A stretch of 64,000 nt of DNA from assembly GCF_023540835.1 (NCBI RefSeq), contig NZ_JALKCU010000001.1, positions 868,001-932,000 of the forward strand. The letters run 5' to 3'. Shown here in pieces: positions 1 through 64,000 of this stretch. The notes under the pieces were generated by a model that searched no databases, was not told the origin of the DNA, and saw nothing but the letters and a program-made list of their open reading frames with translations. How positions within the stretch are numbered: position 1 is the stretch's first letter; every line of letters begins with the position of its first letter. A program made the translations under genes and the position numbers. The stretch is from Marivivens geojensis. Lineage in GTDB: Bacteria; Pseudomonadota; Alphaproteobacteria; Rhodobacterales; Rhodobacteraceae.

Positions 1-32
1 ATCCCGAAGACAAGAGACCGAAAGGGATAACA

Positions 33-1781
33 GTGTCAGACACGAAACTACCCGTTGGCAGCCTGTTGCGCTGGTTCTGGGCAAACTACCTCCGCCGTCA
101 ATCGGGGAGCCTGCTTGGGGCTGCGCTCTTGATGGTGATCGAAGGCTCGATGGTCGGCGTGTTGTCACTGGTTATGAAACCGATGTTCGACAATGTGCTG
201 GTGGCAGGTGAATCCTCTGCGCTATGGTCGGTCGGTATCGCGATTTTCGTGATCTTCACCGTGCGGGCTGTGACTTCGGTCGCGCAGAAGATCGTTATGA
301 AATCTGTGATCGAAAAGATCTCGGGATGGATGCGTGGCGACCTGCTGGCGCATTTGATGCGGCTCGATATGTCGTTCCATCAGTCCAATCCACCGGGCAG
401 TTTGATCGAACGGGTTCAGGGGGATGTTGCCAATATCGGCACCGTCTGGACGAACATCATCACCAATGTGGTGCGCGATGGCGTGTCGGTGATCTGGCTC
501 TTTGGTGTGGCGCTGTCGCTTGATTGGAAATGGACGCTGGCTGCGCTGATCGGTTTGCCCGTTCTGGTTCTACCGTCGCTCGCTGTGCAGGGCTATATCC
601 GCCGCAAAACTCAAGCCGCACGGGAATTGGCGACCAAGATGTCGACCCAGCTCGACGAGGTGTTCCACGGCATTAACCCGATCAAGCTCAACACCCTCGA
701 AGACTATCAACAGGGCCGCTACACCAAGCTGACCAAGGGCCGCGTGCGGGCCGAGGTGAAGGCAACATTCGGCATGGCCATGATCCCTGGGATCATTGAT
801 TTGATGACGGGCGTCGGGTTCTTTGTGGTGCTGATGTACGGCGGATCACAGATCATCGCGGGCGACAAAACCGTGGGCGAGTTCATGGCGTTTTTCACCG
901 CGATGGCGCTGGTCTTTGACCCACTGCGCCGTTTGGGGCAATTGTCTGGGGCGGTGCAATCCGCTGCGGTCAGCGCGAACCGTGTCCGCGAAATTCTGAA
1001 CATTACACCAGCGATTTCCTCGCCCGCCACTGTAGCTGCGGCGCCGGTCGGTGCCCCTGAAATCCGCCTGAACGATGTGCATCTCGCCTATGGTGATCTT
1101 CCCGTCCTTCAGGGTGCGACGTTCACCGCTGCGGCGGGTAAAACGACGGCTCTGGTGGGGTCGTCTGGTGCTGGGAAATCCACGGTCTTTAACGTGCTGA
1201 CCCGTCTGGTCGATCCAGCCTCTGGCCTCGTGACGATTGGCGGTGTTGATAACCGCGCGATGGGATTGGCGGATCTGCGGGGGCTGTTCTCTGTCGTCAG
1301 TCAGGATGCCGCGCTGTTTGACGAAACCCTGCGAGATAACATCCTTTTGGGTCGTGATCTGGATGAGGCGAGCATTGAACGTGCGCTGACTGCCGCCCAT
1401 GTGGCTGACTTCTTGCCGCGTTTGTCGGATGGGCTGAACAGTCCTGCGGGTCCCCGTGGGTCGAACCTGTCGGGCGGGCAACGTCAGCGGGTTGCCATTG
1501 CGCGGGCGCTCGTGCGCAATACGCCGATCCTCCTGCTCGACGAGGCAACATCGGCGCTGGATACCAAGAGCGAGCAGATCGTCCAAAGCGCGCTAGAGAC
1601 GCTGTCCGAAGGCCGCACCACGCTGGTGATCGCGCACCGTTTGTCCACCGTTCGCAATGCCGACAGTATCGTCGTCATGGACCGTGGTCGCGTGATGGAC
1701 CAAGGCACGCATGATGAATTGCTGGCGCGTGGCGGAATTTACGCTGATCTGTATCGACTCCAGTTCAAAACCGAAGACTGA
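33..1781 (+). CDS. MsbA-like ABC exporter, fused permease and ATPase
   Basis: A 582-residue half-size ABC exporter that should form a homodimer in the inner membrane and flip lipid or export a hydrophobic substrate. The first ~320 residues hold the six-helix exporter domain. The nucleotide-binding domain follows, with Walker A VGSSGAGKST (~residue 384), the signature LSGGQRQ, Walker B ILLLDEAT and the switch histidine in IAHRLST. The start is GTG at 33, with AAAGGGA as ribosome-binding site just upstream. Length and domain order match MsbA/lipid A exporters, but many paralogues transport other compounds, so the substrate is not certain. The next gene, ygfZ, follows after 36 bp on the same strand. 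Confidence 0.85.
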   Translation: MSDTKLPVGSLLRWFWANYLRRQSGSLLGAALLMVIEGSMVGVLSLVMKPMFDNVLVAGESSALWSVGIAIFVIFTVRAVTSVAQKIVMKSVIEKISGWMRGDLLAHLMRLDMSFHQSNPPGSLIERVQGDVANIGTVWTNIITNVVRDGVSVIWLFGVALSLDWKWTLAALIGLPVLVLPSLAVQGYIRRKTQAARELATKMSTQLDEVFHGINPIKLNTLEDYQQGRYTKLTKGRVRAEVKATFGMAMIPGIIDLMTGVGFFVVLMYGGSQIIAGDKTVGEFMAFFTAMALVFDPLRRLGQLSGAVQSAAVSANRVREILNITPAISSPATVAAAPVGAPEIRLNDVHLAYGDLPVLQGATFTAAAGKTTALVGSSGAGKSTVFNVLTRLVDPASGLVTIGGVDNRAMGLADLRGLFSVVSQDAALFDETLRDNILLGRDLDEASIERALTAAHVADFLPRLSDGLNSPAGPRGSNLSGGQRQRVAIARALVRNTPILLLDEATSALDTKSEQIVQSALETLSEGRTTLVIAHRLSTVRNADSIVVMDRGRVMDQGTHDELLARGGIYADLYRLQFKTED

Positions 1782-1817
1782 ACCCTATATTCACCCCTAG
1801 AGACTTAGGGAAAACCG

Positions 1818-2549
1818 ATGACCGACAGAACCATTCTGGCCGTGACTGGCAGCGACCGCGTGAAATTCCTGCACGGGCTGACGACAAATGACCTACGCAC
1901 CCCGACCGAGGGGATTGCTTATGCGGCGCTTCTCACGCCGCAGGGGAAGTATTTGGCGGATTTCTTTATGATTGGGCAGGCGGATCGCATCTTGATCGAT
2001 GTGGCGACGCCCCTTGCGGCGGGGCTGGTGCAGCGGCTGACGATGTATCGCCTGCGGGCAGATGTGCAGATCACAGCGACCGACCTGCAGGTCAAACGCG
2101 GCACGGGCGATGCGCCAGAGGGTGCCTTGACCGATCCGCGAGACGCGGCGCTGGGCTGGCGGCTCTATGGGGCTGAGGGAGGCGACGATGGCACCGATTG
2201 GGCTGCGCTGCGTATTGAGCGTCTAGTCCCTGAGACGGGGGTGGAGCTTGGCCCTGATAGCTACATTCTCGAACAAGGCTTTGACCGTCTGAACGGCGTC
2301 GATTTCAAAAAAGGCTGCTACGTCGGCCAAGAGGTCACCGCACGGATGAAGCATAAGACCGAACTGAAAAAGGGCCTTGTGCGGGTGCTGGTCGATGGTG
2401 TGGCAGAGGCTGGAACGCCGATCATGGCGGGCGACAAAGAGGCGGGCGTGTTGCACACCGTGTCTGGTGGCAAAGGGATCGCCTACCTTCGGTTCGACCG
2501 CGCCGACGGCGAAATGACCGCCGGCGAGGCCAAGGTTACACGCGCTTAA
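1818..2549 (+). CDS. ygfZ: YgfZ/GcvT-like folate-binding Fe-S cluster repair protein
   Basis: A 243-residue member of the YgfZ family (COG0354), tetrahydrofolate-binding proteins related to the glycine-cleavage T protein that help keep certain Fe-S enzymes, such as MiaB, active. The diagnostic motif KGCYVGQE, with the family cysteine, is visible at about residues 167-174. The N-terminus LAVTGSDRVKFLHGLTTND is typical of the family. The start ATG has GGGA upstream. The stop codon overlaps that of the convergent acyl-CoA synthetase gene by 4 bp (TTAA serves both strands), so there is no space for a terminator between them. Confidence 0.88.
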   Translation: MTDRTILAVTGSDRVKFLHGLTTNDLRTPTEGIAYAALLTPQGKYLADFFMIGQADRILIDVATPLAAGLVQRLTMYRLRADVQITATDLQVKRGTGDAPEGALTDPRDAALGWRLYGAEGGDDGTDWAALRIERLVPETGVELGPDSYILEQGFDRLNGVDFKKGCYVGQEVTARMKHKTELKKGLVRVLVDGVAEAGTPIMAGDKEAGVLHTVSGGKGIAYLRFDRADGEMTAGEAKVTRA

Positions 2550-4180
2550 CCCTCTTGGGCGGCGCGGTTGCGGAGCACGTATTTTTGCACTTTACCTGTT
2601 GAGGTCTTTGGCAGCGGCCCAAAGATGAGCGTTTTTGGCGCCTTAAAGTGCGCCATGTTTTCGCGGCAGAACGCGATCAGTTCTTCGGCGGTGACCGTCG
2701 CACCGGCCCGAAGGTCGACAAAGGCACAGGGCGTTTCGCCCCATTTTTCGTCAGGTTTTGCAACCACAGCGGCCTCGGACACGGCAGGGTGACGGTAGAG
2801 GACATCCTCGATTTCAATCGAAGAGATATTCTCGCCGCCCGAAATGATGATGTCCTTAGAGCGATCCTTGATCTCTAGATATCCATCGGGGTGCATCACG
2901 GCCAAATCGCCTGTCGCGAACCAGCCGCCACGGAAGGCTTCGGCGGTGGCGGTCGGATTCTTGAGGTAGCCCTTCATGACGATATTACCGCGCATGAAAA
3001 TCTCACCGATGGTTTTGCCGTCCTGCGGAGTCGGCTCCATCGTTTCGGCATCGGCCACCATCAACCCATCCAAAACGTGATACCGCACGCCCTGACGCGA
3101 TTTTAGTTTGGCCTGATCGTCGGGGGTCTCGGTGTTCCATTCGTCTTTCCACGCGCAGGACACCGAGGGGCCGTAACATTCGGTCAGACCGTAGGCGTGC
3201 GTGACCTTGACGCCCATCGCTTCCATTTTGGCGATGACAGAAGCGGGGGGCGGTGCGGCTGCGGTCATGACTTTGACCTCGTGGGTAAAGTCCTTCAACT
3301 CGTCCGGTGCGCTTGCCAGCATGTTCAGAACGATCGGCGCGCCACAGAAGTGGGTGACCTTCTCATCGCGGATCAATTGGAAGATCGGTTCGACCCGTAC
3401 AGCCCGCAGACAAACGCAAACGCCCGCCATCGCGGCGATGGTCCAAGGGAAACACCAGCCGTTGCAATGGAACATCGGCAACGTCCAGAGGTAGCGCGAA
3501 TGGTTCGGCATGCCCCACGTCAGGATATTGCCCATCGCGTTCAGTGCGGCGCCGCGGTGGTGATAGACTACGCCCTTGGGATTGCCTGTCGTGCCCGAGG
3601 TGTAGTTCAGCGAAATCGCGTCCCATTCGTCAGCTGGCATCTGCCAATCGAAATCCTCGTCACCTTCGGCAAGAAGGTCGTCGTAGGTCATGCTGCCGAT
3701 TTTATGAACGGGTCCGTCATACATCGCGTCTTCAAGGTCGATCACCAGCATATCGCGGCCGCTGATCTTGATCGCGCGGTCGACGACCTCTGCGAACTCT
3801 GGGTCGACCATCACGACCTTGGTTTCCGCGTGCGACAGGATAAAGCCGATGGTTTCCGCCTCAAGCCGCGTGTTGATCGTGTTCAGAACGGCGCCCGACA
3901 TCGGCACGGCAAAGTGGGATTCGAACATCTCTGGCGTGTTGGCCGCGATGATCGAGACGGTGTCGCCCTTACCAATCCCGCGCTTGTTCAAGGCCGAACC
4001 GATGCGGCACATGCGGGCATAAGTTTCGCGCCATGTCATACGGCGGTCCCCATGCACGACGGCCAGATAATCGGGATACACCGATACGGTGCGGGCAATG
4101 AACGACAGCGGGGTCAGCGCTGCGTGGTTGGCGGCATTGCGGTCTAGGCCCGCGTCATAGATGGACGGAATGGCGGTCAT
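2546..4180 (-). CDS. AMP-forming acyl-CoA synthetase (DmdB-like)
   Basis: A 544-residue adenylate-forming acyl-CoA ligase (ANL superfamily) that would activate a carboxylic acid to its CoA thioester through an acyl-AMP. The AMP-binding P-loop YTSGTTGNPKG lies near residue 190, the motif YGLTE near 335, the hinge region GGENISSIEIED near 445, and the C-terminal catalytic lysine in KTSTGKVQK near 530. Sequence style and length resemble medium-chain or methylmercaptopropionyl-CoA ligases (DmdB) of marine Rhodobacterales, but no other DMSP-demethylation gene is nearby, so the substrate is left open. A strong ribosome-binding site (GGGGAGAG) precedes the ATG. Confidence 0.85.
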   Translation of the reverse strand: MTAIPSIYDAGLDRNAANHAALTPLSFIARTVSVYPDYLAVVHGDRRMTWRETYARMCRIGSALNKRGIGKGDTVSIIAANTPEMFESHFAVPMSGAVLNTINTRLEAETIGFILSHAETKVVMVDPEFAEVVDRAIKISGRDMLVIDLEDAMYDGPVHKIGSMTYDDLLAEGDEDFDWQMPADEWDAISLNYTSGTTGNPKGVVYHHRGAALNAMGNILTWGMPNHSRYLWTLPMFHCNGWCFPWTIAAMAGVCVCLRAVRVEPIFQLIRDEKVTHFCGAPIVLNMLASAPDELKDFTHEVKVMTAAAPPPASVIAKMEAMGVKVTHAYGLTECYGPSVSCAWKDEWNTETPDDQAKLKSRQGVRYHVLDGLMVADAETMEPTPQDGKTIGEIFMRGNIVMKGYLKNPTATAEAFRGGWFATGDLAVMHPDGYLEIKDRSKDIIISGGENISSIEIEDVLYRHPAVSEAAVVAKPDEKWGETPCAFVDLRAGATVTAEELIAFCRENMAHFKAPKTLIFGPLPKTSTGKVQKYVLRNRAAQEG

Positions 4181-4327
4181 AACTCTCTCCCCTACATGCC
4201 CGATCTCTTTGTGATCGGGGCCGCGAACTGGCGGCGTTTGGCAGAGTTTAGGGTGAATTTTCGCACCGCGTCCACGGGGTTATGCGAGGGCAGACCGTTT
4301 GTCGCGGCGTCCTTTCGGCGTCGGTAT

Positions 4328-4359
4328 AGAAAAAGGGCGGCCCAGTAGACCGCCCCTTT
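4328..4359 (-). terminator. Rho-independent terminator of valS
   Basis: Ten-base-pair stem (4331-4340 with 4350-4359, one G-U pair) and nine-base loop, followed on the minus strand by a run of five T. It lies 22 bp past the valS stop codon and before the acyl-CoA synthetase promoter region. Confidence 0.8.
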
Positions 4360-4380
4360 CTGTTCTATTGATCAAACCGA

Positions 4381-7290
4381 TCAGCCGATTTCGGCCAAAC
4401 GGGCCAGAGCGGCCTTCAACTGGGCCTCTTCTTCTTCGCGCAGGGCGAGGTTGGCGCGGGTTTCCTCGATCACCTCTTCTGGGGCGCTTTCTGCAAATTT
4501 CGGGTTGTTCAGGCGGCCACGCAGCCCCCCGAGTTCCTTTTGCAACTTGCCCAAGACCTTTTCGACGCGGGCTTTTTCAGCATCTACGTCGATGATGTCC
4601 GCCAGAGGCAACGCAAACGTCGCGCCCTTGGTGGTGATGGTGATCGACCCTTTGGGGGCTTCTGCAGATTCGGTGATGTCGCCGATGCGGGCCAGACGGG
4701 TGATGAGCGTCTGGTTGTTCGCCAGTGCCGCCTTTGCGCCTGCGTCGGCCTCTTGCATGACGACAGGCACGTAAAGACCCACAGGCACGTTCATCTGTGC
4801 ACGGGCCGAACGGATGCCTTCGATCAACGAGATCGCCCAGTTGAGTTCGGCGTCTGCTGCATCGTCCACCAGATCGGCTGCGGTGTAGGTCGGCCAGTCG
4901 GCATGGACGAGCATTTTCGTGCGGTTGTCCGCCAGTGTGCCCCAGAGCTCTTCGGTGATGAAGGGCATGAAGGGGTGCAGGAGGATCAGACACTGGTCGA
5001 TGACCCAGCCCATGACCTTTTGCGTCTCGGCCTTAACCTCGGCGTCGCCGTCCATGATCAGCGGTTTCGAGAATTCGACATACCAATCGCAGACCTTGCC
5101 CCAGACAAAGCCGTAGAGCGCGTTGGCTGCATCGTTAAATCGATAAGCCTCGATTGCGGCATCGACCTCTTCGCGGACGCGAGCAGTTTCACCGATGATC
5201 CATTTGTTCACGGTTGCTGTTGCGGTCGGGATTTCGGTTGCGCCATGCACCGCACCGTTCATCTCTGCGAAACGCGACGCGTTCCACAGTTTGGTGCCAA
5301 AGTTGCGATAACCTTTGATGCGGTCCTCTGACAGTTTCAGAACGCCGCCAATCGCTGCCATCGACGCATTGGTGAACCGCAGCGCGTCTGCGCCGTATTC
5401 GTCAATGATCACCAACGGGTCGATCACGTTGCCCGTGGTTTTCGACATTTTCTTGCCCTTCTCGTCGCGGACGAGCTGGTGCAGGTAGACCGTGTGGAAC
5501 GGAATTTCATCAACAACAGCGAGCTGCATCATGATCATGCGAGCAACCCAGAAGAACAGGATGTCCTGACCCGTCACCAACACATCGGTCGAGAAGTATT
5601 TCGAGGTGCTCTCGTCCCAGTTCGGCCAGCCCAGCGTGCCGATCGGCCACAGACCCGACGAGAACCATGTATCCAGAACGTCAGGGTCACGGGTGAGTGA
5701 TTTGCCACCCGATTGCGCAACGGCCTCAGCCTCGGTTGGGGCGCAGTAGGCATTGCCTTCGGCGTCATACCACACAGGGATCTGGTGGCCCCACCACAGT
5801 TGGCGCGAGATACACCACGGTTCGATGTTTTCGAGCCAGTGGTAATAGGTCTTTTCGCCCGACTCCGGCATGATCTTGATGTCGCCATTGCGGACAGCAT
5901 CCAGCGCAGGGCCGACGATTTTCGACGTTTCAACGAACCATTGGTCGGTCAGCATCGGTTCGATCACGACCTTCGAACGATCACCGAACGGCTGCATGAT
6001 CGGCTTTGCTTCGACCAACGGGACCAGCGCATCTGCGCCTTCTGCATCTGGCTTTAGCGCGGCCTTGCCCAAACGCGGGTCGGTGGCCACGGTCATCACG
6101 GCGAGGCCCTCGGCGGTGATCGCCGCAACGACCTTTTCGCGTGCCTCAAAGCGGTCCAGACCACGGTATTCGTCGGGTACGAGGTTGATCGCGTCGATCT
6201 CTTGAACGGTAAAGTCCTTGCCCGCTGCGTATTCGGCGGCTTTCGCGGCTTCCTCAGCATAGGGCGCACCATCGGCACGCATCGCGCCACGGGTGTCCAT
6301 CAGACGGTATTGCGGGATGTTGCCACGCTTTGCGACTTCGTGGTCGTTAAAGTCGTGTGCGCCTGTGATCTTCACCGCACCCGAGCCAAAGGCCATATCG
6401 GGGTATTCGTCGGTGATGATCGGGATCAGACGGCGCTGTTCTTTGGGGCCAACTGGAATTTCGCAGAGTTTACCCACGATCGGGGCATAGCGTTCGTCAT
6501 CGGGATGGACCGCAACCGCGCCGTCACCCAGCATGGTTTCGGGGCGGGTCGTTGCGATAGAGATGTAATCGCGTTCCTCACTAAAGGTGACATTCCCGTC
6601 CTCGTCTTTTTCGACGTAGGTGTAGGTCGCACCACCCGCGAGCGGGTATTTGAAGTGCCACATGTGGCCGTCGGTTTCGATGTTCTCAACTTCGAGGTCG
6701 GAAATCGCGGTCTCAAAATGCGGGTCCCAGTTCACCAGACGCTTGCCGCGGTAGATGAAGCCTTTGTTGTACATTTCGACAAAGACTTTGATGACGGCGT
6801 CGTGGAAGTTGCCTTCTTCGCCCGCGGGTGCGTTCGGTGCGCCTGACATGGTAAAGGCGTTGCGCGACCAGTCGCAGGACGAACCCAGACGTTTCAACTG
6901 GCTGATGATGGTATTGCCGTATTGGCCTTTCCATTCCCAAACTTTGTCGAGGAACGCCTCGCGGCCCAGATCACGACGACCAGGCTGACCCGTCGCGGCG
7001 AGCATTTTTTCGACCTGAAGCTGGGTTGCGATCCCCGCGTGGTCCTGACCCGGCTGCCAGAGCGTGTCAAAGCCGCGCATACGGTGCCAGCGGATCAGAA
7101 TATCCTGCAACGTGTTGTTGAACGCGTGGCCCACGTGCAGCGCGCCCGTCACGTTCGGCGGCGGGATCATGATGGTAAAGGTTTCGTCGCGTGATTTATT
7201 CGCGCCGGCTGCAAATGCGCCTGCGTCTTCCCACTTTTTATAGATGCGGGCCTCGGCTTCGGCCGCGTCAAAGGTCTTTTCCATAGCCAT
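4381..7290 (-). CDS. valS: Valyl-tRNA synthetase
   Basis: Class I aminoacyl-tRNA synthetase charging tRNA-Val, 969 residues from the chosen start. The HIGH-type motif appears as [15 protein letters not shown] near residue 45 and KMSKS as [10 protein letters not shown] near 560. A C-terminal coiled-coil segment rich in E, K, R and A (last ~70 residues) is the ValS tRNA-binding arm. The reading frame is open for 66 codons further upstream, but ATG at 7290 is preferred: it has AAGGGA nine bases upstream, and the protein then begins [13 protein letters not shown] as in relatives. The gene ends in a clear intrinsic terminator. Confidence 0.95.
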
Positions 7291-7360
7291 CTTTTTGATC
7301 CCTTCTGGTCTTGCCCTGTGGATTAGCCAAACGGGGCCGAAAGGGAAAGGGCGAAGGGCG

Positions 7361-7801
7361 TTAAACTGCGCGGTTGATGCGGGTTGAGAGGTGGATAAGG
7401 CTCTCCATTGCCTGAACGCCGTCAATCTCTCCGATTTTGTCGAGCGTTTGATCGAGTTCGAGAGTCGATCCCGTTCGCAACTGGGCACAGAGGTCGAACC
7501 GTCCGGATGTGGTATGCACCACCTCGACCGAGGACATCCGTTTCAACTGCACCAGCACAGCCGCTTGTGCCGAAGGGCGAATATGGATGAGCACGGTCGC
7601 CCGAATGGTGCTGCGTTGCACCTGATCCGACAGACGCAGGCTGTAGCCCGCAATCACCCCTGTCCGTTCGAGCCGATCAATACGGGCCTGAACGGTCGTA
7701 CGCGCCAGCCCGAGCGTCTGCGCGATCTTTGCCACGGGTAGGCGGGCGTTGCGGGTGAGTTCCGCGATCACGGCGCGGTCTGTGCTGTCCAGTTCTGTCA
7801 T
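7361..7801 (-). CDS. Lrp/AsnC-family transcriptional regulator
   Basis: A 146-residue Lrp/AsnC regulator: N-terminal winged helix-turn-helix ([26 protein letters not shown]...) and C-terminal RAM/ligand domain with the family pattern GRFDLCAQL near residue 105. It is divergent from the PLP decarboxylase gene, so it probably senses an amino acid and controls that gene and itself. The open frame extends to 7864, but ATG at 7801 gives the normal family length and places two direct repeats (GTCATTTTG at 7817 and 7838) just outside the coding region, where an operator would be. The upstream start cannot be excluded because no strong ribosome-binding site is visible. Confidence 0.82.
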
Positions 7802-7816
7802 ATTGTCGATGATACT

Positions 7817-7846
7817 GTCATTTTGACGAAAAGCAGAGTCATTTTG
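7817..7846. promoter_or_regulatory. Direct repeat GTCATTTTG x2, possible Lrp operator
   Basis: Two exact copies of GTCATTTTG at 7817-7825 and 7838-7846, 21 bp (two helical turns) apart, in the 112-bp divergent region between the Lrp-type regulator and the decarboxylase gene. Spacing by whole helical turns suits cooperative Lrp binding on one DNA face. The assignment to this regulator is inferred. Confidence 0.4.
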
Positions 7847-7913
7847 TTCAATCTGCCACGACACATCGTCCGAATTTTCGCGAACACTGAAGGAAAGCGA
7901 ACAGGAGAGACAG

Positions 7914-9053
7914 ATGTATCAACAGCCCGTAGAGGCCCAAACCATTGCGGATGTGCTCTCGGCACGGTCCGACACCGCGCCTGTGCACTTCTTTGCGCCC
8001 GACCGTCTGGATGCTCGGCTGGCCGAATTTCGGCGCGGGTTCCCCGGACTTGTGACCTATGCGGTTAAGGCGAACCCGACCGAAGACGTGCTGCAGCGTC
8101 TCTGCGCGGGGGGCTTGGACGGGTTCGATGTGGCCTCGCCCGATGAAATCGCGCTGATCCGTCGGATCTGCCCCAATGCACCGATGCACTACAATAACCC
8201 CGTGCGGAGCAAGGCGGAAATCGCTGCAGGCATCGCGGCGGGCGTTGTGTCGTGGTCAGTTGATGCGCTGTCAGAATATGAAAAGCTGGTCGCTGCGGGT
8301 GTGTCGCCCAAGTCTGAAGTCGCCGTGCGGTTCAAACTGCCCGTCGCAGGCGCGGCCTATGATTTTGGCGCCAAATTCGGTGCAGAGGTTGATGACGCGG
8401 TCGATCTGTTGCGGCACGTGGCGACCTCGGGTCGGCCCTTGGCACTGACATTTCACGTTGGCACGCAATGCACGGACCCAGCGGCCTATGTGACCTACAT
8501 CCATGCGGCGGCACAAATTGCAGAGCGGGCGGGCGTGACGTTGGACCGCCTGAACGTCGGTGGTGGTTTTCCTGCGTCGCGCGATGGCTCGCCCAAACCG
8601 CTCGAGCCGTTCTTTGCCGCGATCCGCGAGGCGATGTCGGCCTTTGCGGTGCGTCCGACATTGATCTGCGAACCGGGGCGGGGCCTCGTGGCGGATAGTT
8701 TCGCCTACGCAGTTCAGGTAAAATCCATGCGTGGGCAGAGCGTTTACCTTACCGATGGGATTTACGGTGGCCTGTCTGAAATGGTGTCGATGCCCGCGCC
8801 TGCCTTGGCCGTGATGAGCGCCAATGGCGGTTGGCGTGATACCGCACGGCAGGGCGTGCGAGCCTTTGGGCCGACCTGCGATAGCCTTGATCAATTGCGC
8901 GATCCTCTGGCTTTGCCCGAGGGGCTGACCGAGGGCGATTGGATCGTGTTTCGGTCGATGGGCGCCTATGTCACGGGTGTCACCACGCGGTTCAACGGCT
9001 ACGGCCTCTCTGATCCCATCACGGTAAAGGATTTGTGCGCTCCCTATCACTAG
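7914..9053 (+). CDS. Type III PLP-dependent decarboxylase (ornithine/diaminopimelate type)
   Basis: A 379-residue fold-type III PLP decarboxylase of the eukaryotic-like ornithine/diaminopimelate/arginine decarboxylase family. The PLP lysine is K52 in YAVKANP. The glycine-rich phosphate-binding loop is LNVGGGFP, with CEPGRGLV about 60 residues later. The motif FGPTCDSLD near residue 324 carries the cysteine and aspartate that contact substrate across the dimer interface. Lysine biosynthetic LysA is usually longer (~420), so ornithine or lysine decarboxylation to a polyamine is more likely. GGAGAG precedes the ATG. It is divergent from an Lrp regulator, which probably controls it. Confidence 0.82.
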   Translation: MYQQPVEAQTIADVLSARSDTAPVHFFAPDRLDARLAEFRRGFPGLVTYAVKANPTEDVLQRLCAGGLDGFDVASPDEIALIRRICPNAPMHYNNPVRSKAEIAAGIAAGVVSWSVDALSEYEKLVAAGVSPKSEVAVRFKLPVAGAAYDFGAKFGAEVDDAVDLLRHVATSGRPLALTFHVGTQCTDPAAYVTYIHAAAQIAERAGVTLDRLNVGGGFPASRDGSPKPLEPFFAAIREAMSAFAVRPTLICEPGRGLVADSFAYAVQVKSMRGQSVYLTDGIYGGLSEMVSMPAPALAVMSANGGWRDTARQGVRAFGPTCDSLDQLRDPLALPEGLTEGDWIVFRSMGAYVTGVTTRFNGYGLSDPITVKDLCAPYH

Positions 9054-9122
9054 GCTGGACACTGTTGGGTTGTGCGTTAGGCTGAGGCGTAACGGCATAA
9101 CCTGTTCACCAAAGGGGACAAA

Positions 9123-10190
9123 GTGGCCATTCGTGATTGGGTTTTAGGTCTCCTTAACCGTCGTCCCCGCAGCGAAGAGGGCGGTGGGCGCAAGCGTGGA
9201 CAGGCGACCCATGTGGTGATCCTTGACGGAACGATGTCGAGCTTGGCCGAAGGGTTTGAAACCAACGCGGGTCTGACGTTCAAACTGCTCCGCGAGGCGG
9301 GGCATAAGGCCAATTTGACCGTCTATTACGAGGCGGGGATCCAGTGGCGTGATTGGACGGAGACCTTTGGCGTCATTGCAGGGCGCGGGATCAATCGACA
9401 GATTGAACGGGCCTACGGCGTTCTGTGTTCGCGCTGGCATCCAGGGGATCGGATTATCCTGATCGGCTATTCGCGAGGGGCTTTTGCCGTGCGGTCGCTT
9501 GCGGGGGTGATCCAGCGGGTCGGCATCGTCAAACACCACGATGCGACCGAGCGGCATGTCAAACTGGCCTATCGCTATTACACTCACGGTGCGCGCAGTC
9601 CCTTTGCCCGCAGGTTCAAGGAACTATACTGTGATCGCTCTGCCGATGTGGCAGCGATTGGCGTGTGGGACACGGTGAAATCGCTGGGCCTGCGGCTGCC
9701 GATCCTGTGGAAGTTTGAGGAAAAGCGGCACAGTTTCCATTCGGACGGGTTGGAGCCATGCGTTCGATCAGCGTTTCACGCGCTCGCCTTGGATGAAACC
9801 CGTGACGCATTCCTGCCAGAGATATGGGCGCCGCAGAACCGCTGGAACGGGCAGATCGAACAGGTCTGGTTCAAGGGGACCCATGGCGATGTTGGAGGTC
9901 AATTGGGCGGGCATATGGATGTGCGCCCCCTGTCCAATATCCCGCTGGTTTGGTTGCTGGAGCGGCTCGAAGGGCAGGGGCTGCCCTTACCTGATGGCTG
10001 GCGGGATCGGTTCGCCTGCGATGTAACCGCGCCATCGGTCGGCACATGGGCGCAATGGGGCAAACTGTTCTGGTCACGGCACCGTCGCAAGGTCGGGCGT
10101 GATCCGTCGGAACGGTTGCACGAAACGGTCGCGGACCGTGGGCTGGGCACGAAAAAGCCCGCTCCGAAACAGAGCGGGCTAGAAGCCTGA
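9123..10190 (+). CDS. DUF2235 alpha/beta-hydrolase (Tle1-like phospholipase domain)
   Basis: A 355-residue protein of the DUF2235 family, related to the lipase domain of Tle1-type effectors. The nucleophile motif is GYSRG (residues 115-119, Ser117), the oxyanion/early-strand region is VVILDGT, and a histidine-aspartate pair sits in WFKGTHGDVGGQ, as in this family. The start is GTG at 9123 with AAAGGGGAC upstream. No signal peptide, type VI secretion gene or immunity-like partner is visible nearby, so a housekeeping or intracellular hydrolase role is as likely as an effector role. The last ~35 bp of the gene contain the intrinsic terminator of the convergent metF gene, which therefore encodes part of this protein's C-terminus. 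Confidence 0.75.
   Translation: MAIRDWVLGLLNRRPRSEEGGGRKRGQATHVVILDGTMSSLAEGFETNAGLTFKLLREAGHKANLTVYYEAGIQWRDWTETFGVIAGRGINRQIERAYGVLCSRWHPGDRIILIGYSRGAFAVRSLAGVIQRVGIVKHHDATERHVKLAYRYYTHGARSPFARRFKELYCDRSADVAAIGVWDTVKSLGLRLPILWKFEEKRHSFHSDGLEPCVRSAFHALALDETRDAFLPEIWAPQNRWNGQIEQVWFKGTHGDVGGQLGGHMDVRPLSNIPLVWLLERLEGQGLPLPDGWRDRFACDVTAPSVGTWAQWGKLFWSRHRRKVGRDPSERLHETVADRGLGTKKPAPKQSGLEA
10151..10180 (-). terminator. metF terminator embedded in a coding region
   Basis: Perfect 9-bp stem (10156-10164 with 10172-10180) and 7-base loop, followed on the minus strand by TTTTTC. It stands 20 bp past the metF stop but lies entirely inside the 3' end of the DUF2235 hydrolase gene (stop at 10190), so the same bases serve as terminator on one strand and codons on the other. 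Confidence 0.8.
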
Positions 10191-10199
10191 GGGATGGGA

Positions 10200-11066
10200 T
10201 CAGGCCACTTTTTCGAGTTTGACCTGAGGGGTCACACCCAAAGCATGGCAAACATCGCGGGTCAGGTCCGGTTTGTTCAACGTGTAGAAGTGCAGATCGT
10301 TCACACCGCCACGGATCAGGTCGTCGCACAGTTCGGTTGCCAGAGCGGTCGCCAAAAGGTCGGTCGAACCAGATTTGACCGCGTTGTCAAAGGCGTCCGC
10401 AACGATTTGCGGGATAGACGTGCCGCAGAGCTGCGCGAACTTGCGTGCGCCGTTCCAGTTTTCAATCGGCAAAATGCCCGGAATGATCGGCGCGTCGATG
10501 CCCGCTTTTTCGCAGGCATCACGGAAGCGGAAGAACGTCTCGGCCTCAAAGAAGAACTGCGTGATGGCGCTGGTGGCACCTGCATCAATCTTGCGTTTCA
10601 GCCATTCGATGTCAGCGGCTGCGTCGCCTGATTCTGGGTGCTTTTCGGGATATGCACCGACACGGATTTTGAATTTGCCCGTGTCAGCCAGTGCTTCGAT
10701 CAGTTCGATGGAGGACTGGAAGCCATCTGCGGTAGGGCGGAATTTCTCGGCGCCTTTGGGGGCATCACCACGTAGGGCGACGATTTCGGTCACACCGACC
10801 TCAGCGTAAGCATTCGCGATTTCGAGCGTTTCTGCGCGGGTTGCCTCAACACACGTCAGGTGCGCTGCCACAGTCAGACCGATGTTTTTGTGAATGGCAC
10901 CAACGGCTTCGTGGGTGAGCTGGCGAGTCGTGCCGCCCGCACCATAGGTCACAGACACGAAAGTCGGGTCCATCGGTGCAAGGGTTGTCGCGCAGTTCCA
11001 CAGGCGGAACGATTGGTCCAGCGATTTGGGCGGAAAGAATTCGAAAGAGACATTGGGGCGCGACAT
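10200..11066 (-). CDS. metF: 5,10-methylenetetrahydrofolate reductase
   Basis: A 288-residue MetF, the FAD-dependent TIM-barrel enzyme that makes 5-methyl-THF for methionine synthesis. Family features visible are the N-terminal SFEFFPPKS with the catalytic glutamate, VSVTYGAGG, HLTCV, ALRGDAP and ITQFFFEAETFFRF. It is divergent from metR with two MetR-box-like sequences in between, and ends at a terminator located within the facing gene. Confidence 0.94.
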   Translation of the reverse strand: MSRPNVSFEFFPPKSLDQSFRLWNCATTLAPMDPTFVSVTYGAGGTTRQLTHEAVGAIHKNIGLTVAAHLTCVEATRAETLEIANAYAEVGVTEIVALRGDAPKGAEKFRPTADGFQSSIELIEALADTGKFKIRVGAYPEKHPESGDAAADIEWLKRKIDAGATSAITQFFFEAETFFRFRDACEKAGIDAPIIPGILPIENWNGARKFAQLCGTSIPQIVADAFDNAVKSGSTDLLATALATELCDDLIRGGVNDLHFYTLNKPDLTRDVCHALGVTPQVKLEKVA

Positions 11067-11111
11067 GATTCACCTATTTGTTGATGACCCCTTGTCGCAA
11101 AATAAATGATG

Positions 11112-11124
11112 TGAGACAAATTCA
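11112..11124. promoter_or_regulatory. MetR box 1 (TGAG-N5-TTCA)
   Basis: TGAGACAAATTCA, one base different from the enterobacterial MetR consensus TGAA-N5-TTCA. Read on the other strand it is TGAA-N5-CTCA. It lies 46 bp upstream of metF in the metF-metR divergent region and matches box 2 in both half-sites. Confidence 0.6.
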
Positions 11125-11142
11125 TAACTTTCACGACGATCA

Positions 11143-11155
11143 TGAGATTTGTTCA
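11143..11155. promoter_or_regulatory. MetR box 2 (TGAG-N5-TTCA), overlaps metR leader
   Basis: TGAGATTTGTTCA, the same degenerate MetR half-sites as box 1, 31 bp (three helical turns) away. It ends two bases before the metR ATG, so binding here would block metR translation-start-proximal transcription and suits negative autoregulation. Confidence 0.6.
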
Positions 11156-11157
11156 TA

Positions 11158-12072
11158 ATGCATATTGAGATCCGACATTTGCGCACGATTAAAGCGATCC
11201 ATGATACCGGCGGGTTGGCCCGTGCGGCGGATTTGTTGAACATCACGCAATCGGCCCTGAGCCACCAAATCAAAGGGATCGAGGATCAGGCCGGTGTCGA
11301 ACTCTTTGTGCGGCGGGCGAAACCTCTGCGTTTGTCGGCATCGGGGTTGCGGCTTTTGGCGGCGGCGGAACAGATTTTGCCGATCCTTGCCGATCTGGAG
11401 GTCGAATTCGAAGGCCTGCAAGACGGGCGCGCGGGACGGCTGCATATCGCGCTGGAATGTCATGCGTGCTTTGAATGGCTGTTGCCTGTGTTGGAACAGT
11501 TCCGCAAAGTTTGGCCAGATGTGGATGTCGATATCCGATCAAGCCTGTCGTTCGATGCGATGAGCGCGCTGCGCCGCGAAGAGGTCGATTTGGTTGTGTC
11601 CTCGGACCCTGAGGATCAGTCGGAAATCGATTTTAACCCGCTGTTTGATTATGATCCGGTCTTTGTTGCGTCGTCTCACCATCCGCTGGCCCAAAAGGCG
11701 GTGATCGAGGCGCAGGATTTTGAAGGGCAGACGCTAATCACCTATCCCGTTGATCGGTCGCGGTTGGATATCTTTAAAATGCTGTTGTCGCCAGCGCGGG
11801 TCGAACCTGCGGCGGTGCGGCAGGTCGAATTGACGGCGGTGATCCTTATGCTCGTGGCGTCCAACCGTGGTGTGTCGGTGCTGCCGGACTGGGTTGTTCG
11901 TCAGGTGCGGCAATCGTCCGATTACGTCACGCGGCCTCTGGGTAAGGACGGAAAGGTTGGCATGACGCGGCGGATGTTTGCGGCGACCCGCGAGTCCGAG
12001 AACACGCGACCTTACCTTGCGCACTTTATTCGGCTGGCTCGGCAAGAGGCGGTGAAACTTCAGCGGGGCTGA
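11158..12072 (+). CDS. metR: LysR-family regulator MetR
   Basis: A 304-residue LysR-type regulator: N-terminal winged HTH (residues ~1-60, with LARAADLLNITQSALSHQIKGIE) and C-terminal substrate-binding domain. The N-terminus MHIEIRHLRTIKAI and the divergent metF identify it as MetR, the homocysteine-responsive activator of methionine genes. ATG at 11158 is chosen over an in-frame TTG at 11149 because homologues begin there. The 3' end overlaps the convergent GGDEF-EAL gene by 47 bp. Confidence 0.88.
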   Translation: MHIEIRHLRTIKAIHDTGGLARAADLLNITQSALSHQIKGIEDQAGVELFVRRAKPLRLSASGLRLLAAAEQILPILADLEVEFEGLQDGRAGRLHIALECHACFEWLLPVLEQFRKVWPDVDVDIRSSLSFDAMSALRREEVDLVVSSDPEDQSEIDFNPLFDYDPVFVASSHHPLAQKAVIEAQDFEGQTLITYPVDRSRLDIFKMLLSPARVEPAAVRQVELTAVILMLVASNRGVSVLPDWVVRQVRQSSDYVTRPLGKDGKVGMTRRMFAATRESENTRPYLAHFIRLARQEAVKLQRG

Positions 12073-13993
12073 GGTCGCGGCTGGATTCCGCAAAGAGGCG
12101 GATGCGGGTTTCATCAATCGGCATCGCTTTGCCAAAGAGATAACCCTGACCGAGACGGCACCCGAGACGGCGGAGGTGATCGACTTGGGCTTCGGTTTCG
12201 ACCCCTTCCGCGATGACAGAGACACCCAAGCCGTCGGCGATTTCCAAAAAGCCACGGATCAGCACTTCGGCGGTGGGATCGCGGCCAAGGTCGGCGACGA
12301 AACTCATGTCGATCTTGAGTTCATCGAATTCGAGTTGGCGCAGGTGTTGGAACGACGCAAAGCCTGTGCCGAAATCGTCGAGCGACACCCGCAGTCCTTC
12401 GGATCGGAAATGAGCGATGCTGGCCTGAATGGTGTCGGCAGAGCGGGCGATGAACACGTCCTCGGTGATTTCGAGCGTGATGTGGCGACGGGCGTTCGGG
12501 TGGCGGCTCAGTAGGTCGTCGAGGTCGGCGCGGCCCGATTGCGTGGCGAGGGCGACCTCGGGGACGTTGATCGACACTTCACCCGGGTTGAGCCCTTCTG
12601 CCAAAAGCTGTTCGATGTCATGGAGCACACAGCCCGCCATATGCGACAGGAAATCGCCGTGCAGGCCAAGTTCATTGATCTGCGGGATAAAGAGGTTCGG
12701 GGGTAAGGGGCCTTTGGTCGGGTGAATCCAGCGGGCGAGGGCCTCGAACCCGATGCTGCGACCCGTGGCGAGGTCGACCTTGGGCTGGTAATAGGGGCGG
12801 ATCTCTCGGCTGTGCATCGCTGCAAGGATTTCGCGGCGGTCCTCAAGCGACAGGCGGCGTTCGAAATCATCGGCACGGTAGATCGCGGCTGAGATGCCAG
12901 AACTGTTTTTCGCGCGATACATGGCCTGATCGGCTGCACCGCAGAGACCCTCGACCGTGGTGCCCGCGTGCCGTGTGAGGCCGATGCCGACCGAGGCCGA
13001 GATATGCAGTTCCTTTTCGTGCCATTCTACGGGCGCTTGGATGGCGCGGGCGATGTAATCGGCCAGTCGAAGCGCAGCCTTTTCAGATGTGATCGTACGA
13101 AACGCGATGGCAAATTCGTCGCCGCCCAAACGGGCCACGATGCCCGTGTCGCCAACCAGTTTGGACAGGCGGCTCGCCACGGCCTGAAGCACCTGATCGC
13201 CCGCTTCGTGGCTATAGGTGTCGTTGATCGGCTTGAATCCGTCGAGGTCGATGAGGAACACGCCCAGTTCGCTGCCCAAACGGCGCTGGGCAATGAGGTG
13301 TTCAAGTTCTTCATCAAACGCTCGACGGTTCAATAGGCCCGTGAGTGGGTCATGTCGGGACAAGTGTTCGAGGGCACGCAGGCGGGCGTTTGCCTCTTCG
13401 CGAGCGGCGTTGAGGGCGCGCTGTGTGTCCTTTTGTTTGTGAAGGGTTTCGAACGTGTTGAAAATATAGACGACCATCATGCCCGTTGTGATGATCCATT
13501 CCCCCTCGCTCGACGGGAGAAACGCGTTTTCGCTGGCGAGCCAGAATACAGCAAAGGCAGAGCCAAAAGAGGGTGCCATCAGGCTCCAGTTATAAAACGG
13601 GAGGGCGGCGAAGGTATTGGTGATGTGGACGAAGACCCCAAAAAGCCACAAGAACCCCGCAAGCAGCATGGCAGAGGACGGTTCTGCCGCCAAAAGGAAC
13701 GCGGGCGCGAGATAAAAGAGGACGGAACTACAGTTTACGAGCCAGACGGTAAACACGTAGGTGGCGGTGATATCCTCGTCCCTGTCGGGCAATTTCTGGG
13801 CAAGCCAGTGGGCCGCGAGTTCATAGGCGACCAGAATACCAGACATGGACAGGGCTACGGTGCCGTAACCGACCCACCACAAAATAACCAACATCATCGC
13901 CGCAGAGGCGAGGCGTTTGGCGATGTCCCGCGTGGCCACGTGAATGGCAAAACGGGTTTGATAGCGGATCTTATCAAAACTCTGCGCGATCAT
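12026..13993 (-). CDS. Membrane-bound GGDEF-EAL protein (c-di-GMP turnover)
   Basis: A 655-residue inner-membrane protein with an N-terminal block of six or so hydrophobic helices (residues ~25-185), a short coiled linker, a GGDEF diguanylate cyclase domain (GGDEF intact at 290-294 in ARLGGDEFAI) and an EAL phosphodiesterase domain (EAL at 417-419 in GFEALARW, with DDFGTGFAS further on). Both active-site signatures look intact, so it could both make and break c-di-GMP. The start at 13993 has AGGAAGAGG upstream; an in-frame ATG at 14077 would add 28 residues. Its 3' end overlaps metR by 47 bp. The adhesin operon at 30.7-39 kb is a plausible c-di-GMP-responsive output, but no direct link is shown. 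Confidence 0.87.
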   Translation of the reverse strand: MIAQSFDKIRYQTRFAIHVATRDIAKRLASAAMMLVILWWVGYGTVALSMSGILVAYELAAHWLAQKLPDRDEDITATYVFTVWLVNCSSVLFYLAPAFLLAAEPSSAMLLAGFLWLFGVFVHITNTFAALPFYNWSLMAPSFGSAFAVFWLASENAFLPSSEGEWIITTGMMVVYIFNTFETLHKQKDTQRALNAAREEANARLRALEHLSRHDPLTGLLNRRAFDEELEHLIAQRRLGSELGVFLIDLDGFKPINDTYSHEAGDQVLQAVASRLSKLVGDTGIVARLGGDEFAIAFRTITSEKAALRLADYIARAIQAPVEWHEKELHISASVGIGLTRHAGTTVEGLCGAADQAMYRAKNSSGISAAIYRADDFERRLSLEDRREILAAMHSREIRPYYQPKVDLATGRSIGFEALARWIHPTKGPLPPNLFIPQINELGLHGDFLSHMAGCVLHDIEQLLAEGLNPGEVSINVPEVALATQSGRADLDDLLSRHPNARRHITLEITEDVFIARSADTIQASIAHFRSEGLRVSLDDFGTGFASFQHLRQLEFDELKIDMSFVADLGRDPTAEVLIRGFLEIADGLGVSVIAEGVETEAQVDHLRRLGCRLGQGYLFGKAMPIDETRIRLFAESSRDLSPAEVSPPLAEPAE

Positions 13994-14143
13994 GGGCCTC
14001 TTCCTGCCTTTGGGCCCATGTTGCCAATCAAAACCAAACAAATCGTTAACGGTGCGTTTTTCCCGAAAGAGTGCCATTCGCGGCCTTGCCCGATTGATCG
14101 GATTTGCCTATACGCGCTGCTTGGACCGTGAACGGAGGCCCCG

Positions 14144-14938
14144 ATGGCTGGTAGTGCAAACCTGAACGTGATGATGAAGACCGCCCGTAAAGCTGGGCGC
14201 GCTTTGCTCAAAGACTTTACCGAAGTTGAACAGCTTCAGGTCAGCACCAAAGGACCCGGTGACTTTGTCACGCGCGCCGACCGCAATGCCGAGGAAATCA
14301 TCCGCACGGAACTGATGGAAGCCCGCCCGACCTATGGCTTTCTCGGTGAAGAATCCAAAGAGATCGAAGGCGAAGATCCGACCCGTCGCTGGATCGTTGA
14401 TCCGCTTGATGGCACCACCAATTTCTTGCACGGTCTGGGTCACTGGGCTGTGTCGATCGCCCTTGAACATAAGGGCCAAATCGTTTCGGGCGTGGTTTAT
14501 GACCCTGTAAAAGACGAGATGTTCTATGCCGAAAAAGGTTCGGGCGCGTGGATGAACGAGACCCGTATTCGCGTCTCTGGTCGTCACCGTTTGATCGACG
14601 GTATCTTTGCAACGGGCCTACCGTTTGCCGGAAGCACCGATCTGCCGCAGACCCTGCGTGATCTTGGCCAATTGCTGCCCGCGACCTCGGGTGTGCGTCG
14701 CTTGGGTGCCGCGTCTCTGGACTTGGCCTATGTCGCTGCTGGCCGTTTCGACGGCTTCTGGGAACGCCGTTTGAAGCCGTGGGATATCGCCGCTGGTCTG
14801 GTCATCGTGCGCGAAGCGGGTGCCCTTCTTGAACCGATTCACGCAGAGGGTAACATCCTTGAGGATGGCAACCTGATCTGCGCGAACGAATCTATGTTCG
14901 GTCCGTTCGCCAAAGTGATCCGCGGCGCGGCAGCGTAA
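14144..14938 (+). CDS. suhB: Inositol monophosphatase family protein SuhB
   Basis: A 264-residue Mg2+-dependent, Li+-sensitive phosphatase of the IMPase family. The metal-binding motifs are GEESKE (~residues 66-71) and WIVDPLDGTTNF (~86-97), and the C-terminal metal aspartate is in KPWDIAAG. It dephosphorylates inositol-1-phosphate; in many bacteria SuhB also works in rRNA transcription. It is transcribed alone and ends in a good terminator. Confidence 0.92.
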   Translation: MAGSANLNVMMKTARKAGRALLKDFTEVEQLQVSTKGPGDFVTRADRNAEEIIRTELMEARPTYGFLGEESKEIEGEDPTRRWIVDPLDGTTNFLHGLGHWAVSIALEHKGQIVSGVVYDPVKDEMFYAEKGSGAWMNETRIRVSGRHRLIDGIFATGLPFAGSTDLPQTLRDLGQLLPATSGVRRLGAASLDLAYVAAGRFDGFWERRLKPWDIAAGLVIVREAGALLEPIHAEGNILEDGNLICANESMFGPFAKVIRGAAA

Positions 14939-14962
14939 TCGCTGATCGACCGACAGATTTGA

Positions 14963-14991
14963 GGGCCGTGCCGCAAGGTGCGGTCCTTTTT
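14963..14991 (+). terminator. suhB terminator
   Basis: Ten-base-pair stem with three G-U pairs (14963-14972 with 14977-14986), GCAA tetraloop, then TTTTTC. It starts 25 bp after the suhB stop. Confidence 0.82.
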
Positions 14992-15204
14992 CGTTAGTTC
15001 GTCTGATTTCGCGCTAAATGGCAGGACATTTGCAGAATTTGTGGTGTGATGCGAACGGCTGCGGCGCATGTTTTCGCGCAATTTTCGAATTTACCGCACG
15101 TTAGGTGGTTTTGCCGTAAATTTACCTTGAAGCTTCGTCTTTCGCGGCGCATTCACGGTTAAAATCGCCGAGTTTGAGCCGAAATTGCTTTGAGAGAGGC
15201 CACG

Positions 15205-15690
15205 ATGATCCACCACAGCTCTGATCTGGACGCATTCGACCGTAAGATTTTGGATATCGTCGCGATTGAGGGGCGGATCAGTGTGACCGAGCTGTCGCGT
15301 CGGATCGGCCTGTCGAAATCCCCGACCCAAGCGCGTCTGAAGCGGCTTGAGGAAACAGGGCTGATCCGTGGCTATCGTGCGCTCTTTGACCCGATCCGTT
15401 TGGGGCGCGACCACGTGGCGTTTGTCGAGGTGAAACTGACCGACACCCGCGAGTCGGCCTTGGCCGAATTCAACGCGGCCGTCATTCGCGTGCCAGAGAT
15501 TGAACAGTGTCACCTGATCGCTGGTCAGTTCGACTACCTGCTCAAGGTTCGCACCGCGTCGATGTCGGCCTATCGGCTTGTTCTGGCTGAAAAAATCTCG
15601 ACCCTGCCGTATTTGGCGAACACATCGACCTATGTTGCAATGCAGGCCGTCAAAGAAGAAGGCGTCGGTCCTGTCGCCACTGGCGGATAA
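15205..15690 (+). CDS. Lrp/AsnC-family transcriptional regulator (PutR-like)
   Basis: A 161-residue Lrp-family regulator: HTH in the first ~60 residues (ISVTELSRRIGLSKSPTQARLKRLE) and C-terminal ligand domain with GQFDYLLKVR. The spelling of the HTH and the overall length resemble the proline-dehydrogenase regulator PutR of Rhodobacter, but no putA is in view, so the name is not assigned. ATG at 15205 has GAGAGAGG upstream; a TTG at 15190 is also in frame. The 214 bp upstream after the suhB terminator are AT-rich and probably hold its promoter. Confidence 0.82.
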   Translation: MIHHSSDLDAFDRKILDIVAIEGRISVTELSRRIGLSKSPTQARLKRLEETGLIRGYRALFDPIRLGRDHVAFVEVKLTDTRESALAEFNAAVIRVPEIEQCHLIAGQFDYLLKVRTASMSAYRLVLAEKISTLPYLANTSTYVAMQAVKEEGVGPVATGG

Positions 15691-15760
15691 TTCCGACAAA
15701 GCGGCTTTTGCGACTTTCGCCCCTTGCCCATCGGCGCGGGGCAGGGCAAAACACCGTCGT

Positions 15761-15846
15761 GCCCGCGTGGTGGAATGGTAGACATCGGAGACTTAAAATC
15801 TCTTGGCCTTAGTGCCGTGCCGGTTCGAGTCCGGCCGCGGGTACCA
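15761..15846 (+). tRNA. tRNA-Leu (anticodon UAA)
   Basis: An 86-base class II tRNA with a long variable arm. The acceptor GCCCGCG pairs with CGCGGGT (one G-U), the discriminator is A and CCA is encoded. The anticodon loop CTTAAAA gives UAA, reading UUA leucine codons. The T arm contains GGTTCGAGTCC. Confidence 0.95.
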
Positions 15847-15917
15847 CCCCAAAAATCCATAGTAGACTAGACTAGGTGACCGCTCGTGCGGGCTATCGTT
15901 GTCCTAGTTCGACATAG

Positions 15918-15952
15918 AAAAAGGGCGCGAACCGGATGGTCGCGCCCTTTTT
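15918..15952. terminator. Bidirectional intrinsic terminator between tRNA-Leu and sulP
   Basis: Perfect 13-bp stem (15918-15930 with 15940-15952) beginning AAAAAGGGCGCGA, with a 9-base loop. T runs stand on both strands, so it can stop the tRNA transcript from the left and sulP, whose stop codon is 3 bp away, from the right. Confidence 0.85.
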
Positions 15953-15954
15953 GG

Positions 15955-17694
15955 TTATTCGGCTGCTTTGGCGGCAGTCATGCCAGTCAATTTGGCCATT
16001 GCCTCGTATTGCGAGAGGAATACCTCGCCCGTCATGTCGTAGAGGAAATGCGCGGTTTGGAGGCGGTCCATCACGGGGCCTTTGACTTCGGACATGTGCA
16101 GTTTGATGCCCATATCTTTGAGGCGGGCATTGATGGCCTCTAGGCTTTCGAGAGCGGAGAAGTCGATGGCGTTCACCGCCGACATCATCAGCACCACGTG
16201 TTCGATGCCACAATCAGCCTGCACGCGGTCGTAGATGTAATCTTCGAGGAAACGTGCGTTGGCGAAGTAGAGGCTTTCATCGACGCGCATCATCACCAGA
16301 CGATCATCGGTTTTCACCTGATGGCGTTTGATGTTGCGGAAGTGTTCGGTGCCTTCCATCAGGCCCACTTCGGCGATGTGCGGGCGGGATGTTTTAAAGA
16401 GATACAGAAGGACCGAGAGGCCAACACCCGACGACACGCCTGTTTCCACACCAAAAGCCCAAGTCATCAGGATGGTTGCAGCCACCGCAAAGAAGTCGGG
16501 TTTGGAATAGCCCCAGGACCGTTTCAGGATCGAGAAGTCAACGAGCGACAGAACAGCGACGATAATCGTTGCGGCCAGCGTTGCCTTGGGGAGGAAGTAG
16601 AGGAGCGGTGTGAGGGCGAGTGCAGCAATGGCAAGGCCGATGGCCGTAAAGGCACCAGCAGCGGGGGTTTCCGCGCCCGCGTCAAAGTTCACGACCGAAC
16701 GGGCAAAGCCACCAGTGACCGGATAGCCGCCCGTAAAGGCCGCACCGATGTTTGCAGCACCCAGACCGATGAGCTCTTGGTCAGGGGTGATGCGCTGGCG
16801 TTTCTTTGCAGCAAGGGTTTGCGCGACCGAGATCGATTCAACAAAACCGATGATCGAGATCAGAAGGGCAGGGACAAAGAGTTTGCCGATCAGATCAAAC
16901 GAAAGGTCGGGCATGGTGAAGGGCGGTAGGCTCTGCGGGACTTCGCCGACGACTTTGACGCCCCAGTTATCCAGACGGAACAGGGCAACGAAAGCGGTGG
17001 TGACGACGACGGCCGCAACAGGGCCAGCCTTGGTCAGTACATCCGCGAGTTTCGGCGGCACACCTTTGGACAAGAGGAGCGGTTTGAGACCCTTACGCAC
17101 CCAGAACAGGAAGGCGGTTGCCGCAACGCCGATAAAGAGCGTGATGAAGTTCAGTTTGGTGAAGTTCTCAAACAGGCTCTCGAACATATGCGGTAGCGAG
17201 TGGCCCGAGATCGAGATGCCGAGGATGTGACCGATCTGGCTCGATGCGATGAGGACGCCCGAGGCGGTGATAAAGCCCGCGATCACGGGGTGGGACAGGA
17301 AGTTCGCGATCCAGCCCAAACGCAGCAGGCCGAGGCCCAAGAGCATGACGCCCGAGAGGAACGCCAGCGTCAGAGCGGCGGTGGCGTAACCGATGTCACC
17401 CGACTGCGCGACTTTGCCGATTGCAGCGGCAGTCATCAGCGACACAACGGCCACAGGGCCAACGGCCAGTGCGCGCGAGGTGCCGAAGACGGAATAGAGC
17501 ATGATCGGCACGATCGAAGCGTAGATGCCCGCCTCAGCGGGCAGACCTGCGAGGAGCGCGTAAGCCAGCGACTGAGGCACCAGCATGATCGTCACGATCA
17601 CAGCAGCGACGAGGTCGTTCTGGAAGGCTTCTTTGTTATAGGTGCGGCCCCATTGAAGGACCGGGAGATATTTTGTGAGTGGCGAGAGGGCCAT
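15955..17694 (-). CDS. SulP-family sulfate/anion permease with STAS domain
   Basis: A 579-residue SLC26/SulP transporter: about 12 membrane segments in the first ~420 residues (including the family-type stretch PVVAVVSLMTAAA after ALAVGP) and a cytoplasmic STAS domain at the C-terminus, with NAIDFSALESLEAIN near residue 500. It is downstream of the DUF442-SQR fusion and blh on the same strand, so it may move sulfite or sulfate produced by sulfide oxidation; bicarbonate or another anion is possible. ATG at 17694 is preferred to TTG at 17703. An intrinsic terminator separates it from the upstream gene. Confidence 0.85.
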   Translation of the reverse strand: MALSPLTKYLPVLQWGRTYNKEAFQNDLVAAVIVTIMLVPQSLAYALLAGLPAEAGIYASIVPIMLYSVFGTSRALAVGPVAVVSLMTAAAIGKVAQSGDIGYATAALTLAFLSGVMLLGLGLLRLGWIANFLSHPVIAGFITASGVLIASSQIGHILGISISGHSLPHMFESLFENFTKLNFITLFIGVAATAFLFWVRKGLKPLLLSKGVPPKLADVLTKAGPVAAVVVTTAFVALFRLDNWGVKVVGEVPQSLPPFTMPDLSFDLIGKLFVPALLISIIGFVESISVAQTLAAKKRQRITPDQELIGLGAANIGAAFTGGYPVTGGFARSVVNFDAGAETPAAGAFTAIGLAIAALALTPLLYFLPKATLAATIIVAVLSLVDFSILKRSWGYSKPDFFAVAATILMTWAFGVETGVSSGVGLSVLLYLFKTSRPHIAEVGLMEGTEHFRNIKRHQVKTDDRLVMMRVDESLYFANARFLEDYIYDRVQADCGIEHVVLMMSAVNAIDFSALESLEAINARLKDMGIKLHMSEVKGPVMDRLQTAHFLYDMTGEVFLSQYEAMAKLTGMTAAKAAE

Positions 17695-17723
17695 GGGCAA
17701 CACCTTGGCGGAGGAGAGAGAAA

Positions 17724-17757
17724 AAAGAACGGCGGAGCCGACGAAGGCCCCGCCAGT
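17724..17757 (-). terminator. Terminator between the SQR fusion and sulP
   Basis: On the minus strand, stem 17753-17757/17734-17738 plus 17749-17751/17740-17742, with one mismatch and a 6-base loop, followed after three bases by TTTTTT. It lies 36 bp past the fusion-gene stop and 30 bp before the sulP start, leaving little room for a separate sulP promoter. Confidence 0.65.
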
Positions 17758-17793
17758 TTCTGCTCCGGCATGGACACCGGAACAGGAAGGTCG

Positions 17794-19467
17794 TTATTTT
17801 GCGGTTACCTTTTCAGGTTTGATCATCCATTCACGGCCACGCAACATGGCCTTCCAGTAGATCGGCGGAAGCGCGGTTTCTTTGAGCCACCACGCCAGTT
17901 TCGACGGTTTGGTGCCATCGTTGATCCACTTCGGGAAGGACGGCAGCAGCGCACCGCCGTAGCCGAATTCAGCAAGAACGATTTTGCCGCGTTCGACGGT
18001 GAGCGGGCAGGAGCCGTAACCGTTGTATTGTGCAACGGCCGATTTGCCGTCGATGTCTGCGCAGACGTTTTCAGCGACAACAGGCGCTTGAACACGGGCC
18101 GCCGCAGCGGTTTTCGCGTTCGGTGCGTTCATCACATCCCCCAGCGACCAGATGTTGTCGTAGGTTTTGTGGCGCAGTGTGGCTTGGTCCACATCAACCC
18201 AGCCCGCAGCGTCAGCCAGCGGCGACACGCGGATAAAGTCCGGTGCGACCTGCGGCGGAACCACGTGGATCATATCGAAATCGACGGTGACGGTGGTTGC
18301 TTCGGTATCCGGCTTTGCAACAGCAAAGGTGGCTTTCTTTGCAGGGCCGTCAATCGAAATTAGGTTGTGGAAGAAGTTCAAGGAAGCGTCGTATTTCTCG
18401 ACGTATTTTTCCAGAGCGGGCACGTAGTCTTTCACGCCAAAGAGCACGCCGCCAGCATTCATGAACTGGATATCGATGTTTTTCAGAGCGCCGTTTTTGA
18501 ACCAATGGTCGCCCGACAGATACATCGCTTTTTGCGGTGCGCCTGCGCATTTGATCGGCATGGGTGGCTGGGTGAAGAGCGCTTTGCCCTCTTTCAGCTC
18601 TTGCACAAGTTTCCAAGTGTAAGGCGCGAGGTCATAGCGGTAGTTCGAGGTCACGCCGTTTTTGCCGAGCGTATCAACGAGGCCTTCGATGCGGTTCCAG
18701 TCGAGTTTGATACCCGGTGCAACGATCAGACGTTTGTAGCCAACCACGCGGCAGCCATCGAGGATGACAGCGTTGTCTTTGGGTTCAAAGGCCGCAACCG
18801 CCGATTTGATCCAGTGGACGCCTTTGGGAATGAGGCTGCCCATGGTCTTTGCGGTTTCTTGGGGGTGGAAGACGCCTGCGCCAACCATCGTCCAGCCGGG
18901 CTGGTAGTAGTGGATGTCGGCAGGGTCGATCACAGCGATGTCGAGGTTCGGTTTGCGGGCCTTTAGCGACGAAGCCACAGCGATACCGCCCGCGCCACCG
19001 CCCACGATCACAACGTCAAACGATGCGTCGGTGTTGTCGGTTGGGGTTTTGCCGCCGTTAGCGATACGACGCACAACGCCGCCCATGTCGTAGCCTGCGG
19101 ATTTGGTCGCGGCGAGGATGTCCGAGACGGGCAGGGATTTTGCTTGGCTCAGGGACCAGAGAGTCGCAGAGCGGGTACCCGTACGGCAGTAGGCCAGAAC
19201 AGGACCAGGGAGAGCATCAAGGGCATCACCGAATTTCGCTGCATCAGCGTCCTCTACCTTGCCCGATACGATCGGCAGGTAGAGCGTTTCCAGACCAGCC
19301 GCTTTTGCCGCGGTGTCGATCTCTTCGAACGTTGGTTGGTCAGCACCTTCGCCGTCGGGACGGTTACAGATGATGGCACGGAAACCCGCGTCCGCAATCG
19401 CCTTAACGTCGGCTGCAGTGATCTGTGGGCTCACGCTGATGCGTTTATTGATATCCTTGATGTCCAT
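17794..19467 (-). CDS. DUF442 sulfurtransferase/phosphatase fused to type II sulfide:quinone oxidoreductase
   Basis: A 557-residue two-domain protein. Residues 1-~135 are a DUF442 (BLH-phosphatase/rhodanese-like) domain with active-site loop CRTGTRS (Cys94). Residues ~150-557 are an FAD-dependent disulfide-oxidoreductase-fold domain with the dinucleotide motif VIVGGGAGGIAVA at 153. The two redox cysteines expected of mitochondrial-type (type II) SQR are in IKCAGAPQK (Cys307) and GYGSCPLT (Cys487), and the FAD-site segment LGDVMNAPNAKTAAA is also present. Expected role: oxidise H2S to a protein persulfide with electrons to ubiquinone, the N-terminal domain taking the sulfane sulfur. The start has GAGGGGAGA upstream. 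It lies just downstream of blh, across an intrinsic terminator only 33 bp away. Confidence 0.85.
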   Translation of the reverse strand: MDIKDINKRISVSPQITAADVKAIADAGFRAIICNRPDGEGADQPTFEEIDTAAKAAGLETLYLPIVSGKVEDADAAKFGDALDALPGPVLAYCRTGTRSATLWSLSQAKSLPVSDILAATKSAGYDMGGVVRRIANGGKTPTDNTDASFDVVIVGGGAGGIAVASSLKARKPNLDIAVIDPADIHYYQPGWTMVGAGVFHPQETAKTMGSLIPKGVHWIKSAVAAFEPKDNAVILDGCRVVGYKRLIVAPGIKLDWNRIEGLVDTLGKNGVTSNYRYDLAPYTWKLVQELKEGKALFTQPPMPIKCAGAPQKAMYLSGDHWFKNGALKNIDIQFMNAGGVLFGVKDYVPALEKYVEKYDASLNFFHNLISIDGPAKKATFAVAKPDTEATTVTVDFDMIHVVPPQVAPDFIRVSPLADAAGWVDVDQATLRHKTYDNIWSLGDVMNAPNAKTAAAARVQAPVVAENVCADIDGKSAVAQYNGYGSCPLTVERGKIVLAEFGYGGALLPSFPKWINDGTKPSKLAWWLKETALPPIYWKAMLRGREWMIKPEKVTAK

Positions 19468-19493
19468 GATGTCTCCCCTCGTTTTTGTTTTTT

Positions 19494-19522
19494 AAAAAAG
19501 GAACGGCCCTTAAAGGCCGTTC
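19494..19522 (-). terminator. blh terminator with the stop codon in its loop
   Basis: Perfect 8-bp stem GAACGGCC (19501-19508) with GGCCGTTC (19515-19522) and six-base loop, then TTTTTT on the minus strand (19494-19499). The blh stop codon (19510-19512) sits in the loop, so ribosomes finishing blh would cover the hairpin. The next gene starts 27 bp further on. Confidence 0.8.
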
Positions 19523-20394
19523 ACTGGTACTTTGAGCATTGGGCGACCGTCTTTGTCGGTCGGGATTTCGCCTGCGCGCATGTTGACTTGCAGCGACGGA
19601 ATGATCAGGCGCGGCATGTCGAGCTGCGCGTCACGCTCGGTGCGGAATTTGACAAAGTCTTCTTTGGTTTTGCCTGCACCCACGTGGATGTTGTGCTCTT
19701 TTTCAGCGCCAACGGTGGTTTCCCATTCGATGTCGCGACCGTTCGGGCCGTAGTCGTGGCACATGAACAGACGCATGTCGTCCGGCAGCGCGAGAACCTT
19801 TTGGATCGAGTCAAAGAGCGTTCCAGCGTCACCACCCGGGAAGTCCGCACGAGCAGAGCCACCGTCAGGCATGAACAGGGTGTCGCCTACGAAGGCTGCG
19901 TTGCCCGTGACGTAGGTCATGCAAGCCGGCGTGTGACCCGGAGTGTGCATCACTGTCAGTTTGAGTTCGCCGATTTCGAGGATGTCGCCATCTTCGAGTA
20001 GGGCGTCAAACTGCGAACCGTCGCGCTGGAATTCCGTGCCTTCGTTGAACACTTTGCCGAATACGTCCTGAACGATGGTGATGTTCTTGCCGATGCCGAT
20101 TTTGCCACCCAGTTTATTCTGAATGTACGGTGCGGCCGAAAGGTGGTCAGCGTGGACGTGGGTTTCGAGCAGCCATTCCAGTTCTAGGTCATTGTCCTGA
20201 ACGTGTTTGATCAGCGCATCTGCCGATTCATAGGTGATCCGGCCCGCTGCATAATCGATATCCATGACGGAATCGACGATGGCGCATTTGTTCGATGCAG
20301 GATCTTTTACCACATAGGAAATGGTCCAAGTTGCTGGATCAAAGAATGCGGTAACTTCAGGTTTTACATCCATATTTACGGGATAATCGGTCAT
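19510..20394 (-). CDS. blh: Blh/persulfide-dioxygenase-like MBL-fold hydrolase
   Basis: A 294-residue metallo-beta-lactamase-fold protein of the Blh/ETHE1 family, which oxidise glutathione persulfide to sulfite using one iron. The metal motif is HVHADH (residues 79-84), with HTPGHT near 160 and the aspartate in FVGDTLF near 177. C-terminal CHDYGPNGRD carries the last histidine. ATG at 20394 with GAGGAGA upstream is chosen; the open frame runs 29 codons further, into the promoter palindrome. In Agrobacterium and Xylella blh is controlled by the ArsR-type repressor BigR; here the likely equivalent is 38 kb away at 58276. Confidence 0.85.
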   Translation of the reverse strand: MTDYPVNMDVKPEVTAFFDPATWTISYVVKDPASNKCAIVDSVMDIDYAAGRITYESADALIKHVQDNDLELEWLLETHVHADHLSAAPYIQNKLGGKIGIGKNITIVQDVFGKVFNEGTEFQRDGSQFDALLEDGDILEIGELKLTVMHTPGHTPACMTYVTGNAAFVGDTLFMPDGGSARADFPGGDAGTLFDSIQKVLALPDDMRLFMCHDYGPNGRDIEWETTVGAEKEHNIHVGAGKTKEDFVKFRTERDAQLDMPRLIIPSLQVNMRAGEIPTDKDGRPMLKVPVNGL

Positions 20395-20475
20395 GTCTGG
20401 TCTCCTCGGTCGCCCGCGGGGTGGGGCACAATCGGTTGTTTCGCTCAGATGTATCACAGTTTGGTATATATCTGC

Positions 20476-20499
20476 ATACATTTGAATTTAGAAATGTAT
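20476..20499. promoter_or_regulatory. Palindrome in the blh promoter, probable persulfide-sensor operator
   Basis: Inverted repeat ATACATTT (20476-20483) and AAATGTAT (20492-20499) around GAATTTAG, in an AT-rich stretch ~85 bp upstream of blh. The internal sequence TACATTTGAATT recurs with one change (TATATTTGAATT, 58088-58099) at almost the same distance and orientation upstream of the YeeE-family gene beside the ArsR regulator. Confidence 0.55.
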
Positions 20500-20805
20500 A
20501 TGCTGTTTGGCAAGGCTCTTGTCAACAGGCCTGACGCAAAAGTCGTAAAATATATGTGAAATATAAAATATTTTTTGCAGGGTCAGGTAGATAGGTGGTT
20601 TCAAGCAGAGTTTGCCCGTTCAAAGGCAGGCGCGGCAACCTATCCTTGTGCGTTGGTCTGTCTGCCCGTTGCTACCCCTATGGGCAAACCTGCCTAATAA
20701 AAGGGCACTGCGCAGGTTTTAGCTGAAACGCGCGCGCTGAGAGGGGCGGTCACTAAACGCAAATGTCCAAGGGGCATAGGGTCGGGTCAGGGGAAAGGAC
20801 AACGG
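20500..20805. other. Non-coding region between blh and the GH63 gene
   Basis: The whole blh-glycosidase gap is 411 bp (20395-20805). Its left part holds the blh operator. From 20540 to 20580 there is a very AT-rich stretch (AAAATATATGTGAAATATAAAATATTTTTT) of promoter character. The remainder up to the ribosome-binding site GGAAAGGAC at 20792 shows no convincing ORF, terminator or RNA gene. Confidence 0.5.
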
Positions 20806-22062
20806 ATGAACTACGATAAAATCGATAAGAAAGCCCGCAAAATCCTTCAGGAAAACGACCGCGGTTTATACACTGTCCCGACCAAGGGGCTGTATCCCTA
20901 TCAATGGAACTGGGACAGCGCCTTTGCCGCGTGGGGATTTTCGACCCACGATCCGCGCCGTGCGTGGGCCGAGATTGAGACGTTGTTCACAGGTCAATGG
21001 GACAACGGGATGGTCCCGCATATCGTGTTCCACAAACAGGCCATCGGCTATTTCCCCGGCCCTGATATTTGGAACGTTGAGCGGGTACCGCATACCTCTG
21101 GCATCACCCAGCCCCCTATTGCGGCCACGATGGCGCGTGCGGTCTATGAGGCCGATAAACATTATGGCCGTGTGCATATGGAGTTGATGTACGGGCGGCT
21201 GGTGTCGTGGCATCGGTGGTTTGTCAAATATCGCCTGCACGAGGGAATGGTTGTGATCACCCATCCATGGGAATCTGGGCGCGACAATGCGGTGGATTGG
21301 GATGCTGCGCTTGCCAACGTGGATGGGTCGAACGTCGGTGAATACCATCGGCGCGACATTGATCACGTCGACCCCGCGATGCGGCCCAAAAAAGAGGACT
21401 ACGACCGCTACCTCGCGTTGGTCCAATTCAACCGCGATTGTGGGTATGATGAGGACCACATCCGTGACCACGGCCCGTTTCGTGTGGCCGATGTGGGGAT
21501 GACGTTCTTGTTCCTGCGGGCTTGCCGCGATCTGTTGCATATCGCGGTCGAACTGGACCACGGCGTCGATGAAATCGAAGGCTGGATTAAGACGCTCAAG
21601 CAAGGGGTGGAGCGTCATTGGAACCCAGAGCGCGGTCACTATGACTCTGTCGACGTGCGGACGGGTGCGTTTACCAATTCGTTGTCGAGCGCTTCGTTCC
21701 TGTGTTGGTTTGCGGGGATCAAGGATGATCGGATGCTCGCGCATTATGATCGGATCGTCGGGCAGGTGGACTTTGGCATTCCGTCGAACGATCCCGAGGA
21801 CCCGCATTTTAACCATCTTCGCTATTGGCGTGGGCCAGTGTGGGGGATGGTGAACGCACTGATCGGGATCGGGCTTGCGGAAACGGGACACACCGTCCAC
21901 GCCGAACGGCTGCGCAAACAGACACAAAAGCTCATCGCGGAGCATGGGTTCTGGGAATATTTTAGCCCGCTGGATGGCGCCCCTGCAGGTGGGCCGCAGT
22001 TCACTTGGACGGCAGCGATTTGGCTGACATGGGCCTCGCCCCACGCCAAGGGACGGTTCTGA
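20806..22062 (+). CDS. GH63-like glycosidase (MGH1-type, trehalase-like fold)
   Basis: A 418-residue (alpha/alpha)6-barrel glycosidase. It resembles GH63-type mannosylglycerate/glucosylglycerate hydrolases: WNWDSAFAAWG near residue 29, HPWESGRDNAVDWD near residue 150 with the candidate catalytic aspartate, and YWRGPVWGMVNALIG near residue 345. No signal peptide, so it should act in the cytoplasm, probably releasing glucose or mannose from a compatible solute or storage glycoside. It is transcribed alone, with GGAAAGGAC before ATG. The exact substrate cannot be decided from sequence. Confidence 0.75.
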   Translation: MNYDKIDKKARKILQENDRGLYTVPTKGLYPYQWNWDSAFAAWGFSTHDPRRAWAEIETLFTGQWDNGMVPHIVFHKQAIGYFPGPDIWNVERVPHTSGITQPPIAATMARAVYEADKHYGRVHMELMYGRLVSWHRWFVKYRLHEGMVVITHPWESGRDNAVDWDAALANVDGSNVGEYHRRDIDHVDPAMRPKKEDYDRYLALVQFNRDCGYDEDHIRDHGPFRVADVGMTFLFLRACRDLLHIAVELDHGVDEIEGWIKTLKQGVERHWNPERGHYDSVDVRTGAFTNSLSSASFLCWFAGIKDDRMLAHYDRIVGQVDFGIPSNDPEDPHFNHLRYWRGPVWGMVNALIGIGLAETGHTVHAERLRKQTQKLIAEHGFWEYFSPLDGAPAGGPQFTWTAAIWLTWASPHAKGRF

Positions 22063-22227
22063 TGCAACCTATGGGTTTTGGGCAGTTTATAAGCTCCGAC
22101 TTTTCCGCGAAATCTGTTGTTCCAAAAGTCACAAATGCGGGTATTTCAGCGCTGACCAGATAATAAGAATATACGTTCGAATAAAAATTAATACCTTTGG
22201 CTTGTCTGCTACCTATTGGAGCGTGTC

Positions 22228-24861
<2,634 letters not shown>

Positions 24862-25647
24862 TTACGCCAGTTCCAATTCCGTATCCGGTTCTTTGGCGCC
24901 AGTCATATAGGCAACGGCGTCCGACATGGTGTGTTTCTTCGGGTCGATCACACACAAACGTTGACCAAGGCGGTGAACGTGGATGCGATCAGCAAGCTCG
25001 AACACGTGAGGCATGTTGTGGCTGATCAGGATGATCGGAATACCACGCGACCGCACGTCTTGGATCAGTTCGAGAACACGACGGCTCTCTTTCACGCCGA
25101 GGGCCGCTGTCGGTTCGTCGAGGATGATCACTTTGGAACCGAATGCCGCAGCGCGCGCCACAGCAACACCCTGACGCTGACCACCCGAGAGGGTCTCGAC
25201 CGCTTGGTTGATGTTCTGGATTGTCATCAGACCCAGATCGTTCAGTTTATCGCGAGCGAAGTCCTGCATGCGAGCATGGTCCATTTTGCGGAACACTTTG
25301 CCCAACAGGCCGGGTTTGCGCCACTCACGACCCAAGAACATGTTGTCGGCGATCGACAGAGCAGGGGACAGCGCGAGGTTTTGGTAAACGGTTTCGATCC
25401 CCGCGTTGCGCGCATCGTCTGGCCGTTTGAAGTGGACCTCTTTGCCTTCCAAGAAGATTTGGCCGTGGTCGGGAACAACTGCCCCCGACAATGCTTTGAT
25501 CAAGGTGGATTTGCCCGCGCCGTTGTCGCCGATCACAGCGGTGATTTCGCCAGGATACAGGTCGAAGTCTGCGCCGTTCATGGCCACAACTTGACCATAG
25601 CGTTTCATCAGCCCGCGTGCGGATAGGATAGGTTGCACGTTCGTCAT
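24862..25647 (-). CDS. frcA: Sugar ABC importer ATPase, FrcA-like
   Basis: A 261-residue single-domain ATPase of the sugar CUT2 type: Walker A GDNGAGKST near residue 37, signature LSGGQRQG, Walker B VIILDEPTAALG. CUT2 ATPases such as RbsA have two fused domains; FrcA-type ATPases have one, as here. The ATG at 25647 overlaps the frcC stop by 4 bp (ATGA), whereas the upstream in-frame start at 25668 would lie deep inside frcC. Confidence 0.85.
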   Translation of the reverse strand: MTNVQPILSARGLMKRYGQVVAMNGADFDLYPGEITAVIGDNGAGKSTLIKALSGAVVPDHGQIFLEGKEVHFKRPDDARNAGIETVYQNLALSPALSIADNMFLGREWRKPGLLGKVFRKMDHARMQDFARDKLNDLGLMTIQNINQAVETLSGGQRQGVAVARAAAFGSKVIILDEPTAALGVKESRRVLELIQDVRSRGIPIILISHNMPHVFELADRIHVHRLGQRLCVIDPKKHTMSDAVAYMTGAKEPDTELELA

Positions 25648-26723
25648 TTCGTGGCCCTCCGCAGCCATTGGTCAAGAGCGACCGCCACAAGAACAAGGCA
25701 GCCCGCTGCAAATTGTTGCCAGTAGTCGTCCACGCCACCCAGCGAGAGGCCAGTGGTAAAGACGCCCACGATGATCGCACCCAGAACCGAGCCGATAACC
25801 GAGCCGCGACCACCGAACAGGGAGGTACCGCCGATCACAACTGCGGTGATGGATTGCAAGTTAACGTCGTCAAAGCCGATGGGAGAGATCGACCCAACGC
25901 GGCCCGCAGCAGCCCAGCCACCAAAGGCGCAGATCAGGCCAGCAAAGGCGTAGACCGAAACCAAGGTGCGGTTGATGCGGATACCCGAGAGCATGGCTGC
26001 GTCTGGGTCATCGCCGATTGCCATCACGTGACGGCCCCAAGCGGTATGGTTGAGCATGTAGTAAACGAGGCCAGCCAGAACCAAGAGCGCGACAACGCCG
26101 TAGGTGATCTGGAACCCGCCAAACGATATTCGTTCACCAAAGAACAGTAGCGATGGGGCGGTTTCGCGGATGTCAGAGCCACGGATCGATTGCGATGCCG
26201 AATACCAGAGCTTGAGCGCGGTAAAGATCGACAGCGTGCCGAGTGTCACAATGAACGGAGGCAGTTTGATCACGGTCACGAGGATACCGTTGAACCAACC
26301 CATCAGACCGCCAAAGAACAGGCCGATCGAAATGGCGAGGAACGGCGGTAGGCCGAGGTCAACGGACAGTTTGCCCATAATGATAGACGAGAGCACGAGG
26401 ATCGCACCAACCGACAGGTCGATACCTGCGGTCAGAATGATCAGCGTTTGAGCAACGGCAACGATACCCGTCACAGTCACCTGCTTGAGAACCAACGACA
26501 GCGTGCCCGGCGTCATGAAGTTATTGGCGAATGCGCCAAAGAACAAAACGCTCATAATGAGGACAAGTGCCGGAATAGTGGTGGGGTAATCCCGCAGGAA
26601 TTTGCGGAGGACGTGCGTAAGCGTCTTATCGTCCTGCGCGAAGGAGGCGACGGCCTTATCGGCTTTGTCTAGACCTGCTTCGAATTCGTTAAGTGGTTTT
26701 TTGGGTTCTGTTTGGGTGCTCAT
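25644..26723 (-). CDS. frcC: Sugar ABC importer permease, FrcC-like
   Basis: A 359-residue CUT2-family permease with roughly ten hydrophobic segments from residue ~48 on. The family stretch LIILTAGIDLSVGAILVLSS is visible near 107. It would form a homodimer channel with FrcA on the cytoplasmic side and FrcB in the periplasm. An N-terminal ~45-residue hydrophilic extension precedes the first helix. A stable hairpin lies between it and frcB. Confidence 0.88.
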   Translation of the reverse strand: MSTQTEPKKPLNEFEAGLDKADKAVASFAQDDKTLTHVLRKFLRDYPTTIPALVLIMSVLFFGAFANNFMTPGTLSLVLKQVTVTGIVAVAQTLIILTAGIDLSVGAILVLSSIIMGKLSVDLGLPPFLAISIGLFFGGLMGWFNGILVTVIKLPPFIVTLGTLSIFTALKLWYSASQSIRGSDIRETAPSLLFFGERISFGGFQITYGVVALLVLAGLVYYMLNHTAWGRHVMAIGDDPDAAMLSGIRINRTLVSVYAFAGLICAFGGWAAAGRVGSISPIGFDDVNLQSITAVVIGGTSLFGGRGSVIGSVLGAIIVGVFTTGLSLGGVDDYWQQFAAGCLVLVAVALDQWLRRATK

Positions 26724-26772
26724 CTCGTCCGGTGCCCTCCCTTGCGTACGAAACGCGTGACGGTGGATAGAT

Positions 26773-26797
26773 AAAGGGCGGCGCGCTGCCGCCCTTT
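26773..26797. other. Hairpin between frcB and frcC
   Basis: Perfect 10-bp stem AAAGGGCGGC/GCCGCCCTTT with a five-base loop, between the binding-protein gene and the permease. It has only a short T run, which suits partial termination or 3'-end protection of a highly expressed binding-protein message. Confidence 0.6.
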
Positions 26798-26821
26798 ACC
26801 AGTCTAATCATACTGTGGAAC

Positions 26822-27841
26822 TTAGCCCCAGCAGATTTCAAGGCCTTCAGCGCTGGTCAGTGACGGAACGCCCTCTGCCGGCTTGTCGGTGATCAGGTTT
26901 ACGCCTGTGTTGAAGAAGGTCAGACCTTCGGACGCGGACGGCTTCGAACCGTCAGCGATGAATGCTGCAACAGCTTCAACGCCTTTGGATGCCATCAGCA
27001 GCGGGTACTGCTGCGAGGTTGCGCCGATAACGCCAGATTTCACGCTTTCAACGCCCGGGCAGCCGCCGTCAACGGAAACGACCAGAACGCCTTCTTCTTT
27101 GCCAGCGTTAACCAGTGCCTGGTATGCGCCTTCAGCAGCAGGTTCGTTGATGGTGTAAACAACGTTGATTTCTGGGTCACGAGCGAGGAGGTTTTCCATC
27201 GCGGTTACGCCGCCTTCAACCGAAGCGTTCGAGGTCTCGTGACCGATAACGCGCGGGTCGGTTTCCGAACCCATGACGGTCAGATCAGGAACTTCGATGC
27301 CGAAACCAACGAGGAAGCCGGTGTCACGTGCAACGTCAACAGAGATGTTGTCTTTGTTGATGTCGAGCATTGCGATTTTTGCGTTCGCAGCGTCGTCACC
27401 GAGGGTCGCAGCAGCCCATTTACCGATCAGAAGGCCAGCTTCGAAGTTGTCGGTTGCAAAGGTCATGTCCTGTGCTTCCGGATCAGCGAGCGGGGTGTCG
27501 AGTGCGATAACCAGAACGCCAGCAGCGCGTGCGTCGATCAGAGCAGGAGTAACCGAGTCGTTCGATGCAGTGATCAGGATGCCTTTTGCGCCAGCAGCAA
27601 CGCAGTTTTCGATCGCGGAGATCTGCGGAGCAGCGTCGCCATCGGTTACACCAGCGAACGCCATCAGGTTCATGCCCAGCTCGTTAGCGCGTGCTTCGGC
27701 GCCTTCGCGCATTTTCACGAAGAACGGGTTGGTGTTGTTTTTGGTGATGAGGCACAGGGTGCCTGCAGAATGGCTTTCAGCCATAGCTGCACCAGACATA
27801 GCAACAAGAGCAAGTGCCGAACCGGCGAGAAGTTTTTTCAT
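26822..27841 (-). CDS. frcB: Periplasmic sugar-binding protein, FrcB-like
   Basis: A 339-residue periplasmic binding protein of the ribose/fructose (peripla_BP_4) type with a clear Sec signal peptide, cleaved after AMA at residue 21. Sequence features such as CLITKNNTNPFFVKM and ALDTPL agree with CUT2 binding proteins that recognise fructose, ribose or related sugars. First gene of frcBCAK, with GGGAGGAAA before ATG. It is divergent from the fucU-frcR pair across a strong operator-like palindrome. Confidence 0.87.
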   Translation of the reverse strand: MKKLLAGSALALVAMSGAAMAESHSAGTLCLITKNNTNPFFVKMREGAEARANELGMNLMAFAGVTDGDAAPQISAIENCVAAGAKGILITASNDSVTPALIDARAAGVLVIALDTPLADPEAQDMTFATDNFEAGLLIGKWAAATLGDDAANAKIAMLDINKDNISVDVARDTGFLVGFGIEVPDLTVMGSETDPRVIGHETSNASVEGGVTAMENLLARDPEINVVYTINEPAAEGAYQALVNAGKEEGVLVVSVDGGCPGVESVKSGVIGATSQQYPLLMASKGVEAVAAFIADGSKPSASEGLTFFNTGVNLITDKPAEGVPSLTSAEGLEICWG

Positions 27842-27945
27842 GGTTTCCTCCCAAGAATTCCAGATACGGACCGTGTTTGATCCGCTCTATCCCATCGCAC
27901 CTCCGCTCTGGGATTGCCCATAGACAACTCGATTCGTCGGCGTTC

Positions 27946-27980
27946 GTCAATAAATAAATCAATCTTATTTACTTATTGAC
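27946..27980. promoter_or_regulatory. Long palindrome, probable ROK-repressor operator
   Basis: Inverted repeat: 14-base arms GTCAATAAATAAAT (27946-27959) and ATTTACTTATTGAC (27967-27980), one mismatch, seven-base spacer. It is in the divergent promoter region between frcB and the fucU-ROK pair and is AT-rich like NagC/Mlc/XylR-type sites, so the ROK protein encoded at 28486 is the obvious ligand. Confidence 0.7.
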
Positions 27981-28038
27981 AGTTCCAAATGTGATCGGCA
28001 CTTTCTGAAGTCGGGAAGAGGTCTAAGAGGACATTAAA

Positions 28039-28467
28039 ATGCTTATCGGTATCCCTGCGCTTTTAGGGCCGGACTTGCTTTATACGTTGCGCTCCATGGG
28101 GCATGGCGACGAAATCGCGATTGTGGATGGGAATTATCCTGCGCTGGAACATGGCCGTCGGGTTGTGCGCGCGGACGGGCTGGAATTGGTCCCTGTTCTC
28201 AAGGCGATTCTGGCTGTGATGCCGATTGACCGCTTTGTTCCCGACGCGATTTTCCGTTCGGCTCAGTTCAATGATCCCGCCCAATTCGCGCCGATCCATC
28301 ATGAGATTGACGCCGTGGTTGCCTCGATGGTTCCCGATGTTGCCGTGCGTGCGATATCCGGAGACGATCTGTATCCGCGCATCCGTCAGGCACATACAAT
28401 TGTTGCCACGAGCGAGCCTGCGCTTTATGCGAACGTGATCCTACGAAAAGGGGTCATCGAACCCTAA
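28039..28467 (+). CDS. RbsD/FucU-family sugar mutarotase
   Basis: A 142-residue member of the RbsD/FucU family, decameric mutarotases that interconvert sugar anomers. The catalytic histidine is His22 in GHGDEIAIVDGN, and the C-terminal YANVILRKG carries the conserved tyrosine and asparagine. GAGGACAT precedes the ATG. It lies upstream of, and probably in one transcript with, the ROK regulator, divergent from frcBCAK, and likely adjusts the imported sugar to the anomer used by the kinase. Confidence 0.85.
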   Translation: MLIGIPALLGPDLLYTLRSMGHGDEIAIVDGNYPALEHGRRVVRADGLELVPVLKAILAVMPIDRFVPDAIFRSAQFNDPAQFAPIHHEIDAVVASMVPDVAVRAISGDDLYPRIRQAHTIVATSEPALYANVILRKGVIEP

Positions 28468-28485
28468 TTCACTTTGAAAGAGCAC

Positions 28486-29724
28486 ATGAAACTCGACGAC
28501 CGTAGCCAAGACGAAAGTCAGGACCAATCCACTGGTGATCCGCAGGTGTTCCGCGGGTCAAACCAGTCTGGGTTGCGCGACTACAACGAGCGTCTCGTTC
28601 TTTCAATGATCCAGCGCAGCGGCGCCATGCCGGGGGTAGAGATTGCCCGCCGTGCAGGGCTGTCGCCGCAAACGGTTTCGGTGATCCTGCGCAGCCTCGA
28701 ATCTGACGGCCTCCTCGAACGGGGGGCGCCGCAGCGTGGCCGCGTGGGTAAGCCGTCTATTCCGATGGGTCTGAACCCTGAAGGCTTGTATTCGGTCGGT
28801 ATGAAGATCGGTCGCCGTAGTGCTGACCTCGTTTTGACCGACTTCCTTGGCAATACGCGGCAGTTGCTTCAGACGACCTATCGTTATCCCATGCCCGATG
28901 CGATCGTTGGTTTCCTGAAGTCAGGTCTGGCCTCGTTCCGCGAGGCGCTGGGCGAAAAAGCGGCTGATCGCATTTCGGGTATCGGCATCGCGATGCCGTT
29001 CGAAATTTGGAATTGGTCTGAAACCATCGGTGCGCCGCCAAACGATATCGCCGCGTGGCGTGATCTGGATTTCGCGGCTGAGATTGCTCAGTTCACCAAC
29101 CTGCCTGTGTTCATAGAAAACGATGCGACAGCGGCTTGTCGGGCAGAGCATGTCTACGGCCTTGGTCGGACCTATCGTGACTTTGCTTACTTCTTTGTCG
29201 GGTCGTTCATCGGCGGCGGTGTGGTTCTGAACCATGCGGTGTTCGAAGGGGCTCGCGGCAATGCGGGTGCGTTCGGGTCGTTGCCGATCCGGCTCTCCAC
29301 GGGCGAAGATAAGCAGTTGATCGATGTGGCGTCGCTCTACCGTCTTGAGGCTGATTTGGCCCGCAAGGGGATTGAGCCCGCACGGATATGGGCATCGCCT
29401 CAGGACTGGCACGACTTCCCCGAAGTTCTCGAGAACTGGATCGACTATACGGCGCGGCACCTTGCGCGGGCGGCACTGACCGTTTGCGCGGTGATCGACT
29501 TTGAGGCGGTAGTGATCGACGGGGCATTCCCAGCCGAAGTGCGGACTCGACTGATCAACCGCGTGCGCGAAAATATCGTCGACCTCGACCAGCGTGGCCT
29601 GTTCCCACCTGTGATTGCCGAAGGCACCGTGGGTCGCAACGCCCGCGTAATGGGGGCGGCCTGTTCGCCTGTGTTCAACCAGTTTCTGCTGAACACCCTG
29701 GGCGGGTTGTCGCAGAGCAGCTAA
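28486..29724 (+). CDS. frcR: ROK-family transcriptional repressor, FrcR-like
   Basis: A 412-residue ROK (repressor-ORF-kinase) protein: N-terminal winged HTH (VEIARRAGLSPQTVSVILRSLESDG, residues ~50-75) and a sugar-kinase-like actin-fold domain. The kinase ATP motif DxGxT is not intact and the family CXCGXXGC zinc motif appears lost, so it is a regulator rather than an enzyme. ATG at 28486 with AAAGAG upstream; a TTG at 28474 is in frame. It is coexpressed with fucU and should repress frcBCAK. Confidence 0.82.
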   Translation: MKLDDRSQDESQDQSTGDPQVFRGSNQSGLRDYNERLVLSMIQRSGAMPGVEIARRAGLSPQTVSVILRSLESDGLLERGAPQRGRVGKPSIPMGLNPEGLYSVGMKIGRRSADLVLTDFLGNTRQLLQTTYRYPMPDAIVGFLKSGLASFREALGEKAADRISGIGIAMPFEIWNWSETIGAPPNDIAAWRDLDFAAEIAQFTNLPVFIENDATAACRAEHVYGLGRTYRDFAYFFVGSFIGGGVVLNHAVFEGARGNAGAFGSLPIRLSTGEDKQLIDVASLYRLEADLARKGIEPARIWASPQDWHDFPEVLENWIDYTARHLARAALTVCAVIDFEAVVIDGAFPAEVRTRLINRVRENIVDLDQRGLFPPVIAEGTVGRNARVMGAACSPVFNQFLLNTLGGLSQSS

Positions 29725-29763
29725 TCGGTTGCAAAGCCCCAGCCTGCGGCCCATTTTAGCCCT

Positions 29764-30594
29764 ATGGCTGACTTCTCCTTTATGCGCATTGTTCTGATCT
29801 GGCGATCCTTTCGCGATGTTTTGGGGAAAAACGACCTCGACCTTATTTCTGCAGGCGTGGCGTTTTATGGGATGTTTTCGATTTTTCCAGCCTTTGCGGC
29901 GTCGATTGCGATGTTTGGCATCGTGGCGGACCCTGTGGTGATTGCCGAACAGCTCGACCTGTTGCGGGACGTGATCCCTGCGGACGTGTTCACCTTGTTT
30001 GAAGCACAGATTGATCGGTTGCTTGGGGCAGGGGCTACGACATTGGGGTGGGCGTCGTTTGTGTCTTTGGCCATCGCACTCTGGTCCGCGCGGGCGGGTG
30101 TGGGCGCAATGCTGCGCGGGCTGAACGCGATTTATGCAGGGCAAACGCGGTCAGGGGTTCGGCACGCTGTGACCGCCTTTGTGATGACGGTCGCGATGAT
30201 CGGCGTAGCGCTGATCGCGCTGGTCGTCGTGGTCGCGGCCCCCATCGCGATTGCCTTTGTCCCGCTCGCCAGTGAATGGAGCGGCCTGATCGAACTGATC
30301 CGCTGGGCCGTCGCTCTCTTTGTCCTCTTAGCCGCCTTGGGGATTTTGTATCGCTATGCCCCCAACACCTCTCCGCGATCTCACTGGGTGACCGTTGGGG
30401 CCTTTGTCGCGGTTTGCCTGTGGTACATCGTATCGATCGCCTTTTCGGCCTATATCGCAAATTTCGGCAATTATAATCAGGTCTATGGATCGCTCGGTGC
30501 GGTCGTAGCGCTGCTGATGTGGTTTTATTTATCGGCTTATTTGGTCTTGTTGGGTGGCGCCTTGAACGTCGCCATCGCCCGAACCTACCCCTAA
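29764..30594 (+). CDS. YihY/BrkB-family inner-membrane protein
   Basis: A 276-residue YihY (UPF0761/BrkB) membrane protein with about six hydrophobic helices. Family features: AGVAFYGMFSIFPA near residue 36, YRYAPN near 197, and the C-terminal YGSLGAVVALLMWFYLSAYLVLLGG. Its function is unknown; BrkB is no longer thought to be a ribonuclease. It lies between the ROK gene and the secretion operon without obvious links to either. Confidence 0.85.
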   Translation: MADFSFMRIVLIWRSFRDVLGKNDLDLISAGVAFYGMFSIFPAFAASIAMFGIVADPVVIAEQLDLLRDVIPADVFTLFEAQIDRLLGAGATTLGWASFVSLAIALWSARAGVGAMLRGLNAIYAGQTRSGVRHAVTAFVMTVAMIGVALIALVVVVAAPIAIAFVPLASEWSGLIELIRWAVALFVLLAALGILYRYAPNTSPRSHWVTVGAFVAVCLWYIVSIAFSAYIANFGNYNQVYGSLGAVVALLMWFYLSAYLVLLGGALNVAIARTYP

Positions 30595-30624
30595 GACTAG
30601 GGGGGTATGGTAGAAGTTGGGGAA

Positions 30625-30643
30625 TAGTGAAATTTTTTCACTA
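30625..30643. promoter_or_regulatory. Palindrome upstream of the adhesin gene
   Basis: Perfect 8-bp inverted repeat TAGTGAAA/TTTCACTA with a TTT spacer, about 95 bp upstream of the adhesin ATG. It could be an operator or a short leader hairpin; the lack of GC pairs and of a flanking T run makes a terminator of the upstream yihY unlikely. Confidence 0.4.
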
Positions 30644-30735
30644 GTAATTGATGATCCATTCGGATAGTTTCATATCAAAAGAATAACCGGACTCCATCTA
30701 ACGCGAGCCGGAAATCCGAGGCGGAGTAGTATTTT

Positions 30736-33700
30736 ATGTCGGCGATTGAGTTCGTAGTCCGCGATTCCGCGGGCCAAATTGAGCACGGAAATGTTGCAGG
30801 TGATGGCGCAGCCGCTTCGATCATCGTTTCCGTAGATGAAGATATTTCCCTTAATCTTTCGAGGGCGCAGGTTCAGTCGTATTCTCGACAGGGGCAGGCG
30901 CTTCAGGTTGTTTTGATCGATGGTCGCGTGATCATGATCGAAGGGTTCTTTACCCCAGAAGGTATCCCCGAAAACGACCTCTACCTGTCATCTGGCGGGG
31001 TTCTGGCACAGGTCGAACTGGCCGAAGTGAGCGATGGTTTCTACTACGCGAACTACTCCGAAGCGGAAGCCTTTGGAAAGTGGAGCCCTGACGACGATCT
31101 TTATTTCCTTCGTGGGTCTGAGGTTCAGCTCGCTGGATATAACGAAGTCTATCCAGTTGAGGATGATCAGGTCGGCATGCTCGCTGCCCCGCTATTGGCT
31201 GGGATCGGCGGCGTTGGTGCGGGCGTTGGCGCGGGCGCTGCAGCTATTGGTGGCGCGGCGATTGTTTCTGGTCTGACAGGCGGCGGTTCGGGCGGTGGCT
31301 CGGGTGTTTATGTGACTGCGCAAACGGGTGCTGCAGCCGAAGACACCGTTGTGAACAGCAACGATTATGACAACGGCATCGAACTGGGCGGCACAGGCAC
31401 CCCGGGTGGCGAAGTGACCGTCACCGTTGGCGGCGTGACCGAAACCACCACCGTTGGCGAAGACGGCACTTGGGAAGTTGTGTTCCAACCTGGCGATCTG
31501 CCGGGCGGCGAATACACCGAGACTGCGATCGTCACGATCACCAGCGGCGGCGAAACATCGACCACGACAGCTGAGATCGTCGTCGATACCGTCGCGACTG
31601 TGACCCTGAACGAAGGTGCCAACGGCGGCGATCTGTTGATCAACGCACAAGAACTCGCTGGCGGCGTAACGCTTTCGGGCACTGTTGAAACGGGTTCGAC
31701 TGTAATGGTGACCGTGGGCGGCATGGCCTACGAGTCGACTGTCACGGGCGGCACATGGTCCCTGACCTTGCCTGATGGTGCAGTTGAGACGGGCGAATAT
31801 AACCTCGACGTGACCGTTTCGGTCACGGACGCTTATGGCAACACCTCTGACATCAGCGGCTCTGTCGCGATCGACACAGAGACGTCTGTCTCTATGTCGA
31901 CCTCGGCTATCGGTGGCGATGGCACGGTAAACGCGTCCGAACACGCAGCAGGCGTGAATATTTCAGGCATGGCGCAGCCGAACGCGAGCGTTGCCGTAAC
32001 CATCGGCACGGTCACGCACACGGTGGTGGCAGGGGCAGACGGCTCGTGGTCTGCGACCTTCACCTCGACCGATCTGCCCGAGGGCACCTATGACGCAACA
32101 GTTACTGCAGTTGCGACTGATCTTGCGGGCAATACCGCAACCACCACAGGTTCGTTCCATGTCGACACAGAAATGGGACTCGCGATCAATTCTGGCGCAG
32201 TTGAGGGCGACGGGATTGTAAACGGAGCAGAAGCCTCTGATGGCATCACGCTCACTGGCACGGCAGAGGCTGGTTCCTCTGTCGCCGTAACGCTCAATGG
32301 CTTTACCCGTACTGTAACGGCGGGCAACGACGGATCATGGTCCGCATCGTGGATCGCCAGCGAGCTTCCAACGATCGAGACGACCCTCACGGTGAAAGCC
32401 GTTGCAACGGATGGGTCGGGCAACGTGGAAACCACCACGGGGTCCGTGACGTTCGACCCCTTCGTCAACACATTGACCCATACCAACGGTCAAGTGGGCG
32501 GTGACGGTGTGGTCAACCTCTCTGAACAAGGCCAAGCGATCACCGCGAGCGGTATGGTCGAAGCTGGCTCTACCGTTTTGGTCAGCCTTGGCGGTGTGAC
32601 ACTGCCTGCGACCGTTTCGGCAGACGGCAGCTGGACTGTGACCTATCCTGCGGGCACCTTGGCTGTAGGTGAATACAACACCGCGCTGGTGATCACCGCG
32701 ACGGATGCCGCAGGCAACACGAGCCAAATTTCTGAAAGCGTTCGCGTTGATACCGTGGCAGGTGATCTGACGCTGTCCTCGGCACCGATTGAAATCGACG
32801 ACGTTGTGAATGCGGTCGAAGTGGCAGACGGCGTTGTCATCACAGGCACCGCGACACCTGGTCTGCCGGTCACCGTGACCTTTGGCAGCGCCACACACAC
32901 TGTTGTTGCCAATTCGGCAGGCACTTGGTCGTCCAAGTTCCTCGCATCGGAAATCCCGACAGGCACCTATGACGCCGATATCACGGCGTCGATCACCGAT
33001 GCGGCGGGTAACTCCAAAACCGTATCGGACTCTGTCCATATCGACACTCAGGTCGTGAACCACGCGTTTGCTGCGATCCAGTTCGAAGGCGACGACATGA
33101 TCAGTGGCGACGAAGCCTCTGACGGGTTCAACGTCAACGGCACGGTCGAGCCTCTGTCCAAGGTCGTCGTGACCTTTGGATCGGGCAGCAGCGCTGTGAC
33201 GAAAACCGTATACGCAGGGTCTGACGGTCAGTGGAACGTAGAGTTCACCGCTGGCGAAATTCCGAGCGGCGAATACACCGCGCCGATCGTTGCGCGTGCG
33301 ACCGACCCTGCGGGCAATGTCAGCACCATCTCGGATACCGTGCGCGTCGATACCATCGTGAACACGCTGACCGCCGATGCGACTGAAACGGATAACGTTG
33401 CTAACGCTTACGAGCTTCAGGATGGGATCACCCTGACTGGCACGGTTGAGGTGGGTTCGACGGTCCTTGTCACCTTTGACGGTATGACCCGTGTGGCGAC
33501 CGTAGGCCGTGACGGATCGTGGGAAGTGACCTTTGACGCAGACGAAATTCGCGCAGGCGACTATGCGGCGGATGTCACGATCAAAGCGACCGACGCTGTT
33601 GGTAACGTCCGCGAAACAACGCAAACCGTTGAGATCGACACCATCGGCCCAGATGCCGCGACTGTCGACCATAAGATCGTCAGTGGCCAAGGCATCGAGG

Positions 33701-34200
33701 CAATCATCGTGTCGGATGATGCGGCCAACATCGAACTCTACGATGTGACTGACGGTCAACACGCGGCTCCGCTGACCTTCACGCCGTCGCAAACGATGTC
33801 GGGTTGGCTCGATTTTGATACGCCGATTGCAGATGAAACGAACCTCGTTGTGTCTGCAACGGACGATGCGGGCAACGAAACATCGACCTTGGTTGTTCTC
33901 GATGAGGCATCCAGCGGTGTGATCGATATTGCGAACCCGCTGCTCGATAACTTCGACTTTGGCGCGATTGACCTCAGCTTTGCAGAGGATGGCGATCTGA
34001 CCCTGACCGCATCCGACATTGAAGACCTGACCAAAGGCTCGAACGAACTGACCATTCATGGCGGTTCCGATGACACGGTCACAATCAATGGCGCAGTTGC
34101 AGGCGGTGTTGAGACGGTCGAAGGCACGGACTTCCACGTCTATACGCTGGGCGGCAACCACACGCTCTACATCGAGGATGGCGTCAACGTCATCATCTAA
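30736..34200 (+). CDS. BapA-like secreted adhesin with about eight Ig-like repeats
   Basis: A 1154-residue secreted protein. Residues ~1-125 resemble the BapA prefix domain (begins IEFVVRDSAGQIEHGNV); a glycine/alanine-rich stretch (~150-190) ending in GGGSGGGSG follows; then about eight tandem Ig-like repeats of ~98 residues (192-~974), each with a T-G-T-E/G-S-V-V-T core and ending in VDT; then an acidic C-terminal region with LTIHGGSDDTVTINGAV and a T1SS-like tail. No RTX nonapeptides are present. It heads an operon with its own TolC, ABC ATPase and HlyD genes, so it should be exported by type I secretion for biofilm or surface attachment. No LapG/LapD pair is in the window. Confidence 0.82.
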   Translation: MSAIEFVVRDSAGQIEHGNVAGDGAAASIIVSVDEDISLNLSRAQVQSYSRQGQALQVVLIDGRVIMIEGFFTPEGIPENDLYLSSGGVLAQVELAEVSDGFYYANYSEAEAFGKWSPDDDLYFLRGSEVQLAGYNEVYPVEDDQVGMLAAPLLAGIGGVGAGVGAGAAAIGGAAIVSGLTGGGSGGGSGVYVTAQTGAAAEDTVVNSNDYDNGIELGGTGTPGGEVTVTVGGVTETTTVGEDGTWEVVFQPGDLPGGEYTETAIVTITSGGETSTTTAEIVVDTVATVTLNEGANGGDLLINAQELAGGVTLSGTVETGSTVMVTVGGMAYESTVTGGTWSLTLPDGAVETGEYNLDVTVSVTDAYGNTSDISGSVAIDTETSVSMSTSAIGGDGTVNASEHAAGVNISGMAQPNASVAVTIGTVTHTVVAGADGSWSATFTSTDLPEGTYDATVTAVATDLAGNTATTTGSFHVDTEMGLAINSGAVEGDGIVNGAEASDGITLTGTAEAGSSVAVTLNGFTRTVTAGNDGSWSASWIASELPTIETTLTVKAVATDGSGNVETTTGSVTFDPFVNTLTHTNGQVGGDGVVNLSEQGQAITASGMVEAGSTVLVSLGGVTLPATVSADGSWTVTYPAGTLAVGEYNTALVITATDAAGNTSQISESVRVDTVAGDLTLSSAPIEIDDVVNAVEVADGVVITGTATPGLPVTVTFGSATHTVVANSAGTWSSKFLASEIPTGTYDADITASITDAAGNSKTVSDSVHIDTQVVNHAFAAIQFEGDDMISGDEASDGFNVNGTVEPLSKVVVTFGSGSSAVTKTVYAGSDGQWNVEFTAGEIPSGEYTAPIVARATDPAGNVSTISDTVRVDTIVNTLTADATETDNVANAYELQDGITLTGTVEVGSTVLVTFDGMTRVATVGRDGSWEVTFDADEIRAGDYAADVTIKATDAVGNVRETTQTVEIDTIGPDAATVDHKIVSGQGIEAIIVSDDAANIELYDVTDGQHAAPLTFTPSQTMSGWLDFDTPIADETNLVVSATDDAGNETSTLVVLDEASSGVIDIANPLLDNFDFGAIDLSFAEDGDLTLTASDIEDLTKGSNELTIHGGSDDTVTINGAVAGGVETVEGTDFHVYTLGGNHTLYIEDGVNVII

Positions 34201-34266
34201 TCCCGATACGGGCTGCCCCACGGGTGGCCCGATCCATGAGGTTAAGACAGAAGAATTGAGGTAGTT

Positions 34267-35601
34267 GTGGGCAACATGCGGTCGATAGGCAAAGCTTTGG
34301 GTGCGCTCGCGCTCGGCTCTGCCCTGTCGGGATGCATGGGGTCGGGTGAGGGTGGTATTGGCGTTACACGCAATGCGTTTAATTTCCTGTCGCCAGCCGA
34401 GGACACCCAACCGCAATCAGTCCTGAGCCCACAAATGGAAAACGGGACCGAGTCCGAAATTATCGCGGGCCTCCTCAACCGTCGTTCCATTTTGCCAGAT
34501 GGCCCTTACGCCGAAGTGGCAAGTGCTGTCCTCGACGCGAACGCCCGCGCGGCTGAGGCCGATTTGCGGGCCGCGCGTTTGCGGGCAGAGGCGGCATCGT
34601 CAAACTGGCTTCCATCGCTTGGCCCGAATGTGAGCCTGACATCTCTGGGGTCTGTGGTGGCGAGCCTCGTCGTGGAACAGACCCTGTTTGACAACGGTCG
34701 CCGCAAAGCGGAGCGCGATTATGCTGCCGCCGATGTCGAAGTGGCTGCCGTTGCCTTGGCACAAGATACCAACCGTCGCGTTTTGGATGCACTCGAACTC
34801 TACATCACCGCAGAGGCGATGCAGGCTCGTGCTGGCGTGAACGCAGCCGCTCTCGAACGCATGAACCACTTCGCCTACGTGATGAGCGAACGTGTGCGGG
34901 GTGGCGTGTCGAACCGCGCGGACTTGCAGATCGTTGAACAAAAGCTCGCGCAGATGCGGTCGGACCTCTTGTCTGACCAAGAGGCGTCCTTGGCCGCGAT
35001 GGCAGAGTTGAACGCGATGGCGGCCCGTCCGCTAGACACCGTGCACGGCTTGACCGCGTTCCAATCGTCGGCGGCGAATGCGCTGCCCTTGAGTGTGCTC
35101 AAGGCAGAGGCAGAGGCGCAGCGCGGCATCGCGGCAGCCCGCGCCGAACGCGCAGGGTTCCTGCCGGGTGTGACGGCAACGGGCACCGTGAATAACAACG
35201 GATCAGATTTCGGCATTGGGATGGGCATTCCCAATGGCCTAGGTTTCGGCAATGGCGCAGCAATGCGTGCCGTCGAAGCCCAAGAAGCCGCCGCGCGTGC
35301 GCGTGTCGGTCAAACCCGCGAGGATACCAACCGCGACTTGCGCGCATTGGAAGCCGAGCTGGGCAGCCTGCAACGTCAAATGGCGCAGGCGCAAACTCTC
35401 GCAGCCCAAGCGGCTGCGAACTATGACATTTTCGCCGCCCAACTTCGTGAAGGGCAGCGAACCGTGAATGACGTGGTGGGCGTCTTCGAGACCAAGGTGC
35501 GCACAGAACGTGCCGCCGTGGTCATTCAATATGACATTGCCAAAGTGGAACTTCGAATTGCAGCGATCCACGGCACTCTTGTTGACGGAGAACGGATATG
35601 A
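34267..35601 (+). CDS. TolC-family outer-membrane lipoprotein of the T1SS
   Basis: A 444-residue TolC-type protein with two rounds of the coiled-coil/beta-strand OEP repeat (alanine- and arginine-rich helices around residues 80-230 and 280-400). A lipobox LSGC puts the lipidated cysteine at residue 23. The GTG at 34267 with GAGGTAG six bases upstream is preferred; ATG at 34276 would shorten the protein by three residues. The stop overlaps the next start by 4 bp (ATGA). It provides the outer-membrane tunnel for the adhesin. Confidence 0.82.
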   Translation: MGNMRSIGKALGALALGSALSGCMGSGEGGIGVTRNAFNFLSPAEDTQPQSVLSPQMENGTESEIIAGLLNRRSILPDGPYAEVASAVLDANARAAEADLRAARLRAEAASSNWLPSLGPNVSLTSLGSVVASLVVEQTLFDNGRRKAERDYAAADVEVAAVALAQDTNRRVLDALELYITAEAMQARAGVNAAALERMNHFAYVMSERVRGGVSNRADLQIVEQKLAQMRSDLLSDQEASLAAMAELNAMAARPLDTVHGLTAFQSSAANALPLSVLKAEAEAQRGIAAARAERAGFLPGVTATGTVNNNGSDFGIGMGIPNGLGFGNGAAMRAVEAQEAAARARVGQTREDTNRDLRALEAELGSLQRQMAQAQTLAAQAAANYDIFAAQLREGQRTVNDVVGVFETKVRTERAAVVIQYDIAKVELRIAAIHGTLVDGERI

Positions 35602-37829
35602 CCGGCCCAGTATTGGCCTTTGATATCAATGCCACCCGTGGCGGTAAGGTGACCCGCCTGACCACGGCTGACAAAACGCAGGCAGAGCAAACCGCTGCCG
35701 CGCCTGACCCCCATTACGAGGACCGCTTTACTCCCAAGGCCCGCGCTCGCGCCGATCTGGCCGCGACCTACGCGGGGCTTTTGGGCGTCGATGTGATCCG
35801 TGCGGACCTTCTGGAAAAAATCGTGTCCGCTGATGGCGATGCGATCACTTCGGCTGGGATCGCGGGGGCGCTGTCGGACTCTGGTCTGGTGGCCAAGGTC
35901 AAAAAGATCGCAACGCCCGTGAACACGCTCTGGCCCGCGCTGGCCGAGATGACCTCGGGCCAGATGGTTCTGGTGCTCGAACAGCAGGGCAATACGTTCT
36001 TTATCTACGACACCACCTGCGACGGGAACCGTGCCGAGGTGCCTCTGTCAGATTTCATGCCCGTTTTCACAGGCACGATTGTTCGCGCTGATGTTGCCGT
36101 CAGTGAACTGACCCGTCGCCATGCGGAGAAAGACAAAAAGGCCCACTGGTTCTGGGGCGAATTGAAACGGTTCCGCCGTCACGTGGCCGAAGTGGCTGTG
36201 GGGTCGTTTGTCGCAAACCTCTTGGCCGTGGCGATCGCGCTGTTTTCCTTGCAGGTCTATGACCGCGTGATCCCGCACCAATCCACCGCCACCCTTTGGG
36301 TGCTGGCGATTGGTGCTGGCCTTGCGATGATCTTGGAAGCCTTCTTGCGCATCGCGCGTGCCCGTCTGATGGACGGGGCAGGGCGTCAGATCGAAATGAA
36401 AGTGCAACAGCTCCTTGTTGATAAGGTGCTGGGCATGAAGGCTGGTGCAGCGAATTCCCCATCGCAAACCTTTTCTGCGGTGCGTGAGTTTGGGTCGATC
36501 CGCGAATTCTTTACCGCCTCTACCATCGGCACGCTGACCGATTTGCCGTTTATCGTGCTCTTCCTCGCGCTTGTGGCGTCAATTGGCGGTAACGTGGTTT
36601 GGGTGCTCTTCGCGGGTGGTGTTCTCATGGTCGCGCCGAGCTTTGTCTTGCAGCGCAAGATGATTGCGCTGACCCGTCAGACCCAAGGGGCGAGCACCAA
36701 AGCGAACCGCCTATTGCATGAAATCGTCTATGAATCAGACACGATCAAAGCCACCCGTGGCGAGGATCGGTTCCGCCGTCAGTGGACGGAACTGTCTGCG
36801 CTGAACTCTCTGGCCACGTCAGAGCAGCGCAAACTGGCGTCGACCCTGACGTTCTGGAGCCAAGGCGTCCAGCAGGCGACCTATGTTGCGGCGGTTGTGA
36901 CGGGCACCTTCATGGTGTTCTCTGGCGAATATACCGTCGGCACGATCATCGCTGTGGGTATTCTGACCTCCCGCACGCTTGGCCCATTGACGCAATTGGC
37001 GGCGACGATGGCGCGCTGGTCGAATGTGAAGGCCGCATTGGATGCCTTGGACAAGGTTGCAGATGCGCCGCAAGACATGGATGAGACCCGCAGCTACCTG
37101 CGCCGCGATACCGTCGATGGCGCGTTCGAACTGTGCGATCTGATGTTCAAATACGACGAAGACAGCGACCGCGTGGTTGATATCTCGTCGCTCAAAATCG
37201 AAGCAGGCCAAAGGGTTGCGATCCTCGGCGCGAACGGGTCGGGGAAATCAACGCTACTCAAGATCCTGTCGGGTCTCTATCCGCCGACAGGTGGCCGCGT
37301 GATGCTCGACGGCGTTGATATGGGGCAGATCATGCCGCGCGACCTGCGTCGGAATGTTGGCTACCTCGGCCAAGAGGTGCGTCTGTTCGCAGGCACCCTG
37401 CGCGACAACCTCAATATGACGATGCTCGAACGCGATGACGAACGTCTGTTGAAATCGCTCGATTTTGCGGGGCTTGGTCCGTACGTGCGGTCGCATCCCA
37501 AAGGCCTCGATATGCCGATTTCGGACGCGGGGCAGGGCTTGTCCGTCGGTCAGCGTCAGTCGATTGGCTGGGCGCGTTTGTGGCTCCAAGACCCGAAGGT
37601 CTGCTTGCTGGATGAGCCGACCGCAGCGCTCGATCAAACGCTTGAGGCGACACTGGTGTCTCGTCTCGATCACTGGCTGGGTCAGCGCACCGCGATCATC
37701 GCGACGCACCGTGTGCCGATCCTGCAACTGACGGGGCGCACCGTTATTCTGCAAAATGGCCGTTTGGCCGTCGATGGTCCCCGTGACGAGGTCATGGCCC
37801 ATCTGCGCAACAAAAAGGTAGCAGGCTAA
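35598..37829 (+). CDS. Type I secretion ABC ATPase/permease, LapB-like
   Basis: A 743-residue RTX-type secretion ABC protein. An N-terminal ~150-residue C39-like domain lacks an obvious catalytic cysteine, as in LapB/HlyB; six membrane helices lie at ~200-480; the ATPase domain has Walker A LGANGSGKST near 545, signature LSVGQRQS and Walker B CLLDEPTAALD. It starts inside the stop of the TolC gene (ATGA) and its stop overlaps the HlyD start (TAATG), so the whole operon is translationally coupled. Confidence 0.9.
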   Translation: MTGPVLAFDINATRGGKVTRLTTADKTQAEQTAAAPDPHYEDRFTPKARARADLAATYAGLLGVDVIRADLLEKIVSADGDAITSAGIAGALSDSGLVAKVKKIATPVNTLWPALAEMTSGQMVLVLEQQGNTFFIYDTTCDGNRAEVPLSDFMPVFTGTIVRADVAVSELTRRHAEKDKKAHWFWGELKRFRRHVAEVAVGSFVANLLAVAIALFSLQVYDRVIPHQSTATLWVLAIGAGLAMILEAFLRIARARLMDGAGRQIEMKVQQLLVDKVLGMKAGAANSPSQTFSAVREFGSIREFFTASTIGTLTDLPFIVLFLALVASIGGNVVWVLFAGGVLMVAPSFVLQRKMIALTRQTQGASTKANRLLHEIVYESDTIKATRGEDRFRRQWTELSALNSLATSEQRKLASTLTFWSQGVQQATYVAAVVTGTFMVFSGEYTVGTIIAVGILTSRTLGPLTQLAATMARWSNVKAALDALDKVADAPQDMDETRSYLRRDTVDGAFELCDLMFKYDEDSDRVVDISSLKIEAGQRVAILGANGSGKSTLLKILSGLYPPTGGRVMLDGVDMGQIMPRDLRRNVGYLGQEVRLFAGTLRDNLNMTMLERDDERLLKSLDFAGLGPYVRSHPKGLDMPISDAGQGLSVGQRQSIGWARLWLQDPKVCLLDEPTAALDQTLEATLVSRLDHWLGQRTAIIATHRVPILQLTGRTVILQNGRLAVDGPRDEVMAHLRNKKVAG

Positions 37830-38998
37830 TGGCAACGGTAGACGCAGAATTCGAAAAAGGTCTCGGTTCCTCTAGCCGTATCATCTGGCTTGTTGTGGCG
37901 ACCGTCATAGTCTTCCTGATCTGGGCGAAGTTTGCGTGGGTTGATGAAATTGTTCGTGCCGATGGTCAGATCATTTCCGCCGCCCGCCCGCAGATCGTTC
38001 AGAACCTCGAAGGCGGTATCCTCGCGGAACTTTTGGTCAGCGAAGGGTCCGTTGTTGAGCCGGGTCAGGTCCTCGCGCGGCTGCGCGGAACGCAGTTTCA
38101 GGCAGCGGTGGATGACCTCGCCGATCAACTCGTGGCCGCAAGTATTCGCCGTGTCCGTCTCGAGGCAGAGATGGCGGGGCAGACCGATTTCGAGGTTGCC
38201 GCGATTTTCGCACAGCACAGCCCGACGACAGTTGCGTCTGAACGTGCGCTTCTGCAGGCGCGTCAGGCGGACTATCAGAGCCGTATCAGCGGGGCGCAGG
38301 CCGTCTTGCGCGAGACAGAGCGCGAATTGGCCTCGATGGAGGATATGTACCGCCGCGAGATCGTCGCGCTGTTCGAGGTGACGAACGCTCGCAAGGCCCA
38401 CTCGGATGCTCAGAACCGCTACAATGACATTGTGACGGGTGCAGAGCTGGAACGGGCGAATGAATACTCAGAGGTGCTACAAATCATCGGCACCCTGACC
38501 CAAGAACTGCGCATGGCTCAGGACCAACTGAACCGCACGGTTATCGTTGCGCCGATGAGGGGTGTGGTGAATAACCTTGCCGTCACGACAATTGGAGGCG
38601 TTGTCCGCCCAGGGGAAGAGATTTTCCAGATCATTCCATTGGACGACGAGTTGTTCGTTGAGGCTCATGTCAAACCCGAGGACATCGCCAACGTCCGCAC
38701 AGGGCAAGACGCAAATATCAAACTCTCGGCCTATGATTACACGATCTACGGCACCTTGAACGCGACGGTCGATTTCATTTCCGCCGACACGTTCAAGGAC
38801 GACCGTCGCCCCGATATTCCGCCGCACTACAAGGTGACGTTGCGTGTCGATCTCTCTGATCTGACCGATCGCCAACGCGAGATTGAGATTCGTCCGGGGA
38901 TGCAAGCGACGGTCGAATTGCACACTGGTGGGAAAACCGTGCTGCAATATCTCACGAAACCGCTCTATCGCGGGTCGGAGGCATTGCGCGAACGCTAA
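37829..38998 (+). CDS. HlyD-family type I secretion adaptor, LapC-like
   Basis: A 389-residue membrane fusion protein: one N-terminal transmembrane helix (residues ~15-33), biotinyl-lipoyl-like domain (PQIVQNLEGGILAELLVSEG), a coiled-coil hairpin (~95-230) and a C-terminal beta-barrel with the family pattern VKPEDIANVRTGQDANIKLSAYD. It bridges the ABC ATPase and TolC. Last gene of the adhesin operon, followed by an intrinsic terminator. Confidence 0.9.
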   Translation: MATVDAEFEKGLGSSSRIIWLVVATVIVFLIWAKFAWVDEIVRADGQIISAARPQIVQNLEGGILAELLVSEGSVVEPGQVLARLRGTQFQAAVDDLADQLVAASIRRVRLEAEMAGQTDFEVAAIFAQHSPTTVASERALLQARQADYQSRISGAQAVLRETERELASMEDMYRREIVALFEVTNARKAHSDAQNRYNDIVTGAELERANEYSEVLQIIGTLTQELRMAQDQLNRTVIVAPMRGVVNNLAVTTIGGVVRPGEEIFQIIPLDDELFVEAHVKPEDIANVRTGQDANIKLSAYDYTIYGTLNATVDFISADTFKDDRRPDIPPHYKVTLRVDLSDLTDRQREIEIRPGMQATVELHTGGKTVLQYLTKPLYRGSEALRER

Positions 38999-39033
38999 GT
39001 CCGCAAACCCATCACGACATTTTTTGACAACAG

Positions 39034-39066
39034 CAGGGGCCATTTGGCCCCTGTATTTGTGTTTCA
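39034..39066 (+). terminator. Terminator of the type I secretion operon
   Basis: Stem CAGGGGCCA (39034-39042) with TGGCCCCTG (39045-39053), effectively 8 bp with an ATTT loop, then a T-rich tail (TATTTGTGTTT). It starts 36 bp past the HlyD stop codon. The ~140 bp between it and clpP should contain the clpP promoter; I see no CIRCE-like element there. Confidence 0.75.
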
Positions 39067-39205
39067 TTGACCTTTTCCCACCATAGGAAGCGGGACCAAA
39101 GTGAGCAAAGCGGGCAGCTGGGCTTGAAGCCCCCCTAACTGACCACTAAGACTCTGTTTGGAAAACCCGTGTTATCGACGTGCGCGTCCCCAATTCGAGG
39201 CAGTG

Positions 39206-39829
39206 ATGATGAGAGACCCGATCGAGACCTATGCCAACCTTGTGCCCATGGTTGTCGAACAAACCGCGCGTGGCGAACGTGCTTACGATATTTTCTCGCG
39301 CCTGCTGAAGGAACGCATCATTTTCGTAAACGGTCCGGTGCATGACGGCATGGCGCAGCTCATCGTTGCGCAGCTTCTGTTCCTTGAATCGGAAAACCCG
39401 AAAAAAGAAATCAGCATGTATATCAACAGCCCGGGTGGTGTTGTGACCGCTGGTCTGTCGATCTACGACACCATGCAGTACATCCGTCCGAAGGTTTCGA
39501 CCCTTGTTGTTGGTCAGGCTGCGTCGATGGGGTCGGTCCTGTCGATGGCGGGCGAAAAAGGGATGCGCTTTGCGCTGCCGAACGCACGTATCATGGTGCA
39601 CCAGCCCTCTGGCGGTTATCAGGGTCAGGCAACGGACATCATGATCCATGCCCAAGAAACCCAGAAAATCCGCAACCAGTTGTATCAACTCTACGTCCAC
39701 CACACTGGACAGCCGCTTGAGGTCGTTGAGAAGGCGCTGGAGCGCGACAACTTTATGTCGCCGCAAGAAGCAAAAGACTGGGGTCACATCGACGAGATCC
39801 TGCAGAACCGTGGCGAAGCGGCGGAATAA
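39206..39829 (+). CDS. clpP: ATP-dependent Clp protease proteolytic subunit
   Basis: A 207-residue ClpP, serine protease that forms a 14-mer with ClpX or ClpA and degrades regulatory and damaged proteins. Catalytic Ser107 in GQAASMG and His132 in MVHQPSGG are visible; the conserved aspartate lies near residue 180. Of two adjacent ATGs (39206, 39209), the first is used; GAGG lies five bases upstream. clpX follows after 113 bp, the usual arrangement. Confidence 0.95.
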
Positions 39830-39942
39830 TCCGCCCTTTGTTATTACTTTTTGGCGTTGTGGACCGGTCCGGCCTGCCATAGTCTCGGACTTCAAAGGCA
39901 CCGGACCGTTTACAACGACGACAGACGCCCAGGGGAACCAGT

Positions 39943-41211
39943 ATGGCGAATACGACAGGCAGCGACAGCAAAAACACCCTCTACTGCAGCTTCTGCGGTA
40001 AGAGTCAGCATGAGGTGCGCAAGCTGATCGCAGGCCCCACTGTGTTCATTTGTGACGAATGTGTCGAACTTTGCATGGATATCATTCGCGAAGAGACAAA
40101 GTCGTCGGGCCTAAAAACGACTGAGGGCGTCCCGACACCGCGCGACATCTGCAAGGTTCTGGATGACTATGTGATCGGTCAGGAACACGCAAAGCGCGTG
40201 CTCTCTGTTGCGGTGCATAACCACTACAAACGTCTGCATCACTCTGGTAAATCCGGAGAGATCGAACTGGCGAAATCGAACATCATGCTGATTGGCCCGA
40301 CAGGCTGCGGTAAAACGCTGCTTGCCCAGACCTTGGCCCGAATCCTCGATGTGCCGTTCACCATGGCGGATGCAACCACATTGACCGAGGCTGGTTATGT
40401 GGGCGAGGACGTTGAAAACATCATCCTGAAACTGCTTCAGGCGTCGGAATACAACGTAGAGCGGGCACAGCGTGGCATCGTCTATATCGACGAGGTCGAT
40501 AAGATTACCCGCAAGTCTGACAACCCGTCGATCACCCGTGACGTGTCGGGCGAGGGCGTTCAGCAGGCTCTGCTGAAGATCATGGAGGGCACTGTTGCAT
40601 CGGTTCCGCCGCAGGGTGGTCGTAAACATCCGCAGCAGGAATTCCTGCAGGTCGACACCACGAACATCCTGTTCATCTGTGGTGGTGCATTCGCGGGGCT
40701 GGATAAAATCATCGCGCAGCGCGGCAAGGGCTCTGGCATTGGCTTTGGCGCCGCTGTCAAAGAGAACGACGACCGTGGCGTGGGCGAGATCTTTAAAGAA
40801 CTCGAGCCCGAAGATCTGCTGAAATTTGGCCTGATCCCTGAATTTGTGGGCCGTCTGCCTGTGATCGCAACCCTCACCGATCTGGACGAGGACGCGCTGA
40901 TCATCATCCTGACCCAACCAAAGAACGCTCTGGTCAAACAATACCAGAAACTGTTCGAGATTGAGGGCGTTGACCTGACCTTTACCGATGACGCCCTGCG
41001 TGCGATCGCGAAAAAGGCCATCGACCGTAAGACAGGCGCGCGTGGTCTGCGTTCGATCATGGAAGATATCCTGCTCGACACGATGTTCGACCTGCCAGGT
41101 ATGGAAAACGTCACCGAAGTCGTCGTCAACGAAGAAGCCGTTGGCCCTGATGCCAAACCGCTGATGATCTTCGAAGAAGACGCTAAGGGCGAAAAAGCCA
41201 GCGCAAGCTAA
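39943..41211 (+). CDS. clpX: ClpX unfoldase, ATPase subunit of ClpXP
   Basis: A 422-residue AAA+ unfoldase that feeds substrates to ClpP. N-terminal zinc-binding domain with CSFC (Cys15, Cys18) and CDEC (Cys37, Cys40), Walker A GPTGCGKT near residue 120, Walker [11 protein letters not shown], sensor/pore loops and the ClpP-binding IGF loop (SGIGFGA near 267). Normal length. Ends in a terminator. Confidence 0.96.
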
Positions 41212-41232
41212 GGCGAAGCTATCCTGAAAGAG

Positions 41233-41258
41233 GGCCGTCCAAATTGGGCGGCCTTTTT
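41233..41258 (+). terminator. clpX terminator
   Basis: Eight-base-pair stem GGCCGTCC/GGGCGGCC with one G-U and loop AAATT, followed by TTTTT; 21 bp after the clpX stop. Confidence 0.85.
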
Positions 41259-41334
41259 CGTTGCTCACAATCCATATTGAAACACCCTGCGTTTGGTTCT
41301 AACGCAACGGCAACGCCAATAAAGGATCATCCAA

Positions 41335-41694
41335 ATGACGATGAAGCGCATTTTCACGGGTAGCCCATTCGAAGAAAAAATCGGTTATTGCCGTGCCGTT
41401 GTAGCTGGTGGTTTTGTCCACGTTGCGGGCACCGTAGGGCAGGGCGATGATGTCGTCGAACAGTGCAAGGCTGCGCTGACAACGATTTCGAACGCTCTCA
41501 AAGAAGCGGGTAGCGACCTGAGCAAGACCGTTCGTGTCACCTATTACCTGCCCGACGCGGCAGAGTTTGAACCCTGCTGGCCGACCCTGCGCGAGGTATT
41601 TGGCGCAAACCCGCCCGCAGCGACCATGGTCGAATGCAACCTGATCGACCCGAAATACCGGATCGAGATCGAAGTGACTGCACTCGCAAGCTAA
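41335..41694 (+). CDS. RidA-family enamine/imine deaminase
   Basis: A 119-residue YjgF/YER057c/UK114 protein, a trimeric hydrolase of reactive enamines formed by PLP enzymes. The C-terminal substrate arginine sits in [10 protein letters not shown], and the N-terminal [13 protein letters not shown] is typical. Slightly different from canonical RidA (which ends IEAIA), so a RidA paralogue is possible. AAAGGA precedes ATG. Confidence 0.82.
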
Positions 41695-41713
41695 AATCCC
41701 CTTTGCGGCGCGG

Positions 41714-41737
41714 CGGGCACTGGACCTTTGGTGCCCG
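41714..41737 (+). terminator. Hairpin after ridA, weak terminator
   Basis: Seven-base-pair stem CGGGCAC/GTGCCCG with a ten-base loop, 19 bp past the ridA-type stop. No T run follows, so termination is uncertain. Confidence 0.4.
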
Positions 41738-41776
41738 TTGCGACATAACCCAAGTGTCGATTTAAGGGAGCGGTCC

Positions 41777-42160
41777 ATGGGCCTTCTGAACATCATCAAA
41801 CGCCTGCTGACTTGGTGGGACGGACAAACCATTGGCACCCAACTGTTTACTTGGCGCAAAGGCGTCAAAGTTGGTGAAGATTCGCAGGGCAACATTTTCT
41901 ACAAGACCCGTGATGATTCCCGCCGTTGGGTGATCTTCAATGGAGAGATCGAAGCCTCGCGCATTGATCCTGACTGGCATGGCTGGCTGCACCGCACATT
42001 CGACACCGCGCCGAGCGAGGTTCCGTTGAACCACAAGCCGTGGGAAAAGCCGCATCAGGAAAACCTGACAGGCACCGCGATGGCCTATGCTCCTGCCGGT
42101 TCGATCCGCCGCGCACAGCCTGCAGAGCGTGCCGATTACGAGGCATGGCAGCCCGAATAA
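41777..42160 (+). CDS. NADH:ubiquinone oxidoreductase NDUFA12-family subunit
   Basis: A 127-residue homologue of the mitochondrial complex I accessory subunit NDUFA12 (B17.2), found in alphaproteobacterial complex I. Features: [29 protein letters not shown] and the arginine-rich [15 protein letters not shown] region. ATG at 41777 with AAGGGAGC upstream is chosen over an upstream in-frame start at 41738. Downstream mlaD starts 12 bp later, so the two are probably cotranscribed. Confidence 0.88.
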
Positions 42161-42172
42161 GGAGCTCGCCTC

Positions 42173-42634
42173 ATGGCTAATCACACCACAGAGACACTCG
42201 TCGGCGCCGCGGTTCTTGCCGTGGCTGTCGGCTTTTTGGGCTATGCGTCCAAATTCACCGATTTCGCGTCGGGTGGATCGGATTATGCTTTGAACGCCAG
42301 CTTCCGCTCGATTGAGGGCGTGAGCGTTGGCACCGACGTGCGCATGGTCGGCGTGAAGGTCGGCACGGTAAGCGACATCAAACTCGATACCGAATTGTTC
42401 CGCGCCACGACTGTTTTGTCGATGCGCGATGGCGTGCCTGTACCGAACGACAGCACTGCTGTGATCGCGTCCGAGGGTCTGTTGGGCGGTAACTTTGTTG
42501 AAATTCTGCCGGGTGCATCGTTTGACAACTATCAGCCGGGCGAAGAGATCCTTGATACTCAAGGCTCGGTTAGCCTGATGAACCTTTTGTTGAAGTTCGT
42601 CTCTGGTTCTGGCGACAGCGGAAGCTCGAACTGA
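42173..42634 (+). CDS. mlaD: MlaD-like outer-membrane lipid asymmetry protein
   Basis: A 153-residue inner-membrane-anchored MCE-domain protein: one N-terminal membrane helix (residues ~8-26) and an MCE domain with SIEGVSVGTDVRMVGVKVGTV. MlaD is the substrate-binding ring of the phospholipid transporter MlaFEDB; no other mla gene is in the window. Its stop overlaps the next start (TGATG). Confidence 0.85.
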   Translation: MANHTTETLVGAAVLAVAVGFLGYASKFTDFASGGSDYALNASFRSIEGVSVGTDVRMVGVKVGTVSDIKLDTELFRATTVLSMRDGVPVPNDSTAVIASEGLLGGNFVEILPGASFDNYQPGEEILDTQGSVSLMNLLLKFVSGSGDSGSSN

Positions 42635-42987
42635 TGCGCGCGCTGGCCTTTGCCCTTGCGCTCTTTGCTGCGCCCGTTGCAGCCCAAGAAGTCAGCGTAG
42701 CGCCCAAAGGCGAACTACGCGTCTTGGATAAAATCACAGGTGTGGTGAGCGATTTGGTTTTAGCCTCTGGCGAGGCGACAACCTTGGGCCATCTCACGGT
42801 GACTTTGGGCGAATGTCGCTATCCCACCGACAACCCCTCGGGCGATGCCTATGCCGAAGTGACCGTGATGTATCGCGACAACGCGACGCCCGCGTTTTCG
42901 GGCTGGATGATCGCCTCGGCCCCTGCGCTCAACGCGATGGACCACCCGCGCTACGACGTCTGGGTGCTGCGCTGTATCACTGAATAA
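42634..42987 (+). CDS. DUF2155 periplasmic protein
   Basis: A 117-residue protein with a Sec signal peptide (MRALAFALALFAAPVAAQ) and a DUF2155 domain (RVLDKITGVVSDL; a cysteine pair at CRY and RCITE that could form a disulfide). Alphaproteobacterial family of unknown role, usually next to mlaD or aat as here. Its last 37 bp overlap the convergent aat gene. Confidence 0.8.
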   Translation: MRALAFALALFAAPVAAQEVSVAPKGELRVLDKITGVVSDLVLASGEATTLGHLTVTLGECRYPTDNPSGDAYAEVTVMYRDNATPAFSGWMIASAPALNAMDHPRYDVWVLRCITE

Positions 42988-43601
42988 GCGGGCTCTATCG
43001 GGGCTTCTGCATTAAACCGTGCAGGCTCTGCCAGAGCCGTTTTCAATCGTTTTCGATATTCACCGCGTGGGATTTCGATCCCGCCCAGAGATGCCAAATG
43101 CGGCGTCAGGAATTGGGTGTCGAAGAGGGTGAACCCGTCGAGCCGTAGACGGTCGATCAGCCACGCCAGCGCGATCTTGGAGGCGTCGGTGCGGCGCGAA
43201 AACATGCTCTCACCGAAATAGGCCCCACCCAAGGCCACGCCGTAGCTGCCACCGATCAGGGAGTCGCCCTCCCAGACCTCGACCGAATGAGCAAAACCGG
43301 CCTCATAAAGCGCGGTGTAGAGCGCAAAGATGGTGTCGCTGATCCATGTCTCATCACGGTCAGCGCAGCCCTCTACGACTTGCACAAAAGCCGTGTCAAA
43401 GCTGACCCTGAACCCGCCCCTCTGCATTCGTTTGGCAAGGCTGCGCGAGATGTGGAAGCCGTCGATAGGGATTATGCCGCGAAAACGCGGGTCGACCCAG
43501 AACACCTCTGGATCATCGCGGGACTCTGACATGGGAAACACGCCCGACGCATAGGCGTTGAGCAGGAGTTCAGGTGTCAGGGCAGGGGCTTCGTCACGCA
43601 T
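42951..43601 (-). CDS. aat: Leucyl/phenylalanyl-tRNA--protein transferase
   Basis: A 216-residue Aat enzyme of the N-end rule pathway, which adds Leu or Phe to proteins beginning with Arg or Lys so that ClpAP can degrade them. Family signature GGSYGVALGGAYFGESMFS is visible near residue 120, with N-terminal GVFPM. ATG at 43601 is used; a GTG and an ATG 12-18 bases upstream are alternatives. The stop region overlaps the DUF2155 gene by 37 bp. Confidence 0.9.
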   Translation of the reverse strand: MRDEAPALTPELLLNAYASGVFPMSESRDDPEVFWVDPRFRGIIPIDGFHISRSLAKRMQRGGFRVSFDTAFVQVVEGCADRDETWISDTIFALYTALYEAGFAHSVEVWEGDSLIGGSYGVALGGAYFGESMFSRRTDASKIALAWLIDRLRLDGFTLFDTQFLTPHLASLGGIEIPRGEYRKRLKTALAEPARFNAEAPIEPAYSVIQRSTQTS

Positions 43602-43631
43602 GGTCCGCACCATAGGCACAGTTGCGGCATA

Positions 43632-43664
43632 GAAAAAGGGCGCGCTGTGGTAGCGCGCCCTTTT
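43632..43664 (-). terminator. Terminator of accB-accC
   Basis: Perfect 12-bp stem AAAAGGGCGCGC/GCGCGCCCTTTT (43634-43645 with 43653-43664), 7-base loop and TTTTT on the minus strand. Four bases past the accC stop and 31 bp before the aat start, so aat needs its own promoter or read-through. Confidence 0.85.
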
Positions 43665-43667
43665 AAA

Positions 43668-45011
43668 TCAGGTGTTGGCTTCGAGCCATTTTTCCAGCCA
43701 GTGGATGTTGTAGTTCCCTGACTGCACATCCGGTTCCGCGAGTAGCGCGTGGAACAGCGGGATCGTGGTATCGACGCCATCGACGATCAGTTCGCCCAAG
43801 GCACGATTCAAACGGGCCAAGGCTTCGGGACGGTCGCGACCATGCACGATCAGTTTCCCGATCAAGCTGTCGTAATAGGGCGGGATCGAATAGCCGTCAT
43901 ACAGCGCGGAATCCATCCGAACGCCCAGACCACCCGGCGCGTGATACTGCGTGATCTTGCCGGGGCAGGGGCTAAAGTTCGGGAGCTTTTCAGCGTTGAT
44001 CCGAACTTCAATCGCATGGCCGTTGATCTTGAGGTCGTCTTGGGTGAACGACAGGCCCTGCTTTGCAGCAACGCGGATCTGTTCACGCACGAGGTCGACG
44101 CCAAAGATGCCCTCGGTCACAGGGTGTTCCACCTGAAGGCGGGTGTTCATTTCGATGAAATAGAACTCTCCATCCTCATAAAGGAACTCGATGGTGCCAG
44201 CGCCCGAATAGCCCATCTTGCCGATTGCCTCAGCACAGATGCCACCGATACGGGCGCGCTCTTCTGCGGTGATGCAAGGGCCAGGGGCCTCTTCAAAGAC
44301 CTTCTGGTGACGACGCTGGAGCGAACAATCACGCTCGCCAAGGTGAACGCCGCCGCCCATACCGTCGCCGAAGACCTGCACCTCAATGTGGCGCGGCTTC
44401 TGGAGGTATTTCTCCATGTAGACTTCGGCGTTGCCAAATGCGGCTTTCGCTTCAGACCGTGCGGTCGAGAAGGCGGTTTCCAGCTCTTTCTCGTCCTTTG
44501 CCACTTTCATCCCGCGGCCACCGCCACCAGCGGTCGCTTTGATGATGACTGGGTAGCCCATGTCAGCCGCCGCTTTTTTCGCAGCAGCGATGTCAGGCAC
44601 GCCACCCGCAGAGCCCGGAACAACTGGGATGCCCAGCTTTTCGGCGGTTTCCTTTGCAGTGATCTTATCGCCCATCATGCGGATGTGTTCCGCCGATGGA
44701 CCGATAAAGGTCAGGCCGTGATCTTCGACGATCTGAACAAAGGCCGCGTTTTCCGACAAGAAGCCATAGCCCGGGTGGATCGCCTGAGCGCCCGAGATTT
44801 CACAAGCGGAAATGATCGCGGGGAAGTTTAGGTAGGATGCCGTGGAAGAGGGCGGTCCAATGCAGATCGCCTCGTCTGCCATACGGACGTGCATCGCATC
44901 AGCGTCAGCGGTCGAGTGGACCGCAACCGATTTGATACCCATCTCGCGGCAAGCGCGCACGACCCGAAGGGCAATCTCGCCACGGTTCGCAATGAGGATT
45001 TTATCGAACAT
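43668..45011 (-). CDS. accC: Acetyl-CoA carboxylase biotin carboxylase subunit
   Basis: A 447-residue ATP-grasp enzyme that carboxylates the biotin on AccB using bicarbonate and ATP, the first half of malonyl-CoA synthesis. Features: [20 protein letters not shown], glycine-rich [13 protein letters not shown] near 160, [26 protein letters not shown] near 275, and the active-site region EVRINAEKL. It follows accB by 11 bp. Confidence 0.96.
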
Positions 45012-45022
45012 GGGGCGCAGCC

Positions 45023-45517
45023 TTATTCGATGATAACGAGCGGAGCACCGAAATCGACCGGCGAACCATCAGCGACAATGATTGTCTTGATCTTGCCCGA
45101 TTTCGGCGACGGGATCTGGTTCATTGTTTTCATCGCTTCGATGATCAGCAGCGTGTCGCCTTCGTTCACGGTCTGGCCAACGGTGACGAACGGTGCCGCA
45201 CCAGGTTCAGCAGCGAGGTAAGCGGTACCAACCATCGGCGAGGTCACAGTGCCCGGGTGCGACGCAGGATCGTCGTTGGCAGCCGCAACAGGCGCGGCAG
45301 CGGCGGGCGCAGCAGCAGGTGCAGCGGCAGCAGCAGGCGCAGCGGGCATAGCCATCGTTTGAACGATTTGCTGTTGGCGGCTTACCCGAACGTTCAGGCT
45401 GTCGTTGTCGCCATATTCGCGGACGACTTCCAATTCGGTGAGGTCATTTTCGCGGAGGAGTTCTGCCAATGCGCGGATAAAATCCACATCGCCGTCGTGG
45501 CTGCGTTCTTTGCTCAT
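45023..45517 (-). CDS. accB: Biotin carboxyl carrier protein of acetyl-CoA carboxylase
   Basis: A 164-residue BCCP with the biotinylated lysine in EAMKTMNQI near residue 130 and a long alanine/proline-rich linker (residues ~65-90) between the N-terminal interaction region and the biotinyl domain. Standard accB-accC operon. Confidence 0.95.
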
Positions 45518-45643
45518 CTTTTCTCGGCCCTTGCCATTACGTTGCGTCCGCCCTGAAAAAGTGCGGTTGGTTCTGGCTTATACGCCAATGAATAGAGGCT
45601 GGAAAGCGTTAGGCGTCGCCTTTCGGGGGTAATAAACGGCAAA

Positions 45644-45669
45644 CAGGCCCAACCATCGGGTCGGGCCTG
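45644..45669 (-). terminator. Hairpin after livF, probable terminator
   Basis: Eleven-position stem with one mismatch (CAGGCCCAACC/GGTCGGGCCTG) and a four-base loop, 42 bp beyond the livF stop. The minus strand continues with only scattered T residues, so the terminator is of moderate quality. Confidence 0.5.
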
Positions 45670-45710
45670 CAAGAAAATGTCGCAACCTTTGAGGTTTGCG
45701 CAATAACGTA

Positions 45711-46460
45711 TCAGATCGCCAGATATTTGGACCGAAGCGCCTCGTCTTCGAGGACTTCTTGGGCCGAGCCATCAAACACAACGGTACCAGTATCAAGGAT
45801 CACCGCGCGGTCCGCCAATTTCAGAGCGGCGACAGCGTTTTGTTCAACGATGATCGTGGTGATGCCCTGATCACGGATGATTTTGAGCGTCTTAGCGATC
45901 TCTTGAACGATCACAGGGGCTAGGCCTTCGTAAGGTTCGTCGAGAAGCAGAACTTTGATGTCACGGGCCAAGGCGCGCGCAATCGCAAGCATCTGCTGCT
46001 CACCGCCTGAAAGGGTGATCCCCTCTTGGGTGCGGCGCTCTTTGAGGCGCGGGAACAGTTCGTAGATGCGTTCCAACGACCAGCCGATCGGCGGTGCGAT
46101 CTGTGCGAGTTTCAGGTTCTCTTCGACCGTCAGGCCTGGAATGATGCAGCGATCTTCGGGAACGAGGCCGATGCCTGCCGCGGCAGCCTGATGCGATTTC
46201 ATCAGGTGCAGCGGCTGGTGGTCGAGCCAGATCTCACCGTGTTTCAGCGCGGGATCGTCCATACGTGCAATAGCCCGCAGGGTCGATGTTTTACCCGCAC
46301 CGTTACGGCCCAAGAGGGCGAGGATTTCGCCTTCGTGGATGTCAAAGCTGACGCCTTGCACAATGTAGCTTTCGCCGTAGTAGGCCTGAATGTCCCAGAC
46401 GCTGAGGTATTTGGCGTGGGTGGCGGCGTTGTTGACGTTTTTGTCGAACGGCTTGTTCAT
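45711..46460 (-). CDS. livF: Branched-chain amino acid-type ABC ATPase LivF
   Basis: A 249-residue HAAT-family ATPase: Walker A GRNGAGKTS near residue 52, signature LSGGEQQM, Walker B VLLLDEPYEGLAP, switch IVEQNA. Usually pairs with LivG. Start has AAGGGGG upstream, 11 bp after livG. Confidence 0.9.
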   Translation of the reverse strand: MNKPFDKNVNNAATHAKYLSVWDIQAYYGESYIVQGVSFDIHEGEILALLGRNGAGKTSTLRAIARMDDPALKHGEIWLDHQPLHLMKSHQAAAAGIGLVPEDRCIIPGLTVEENLKLAQIAPPIGWSLERIYELFPRLKERRTQEGITLSGGEQQMLAIARALARDIKVLLLDEPYEGLAPVIVQEIAKTLKIIRDQGITTIIVEQNAVAALKLADRAVILDTGTVVFDGSAQEVLEDEALRSKYLAI

Positions 46461-46471
46461 GATCAGCCCCC

Positions 46472-47230
46472 TTAGACCTGTGCTTCGCCCAAGTACGCTT
46501 CACGCACTTTGGGGTGGCCTTTGATGTTTTCCGGCGTTTCCTCGATCAGCGGCGTGCCCTGAGCGAGAACCGTGATCCGTTCCGCGAGAGAGAACACAAC
46601 GTGCATGTCGTGTTCGATGATCGCCATGGTGATGTCGCGTTTGTCCTTGATCTCTTTGAGAAGATCGATGGTGTTGTTGGTGTCAGCACGTGCCATCCCT
46701 GCGGTCGGTTCGTCGAGCAGCAGGAGTTTCGGGTTCTGCACCAGACACATCGCCATTTCCAAACGACGTTTATCACCGCGCGAAAGGCTGCCCGCATGCA
46801 TGTTGCGTTTGTCTTGCATGTTCACATCCAAGAGCATCTGCTCTGCCATTTCGACGATATCCTTTTCGGACTCGACAGTTTCGATGGCATGCATACGGAA
46901 CGCCCCGTCACGCTTTGCAAAGCAGGGGATCATCACGTTTTCGATCACCGACAGGTCGCTAAAGATTTCCGGTGTTTGGAACACGCGGGAAATGCCCATC
47001 TGGTTGATCTCGTGCGGTTTGCGGCCCAGCACCGACTGACCGTCAAACATGACCGAACCGGAGTCGGGGATCAGTTTGCCAACCAGACAGTTGAGCAGGG
47101 TCGATTTACCAGCGCCGTTCGGACCGATGATGGCGTGAACCGTGTTTTCTTTAACGGACAGGTTCACATCACCCAGTGCCTGCAACCCGCCGAAGCGTTT
47201 GTTGACGCCTTTGACTTCAAGAATACCCAT
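46472..47230 (-). CDS. livG: Branched-chain amino acid-type ABC ATPase LivG
   Basis: A 252-residue HAAT ATPase with Walker A GPNGAGKSTLLN near 36, signature LSRGDKRRLEMA (the variant typical of urea/amide-type LivG relatives, less common than LSxGQQ), Walker B LLLDEPTAGMA and switch IIEHDMHVV. Between livM and livF in the operon. Confidence 0.9.
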   Translation of the reverse strand: MGILEVKGVNKRFGGLQALGDVNLSVKENTVHAIIGPNGAGKSTLLNCLVGKLIPDSGSVMFDGQSVLGRKPHEINQMGISRVFQTPEIFSDLSVIENVMIPCFAKRDGAFRMHAIETVESEKDIVEMAEQMLLDVNMQDKRNMHAGSLSRGDKRRLEMAMCLVQNPKLLLLDEPTAGMARADTNNTIDLLKEIKDKRDITMAIIEHDMHVVFSLAERITVLAQGTPLIEETPENIKGHPKVREAYLGEAQV

Positions 47231-47242
47231 TGGTTTCTCTCC

Positions 47243-48433
47243 TTATTCGGCAGGCTGGTTAGAGGAATCTTCGTCTTTGCCGCGGTTTTTCCACCAAGAG
47301 GCAATCCGCTGGCCACCCTCAACGAGGCCGCCCGGCAAGAAGATAACGATCAGCATGAACAGCACGCCCAAGGTCAGGTGCCAGCCTTCACCCACAAAGC
47401 GGGCAAAGAACCAAACGACGACCGACTCGAGGCTGTCAGGCAAGAAGCTGAACCAGCTGTGCAGGATGGTTTCGTTGATCTTTGAGAAGATGTTTTCGCA
47501 GTATTTGATGAAACCAGCGCCCAGCACCGGACCCATCAGGGTGCCCGCACCGCCGAGGATGGTCATCAGAACAACTTCACCTGACGCGGTCCACTGCATA
47601 CGCTCTGCACCAGCCAGCGGGTCCATCGCAGCCAGCAGTGCGCCAGCAAGACCAGCATAAATGCCAGAGATCACGAAAGCCGCCAGTGTGTAAGGACGCG
47701 AATTCAGACCTGTGTAGTTCATACGCTGTTGGTTTGATTTCACTGCACGCAGCATCATGCCGAACGGCGAACGGAAAATCCGGAGCGACATGTAGAAGCC
47801 AAGGATCGCAATCACCGCACAGACATAGAAGCCCACGTTGAAGTCAAAGCTCCATGCGCCGATGTCCAGCGTGTAGGTGCTGTTCATCTTTAGTCCGAAC
47901 AGACCCGGTACAGGCAGAGAGCTTGTATCTGCTACACCGTCGAGGACCCGCGGGTCGTTCAGGTTCAGCTGAAGGCCCGTTTCGCCGTTGGTGATCGGTG
48001 TCAGCACCGAATAGGCCAGACGATAGCTCATCTCTGCAAACGCGAGCGTCAGGATTGAGAAGTAGATGCCCGAGCGACGCAAACTGATGTAACCGATAGC
48101 CAGCGCAAAGAGGCCCGACACGATCATCGCGAGGATGATTGCAGGCAAGATGTTCATCGACAGGAGTTTGAACATCCAGACCGCAGAGTAGGACCCCACA
48201 CCCAGAAAGGCCGCGTGACCGAACGACAGGTAGCCCGTCAGACCGAACAGGATGTTAAATCCGATCGCCATCAGGCCGTAGATCGCAAAACGCTGCATCA
48301 GTGCAGGATAACCTGCGTTGAACTGCGCCATCGCGCTATCCGTGGGGAAGGGGTTCAACAGGAATGGCGTCAGCAAGGTCAGCGTGACCACGATCAGCAG
48401 GAATTTGGTGTCTTTTTGGTTCAAGCCGAACAT
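47243..48433 (-). CDS. livM: Branched-chain amino acid-type ABC permease LivM
   Basis: A 396-residue HAAT permease with eight or more hydrophobic helices; the family motif [19 protein letters not shown] is near residue 65. A periplasmic insertion (~150-185) lies between helices. It starts 3 bp after livH stops and precedes livG by 12 bp. Confidence 0.9.
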
Positions 48434-48436
48434 GGA

Positions 48437-49459
48437 TTAGTCCTCCATCACGCCCTTGCGACCCATGAGGCCACGTGGACGGGTAAGTAGAATGACGATG
48501 GCGACGAGGTAGATGATGATCTGGTCGATGCCTGGGATGATCGCTTTGACTTCGTTAAGCGATGCAAAGGATTGCAGAATGCCCAAGAGGAAGCCCGCAG
48601 CCACAGCGCCCGGAAGCGAACCCATGCCACCCACAACCACCACAACAAAGGACAGCACGAGGAAGTCCATGCCCATGTGGTAGTTCGGCGACAGGATCGG
48701 TGTGTACATCACGCCCGCCAGACCCGCGACGCCAGCAGCAAGGCCGAACATCAGGGTAAAGCGTTTGTCGATGTCGATCCCCAAGAGGCCCACCGTTTCA
48801 CGGTCTGCCATACCTGCGCGAACAACCATCCCGAAGGTGGTGAACTGGAGGAAAGCAAAGACGCCGCCGATGATCACAGCCGAGAAGAAGAAGTAGACCA
48901 GACGCCATACAGGATAGAAGATGTCCATACCGAGGATCGCGCCGATGTTCACGGTGCCCGAATAGTCGGACGGTGCCATCATCTGGATCGGGTTCGCGCC
49001 AAAGAAATATTTAACGATTTCTTGCAGTACGATCGCCAGACCAAAGGTCACAAGGATCTGGTCCGCGTGGGGACGTTTGTAGAAGTGTTTGATCAGACCG
49101 CGCTCCATCGCCCACCCGACAAAGAGCATCACGGGGATGGTCAGCAGGATGGCCAGTGGCACGGAATAGTTGATCATCGCTGACCCGATGGTTTCACCGA
49201 ACCATGCCTCTACATAGGGGGTTTTAACCTCGAGAGGTTTTCCCAAGAAGTCGGTCTTGGTCGGATCGAGCGAAACCTTCGAAATTTCGAAAACCTTGCG
49301 CAAGGTCACAGCGCAGAAGGCGCCGATCATGAACAGCGCACCGTGCGCGAAGTTCACAACACCCAATGTGCCGAAGATGAGAGTAAGGCCCAACGCGATC
49401 AGCGCGTAGGCCGAGCCTTTTTCAAGGCCATTGAAAAACTGCAGGATAATAGCGTCCAT
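48437..49459 (-). CDS. livH: Branched-chain amino acid-type ABC permease LivH
   Basis: A 340-residue HAAT permease with around nine hydrophobic helices and the stretch GVVNFAHGALFMIGAF near residue 35. ATG at 49459 has GGGGAC upstream; the open frame to 49525 runs through the intergenic hairpins and is not likely coding. Partner of LivM. Confidence 0.9.
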   Translation of the reverse strand: MDAIILQFFNGLEKGSAYALIALGLTLIFGTLGVVNFAHGALFMIGAFCAVTLRKVFEISKVSLDPTKTDFLGKPLEVKTPYVEAWFGETIGSAMINYSVPLAILLTIPVMLFVGWAMERGLIKHFYKRPHADQILVTFGLAIVLQEIVKYFFGANPIQMMAPSDYSGTVNIGAILGMDIFYPVWRLVYFFFSAVIIGGVFAFLQFTTFGMVVRAGMADRETVGLLGIDIDKRFTLMFGLAAGVAGLAGVMYTPILSPNYHMGMDFLVLSFVVVVVGGMGSLPGAVAAGFLLGILQSFASLNEVKAIIPGIDQIIIYLVAIVILLTRPRGLMGRKGVMED

Positions 49460-49489
49460 TGTCCCCGCCCTGTCTTGGGAGTGGCTAAA

Positions 49490-49539
49490 CCCCCGTGCGT
49501 TGACGGGGGCGAACCGGCCGCGCATTGTGCGCGACCGGT
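49490..49539. other. Two tandem hairpins between livK and livH
   Basis: Hairpin 1: CCCCCGT/ACGGGGG (49490-49496 with 49503-49509). Hairpin 2: ACCGG-C-CGCGCA / TGCGCG-A-CCGGT (49513-49524 with 49528-49539), one mismatch and TTG loop. Neither has a T run. They sit right after the binding-protein gene, as in malE-malF-type messages where hairpins protect the binding-protein mRNA. Confidence 0.6.
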
Positions 49540-49554
49540 CTATGTGAGTGGTGA

Positions 49555-50898
49555 TTAAGCGCCCGGGTTACACTGACCGAGATCGCCACCGGCGAACATC
49601 GGGTGATCCGGTGCGTATTCGACCTGAGCACGCGGGGTCGTTTCAACGATTTCCAGCGTGTCGTATTCGTTGGTCGGGTTCTCTGCGCCTTTCATAACCA
49701 GAACGTCTTTGAAGCACTGGTGGTCTGCACCGCGGTACAGAACCGGACCGTTGCCCATGCCGTCGAATTCGAAATCTTCGAGAGCTTCGACAACGCCACA
49801 TGGGTTGAAGGTGCCTGCGCGGGTTACAGCATCTGCATAGAGCAGGGTCTGAACATACGAGGTGTGTGCAGCGTTTGAAGGCGGACGGCCATATTTTTCG
49901 CCGAACGATTTTACGAAGGCCTGGGTGCCAGCGTCTTGCAGCTGCCAGTTCCAGTTCATCGAACCGTAAACGCCTTGGATGTTCGAACCAGCACCAGCCG
50001 CCATCAGTTCCGAGTAGAGCGGAACAACGATTTCGAACTGCTTGCCGTTCACCATCTTATCACGAAGACCGAACTGAACGGCCTGCGACAGCGAGTTCAC
50101 CATGTCCCCGCCGTAGTGGTTCAGGATCAGAACATCTGCGCCCGAGTTCAGAACTGGAGCGATGTAGGACGAGAAGTCGCCTGCGCCAACTGGCGTGCGA
50201 ACCTTCTCAACGGTCTGCCAGCCGAGAGCTTCGGTGGACGCCGCGATCGACTCTTCCTGTGTCCAGCCCCAAGTGTAGTCAGCGGTGAGGTGATACGCGC
50301 GACGCTCGGTGCCATAGACGTTGCCCAGAACCGGAGCCAGAGCAGCACCCGACATGTAGGCGTTAAAGAAGTGACGGAAACCGTTGGCCTTGCGGTCTTT
50401 ACCGGTTGTGTCGTTCGAGTGGGTCAGAGCGGCCATGAAGATCACGCCAGCTTCTTGACACAGACCTTGAACAGCAACAGCCACACCCGAGGACGAACCG
50501 CCAGTGATCATCACTGCGCCGTCTTTCTGGATCATCGACTGTGCAGACGCACGTGCAACGTCAGATTTGGTCTGGGTGTCACCAGTGACGAAGGTCACTT
50601 TCTTGCCTAGGATACCAGCGCCGTCGAGCGCTTTGGACGAGAAGGTGTTCAGCATACCGCCGTCGCCTTCGCCGTTCAGGTGCTCAACAGCGAGCTGGAA
50701 TGCGCGCAGTTCGTCGAGACCTTCTTCGGAGTAGGGGCCAGTTTGCGGAACGTTGAAACCAAACACGACTTCGCTGCCTGTTGGGGCATTGGTAAAGCCG
50801 CTGTGGCTTTCAGCGCGTAGGTAAGTCGGCAGAAGCAGGCCAGAGCCGGCGATTGCACCAGACTTCAGCACGCCACGACGCGAGAATTTATTGGACAT
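49555..50898 (-). CDS. livK: HAAT-family periplasmic binding protein (LivK-like)
   Basis: A 447-residue periplasmic binding protein of type I amino-acid/amide family. The N-terminus has a twin-arginine signal (FSRRGVLKSG plus a hydrophobic stretch), suggesting Tat export of the folded protein. The mature part has GFNVPQTGPYSEEG and a ligand-site pattern GVAVAVQGLCQEAG. Length is above normal LivK (~370), like urea/short-amide or aromatic-acid binding relatives. ATG at 50898 with GGGAGGA upstream. The DUF2083 regulator is divergent. Confidence 0.82.
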   Translation of the reverse strand: MSNKFSRRGVLKSGAIAGSGLLLPTYLRAESHSGFTNAPTGSEVVFGFNVPQTGPYSEEGLDELRAFQLAVEHLNGEGDGGMLNTFSSKALDGAGILGKKVTFVTGDTQTKSDVARASAQSMIQKDGAVMITGGSSSGVAVAVQGLCQEAGVIFMAALTHSNDTTGKDRKANGFRHFFNAYMSGAALAPVLGNVYGTERRAYHLTADYTWGWTQEESIAASTEALGWQTVEKVRTPVGAGDFSSYIAPVLNSGADVLILNHYGGDMVNSLSQAVQFGLRDKMVNGKQFEIVVPLYSELMAAGAGSNIQGVYGSMNWNWQLQDAGTQAFVKSFGEKYGRPPSNAAHTSYVQTLLYADAVTRAGTFNPCGVVEALEDFEFDGMGNGPVLYRGADHQCFKDVLVMKGAENPTNEYDTLEIVETTPRAQVEYAPDHPMFAGGDLGQCNPGA

Positions 50899-51029
50899 TA
50901 TTATCCTCCCTATTGTGAAAATCCGCGCCGGGCTCCTCCTTCCCGATGCGAAAAGCATTTTTACATGCAAGGTCATTATCAAGGGAGTTTCGAAAATCGG
51001 GCAACAAGTCACTTGGATATAATGATTTT

Positions 51030-51070
51030 TTTGTAAAGAAAATCACAATGCCATGGTATACGTTGTAAAA
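51030..51070. promoter_or_regulatory. Repeated TTGTAAA half-sites in the livK / DUF2083 divergent region
   Basis: TTTGTAAA at 51030-51037 and TTGTAAAA at 51063-51070, in the 222-bp divergent region. RamB/PccR-type regulators with DUF2083 bind TTTGCAAA-like half-sites, so these may be degenerate sites of the adjacent regulator. Tentative. Confidence 0.35.
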
Positions 51071-51120
51071 TCGTTTTCTCGCAGGTGCGGAAACAGACTG
51101 AAAACGTTGAAGGAATCACG

Positions 51121-52407
51121 ATGGTGCAGCGCCAGTTAACAGGGTCCAGAATTCGCGAACGGCGTGTCGACCTTGGTATACGACAAACTGATCTGGCAAA
51201 TGCGGTCGGGATATCCGCGTCCTACCTGAATTTGATCGAACACAACCGCCGCAGAATCGCGGGAAAGTTGCTCAACGACCTCGCGCGGGCGATGCAAGTG
51301 GACCCATCTGCGCTGACCGAAGGGGCAGAAACGGCGCTTTTGGATCAGTTGCGCGCCTCTGCCGCGCGGGACCGTGCCTCTGGGGCAGAGGTATCGCGGA
51401 CAGAGGATTTCGCGGGTCGTTTCATTGGCTGGGCTTCGCTCGTCGTGCGTCAGGATAAGCGGATTGATGAACTAGAGGCGCGGGTCAAAGTGTTGACCGA
51501 CCGACTGGCCCACGACCCGCAACTGGCGACATCTTTGCACGAGGTGATTTCGTCGGTGACCTCGATCCGCTCTGCGGCGTCGATCCTCGTCAGTGATGAT
51601 GACATCGACCGCGATTGGGAACGTCGGTTCCATCGCAATATATATGAGGACAGTCAGCGATTGGCCGAAGCGTCACGGGCGCTGGTGTCCTACCTCGATG
51701 CGCCGAGCGAAGAGGGCACCGCTTCGCTGTCGCCCCAAGAAGAAGTGGAAACCTACCTCGATGCGCAAGGGTTCCACTTGCCGTATCTCGAGGGCGATGG
51801 GGCACCGCAGCGTGCACCAATGCTACGATCCAAGGCGGCGTCAGCCCTGTTGGCTGACTATCGGACGCGTTACCTCGCCGATGCCGAAACAATGCCGCTC
51901 AAGGAGTTCTCGGCGGCAGCGATTGAGGTCGGTCATGATCCCGCGCTTCTGGCTGGGCGTTTTGGCGTGCCACTGGCTGCGGCGATGCGACGGCTCGCCA
52001 CTCTGCCGATCGAGAGCGGCCACCCTGCCTTTGGTCTGGTGATTTGTGATGCGGCAGGGGCGATCACATTGCAGCGTCAGGTCTCTGGCTTCGGGTTGCC
52101 GCGTGCGGCGGCGGCCTGTCCCCTCTGGCCTCTGTTCCGCGCATTTAGTCAACCGATGCAACCCATTCGCCGCGACGTTCAGTTGCCAGTCGACGGTGGG
52201 GGGCGGTTCCGCTGCTATGCGATTGCCGCACCCGCAGGTGCCGCGAGCTTTGACGCGCCCGCAACGATGGAGGCCGTAATGCTTGTGCGCTCCGTGGCAC
52301 CCTCGGGCGGTCCTGCCGATCCTGTCGGCACATCCTGCCGAATTTGTCCTCGCAGCGGTTGCCGCGCCCGCCGCGAACCGTCGATCTTGAACGAGGATGC
52401 GGTTTAG
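51121..52407 (+). CDS. XRE-type regulator with DUF2083 (short-chain acyl-CoA regulator family)
   Basis: A 428-residue regulator: N-terminal XRE HTH (IRERRVDLGIRQTDLANAVGISASYLNLIEHNRR, residues ~10-45) and a C-terminal DUF2083 domain with the conserved cysteine cluster CRICPRSGCRAR near the end. Relatives RamB, PccR and ScfR sense acyl-CoA esters and control acetate, propionate and similar pathways. The middle part lacks the HExxH of IrrE-like peptidases seen in some relatives. ATG at 51121 with GAAGGA upstream; a GTG at 51085 is in frame. Divergent from the liv genes, which it may regulate. Confidence 0.82.
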   Translation: MVQRQLTGSRIRERRVDLGIRQTDLANAVGISASYLNLIEHNRRRIAGKLLNDLARAMQVDPSALTEGAETALLDQLRASAARDRASGAEVSRTEDFAGRFIGWASLVVRQDKRIDELEARVKVLTDRLAHDPQLATSLHEVISSVTSIRSAASILVSDDDIDRDWERRFHRNIYEDSQRLAEASRALVSYLDAPSEEGTASLSPQEEVETYLDAQGFHLPYLEGDGAPQRAPMLRSKAASALLADYRTRYLADAETMPLKEFSAAAIEVGHDPALLAGRFGVPLAAAMRRLATLPIESGHPAFGLVICDAAGAITLQRQVSGFGLPRAAAACPLWPLFRAFSQPMQPIRRDVQLPVDGGGRFRCYAIAAPAGAASFDAPATMEAVMLVRSVAPSGGPADPVGTSCRICPRSGCRARREPSILNEDAV

Positions 52408-52482
52408 CAATCACAGCTTTGACAGTGACGCCTAATACGGTGATAGTCAGGCGGAAACCGATGTCTTGGGAGGGGCTGAGGA

Positions 52483-52851
52483 ATGGCAAAACGGGTTTTG
52501 GTCATCGAAGATGAACCGAACATTATTGAAGCGATCAGCTTCATCCTGTCGCGAGACGGGTGGACCGTGCATACCCATTCCGATGGTGAAACCGCCAACG
52601 AACGGATCACTGCGACGCCGCCCGATTTGATCATTCTGGACGTGATGCTGCCAGGCAAAAGCGGCTTTGATATTCTGCGCGATCTGCGCGAGTCCCCCGA
52701 AACCACAGACTTGCCTGTGCTGATGCTGACCGCGCGGGGTCAAACCCGTGACCGCGAGATGGCAGAACGGCTCGGTGTCACGCAATTCATGACCAAACCG
52801 TTTTCGAACGCTGAAGTTCTGGAAAGCGTGCGCGCCTTGGTGCGTGACTAA
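52483..52851 (+). CDS. Single-domain response regulator (CheY-like)
   Basis: A 122-residue receiver domain with no output domain. Phosphoacceptor aspartate in LIILDVMLPGKSG (Asp54 region), acidic pair EDEPN, threonine in MLTARG and lysine in TKPF. It precedes the small membrane protein by 5 bp and the histidine kinase, suggesting it is that kinase's partner. Confidence 0.88.
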   Translation: MAKRVLVIEDEPNIIEAISFILSRDGWTVHTHSDGETANERITATPPDLIILDVMLPGKSGFDILRDLRESPETTDLPVLMLTARGQTRDREMAERLGVTQFMTKPFSNAEVLESVRALVRD

Positions 52852-52856
52852 GCGCG

Positions 52857-53105
52857 ATGGCGCGGCCCACCAAAAATACCTTTCTCGAGCGCGCAGGATA
52901 TCGTCGCCGCCGTATGCGTGACGTGGCGCGTGTGCTGCCCGTTCTCATCGGCATTCTGTTCTGTATTCCGTTGTTGTGGGACAGAAATGGTGAACTCGGC
53001 ACGGCGGATGCGCTGATCTATCTCTTTACGGTCTGGCTCTGCGCTCTGGGCATTTCAGCGGGGATCGCTCGTTTTCTGACCACTGATCGGAGCGATGATC
53101 GGTAA
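52857..53105 (+). CDS. Small two-helix membrane protein, unknown
   Basis: An 82-residue protein with a basic N-terminus (RRRRMRD) and two hydrophobic helices (VLPVLIGILFCIPLLW and ALIYLFTVWLCALGISAG). In Rhodobacterales such genes sit just before the symporter-kinase. Its stop overlaps the kinase start (TAATG). It may be a subunit or assembly partner of the symporter domain, as small DUF485-type proteins are for solute:sodium symporters. Confidence 0.7.
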   Translation: MARPTKNTFLERAGYRRRRMRDVARVLPVLIGILFCIPLLWDRNGELGTADALIYLFTVWLCALGISAGIARFLTTDRSDDR

Positions 53106-55792
53106 TGGTGTCGTTTAACCTCCTCTTGGCTGTGGCGCTCGCTTATGTCGCGTTCCTTTTTGTCATTGCCTTTGCCGCCGAACGAAGTGCGGAAAAGGGG
53201 TCGGGGGCGTGGCTGCGGTCACCGTGGATCTACACTCTTTCTCTGTCGATCTATTGCACGGCTTGGACGTTTTACGGTGCGGTGGGCTATGCGGCGCGGT
53301 CGGGGTTGGAGTATCTGACGATCTACCTTGGCCCGACGGTTGTGATGATCGGCTGGTGGTGGGTTCTACGTAAATTGGTGCGGATCGGACGGAGCCAGCG
53401 GATCACATCAATCGCTGACCTCGTGTCATCGCGTTTCGGGAAATCGACCGCGCTGGGCGTGATGGTCACGTTGATGATGGTCGTGGCCGCCACGCCTTAC
53501 CTCGCGCTGCAACTCCAGTCTGTAACGCTGTCGTTCGCGGTTTTTGCGGATGCCGCGGGCGACAGTTGGTTGAGCGAAGACCTGACCCGCTCCGCTCTGT
53601 GGGTCGCCTTGGGCCTTGCGGTCTTTACGATCATCTTTGGCACGCGGAACCTTGATGCGAACGAACGTCACCACGGGATCGTTATGGCGATCGCGGTCGA
53701 GGCGGTGGTCAAACTCTGCGCCTTGGTCGCGGTTGGGGTCTTTGTGGTCTGGGGCGTTGCGGGTGGCTTTGGTCCGATGATCGACCTGATCGACACATCT
53801 GACATTGCGCAGTGGCAACAATCCAGCGGACGCTGGGTGGGGCTGACATTCCTTTCGGGCGCTGCGTTCCTGACCCTGCCGCGCATGTTTCAGGTGTTGG
53901 TCGTCGAAAACGCCAATGAAAAGAACCTGATCACCGCAAGCTGGGCCTTTCCTCTTTATCTTCTGACGATGAGCCTTTTCGTCGTGCCGATTGCGGTGGT
54001 GGGTCTGAAAATCCTGCCTGAAGGGTCCAACCCCGACTTGTTCGTTCTGACCATCCCACTGAGCCAAGGGCTGGACGGGTTGGCGATATTCTCGTTCCTT
54101 GGCGGGTTTTCGTCCGCGACCTCTATGGTGATCGTGGCAACGATTGCGCTGGCGACGATGATTTCGAACCACATCGTGACGCCGCTCTGGCTTTCGTCCA
54201 AAGGGCCGGGGGCGGTGGTTTCTGGCGATATCCGTCAGTTGGTGATCGGCGCACGCCGCCTGTCCATCGCGGGTGTTCTGCTGCTCGGTTACATCTATTT
54301 CCGTCTGTCAGGTGGTGGCGAAGCACTCGCCGCCATTGGTTTGATTTCATTCGCAGGTGTCGTGCAGGTTCTCCCTGCGATGATCGGCGGGATTTTCTGG
54401 CGTGGTGCGACCCGCTGGGGCGCAGTGGCAGGTATCACCGTCGGCTTTGTCATCTGGGCATGGTCACTGTTCCTGCCGTCCTTTGGGCCTGATGGCATCC
54501 TGCCGCAAACGGTCATTGATCACGGGCCGTTCGGGATTGCGGCGCTCCGCCCACAGGCGCTTTTTGGGATCACGGAAATCGACCCGCTGATCCATGCATT
54601 GATGTGGTCGATGTTGCTGAACTCTGTCGCGTTTTTCTTTGGCTCTGTCCTGACCTTCCCGCAGCCGTTGGAGCGGTTGCAGGGTGCGCAATTCGTCAAC
54701 ATCTTTGAACATTCCGAAGGGGCGCGGGCATGGACCACCTCAACGGCGGAGGCCGAAGATTTGTTGATTATGGCGCAGCGTATCCTTGGTTCGAACGAGG
54801 CGCAGGTTCTGTTCCAGCAAGAGGCGCAGCGGCAGGGGAAGGCAGGCTACCTGCCCGAGGTCACGCCAGAGTTTGTCCAGAACTTAGAGCGCGAATTGGC
54901 AGGGTCAGTGGGGGCTGCGACAGCCCACGCGATGGTTGGCCAGTTCATCCAAGGTGCGTCCGTTTCCGTTGAGGACCTGATCGCGGTGGCGGACGAGGCT
55001 GCGCAGATCATGGAATATTCCAACCGACTGGAGCAAAAGTCGGCAGAGCAAGAGCGCACCGCACGTCAGCTGCGCGATGCCAACGAAAAGCTCACCCAGT
55101 TGTCGATCCAAAAAGATGCCTTCCTGTCCCAGATCAGCCACGAACTGCGGACGCCGATGACCTCGATCCGGTCCTTCTCAGAAATCCTGCGCGAAGGCGG
55201 GATGTCGGATGAGGAACTGTCGAAATATTCGGGCATTATTCATGATGAGGCGATGCGTCTGACCCGCTTGCTCGACGATCTGCTGGACTTGAGCGTGCTG
55301 GAAAATGGTCAAGTGACGCTGAACATGGGCCAAGGCAACCTTAAGACGGTCATTGATCGTGCGGTTTCAGCGACAGCGCATAGCCCCACGGCAATCACAG
55401 TGAAACGGCGCGATGGCGAAGAGACCATTCCGCTCTACACCGATCTGGATCGCCTCACGCAGGTCTTTATCAACCTGATCGCCAACGCGGGCAAATACTG
55501 CGATGCAAAACGTCCTGTGCTGCGGATTGAGCCGCGTAAGGTCGCGGGCGAATGGGTCGTTGATTTCATCGATAACGGTGCGGGGATCACCAAAGAGAAC
55601 CAACAGGTGATCTTTGAGAAATTCTCGCGTTTGTCTGATCATCGTAAGGCGGGCGGTGCGGGCCTTGGCCTCGCCATCTGTCGCGAGATTATGACCCGAC
55701 TGGGTGGCACGATCACCTATCTGCCGGGGCAGGGCGGTGCGGCTTTTCGTGTCGTTTTGCCGCCCGCCGTTAACCCCGTGCTAACGCGCTGA
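53105..55792 (+). CDS. Sodium/solute symporter-histidine kinase (CbrA-like)
   Basis: An 895-residue membrane sensor. Residues ~1-500 form a solute:sodium-symporter domain with about 12-13 helices, residues ~620-680 a coiled coil (RLEQKSAEQERTARQLRDANEKL), followed by the kinase: H box SQISHELRTPMTS near 680, N box NLIANAGKYCD near 790, G1 DNGAGITKEN, G2 GGAGLGLAI. CbrA of Pseudomonas has the same design and couples nutrient status to CbrB; no PAS domain is obvious here. Cotranscribed with the receiver gene and a FliM-like gene. Confidence 0.88.
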   Translation: MVSFNLLLAVALAYVAFLFVIAFAAERSAEKGSGAWLRSPWIYTLSLSIYCTAWTFYGAVGYAARSGLEYLTIYLGPTVVMIGWWWVLRKLVRIGRSQRITSIADLVSSRFGKSTALGVMVTLMMVVAATPYLALQLQSVTLSFAVFADAAGDSWLSEDLTRSALWVALGLAVFTIIFGTRNLDANERHHGIVMAIAVEAVVKLCALVAVGVFVVWGVAGGFGPMIDLIDTSDIAQWQQSSGRWVGLTFLSGAAFLTLPRMFQVLVVENANEKNLITASWAFPLYLLTMSLFVVPIAVVGLKILPEGSNPDLFVLTIPLSQGLDGLAIFSFLGGFSSATSMVIVATIALATMISNHIVTPLWLSSKGPGAVVSGDIRQLVIGARRLSIAGVLLLGYIYFRLSGGGEALAAIGLISFAGVVQVLPAMIGGIFWRGATRWGAVAGITVGFVIWAWSLFLPSFGPDGILPQTVIDHGPFGIAALRPQALFGITEIDPLIHALMWSMLLNSVAFFFGSVLTFPQPLERLQGAQFVNIFEHSEGARAWTTSTAEAEDLLIMAQRILGSNEAQVLFQQEAQRQGKAGYLPEVTPEFVQNLERELAGSVGAATAHAMVGQFIQGASVSVEDLIAVADEAAQIMEYSNRLEQKSAEQERTARQLRDANEKLTQLSIQKDAFLSQISHELRTPMTSIRSFSEILREGGMSDEELSKYSGIIHDEAMRLTRLLDDLLDLSVLENGQVTLNMGQGNLKTVIDRAVSATAHSPTAITVKRRDGEETIPLYTDLDRLTQVFINLIANAGKYCDAKRPVLRIEPRKVAGEWVVDFIDNGAGITKENQQVIFEKFSRLSDHRKAGGAGLGLAICREIMTRLGGTITYLPGQGGAAFRVVLPPAVNPVLTR

Positions 55793-55811
55793 GGGATACA
55801 GTCGGCGGGCT

Positions 55812-56735
55812 ATGGAAACGCCCGTTTTACACCGCATGTTACGCAAGCCCCCCGACGCGCCAGTCGGGACACCCGACCGTGCCTTGCGGTTGGCGATCGT
55901 TCGGGCGTTTGATCGGATGTTCGGTGTTCCCGTATCGGTCGATGTGGCATTGTCGGAGGTCGATGTTGATGACCTCGCGGCGTCACTTTCCGACGGTGTA
56001 ATCATCGGGCTCGACCGTGGGATCGCCGTGGGCCTGTTGGCCTGTGACCCACCGCTCGTCGCGGCGCTGACGCAGATGCAAACGATTGGGCGGGTGGTGG
56101 ATCGTGACGCAGCGCCGCGTCCAATTACGGCGACGGATCGCGCGTTATGCCTTCCGTTCTTAGCTGCCTGTTTCGATGATCTAGTGGGAGGATTGGTGGA
56201 CACCGATCTGGCAGACTGGCTCACGGCGGTGACAATTGGCGCGCCGATCACTACTCCACGACAGGTGCCAATGATCCTAGCTGCGACGACCTATCGGGTG
56301 GTGCGGTTCGCGGTCAGGTTTGGCGATACCTCTCGCGCGGCTGAGTTGGTGATCGCGCTTCCTCCAGCGCCGAAGCCGCAGGTCAAGGCGCCGTCGACCC
56401 AATGGGCGGATAACTTGCGGCAGTCGGTTTTGGAAACGCATGCGCAACTGAACGGCATTCTCGCGCGGATTTCGCTGCCGTTATCGCAGGTCGAAGGATT
56501 GTCTATGGGGGATGTTGTGCCGCTCTACGGGGCAACGGTTGGGTCGGTGCGTCTGGAAGGGCCAGATGAAACCTGCGTTGCCATGGGCCGCTTGGGCCAG
56601 ATGGCGGGGCAACGGGCCGTGCGGATTGAACCTGCACAGCCCGCGCAATTGTCAGAGGTGACGGTGGCTGATCCGCCCCGTCAGGCAGCGCCCTTACCCC
56701 TCAGCGAGGCCGTCGATACGGGCAGCGAGACCTGA
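55812..56735 (+). CDS. FliM/FliN (SpoA-domain) family protein
   Basis: A 307-residue protein with the C-terminal SpoA/FliN-type surface domain (residues ~205-290: LETHAQLNGILARISLPLSQVEGLSMGDVVPLY...), preceded by a domain like the FliM middle region, and a proline-rich linker at ~190-200. No flagellar genes are nearby, so this is either an isolated motor-switch paralogue or a protein adapted to the adjacent two-component system. Starts 19 bp after the kinase. Its last 42 bp overlap the convergent DUF442 gene. Confidence 0.72.
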   Translation: METPVLHRMLRKPPDAPVGTPDRALRLAIVRAFDRMFGVPVSVDVALSEVDVDDLAASLSDGVIIGLDRGIAVGLLACDPPLVAALTQMQTIGRVVDRDAAPRPITATDRALCLPFLAACFDDLVGGLVDTDLADWLTAVTIGAPITTPRQVPMILAATTYRVVRFAVRFGDTSRAAELVIALPPAPKPQVKAPSTQWADNLRQSVLETHAQLNGILARISLPLSQVEGLSMGDVVPLYGATVGSVRLEGPDETCVAMGRLGQMAGQRAVRIEPAQPAQLSEVTVADPPRQAAPLPLSEAVDTGSET

Positions 56736-57119
56736 GAGGTCATAGCCCGCACGTGCGGTCGCGTTGATGATCGCCTCAGTCGGCATTTTGCCCGCCATAC
56801 CCAGCGACCAAACGATCGACGACCGTGTGCCCGAGGCGCAGTAGGCCAGCACGGGCCCACCAGCGGAGTCGATGGTCGCCATCTGGAGTGCGACCATGTC
56901 CATGTTCAGGCCTGCGTGGGTGACGGGATTGACCACATAGGCCAATCCAGCGCCCTCGACGGCGATTTTCATCGCGTCAGACTGCCACTCCGGCGGGATC
57001 TCCGAATCGGGACGGTTATTGATAACCGCCACGAACCCTGCCGCTTTGATCGCGTCGAGGTCTTCGGGGGTGATTTGCGGGGTCACAGCATAGCTGTCAG
57101 TGATCGTGCGTATATCCAT
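56694..57119 (-). CDS. DUF442/TIGR01244 sulfurtransferase-phosphatase
   Basis: A 141-residue stand-alone DUF442 protein, paralogue of the N-terminal domain of the 17794 fusion. Active-site loop CASGTRSSIVWSL (Cys ~100) aligns with CRTGTRS of the fusion. Family members occur with blh and SQR and probably move sulfane sulfur. Last gene of the YeeE-YedE operon (9 bp after it). Overlaps the FliM-like gene by 42 bp. Confidence 0.82.
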   Translation of the reverse strand: MDIRTITDSYAVTPQITPEDLDAIKAAGFVAVINNRPDSEIPPEWQSDAMKIAVEGAGLAYVVNPVTHAGLNMDMVALQMATIDSAGGPVLAYCASGTRSSIVWSLGMAGKMPTEAIINATARAGYDLSGLAARIDGLAEG

Positions 57120-57128
57120 AGCGCAGGA

Positions 57129-57560
57129 TTAAACCGCCGGAGCGGCTCCGTCCAGACGTGCTTTGATCGAAGGCGCAAACCACATGCCTGCACCCATCGC
57201 GAGCACGAAAACTGTACCCTGAATGCCACCATAATAGAGTGAGGCAATCGACGGTCCTGGGCAAAGACCAACAAGACCCCAGCCAAAGCCAAACAGCGTC
57301 GAGCCAAGGACAAGGTTACGGCCAATCACAGGATTCGGTTTTGGCGGGAACATACCGCCCAACGCGGGCATACGGCCTTCGGTCCAGCGCCATGCAAAGA
57401 ACATCGGAATGATCGCGCCGCCCATCACAAATGCGAGCGTTGGATCCCACTCGCCGAACACGTCGAGCCAGCCTTGAACTTTACGGGTGTCGGTCATGCC
57501 AGACACAAAGAGGCCAGCACCAAAGAGTCCACCGGAAATAGCAGAAAAGAGATTACGCAT
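57129..57560 (-). CDS. YeeE/YedE-family (DUF6691-like) sulfur-compound channel subunit
   Basis: A 143-residue membrane protein of the YeeE/YedE family with about four helices and the conserved GLCPGPS motif near residue 100. The open frame runs 62 codons further upstream, but ATG at 57560 overlaps the partner's stop (TAATG) and matches family length. It pairs with the next gene as in Xylella/Rhodobacter PmpA-PmpB, which import or export thiosulfate or persulfide. Confidence 0.82.
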   Translation of the reverse strand: MRNLFSAISGGLFGAGLFVSGMTDTRKVQGWLDVFGEWDPTLAFVMGGAIIPMFFAWRWTEGRMPALGGMFPPKPNPVIGRNLVLGSTLFGFGWGLVGLCPGPSIASLYYGGIQGTVFVLAMGAGMWFAPSIKARLDGAAPAV

Positions 57561-58003
57561 TACACCCACCCCAGCAAATGTTTGAACAGGATCACGCCAA
57601 AGCCACCTGCGACGATGTAAAAGACAGTTGCAACCATCCCGCGCAGCGACAGGCGCGAGATACCGCAGACGCCGTGCCCAGAGGTGCAGCCATTTGCGAT
57701 GCGTGTGCCAATGCCGACCAAAAGGCCTGCAACGATTACAGCCCATAGATTTTCAGTGGCATAAGTTTGTGCAGGGCCGTCGCCTTGGAGGTTACCAAAG
57801 AGAATTGCCAAAACGGTCGGTACGCCCAAAAGTCCAGCGATGAACCATGCCCGTTCTGCTTTTTGGTTGCCAGCGCTGCCGTCGATGATTCCACCGATGA
57901 TGCCGGATGCCCCCATGATGCGCCCGTTTACCAGTAGGTATACGGCACCGCCCAATCCAATGAGCACACCTCCGGCAAGGCCGAAGATCCATTCAATCTG
58001 CAT
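57560..58003 (-). CDS. YeeE/YedE-family sulfur-compound channel subunit
   Basis: A 147-residue YeeE/YedE protein with the motif [11 protein letters not shown] near residue 110, carrying the two cysteines that line the thiosulfate pathway in this family. ATG at 58003 with AGGAC upstream. First gene of a three-gene operon divergent from the SqrR/BigR-type regulator; the promoter holds the motif TATATTTGAATT shared with blh. Confidence 0.82.
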
Positions 58004-58087
58004 ATTTTTGTCCTGTTCGTTTCCCAAGAGTTGGCGAGAGAGGGCAAATGGCCCATTTACATAACCACCGACACCTTTCGGCGCCGT

Positions 58088-58099
58088 TATATTTGAATT
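58088..58099. promoter_or_regulatory. Motif shared with the blh promoter
   Basis: TATATTTGAATT, identical except for one base to the 20477-20488 sequence in the blh palindrome, on the same strand relative to the controlled genes, 85 bp upstream of the YeeE start (83 bp in blh). Candidate site of the divergent ArsR-type regulator. Confidence 0.45.
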
Positions 58100-58239
58100 A
58101 CGATCTGTTTCGCGTTATCTGCGTTACAATCGCGGACAAAGCCGAACCTTTGGCATATCGGACATTGCAGCGGTCCTGACCAGATTCTGTGCTAGCTTGT
58201 CTGGCACTGAAAATAGAACACTGGTCACGTATTGCAATA

Positions 58240-58260
58240 GTTTAATATGTGGGTTATTAA
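58240..58260. promoter_or_regulatory. Palindrome just upstream of the ArsR-type gene
   Basis: Perfect inverted repeat TTTAATA/TATTAAA with a seven-base spacer, ending 15 bp before the regulator's ATG. Position suits an autoregulatory operator; the sequence differs from the TAyATTTGAATT motif. Confidence 0.45.
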
Positions 58261-58275
58261 ATTTATGAGGACGTA

Positions 58276-58599
58276 ATGGACGATCTGGCAATCACGGCGG
58301 AGGCCATGGATAAGGCAGCAGACGAAGCAGCAGAAGTGATGAAGGTTCTTTCGAACCCCGCTCGCTTGCGTATTCTTTGCGCTCTTCTTCCCGGAGAGCG
58401 GTGTGTTGGCGAGCTCGAAGAGATGCTCGGCGCGTCGCAGTCTTATGTATCGGGTCAGTTGGCACGTATGCGGTCGGAAGGCTTGGTCTCTTGCGATCGT
58501 GAAGGCCGCACCATTCGTTACCGTTTGGCAGACCCACGCGTTGGTCCGATCCTCGAACGTCTGTACGAAGTCTTCTGTCCAGTTCCTGCCGCACCTTGA
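58276..58599 (+). CDS. sqrR: ArsR-family SqrR/BigR-type persulfide sensor
   Basis: A 107-residue ArsR-type winged-helix repressor. Cys43 in GERCVGEL and Cys101 in YEVFCP correspond to the two cysteines that form a tetrasulfide bridge in SqrR and BigR; recognition helix SQSYVSGQLARMRSEGL. Additional Cys35 and Cys73. It is divergent from the YeeE-YedE-DUF442 operon and probably also governs blh and the SQR fusion 38 kb away. AGGACGTA precedes ATG. Confidence 0.85.
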   Translation: MDDLAITAEAMDKAADEAAEVMKVLSNPARLRILCALLPGERCVGELEEMLGASQSYVSGQLARMRSEGLVSCDREGRTIRYRLADPRVGPILERLYEVFCPVPAAP

Positions 58600-58644
58600 C
58601 GTGTGTCATGGCGCGGTAATCCGCGCGGCGTTACCTTAGGTCAT

Positions 58645-58666
58645 TCAGCGGGGGTTGTCCCGCTGA
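58645..58666. other. Hairpin between sqrR and the next gene
   Basis: Perfect 8-bp stem TCAGCGGG/CCCGCTGA with a 6-base loop, 45 bp after the sqrR stop and 20 bp before the next start. No T run; either an inefficient terminator or a leader structure of the downstream gene. Confidence 0.45.
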
Positions 58667-58686
58667 CCGACCCAAGAGGAGCGGAC

Positions 58687-58899
58687 ATGACACAGCACGA
58701 ACTCGAAGCAAAACTCTACGCCATCCTTGACGATATGCAGCGCGATGCCGCGCATCGGTATCGGCTCCAGCCAGAATATCATGCGATCCTGAAACAAATG
58801 GCGGACGAAGGCGTCCCCGTTCCGCCACGTCTACAGGATCTGGATATGCGCCTGATCGACGAAGCCGTAGAAGCCCAATTCGATAATATGCCGATCTAG
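58687..58899 (+). CDS. Small protein of unknown function
   Basis: A 70-residue acidic, helical protein (MTQHELEAKLYAILDDMQRDAAHRYRL...) with no signal peptide or membrane segment and no family I recognise. ATG at 58687 has AAGAGGAG at a good distance; upstream in-frame ATG at 58603 would give 98 residues but begins inside the hairpin region. The short tail-like PPRLQDLDMRLIDEAVEAQFDN suggests a helical protein that may bind a partner. Confidence 0.6.
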   Translation: MTQHELEAKLYAILDDMQRDAAHRYRLQPEYHAILKQMADEGVPVPPRLQDLDMRLIDEAVEAQFDNMPI

Positions 58900-59042
58900 G
58901 ATGTGGCGCTGAGGCGACGAAACAGGCGTGAAATCCCGCGAAATGCCTGTTTTTGCACCTGAAACGGCGGCAAAGGCTTGCCCTTTGCCTCTGTGCAGGC
59001 CCAAAGTCTGGCAGAGCAGTCGGTGAGTAGGACTTGGGCAGT

Positions 59043-60392
59043 TTGTCGAATTTAGTGAAATTCCGAATGCGCGATGGCGTTGCGGTCATTGTGCTTGCCT
59101 CGCCGCCTGTGAATGCGCTGACCCATGCGCTGCGCGTTGAGCTTGACCGTCTGTTGGACCAGTTGGCTGTGCGTGACGATGTGATGGCGGTTTCCATCAC
59201 AGGCGAGGGTGATACCTTCTGCGCGGGCGTTGATGTTCGGCAGATGGACAAACTCGACGATGCACCGTCGCTGCGGACGATTTGCCGAAAAATCGAAAAC
59301 CTGCCAATGCCTGTGATCGTAGGTCTGCGCGGGATGGTGCTGTCTGGTGGTGTCGAACTGGCGCTGGCCGCGCATTACCGACTGGCCGAAGCGACCAGTA
59401 AACTCGCCATGCCTGAGGCGTCTTTGGGACTGTTGTCCTCCGCTGGTGCTACCCAACGTTTACCGCGCCTCGTCGGGGCGGCGAGCGCATTGGATATGCT
59501 GCTCGGCGGCAGGCCCGTCTCGGCAGAGCAGGCGAAGCTGTCTGGCCTCATCGATGGGATCGTCACGGGTGGCATCTGTGCGGCGACACTGCAATTCGCG
59601 GAACACTTGATCACCCATAATTCCCCGTTGCGCCGTGTGCGTGACATGACCAAAGGGTTACGTGATCCGAAATATTTCGATGTCGTCGCCAAGGCCCGCA
59701 AAACGGCAGGGCGTGATCCGTTGCGTGTGAAATCGCTTTATGTCGATGCGGTTGAGGCGGCAGCGATGTTGCCATTTGATATCGGGATAGAGTTCGAAGA
59801 AGACCGGTGGCAGCAATCCCTTGCCGACCCGCAATCCACCGCCCTGCGCCGTCTGATCGCGGCAGAGCATCAATTGCCCACCGACATGGTGACACGAGAC
59901 GGAGAGACTCGGCGGCGGGTTCTGGGGCCAAAGGCGCAGGAAATCCTGAAACGCCTGCGGCGGTCGCAGGTCCTCGCAGCAGAAATGATGTTTGCGATGG
60001 GCCGATCAAAGGGCGCGATTGACGCGGTGATGATCGACTACGGCTTTGCCCAAGGTCACTTCGGAGCAGAGCCAGAGCGCGTTTCGCTACAAGATCGTAC
60101 AGAAATCACCGAACGTCTGATCGGTGCGATCGCGGGCGAGGGGGGGCGCATCCTCCAAGAGGGCCTCGTGCGGCGTGCGGCGGATATCGATGCGGTGGCT
60201 GTGATCGGGATGGGGTTCCCGCGGTGGCACAGTGGCCCGATGCATGCGGCGCGTGAGATCGGGATCGTTCATTTGCGCGAAAAGATGCGCGACTGGCAGG
60301 TCGAAAGCCCCGTTTGGACCGTGCCGCGCATGATGGATGAGGCGGCGAAATATCTGATGGGCTTTGACGCGATCAGCGTCCAGCGCCCTTAA
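59043..60392 (+). CDS. FadB/FadJ-like protein lacking the NAD-binding domain
   Basis: A 449-residue protein made of an N-terminal crotonase domain (~1-190), the FadB-type linker (~190-270) and the two C-terminal 3HCDH repeats (~285-449: EMMFAMGRSKGAIDAVMIDYGFAQG and IGMGFPRWHSGPMHAARE). The ~180-residue Rossmann domain with the NAD site and the catalytic His-Glu pair is absent in one continuous frame. Hydratase glutamates corresponding to FadB Glu119/Glu139 are present (Glu105, Glu125). Hydratase activity is likely, dehydrogenase activity is not. TTG at 59043 with AGGAC upstream gives the natural start MSNLVKFR; 59034 is an alternative. Confidence 0.72.
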   Translation: MSNLVKFRMRDGVAVIVLASPPVNALTHALRVELDRLLDQLAVRDDVMAVSITGEGDTFCAGVDVRQMDKLDDAPSLRTICRKIENLPMPVIVGLRGMVLSGGVELALAAHYRLAEATSKLAMPEASLGLLSSAGATQRLPRLVGAASALDMLLGGRPVSAEQAKLSGLIDGIVTGGICAATLQFAEHLITHNSPLRRVRDMTKGLRDPKYFDVVAKARKTAGRDPLRVKSLYVDAVEAAAMLPFDIGIEFEEDRWQQSLADPQSTALRRLIAAEHQLPTDMVTRDGETRRRVLGPKAQEILKRLRRSQVLAAEMMFAMGRSKGAIDAVMIDYGFAQGHFGAEPERVSLQDRTEITERLIGAIAGEGGRILQEGLVRRAADIDAVAVIGMGFPRWHSGPMHAAREIGIVHLREKMRDWQVESPVWTVPRMMDEAAKYLMGFDAISVQRP

Positions 60393-60604
60393 CCGAGGCT
60401 GATCCCGAGGATCACAGCCATCAGGCCCATAACAGACAACAACAGCATGCCAAGGTTGATCGGGATCACCTTGCCCAGACGTTTGCGAAGGTCGTCGTCA
60501 TTGGTCGCTACTTTTTTCGCCGCGCGCACCAGAACCACGGTCCACAGCAATCCGCAGACACCAATTGCCGTGATTGCGGCACCGATCCAGATCAGCAGGT
60601 CCAT
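60389..60604 (-). CDS. Small two-helix membrane protein, unknown
   Basis: A 71-residue protein with two hydrophobic segments (residues ~2-26 and ~48-70) and a short basic cytoplasmic loop (RAAKKVATNDDDLRKRLGK). GAGGGAGA precedes ATG 60604. A conserved small protein in Rhodobacteraceae of unknown role. Overlaps the FadB-like gene by 4 bp, stop to stop. Confidence 0.68.
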   Translation of the reverse strand: MDLLIWIGAAITAIGVCGLLWTVVLVRAAKKVATNDDDLRKRLGKVIPINLGMLLLSVMGLMAVILGISLG

Positions 60605-60725
60605 CGTCGTCTCCCTCTGTGTTGCGGGGTTTCGCCTAACGCGGGGATATGAGCTTGGCAAGGGTCTTGGCAAGCGGCGGGGCAGGGGTTAGGGATTGCC
60701 CCCAACCCGAAATGAAGGAGCTCCT

Positions 60726-60974
60726 ATGTCCGATTCCGTCACCGAAAGCGTTGCAAGCCAAGAGCTGCGCCAGTTCATCGAACGCATCGAACGTCTGGAG
60801 GCCGAAAAGAAAGACATCGCTGACAGCATCAAAGAAGTGATGGCTGAAGCAAAGGGTCGTGGTTACGACACCAAAGTCATGCGCAAGGTCATTTCGCTGC
60901 GCAAACGCGATGCAAACGACATCGCCGAAGAGGAAGCGATCCTCGACATGTATAAAGCTGCATTGGGCATGTGA
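60726..60974 (+). CDS. gapR: GapR, DUF2312 nucleoid-associated protein
   Basis: An 82-residue protein of the DUF2312/GapR family, which clamps overtwisted DNA ahead of replication and transcription in Alphaproteobacteria. Helical sequence with [19 protein letters not shown] and [17 protein letters not shown] typical of the family. ATG with AAGGAGC upstream. Confidence 0.93.
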
Positions 60975-60982
60975 TCCGTGCG

Positions 60983-61001
60983 GGGCGGCGCCATGCCGCC
61001 C
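60983..61001. terminator. Hairpin after gapR
   Basis: Perfect 7-bp stem GGGCGGC/GCCGCCC with a 5-base loop, 8 bp after the gapR stop. Only a weak T tail, so moderate terminator; it may also face the convergent gene at 61014. Confidence 0.5.
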
Positions 61002-61013
61002 TAACGTTTGCCG

Positions 61014-61889
61014 CTAGGGTTGAATGAACTTCACACCTGGCATTTGGGCGATCAGTTCCAGATCGTCCTCGTAGGCGGCGGTGATATGTTCGACCATATC
61101 ATCGGTCCAGCCTTCAATCTCGATATCTTCGACGATCTGATCTTCTAGGGCGAACCGCTCTAGGAAGGTGGCGATCACCTTGCGCTTTTTCGCCTCGGTC
61201 TGGGGCGGATGCGATTTGATGTAGGCCAGAAAGCGGTGCATCCCTTCGCGGCTCATGATGGTTTGCAGCAGGTCAAAGCCGCCCGTGATCCGCGTCATCG
61301 GATCGACGCCAGATACCTCACGAATAAGCTGCGCCCACAGAAACGGCGTGTCCTCATTGCACCAAACGGTCACGGGAATACCGGGCGCATTGTCGAGGAG
61401 CCGTTCAATCACATCGGACCAGCGAACTTGATCCAGCCGCGCGCCTCGCATGAAATCGTCCAGTGTTTCCGCCTTGGACGCCTTTAGCGCCTCGGGCAAG
61501 AACGTCGCGGGGTTGCGAATGCCGATATAGAGCGACACTTGATCTCGCGGAAACAGGTCGCGTAGCGTCTGCGCTTTGGCCGCGGCGAGCGCATAGAACT
61601 CCCCACCTTCAAAGATACGGTTCGGCACGCAGATGAAATCGGGATTGCTGAGGACAACGCGGTGCCCTTCTTGATCCTCAAGGATCGCATCGACCAGAAT
61701 ATCGCGGGTTTCTTCGGCGGGGACCTGCCCCTGAAGGTTGTGCATGGTTTCGCGCAGCAGGCGACGATAACGGTTCGGTTGCGGCACGATCACGCCCTGT
61801 TGCGCAAAGCTGTCTGCATTCTTGAGCAAGCTTTTGATAAGCCGCTCGTCGTCCGTGCAGCTGGCGCCGATATGAACCGCGATTTCCAT
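61014..61889 (-). CDS. Hypothetical protein, possibly sulfotransferase-like
   Basis: A 291-residue cytoplasmic protein that I do not recognise with certainty. It starts MEIAVHIGASCTDDERLIKSLLKN and has segments (VSLYIGIRNPATFLPEALKA, VTVWCNEDTPFLWAQLIREV) reminiscent of sulfotransferase-like proteins of Rhodobacterales, but the PAPS-binding loop (PKxGT-type) is not present. ATG at 61889 is chosen; an upstream start at 61970 would run into the promoter of the divergent permease. Confidence 0.6.
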   Translation of the reverse strand: MEIAVHIGASCTDDERLIKSLLKNADSFAQQGVIVPQPNRYRRLLRETMHNLQGQVPAEETRDILVDAILEDQEGHRVVLSNPDFICVPNRIFEGGEFYALAAAKAQTLRDLFPRDQVSLYIGIRNPATFLPEALKASKAETLDDFMRGARLDQVRWSDVIERLLDNAPGIPVTVWCNEDTPFLWAQLIREVSGVDPMTRITGGFDLLQTIMSREGMHRFLAYIKSHPPQTEAKKRKVIATFLERFALEDQIVEDIEIEGWTDDMVEHITAAYEDDLELIAQMPGVKFIQP

Positions 61890-61972
61890 GTCGTCTTTCT
61901 GTTCTGCTTTTTGTTGCCCCAATATAAGGGCTTTTCTGGACAGGGAAACCGCTTTCGGATAGGCGATCATTT

Positions 61973-63628
61973 ATGTCCGAGCAAACTAGTCAGATATCAG
62001 CAACCGCAAAGCGCCGTCACCTGATCGACAGGTGGTCTGTTGGTGCGTTGATCATTGCGGCTTTGGTGCTGCTCCCGATCCTCGCGGTCGTTTGGTTTGC
62101 AGTCACGCCGACAGATAACATCTGGCCGCACCTCTTGCGCACCACATTGCCCCGCTACCTGAGCAACACGCTGATCCTGATGGGATCGGTCGGGGTGATC
62201 ACCGCAGCGGTCGGAGCGGGGGCGGCGTGGCTCGTCGTCATGTATCGGTTCCCCGGTCGGCAATGGCTGCAATGGGCGCTTTTGATGCCCTTGGCAGTGC
62301 CTGCCTATGTGGGTGCCTACGCTCTGGTAGACCTACTGGAATACGCGGGCCCCGTGCAAACAACCTTGAGAGAGTTGTTCGGCTGGACCCGCCCAACCGA
62401 CTACTGGTTCCCTGCAATCCGCACCCGTTGGGCCGCGGTTTTGGTGCTTTCTGCCTCGCTCTATCCCTACGTCTACCTACTGGCCCGCGCGGCGTTCCGC
62501 GAACAGTCGGGCGCTGGATACGAGGTTGCCCGTGCGCTGGGCGTCGGCCCCTTGGGGCGGTTTTGGCGGGTAGGTCTACCTCTTGCGCGTCCCGCAATTG
62601 CGGCGGGCTGTGCGGTCGCCATGATGGAGACCGTCAACGATTTCGGAACGGTGGACTATTTCGCCGTCCAAACCCTGACCACTGGGATTTTCACCACATG
62701 GCTACAGGGCGGCAACCTTGGCGGTGCTGCGCAGATTTCGATCCTCGTGCTGGGGCTCATCGTACTCCTCGTCACGCTTGAAAAGATCTCGCGCCGTCGG
62801 AGCCGTTTCTTTACCTCTGCCCGAGGTCAACGCCCTGTAGAAGCCGTCGCCCTCACCGGATTTGGCAAATGGATTGCGACCTTGGCCTGTCTGATCCCGC
62901 TGACGCTAGGCTTCATTCTGCCCGTCGTTGTCCTGTCGAGCCACGCCTTTAACGCGGGCCAATGGGTTGATCCGGGGTTGATCCGCGCCTTTACCCACAC
63001 GCTGGTTGTCGGTGGCGTCGCGGCGGTTCTGACCGTGATTGGTGGCGTTTTGATGGTTTACGGCGTCCGTCTGTCAGGCAAGTCCCTGCCGCGCCTTCTG
63101 ATGCCCGTCACCGCGATTGGTTACGCCGCGCCGGGAGCCGTTCTGGGCCTCGGTATTCTGGTGCCGCTCGCAGTCTTTGATAACAAACTCGCCGACGGTG
63201 TGCTGGCCCTCACAGGCTGGGATCCGGGCCTTTTGCTGACGGGCACGGCCGCAGCACTGGTCATTGCCTATGTCGTCCGCTTCTTCGGAATCGCCCAAGG
63301 CGCTGCCGACGCCGCATTGGGGCGCGTGTCGCCCAGTCTTCCGATGGCAGCACGCTCGCTCGGCCAAACCGCTGGGGGCGTTCTAAAACAAATTTATTTA
63401 CCTCTCGTGCGGGCGTCAGTTGGTTCGACGCTTCTCTTGGTTTTCGTGGATTGTGTTAAGGAATTGCCAGCGACACTTTTGCTAAGGCCATTTAATTACA
63501 ATACTTTAGCCACCCGCGTTCATGAAAAGGCCAGCCTCGAGAACCTAACCCAAGCCGCGCCGGCGGCTCTGGTTATCACGCTCGTCGGGCTTTGTGCTGT
63601 CGCACTTCTTGCAAGAGCGAACCGGTAG
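61973..63628 (+). CDS. Iron(III)-type ABC permease, FbpB-like double-domain
   Basis: A 551-residue permease with two fused homologous halves (~6 helices each), the FbpB/SfuB architecture for Fe3+ or similar (also thiamine/2-aminoethylphosphonate families). EAA-loop signatures are at GYEVARALGVGPLGRFWRVGLPL (~residue 183) and in the second half at MAARSLGQTAGGVLKQIYLPL (~462). Its binding protein and ATPase are not in the window; they may be elsewhere or past the disrupted tRNA. Divergent from the hypothetical gene. Confidence 0.85.
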   Translation: MSEQTSQISATAKRRHLIDRWSVGALIIAALVLLPILAVVWFAVTPTDNIWPHLLRTTLPRYLSNTLILMGSVGVITAAVGAGAAWLVVMYRFPGRQWLQWALLMPLAVPAYVGAYALVDLLEYAGPVQTTLRELFGWTRPTDYWFPAIRTRWAAVLVLSASLYPYVYLLARAAFREQSGAGYEVARALGVGPLGRFWRVGLPLARPAIAAGCAVAMMETVNDFGTVDYFAVQTLTTGIFTTWLQGGNLGGAAQISILVLGLIVLLVTLEKISRRRSRFFTSARGQRPVEAVALTGFGKWIATLACLIPLTLGFILPVVVLSSHAFNAGQWVDPGLIRAFTHTLVVGGVAAVLTVIGGVLMVYGVRLSGKSLPRLLMPVTAIGYAAPGAVLGLGILVPLAVFDNKLADGVLALTGWDPGLLLTGTAAALVIAYVVRFFGIAQGAADAALGRVSPSLPMAARSLGQTAGGVLKQIYLPLVRASVGSTLLLVFVDCVKELPATLLLRPFNYNTLATRVHEKASLENLTQAAPAALVITLVGLCAVALLARANR

Positions 63629-63669
63629 GTCTTGCGTACCTCGCAACGACTCGTTATTAGCCGCCACGT

Positions 63670-63713
63670 GCCCCTATAGCTCAGCTGGTAGAGCAACTGA
63701 TTTGTAATCAGTA
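63670..63713 (+). pseudogene. tRNA-Thr (UGU) truncated after the anticodon arm
   Basis: The 5' part of a tRNA-Thr: GCCCCTATAGCTCAGC, D arm, and perfect anticodon stem ACTGA-TTTGTAA-TCAGT with anticodon UGU. Canonical tRNA sequence stops at 63713 or one base later; the expected variable loop, T arm and acceptor 3' strand are missing and replaced by unrelated, AT-rich DNA. Breakage exactly after the anticodon stem is what site-specific integration at an anticodon loop would leave. The disrupted gene would have been functional before. Confidence 0.75.
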
Positions 63714-63891
63714 AGCTCAAGCAAATCCCATTCCCCGCAAAGACCTCATAAGTATCTGAAAACACTACATTTTTAGAGATACTTCTAATCTAGTCAGATT
63801 TTTCCATACTACACCTATACTACAAAATCGGAAAAATCCGTAGTATGGGTCTTGCAGTAGAATTCTGTAAAGTGTATGGGAAGGGAGCGTA
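63714..63891. other. AT-rich junction DNA with nested inverted repeats
   Basis: 178 bp between the broken and the intact tRNA-Thr, clearly AT-richer than the rest of the window, no ORF. It carries inverted repeats AAGTATCT/AGATACTT (63750-63757/63777-63784), CCATACTAC/GTAGTATGG (63804-63812/63840-63848) and GATTTTTCC/GGAAAAATC (63797-63805/63830-63838), plus a direct repeat of TACTAC. Candidate att arm region of an integrative element. Confidence 0.5.
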
Positions 63892-63964
63892 GCCGCTATA
63901 GCTCAGCTGGTAGAGCAAGAAATTTGTAATTTCGAGGTCCCGGGTTCGATCCCTGGTGGCGGCA
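63892..63964 (+). tRNA. tRNA-Thr (anticodon UGU), second copy
   Basis: A complete 73-base tRNA without encoded CCA. Acceptor GCCGCTA with TGGCGGC (one G-U), D arm GCTC/GAGC, anticodon loop TTTGTAA (UGU), T arm CCGGG-TTCGATC-CCTGG with a G-U. One mismatch (A27-G43) in the anticodon stem, AGAAA versus TTTCG. The first 24 bases agree with the truncated copy except for one base, but the anticodon stem and T arm differ, so it is not a simple duplicate. Confidence 0.88.
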
Positions 63965-64000
63965 CGCTCTAGAAAGTATCGTCAACCTTCTAGTTGCAAA

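Follow-up and report, generated by a model that had tools for sequence, protein, structure and literature searches.

Classical tRNA-targeting islands, as described for Islander (PMC4383910), encode a tyrosine integrase, are flanked by direct repeats and carry sequence that restores the tRNA gene in which they reside. Another solution, tRNA-dependent lysogeny, was shown experimentally in mycobacteriophages in 2024 (PMC10865867). In the actinophages treated there, including Fionnbharth, LeBron and Gaia, a tyrosine integrase with an arm-binding domain acts at an attB that lies within a host tRNA gene, a core this short cannot rebuild that gene, and the phage brings its own tRNA of the same isotype. 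Table 2 of that paper gives cores of 8–17 bp and cognate phage tRNAs Lys, Ile2 and Leu for the tRNA-dependent cases, and lists a Thr-CGT site that is rebuilt; the Lactobacillus prophage Lj965 is named as an earlier candidate. Two Lo5R7ANS-like prophages of Sinorhizobium meliloti were described from sequence as inactivating tRNA-Leu(UAG) and carrying a functionally similar tRNA (PMC11476347). The strategy is also mentioned in PMC12429752, a study that found no such case among its own prophages.

The element that we describe here, E1 of Marivivens geojensis, shares with these actinophages an integrase gene of the same type, an attB in a host tRNA, a short core without a rebuild and a tRNA of the same isotype, and in its draft genome the host tRNA appears to be non-redundant. 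With the S. meliloti prophages it has in common an alphaproteobacterial carrier, an inactivated host gene and a similar tRNA carried along, and with classical islands the tyrosine integrase, the tRNA gene and the flanking repeats. It differs from the actinophages in that the carrier is very probably a mobilizable plasmid-type element and not a temperate phage, in that Thr(UGU) is not among the tRNA-dependent cases tabulated in PMC10865867, and in a slightly longer core of 19 bp. Its tRNA, 178 bp from the core, belongs to a single int-attP-tRNA cassette; that of Fionnbharth overlaps gene 37. The S. meliloti cases are prophages and concern Leu(UAG), and classical islands, unlike E1, restore their target. 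Because the carrier does not appear to be a phage, we do not file E1 under lysogeny, although it appears to work like it.

A sequence-only reading of this DNA had thought that the arrangement could be unusual. The strategy itself is known from mycobacteriophages (PMC10865867), so that part does not stand; the carrier and the cassette anatomy appear new as far as our searches reach. Among the literature matches listed, with subscription journals mostly outside their scope, there was no plasmid, island or mobilizable-element case of tRNA-dependent integration. With E1, a strategy that has been proven in actinophages and also reported from prophages of Sinorhizobium would extend to a mobile element of plasmid type, which suggests that tyrosine-integrase elements can generally escape the need for a long, tRNA-mimicking attP by bringing a spare tRNA. 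E1 also shows how a foreign gene can functionally replace a chromosomal tRNA gene.

A split host tRNA-Thr(UGU) and the att sites

The window, the whole 64,000-nucleotide stretch that was analyzed, corresponds to C10:868001-932000, and subtracting 868000 from a coordinate of contig C10 gives the (extrapolated) window position. The draft genome comprises 18 contigs and 3.18 Mb, with a completeness of 99.97 and a contamination of 0.06. Near the right end of the window an exact match of 44 nt to the host tRNA-Thr(UGU) stops and gives way to AT-rich DNA, and 178 bp past the break, on the strand of the host half, begins a complete tRNA-Thr with the same anticodon. The missing 3′ part, which encodes CCA, was found beyond the window, 15,113 bp downstream of the 5′ part when measured core to core. 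The two parts (tRNA positions 1-44 and 26-76) overlap by an exact 19 bp, AACTGATTTGTAATCAGTA, which is the complete anticodon stem-loop plus one base on either side. Finding the missing part with this overlap excludes chance as the cause of the split.

Joined, the halves give the intact tRNA-Thr(UGU) of genome G214, base for base. The same intact gene is present at 100% in two same-genus genomes, G117 and G396, and the four remaining same-genus genomes have an intact tRNA-Thr(UGU) at 86-91% identity. The upstream flank is common to G117 over 6.4 kb at 91.5% identity, and for this reason we take G117 as the site without E1. ARAGORN called no tRNA at the left or right junction, so the host gene is not rebuilt at attL or attR.

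Most of this had been anticipated in the sequence-only reading, which described the broken gene followed by a complete one, placed the crossover in the anticodon stem-loop, expected the missing half at the far end of an element with a tyrosine integrase, and proposed comparison with an empty site. The broken and complete genes are real, the att core is the whole stem-loop, the missing half and an intact integrase gene beside attR were both located, and G117 supplies the empty site. That reading had also named, as outcomes that would speak against it, the lack of any element and a chromosome that continues directly past the window; neither occurred, and a 15.1-kb element was found there.

Table 1. 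Coordinates of the split tRNA, the att sites and the genes of E1
Feature	Window position	C10 position	Strand	Basis or remark
Interrupted host tRNA-Thr(UGU), 5′ part (positions 1-44)	63670..63713		+	100% vs intact tRNA in G117 and G396
attL, left att core copy, 19 bp, whole anticodon stem-loop	63695..63713		+	Exact repeat of C10:946808-946826
E1 portion within window	63714..64000			E1 runs on to C10:946826, 14.8 kb past window end
Three ATACTAC sites, putative integrase arm-type sites (P′ arm)	63806..63846			End-region clustering; putative role
Complete mobile tRNA-Thr(UGU), no encoded CCA, anticodon stem AGAAA/TTTCG	63892..63964	931892-931964	+	ARAGORN; RF00005; alignment
515-aa Rep/primase-like gene		932163-933710	-	PHROG primase/replication, best E 1.4e-10
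hsdM-hsdS-hsdR, type I restriction-modification		934651-940360	+	Pfam; hsdM and hsdR above NCBIfam cut-offs
Relaxase and MobC/NikA-like gene		940357-941974	-	PF03432, E 1.5e-12; PF21983, E 4.5e-4, below cut-off (weak)
Serine recombinase		943115-943822	+	PF00239
Two small ORFs (no matches) and ParA		944456-945100	-	ParA: PHROG 164, E 2.1e-23
Tyrosine integrase		945331-946653	-	PF00589, E 2e-20; PF13356, E 4.2e-10
Right ATACTAC trio		946677-946726
attR core		946808-946826		Exact 19-bp repeat
Host tRNA-Thr(UGU), 3′ part (positions 26-76), CCA encoded		946808-946858

The heptamer ATACTAC occurs eight times in E1, and seven of these copies lie in the end regions (200 + 300 bp), where 300 first-order Markov sequences of like composition gave a mean of 0.04 and a maximum of 1. 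One trio stands ~93-133 bp to the right of the left core and another ~82-131 bp to the left of the right core; of the remaining copies, one is in the start of int and one elsewhere in E1. The natural reading is that these clusters would be arm-type binding sites of the integrase. In circular E1, the integrase, attP and the tRNA would lie adjacent as one cassette of ~1.75 kb, and that same set of parts was what actinophage integration plasmids worked with (PMC10865867).

The element-borne tRNA and the decoding of ACA

The mobile tRNA scored 62.4 bits against Rfam RF00005, within the range of 51.3-76.4 spanned by the 48 genome matches listed. Of its 73 positions, 15 depart from the host tRNA: seven in the anticodon stem, two in one acceptor pair and six in the T-arm region. 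It also lacks CCA, which is encoded by all 38 distinct tRNAs that ARAGORN recovered at the remaining 47 Rfam places. The alignment thus confirms the differences in anticodon stem, T arm and acceptor, and the missing CCA, that had been noticed in the window, and supports the proposal that the element brought its own isoacceptor and left the host gene in two halves. Counting G-U, seven of seven acceptor pairs and five of five T-stem pairs form; the anticodon stem forms four of five, the mismatch being A27-G43. G1-C72, C2-G71, A73 and U36-A37 are all retained, which we take to suit threonyl-tRNA synthetase and t6A formation. The genome encodes a PF01743 nucleotidyltransferase, a homologue of the CCA-adding enzyme.

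The closest chromosomal tRNAs found in the family were 85% identical to the mobile tRNA. The top match in 710 phage records was the tRNA-Thr(UGU) of Kyanoviridae phage C48C1, identical at 63 of 73 positions (86.3%), with seven of the ten differences in the anticodon stem. Next came mycobacteriophage tRNA-Lys genes at 83.8%, including that of Gabriela, itself a tRNA-dependent phage (PMC10865867); we took this likeness as shared tRNA consensus. Scans of viral contigs with two sequence patterns for the mobile tRNA gave 0 matches.

The anticodon loop of the mobile tRNA is that of the host, and seven of the ten stem positions are changed, such that three pairs are compensatory and a fourth becomes A-G. 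Because the stem is rewritten, E1's own tRNA has no att core. Of 16 tRNA-Thr(UGU) sequences, a small set gathered by similarity, 14 contain the inner core GATTTGTAATC; it is absent only from the mobile tRNA and one plasmid-borne tRNA. This is suggestive of a stem that may shield the tRNA of E1 from its own integrase. The evidence is modest, since stems of this isoacceptor often vary: among 15 other tRNA-Thr(UGU) sequences, again few and gathered by similarity, 14 of 105 pairs differed at 7 or more of the 10 stem positions, and on average 25% of differences fell in the stem. Given this control, we rejected the C48C1 pattern as strong evidence for a purposely altered stem. The rewritten stem might alternatively reflect escape from tRNA-cutting defences, for which an eLife study has reportedly described changes in the anticodon loop, and in the mobile tRNA the loop is unchanged.

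Two plasmid-borne genes came up beside this comparison. The only other sequence of the 16 without the inner core, on an Erythrobacter aureus plasmid (NZ_CP031358.1:155275-155350), has an anticodon stem, ACGCT/AGCGA, that is itself unusual. In a Rhodobacteraceae strain, plasmid pSC52_1 (CP049029.1:153586-153661) bears a tRNA-Thr(UGU) that matches the host gene at all 73 compared positions and is followed ~140 bp later by a gene for a tyrosine integrase.

ARAGORN, run on the 48 Rfam places, called one tRNA-Thr(GGU), one tRNA-Thr(CGU) and, for UGU, the mobile gene only. A further intact UGU copy elsewhere, which the sequence-only reading had named as a possible objection, was not found in DNA searches of the genome with the mobile and host tRNAs; a pattern scan with TTGTAA...GGTTCRA gave four matches, of which only two were tRNA (the mobile tRNA and the orphan part). 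The Rfam list misses at least one ARAGORN tRNA, a tRNA-Tyr at C10:993810, so the claim rests on all searches combined; the list being incomplete and the genome a draft in 18 pieces, a second UGU gene that went undetected is unlikely, though not impossible. ARAGORN also called a tRNA-Leu(CAG) at window positions 50017-50110 (minus strand) that is not in the Rfam list and is perhaps a false call.

By established decoding rules, the ACA codon is read only by a UGU anticodon, and the codon is in use both in the sampled host ORFs of the window and in those of E1. Apart from the mobile gene, the genome yielded no intact tRNA-Thr(UGU), so that the decoding of ACA very probably depends on it. This dependence had been interpreted as an addiction mechanism, which it would not be in the usual sense. 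Precise excision would rejoin the halves into a perfect host tRNA, so that loss of E1 by excision should cost the cell nothing, and only imprecise deletion or decay of the mobile tRNA would be lethal. We see the mobile tRNA rather as the cost of insertion into an essential gene that is present in one copy.

A strict consensus scan for promoters gave no plus-strand site between the host half and the mobile tRNA, and no terminator was found in the same interval. Because the truncated host gene precedes the mobile gene by 178 bp in the same orientation, transcription from the host tRNA promoter could possibly run on into the mobile gene, which would then become active on integration.

Nature of the element and alternative explanations

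E1 has a G+C content of 39.6%, compared to about 53-63% in the chromosome after 961.5 kb. Its gene set consists of 11 ORFs chosen from a mechanical ORF list. The 515-aa Rep/primase-like protein had no Pfam or NCBIfam match and shared 22-26% identity with plasmid RepB-type primases (best 20 of 444 records). The integrase reading frame is intact throughout and lies ~155 bp from attR. E1 encodes its own integrase (PF00589) and relaxase (PF03432), as integrative mobilizable elements do, together with a weak NikA-like match. No mating-pair family was detected among the chosen proteins (11 of 11 scanned with Pfam, 10 of 11 with NCBIfam and 8 of 11 with PHROGs), two small proteins being unmatched and one weakly matched. 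We consider it highly probable that E1 is a mobilizable element of plasmid type, now integrated, whose mode of integration is tRNA-dependent.

An element that follows the same scheme as the actinophages could also be a defective prophage or phage satellite, that is, a case of ordinary tRNA-dependent lysogeny by a phage; its integrase matches phage integrase PHROGs (best E 1.4e-42), and the mobile tRNA is no less similar to the tRNA of phage C48C1 than to the best chromosomal matches found for it in the family. We regard this as improbable, for no phage structural, packaging or lysis family was found in the 8 of 11 proteins scanned with PHROGs, Pfam identifies the remaining three as HsdM, HsdS and HsdR, and what E1 has instead is a relaxase, a MobC-like protein, ParA and a RepB-like primase. 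Less probable still is that the second tRNA is an unrelated passenger, a codon-usage helper or anti-nuclease decoy, and that the loss of the host tRNA is incidental, another gene covering ACA. Such explanations are common for phage tRNAs (see the discussion in PMC10865867); here the anticodon stem is altered, and E1 is rich in ACA, which makes up 91 of 207 Thr codons in its 11 ORFs vs 28 of 181 in a host sample of eight chosen window ORFs. No other UGU gene was found to do the covering, however; the tRNA matches the disrupted gene exactly in anticodon and isotype and sits beside the att site, and its anticodon loop itself is unchanged.

The assembly is a draft, which leaves room for a chimera or for a dead remnant in a mixed culture behind the split. 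An assembly error is unlikely, because one 1.395-Mb contig holds both junctions and the rearrangement has the form of a site-specific event, with the 19-bp repeat and the integrase where such an event puts them. Considering also the completeness and contamination values, we give the chimera or remnant hardly any credence.

Proposed mechanism, integrase relatives and neighbouring integrations

From the observed anatomy, core, integrase gene, empty site in relatives, UGU census and CCA-adding-enzyme homologue, we infer a model that extends to expression, charging, the cell's dependence and mobility. The tyrosine integrase of E1 would recombine the 19-bp attP core with its identical counterpart in the host tRNA-Thr(UGU), where it forms the anticodon stem-loop, leaving the host tRNA as two dead halves, which would stay split because the core is too short to rebuild the gene. 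E1 would supply the complete tRNA-Thr(UGU) just inside its left end, perhaps transcribed at least partly by read-through from the promoter of the truncated host gene; a host enzyme would add CCA, and the mobile tRNA would then take over ACA decoding, its rewritten anticodon stem perhaps keeping the integrase off. Points against the model are the A27-G43 mismatch, the missing consensus promoter before the mobile tRNA and the draft state of the genome. Codirectional placement and the rewritten stem yield two testable ideas, promoter capture and protection from the element's own integrase.

More tentatively, a conjugally mobilizable plasmid might have evolved tRNA-dependent integration as a compact int-attP-tRNA cassette, with the tRNA placed for switch-on by a host promoter at integration and its stem rewritten by three compensatory pairs so that the integrase ignores it. 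We think this version rather doubtful; if true, host translation would run on a plasmid-borne gene that is active only when integrated.

Relatives of the integrase were few and distant. At E<=1e-20 there were none in 393 other genomes of the family, and at E<=1e-15 they occurred in 3 of 384 other class-sample genomes, at 28-29% identity. None was confirmed in viral contigs, and a genome-contig search gave one match, at 21%, in Marivirga. Plasmid records gave 61 matches, all under 60% and the 20 listed near 22.7%, and phage records gave six, at 21-27%. No close relative turned up in these sets, so the travel of the tRNA together with the integrase is presumed and not backed by comparison. Three genomes have four distant copies: one beside a tRNA-Lys(UUU) that is intact, two beside isolated 3′ parts of tRNA-Lys that start near the anticodon (genomes G636 and G631), and one at a contig end without a tRNA. 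By similarity search, G636 and G631 hold further partial tRNA-Lys matches as well as full-length ones. This pattern fits anticodon-type integrases that rebuild the tRNA classically. The several partial matches suggest repeated anticodon-type insertions at tRNA-Lys in G636 and G631.

Directly after E1 stands a second integrative element, E2 (C10:946839-961756, about 14.9 kb, 47% G+C), at the 3′ end of the same tRNA. It encodes a separate tyrosine integrase of the DUF6538 type, shows on inspection by eye a repeat of 26 bp, GAGTCCGTGTGGGGGCACCACTTCTT, leaves the 3′ end of the tRNA intact in the classical manner, and looks like a classical tRNA-targeting island. Synteny with relatives downstream of E2 was not found by blastn. 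To the eye, the sequence that immediately follows the intact tRNA-Thr of G117 resembles the beginning of a further integrase gene, and for this reason tRNA-Thr may be an integration hot spot.
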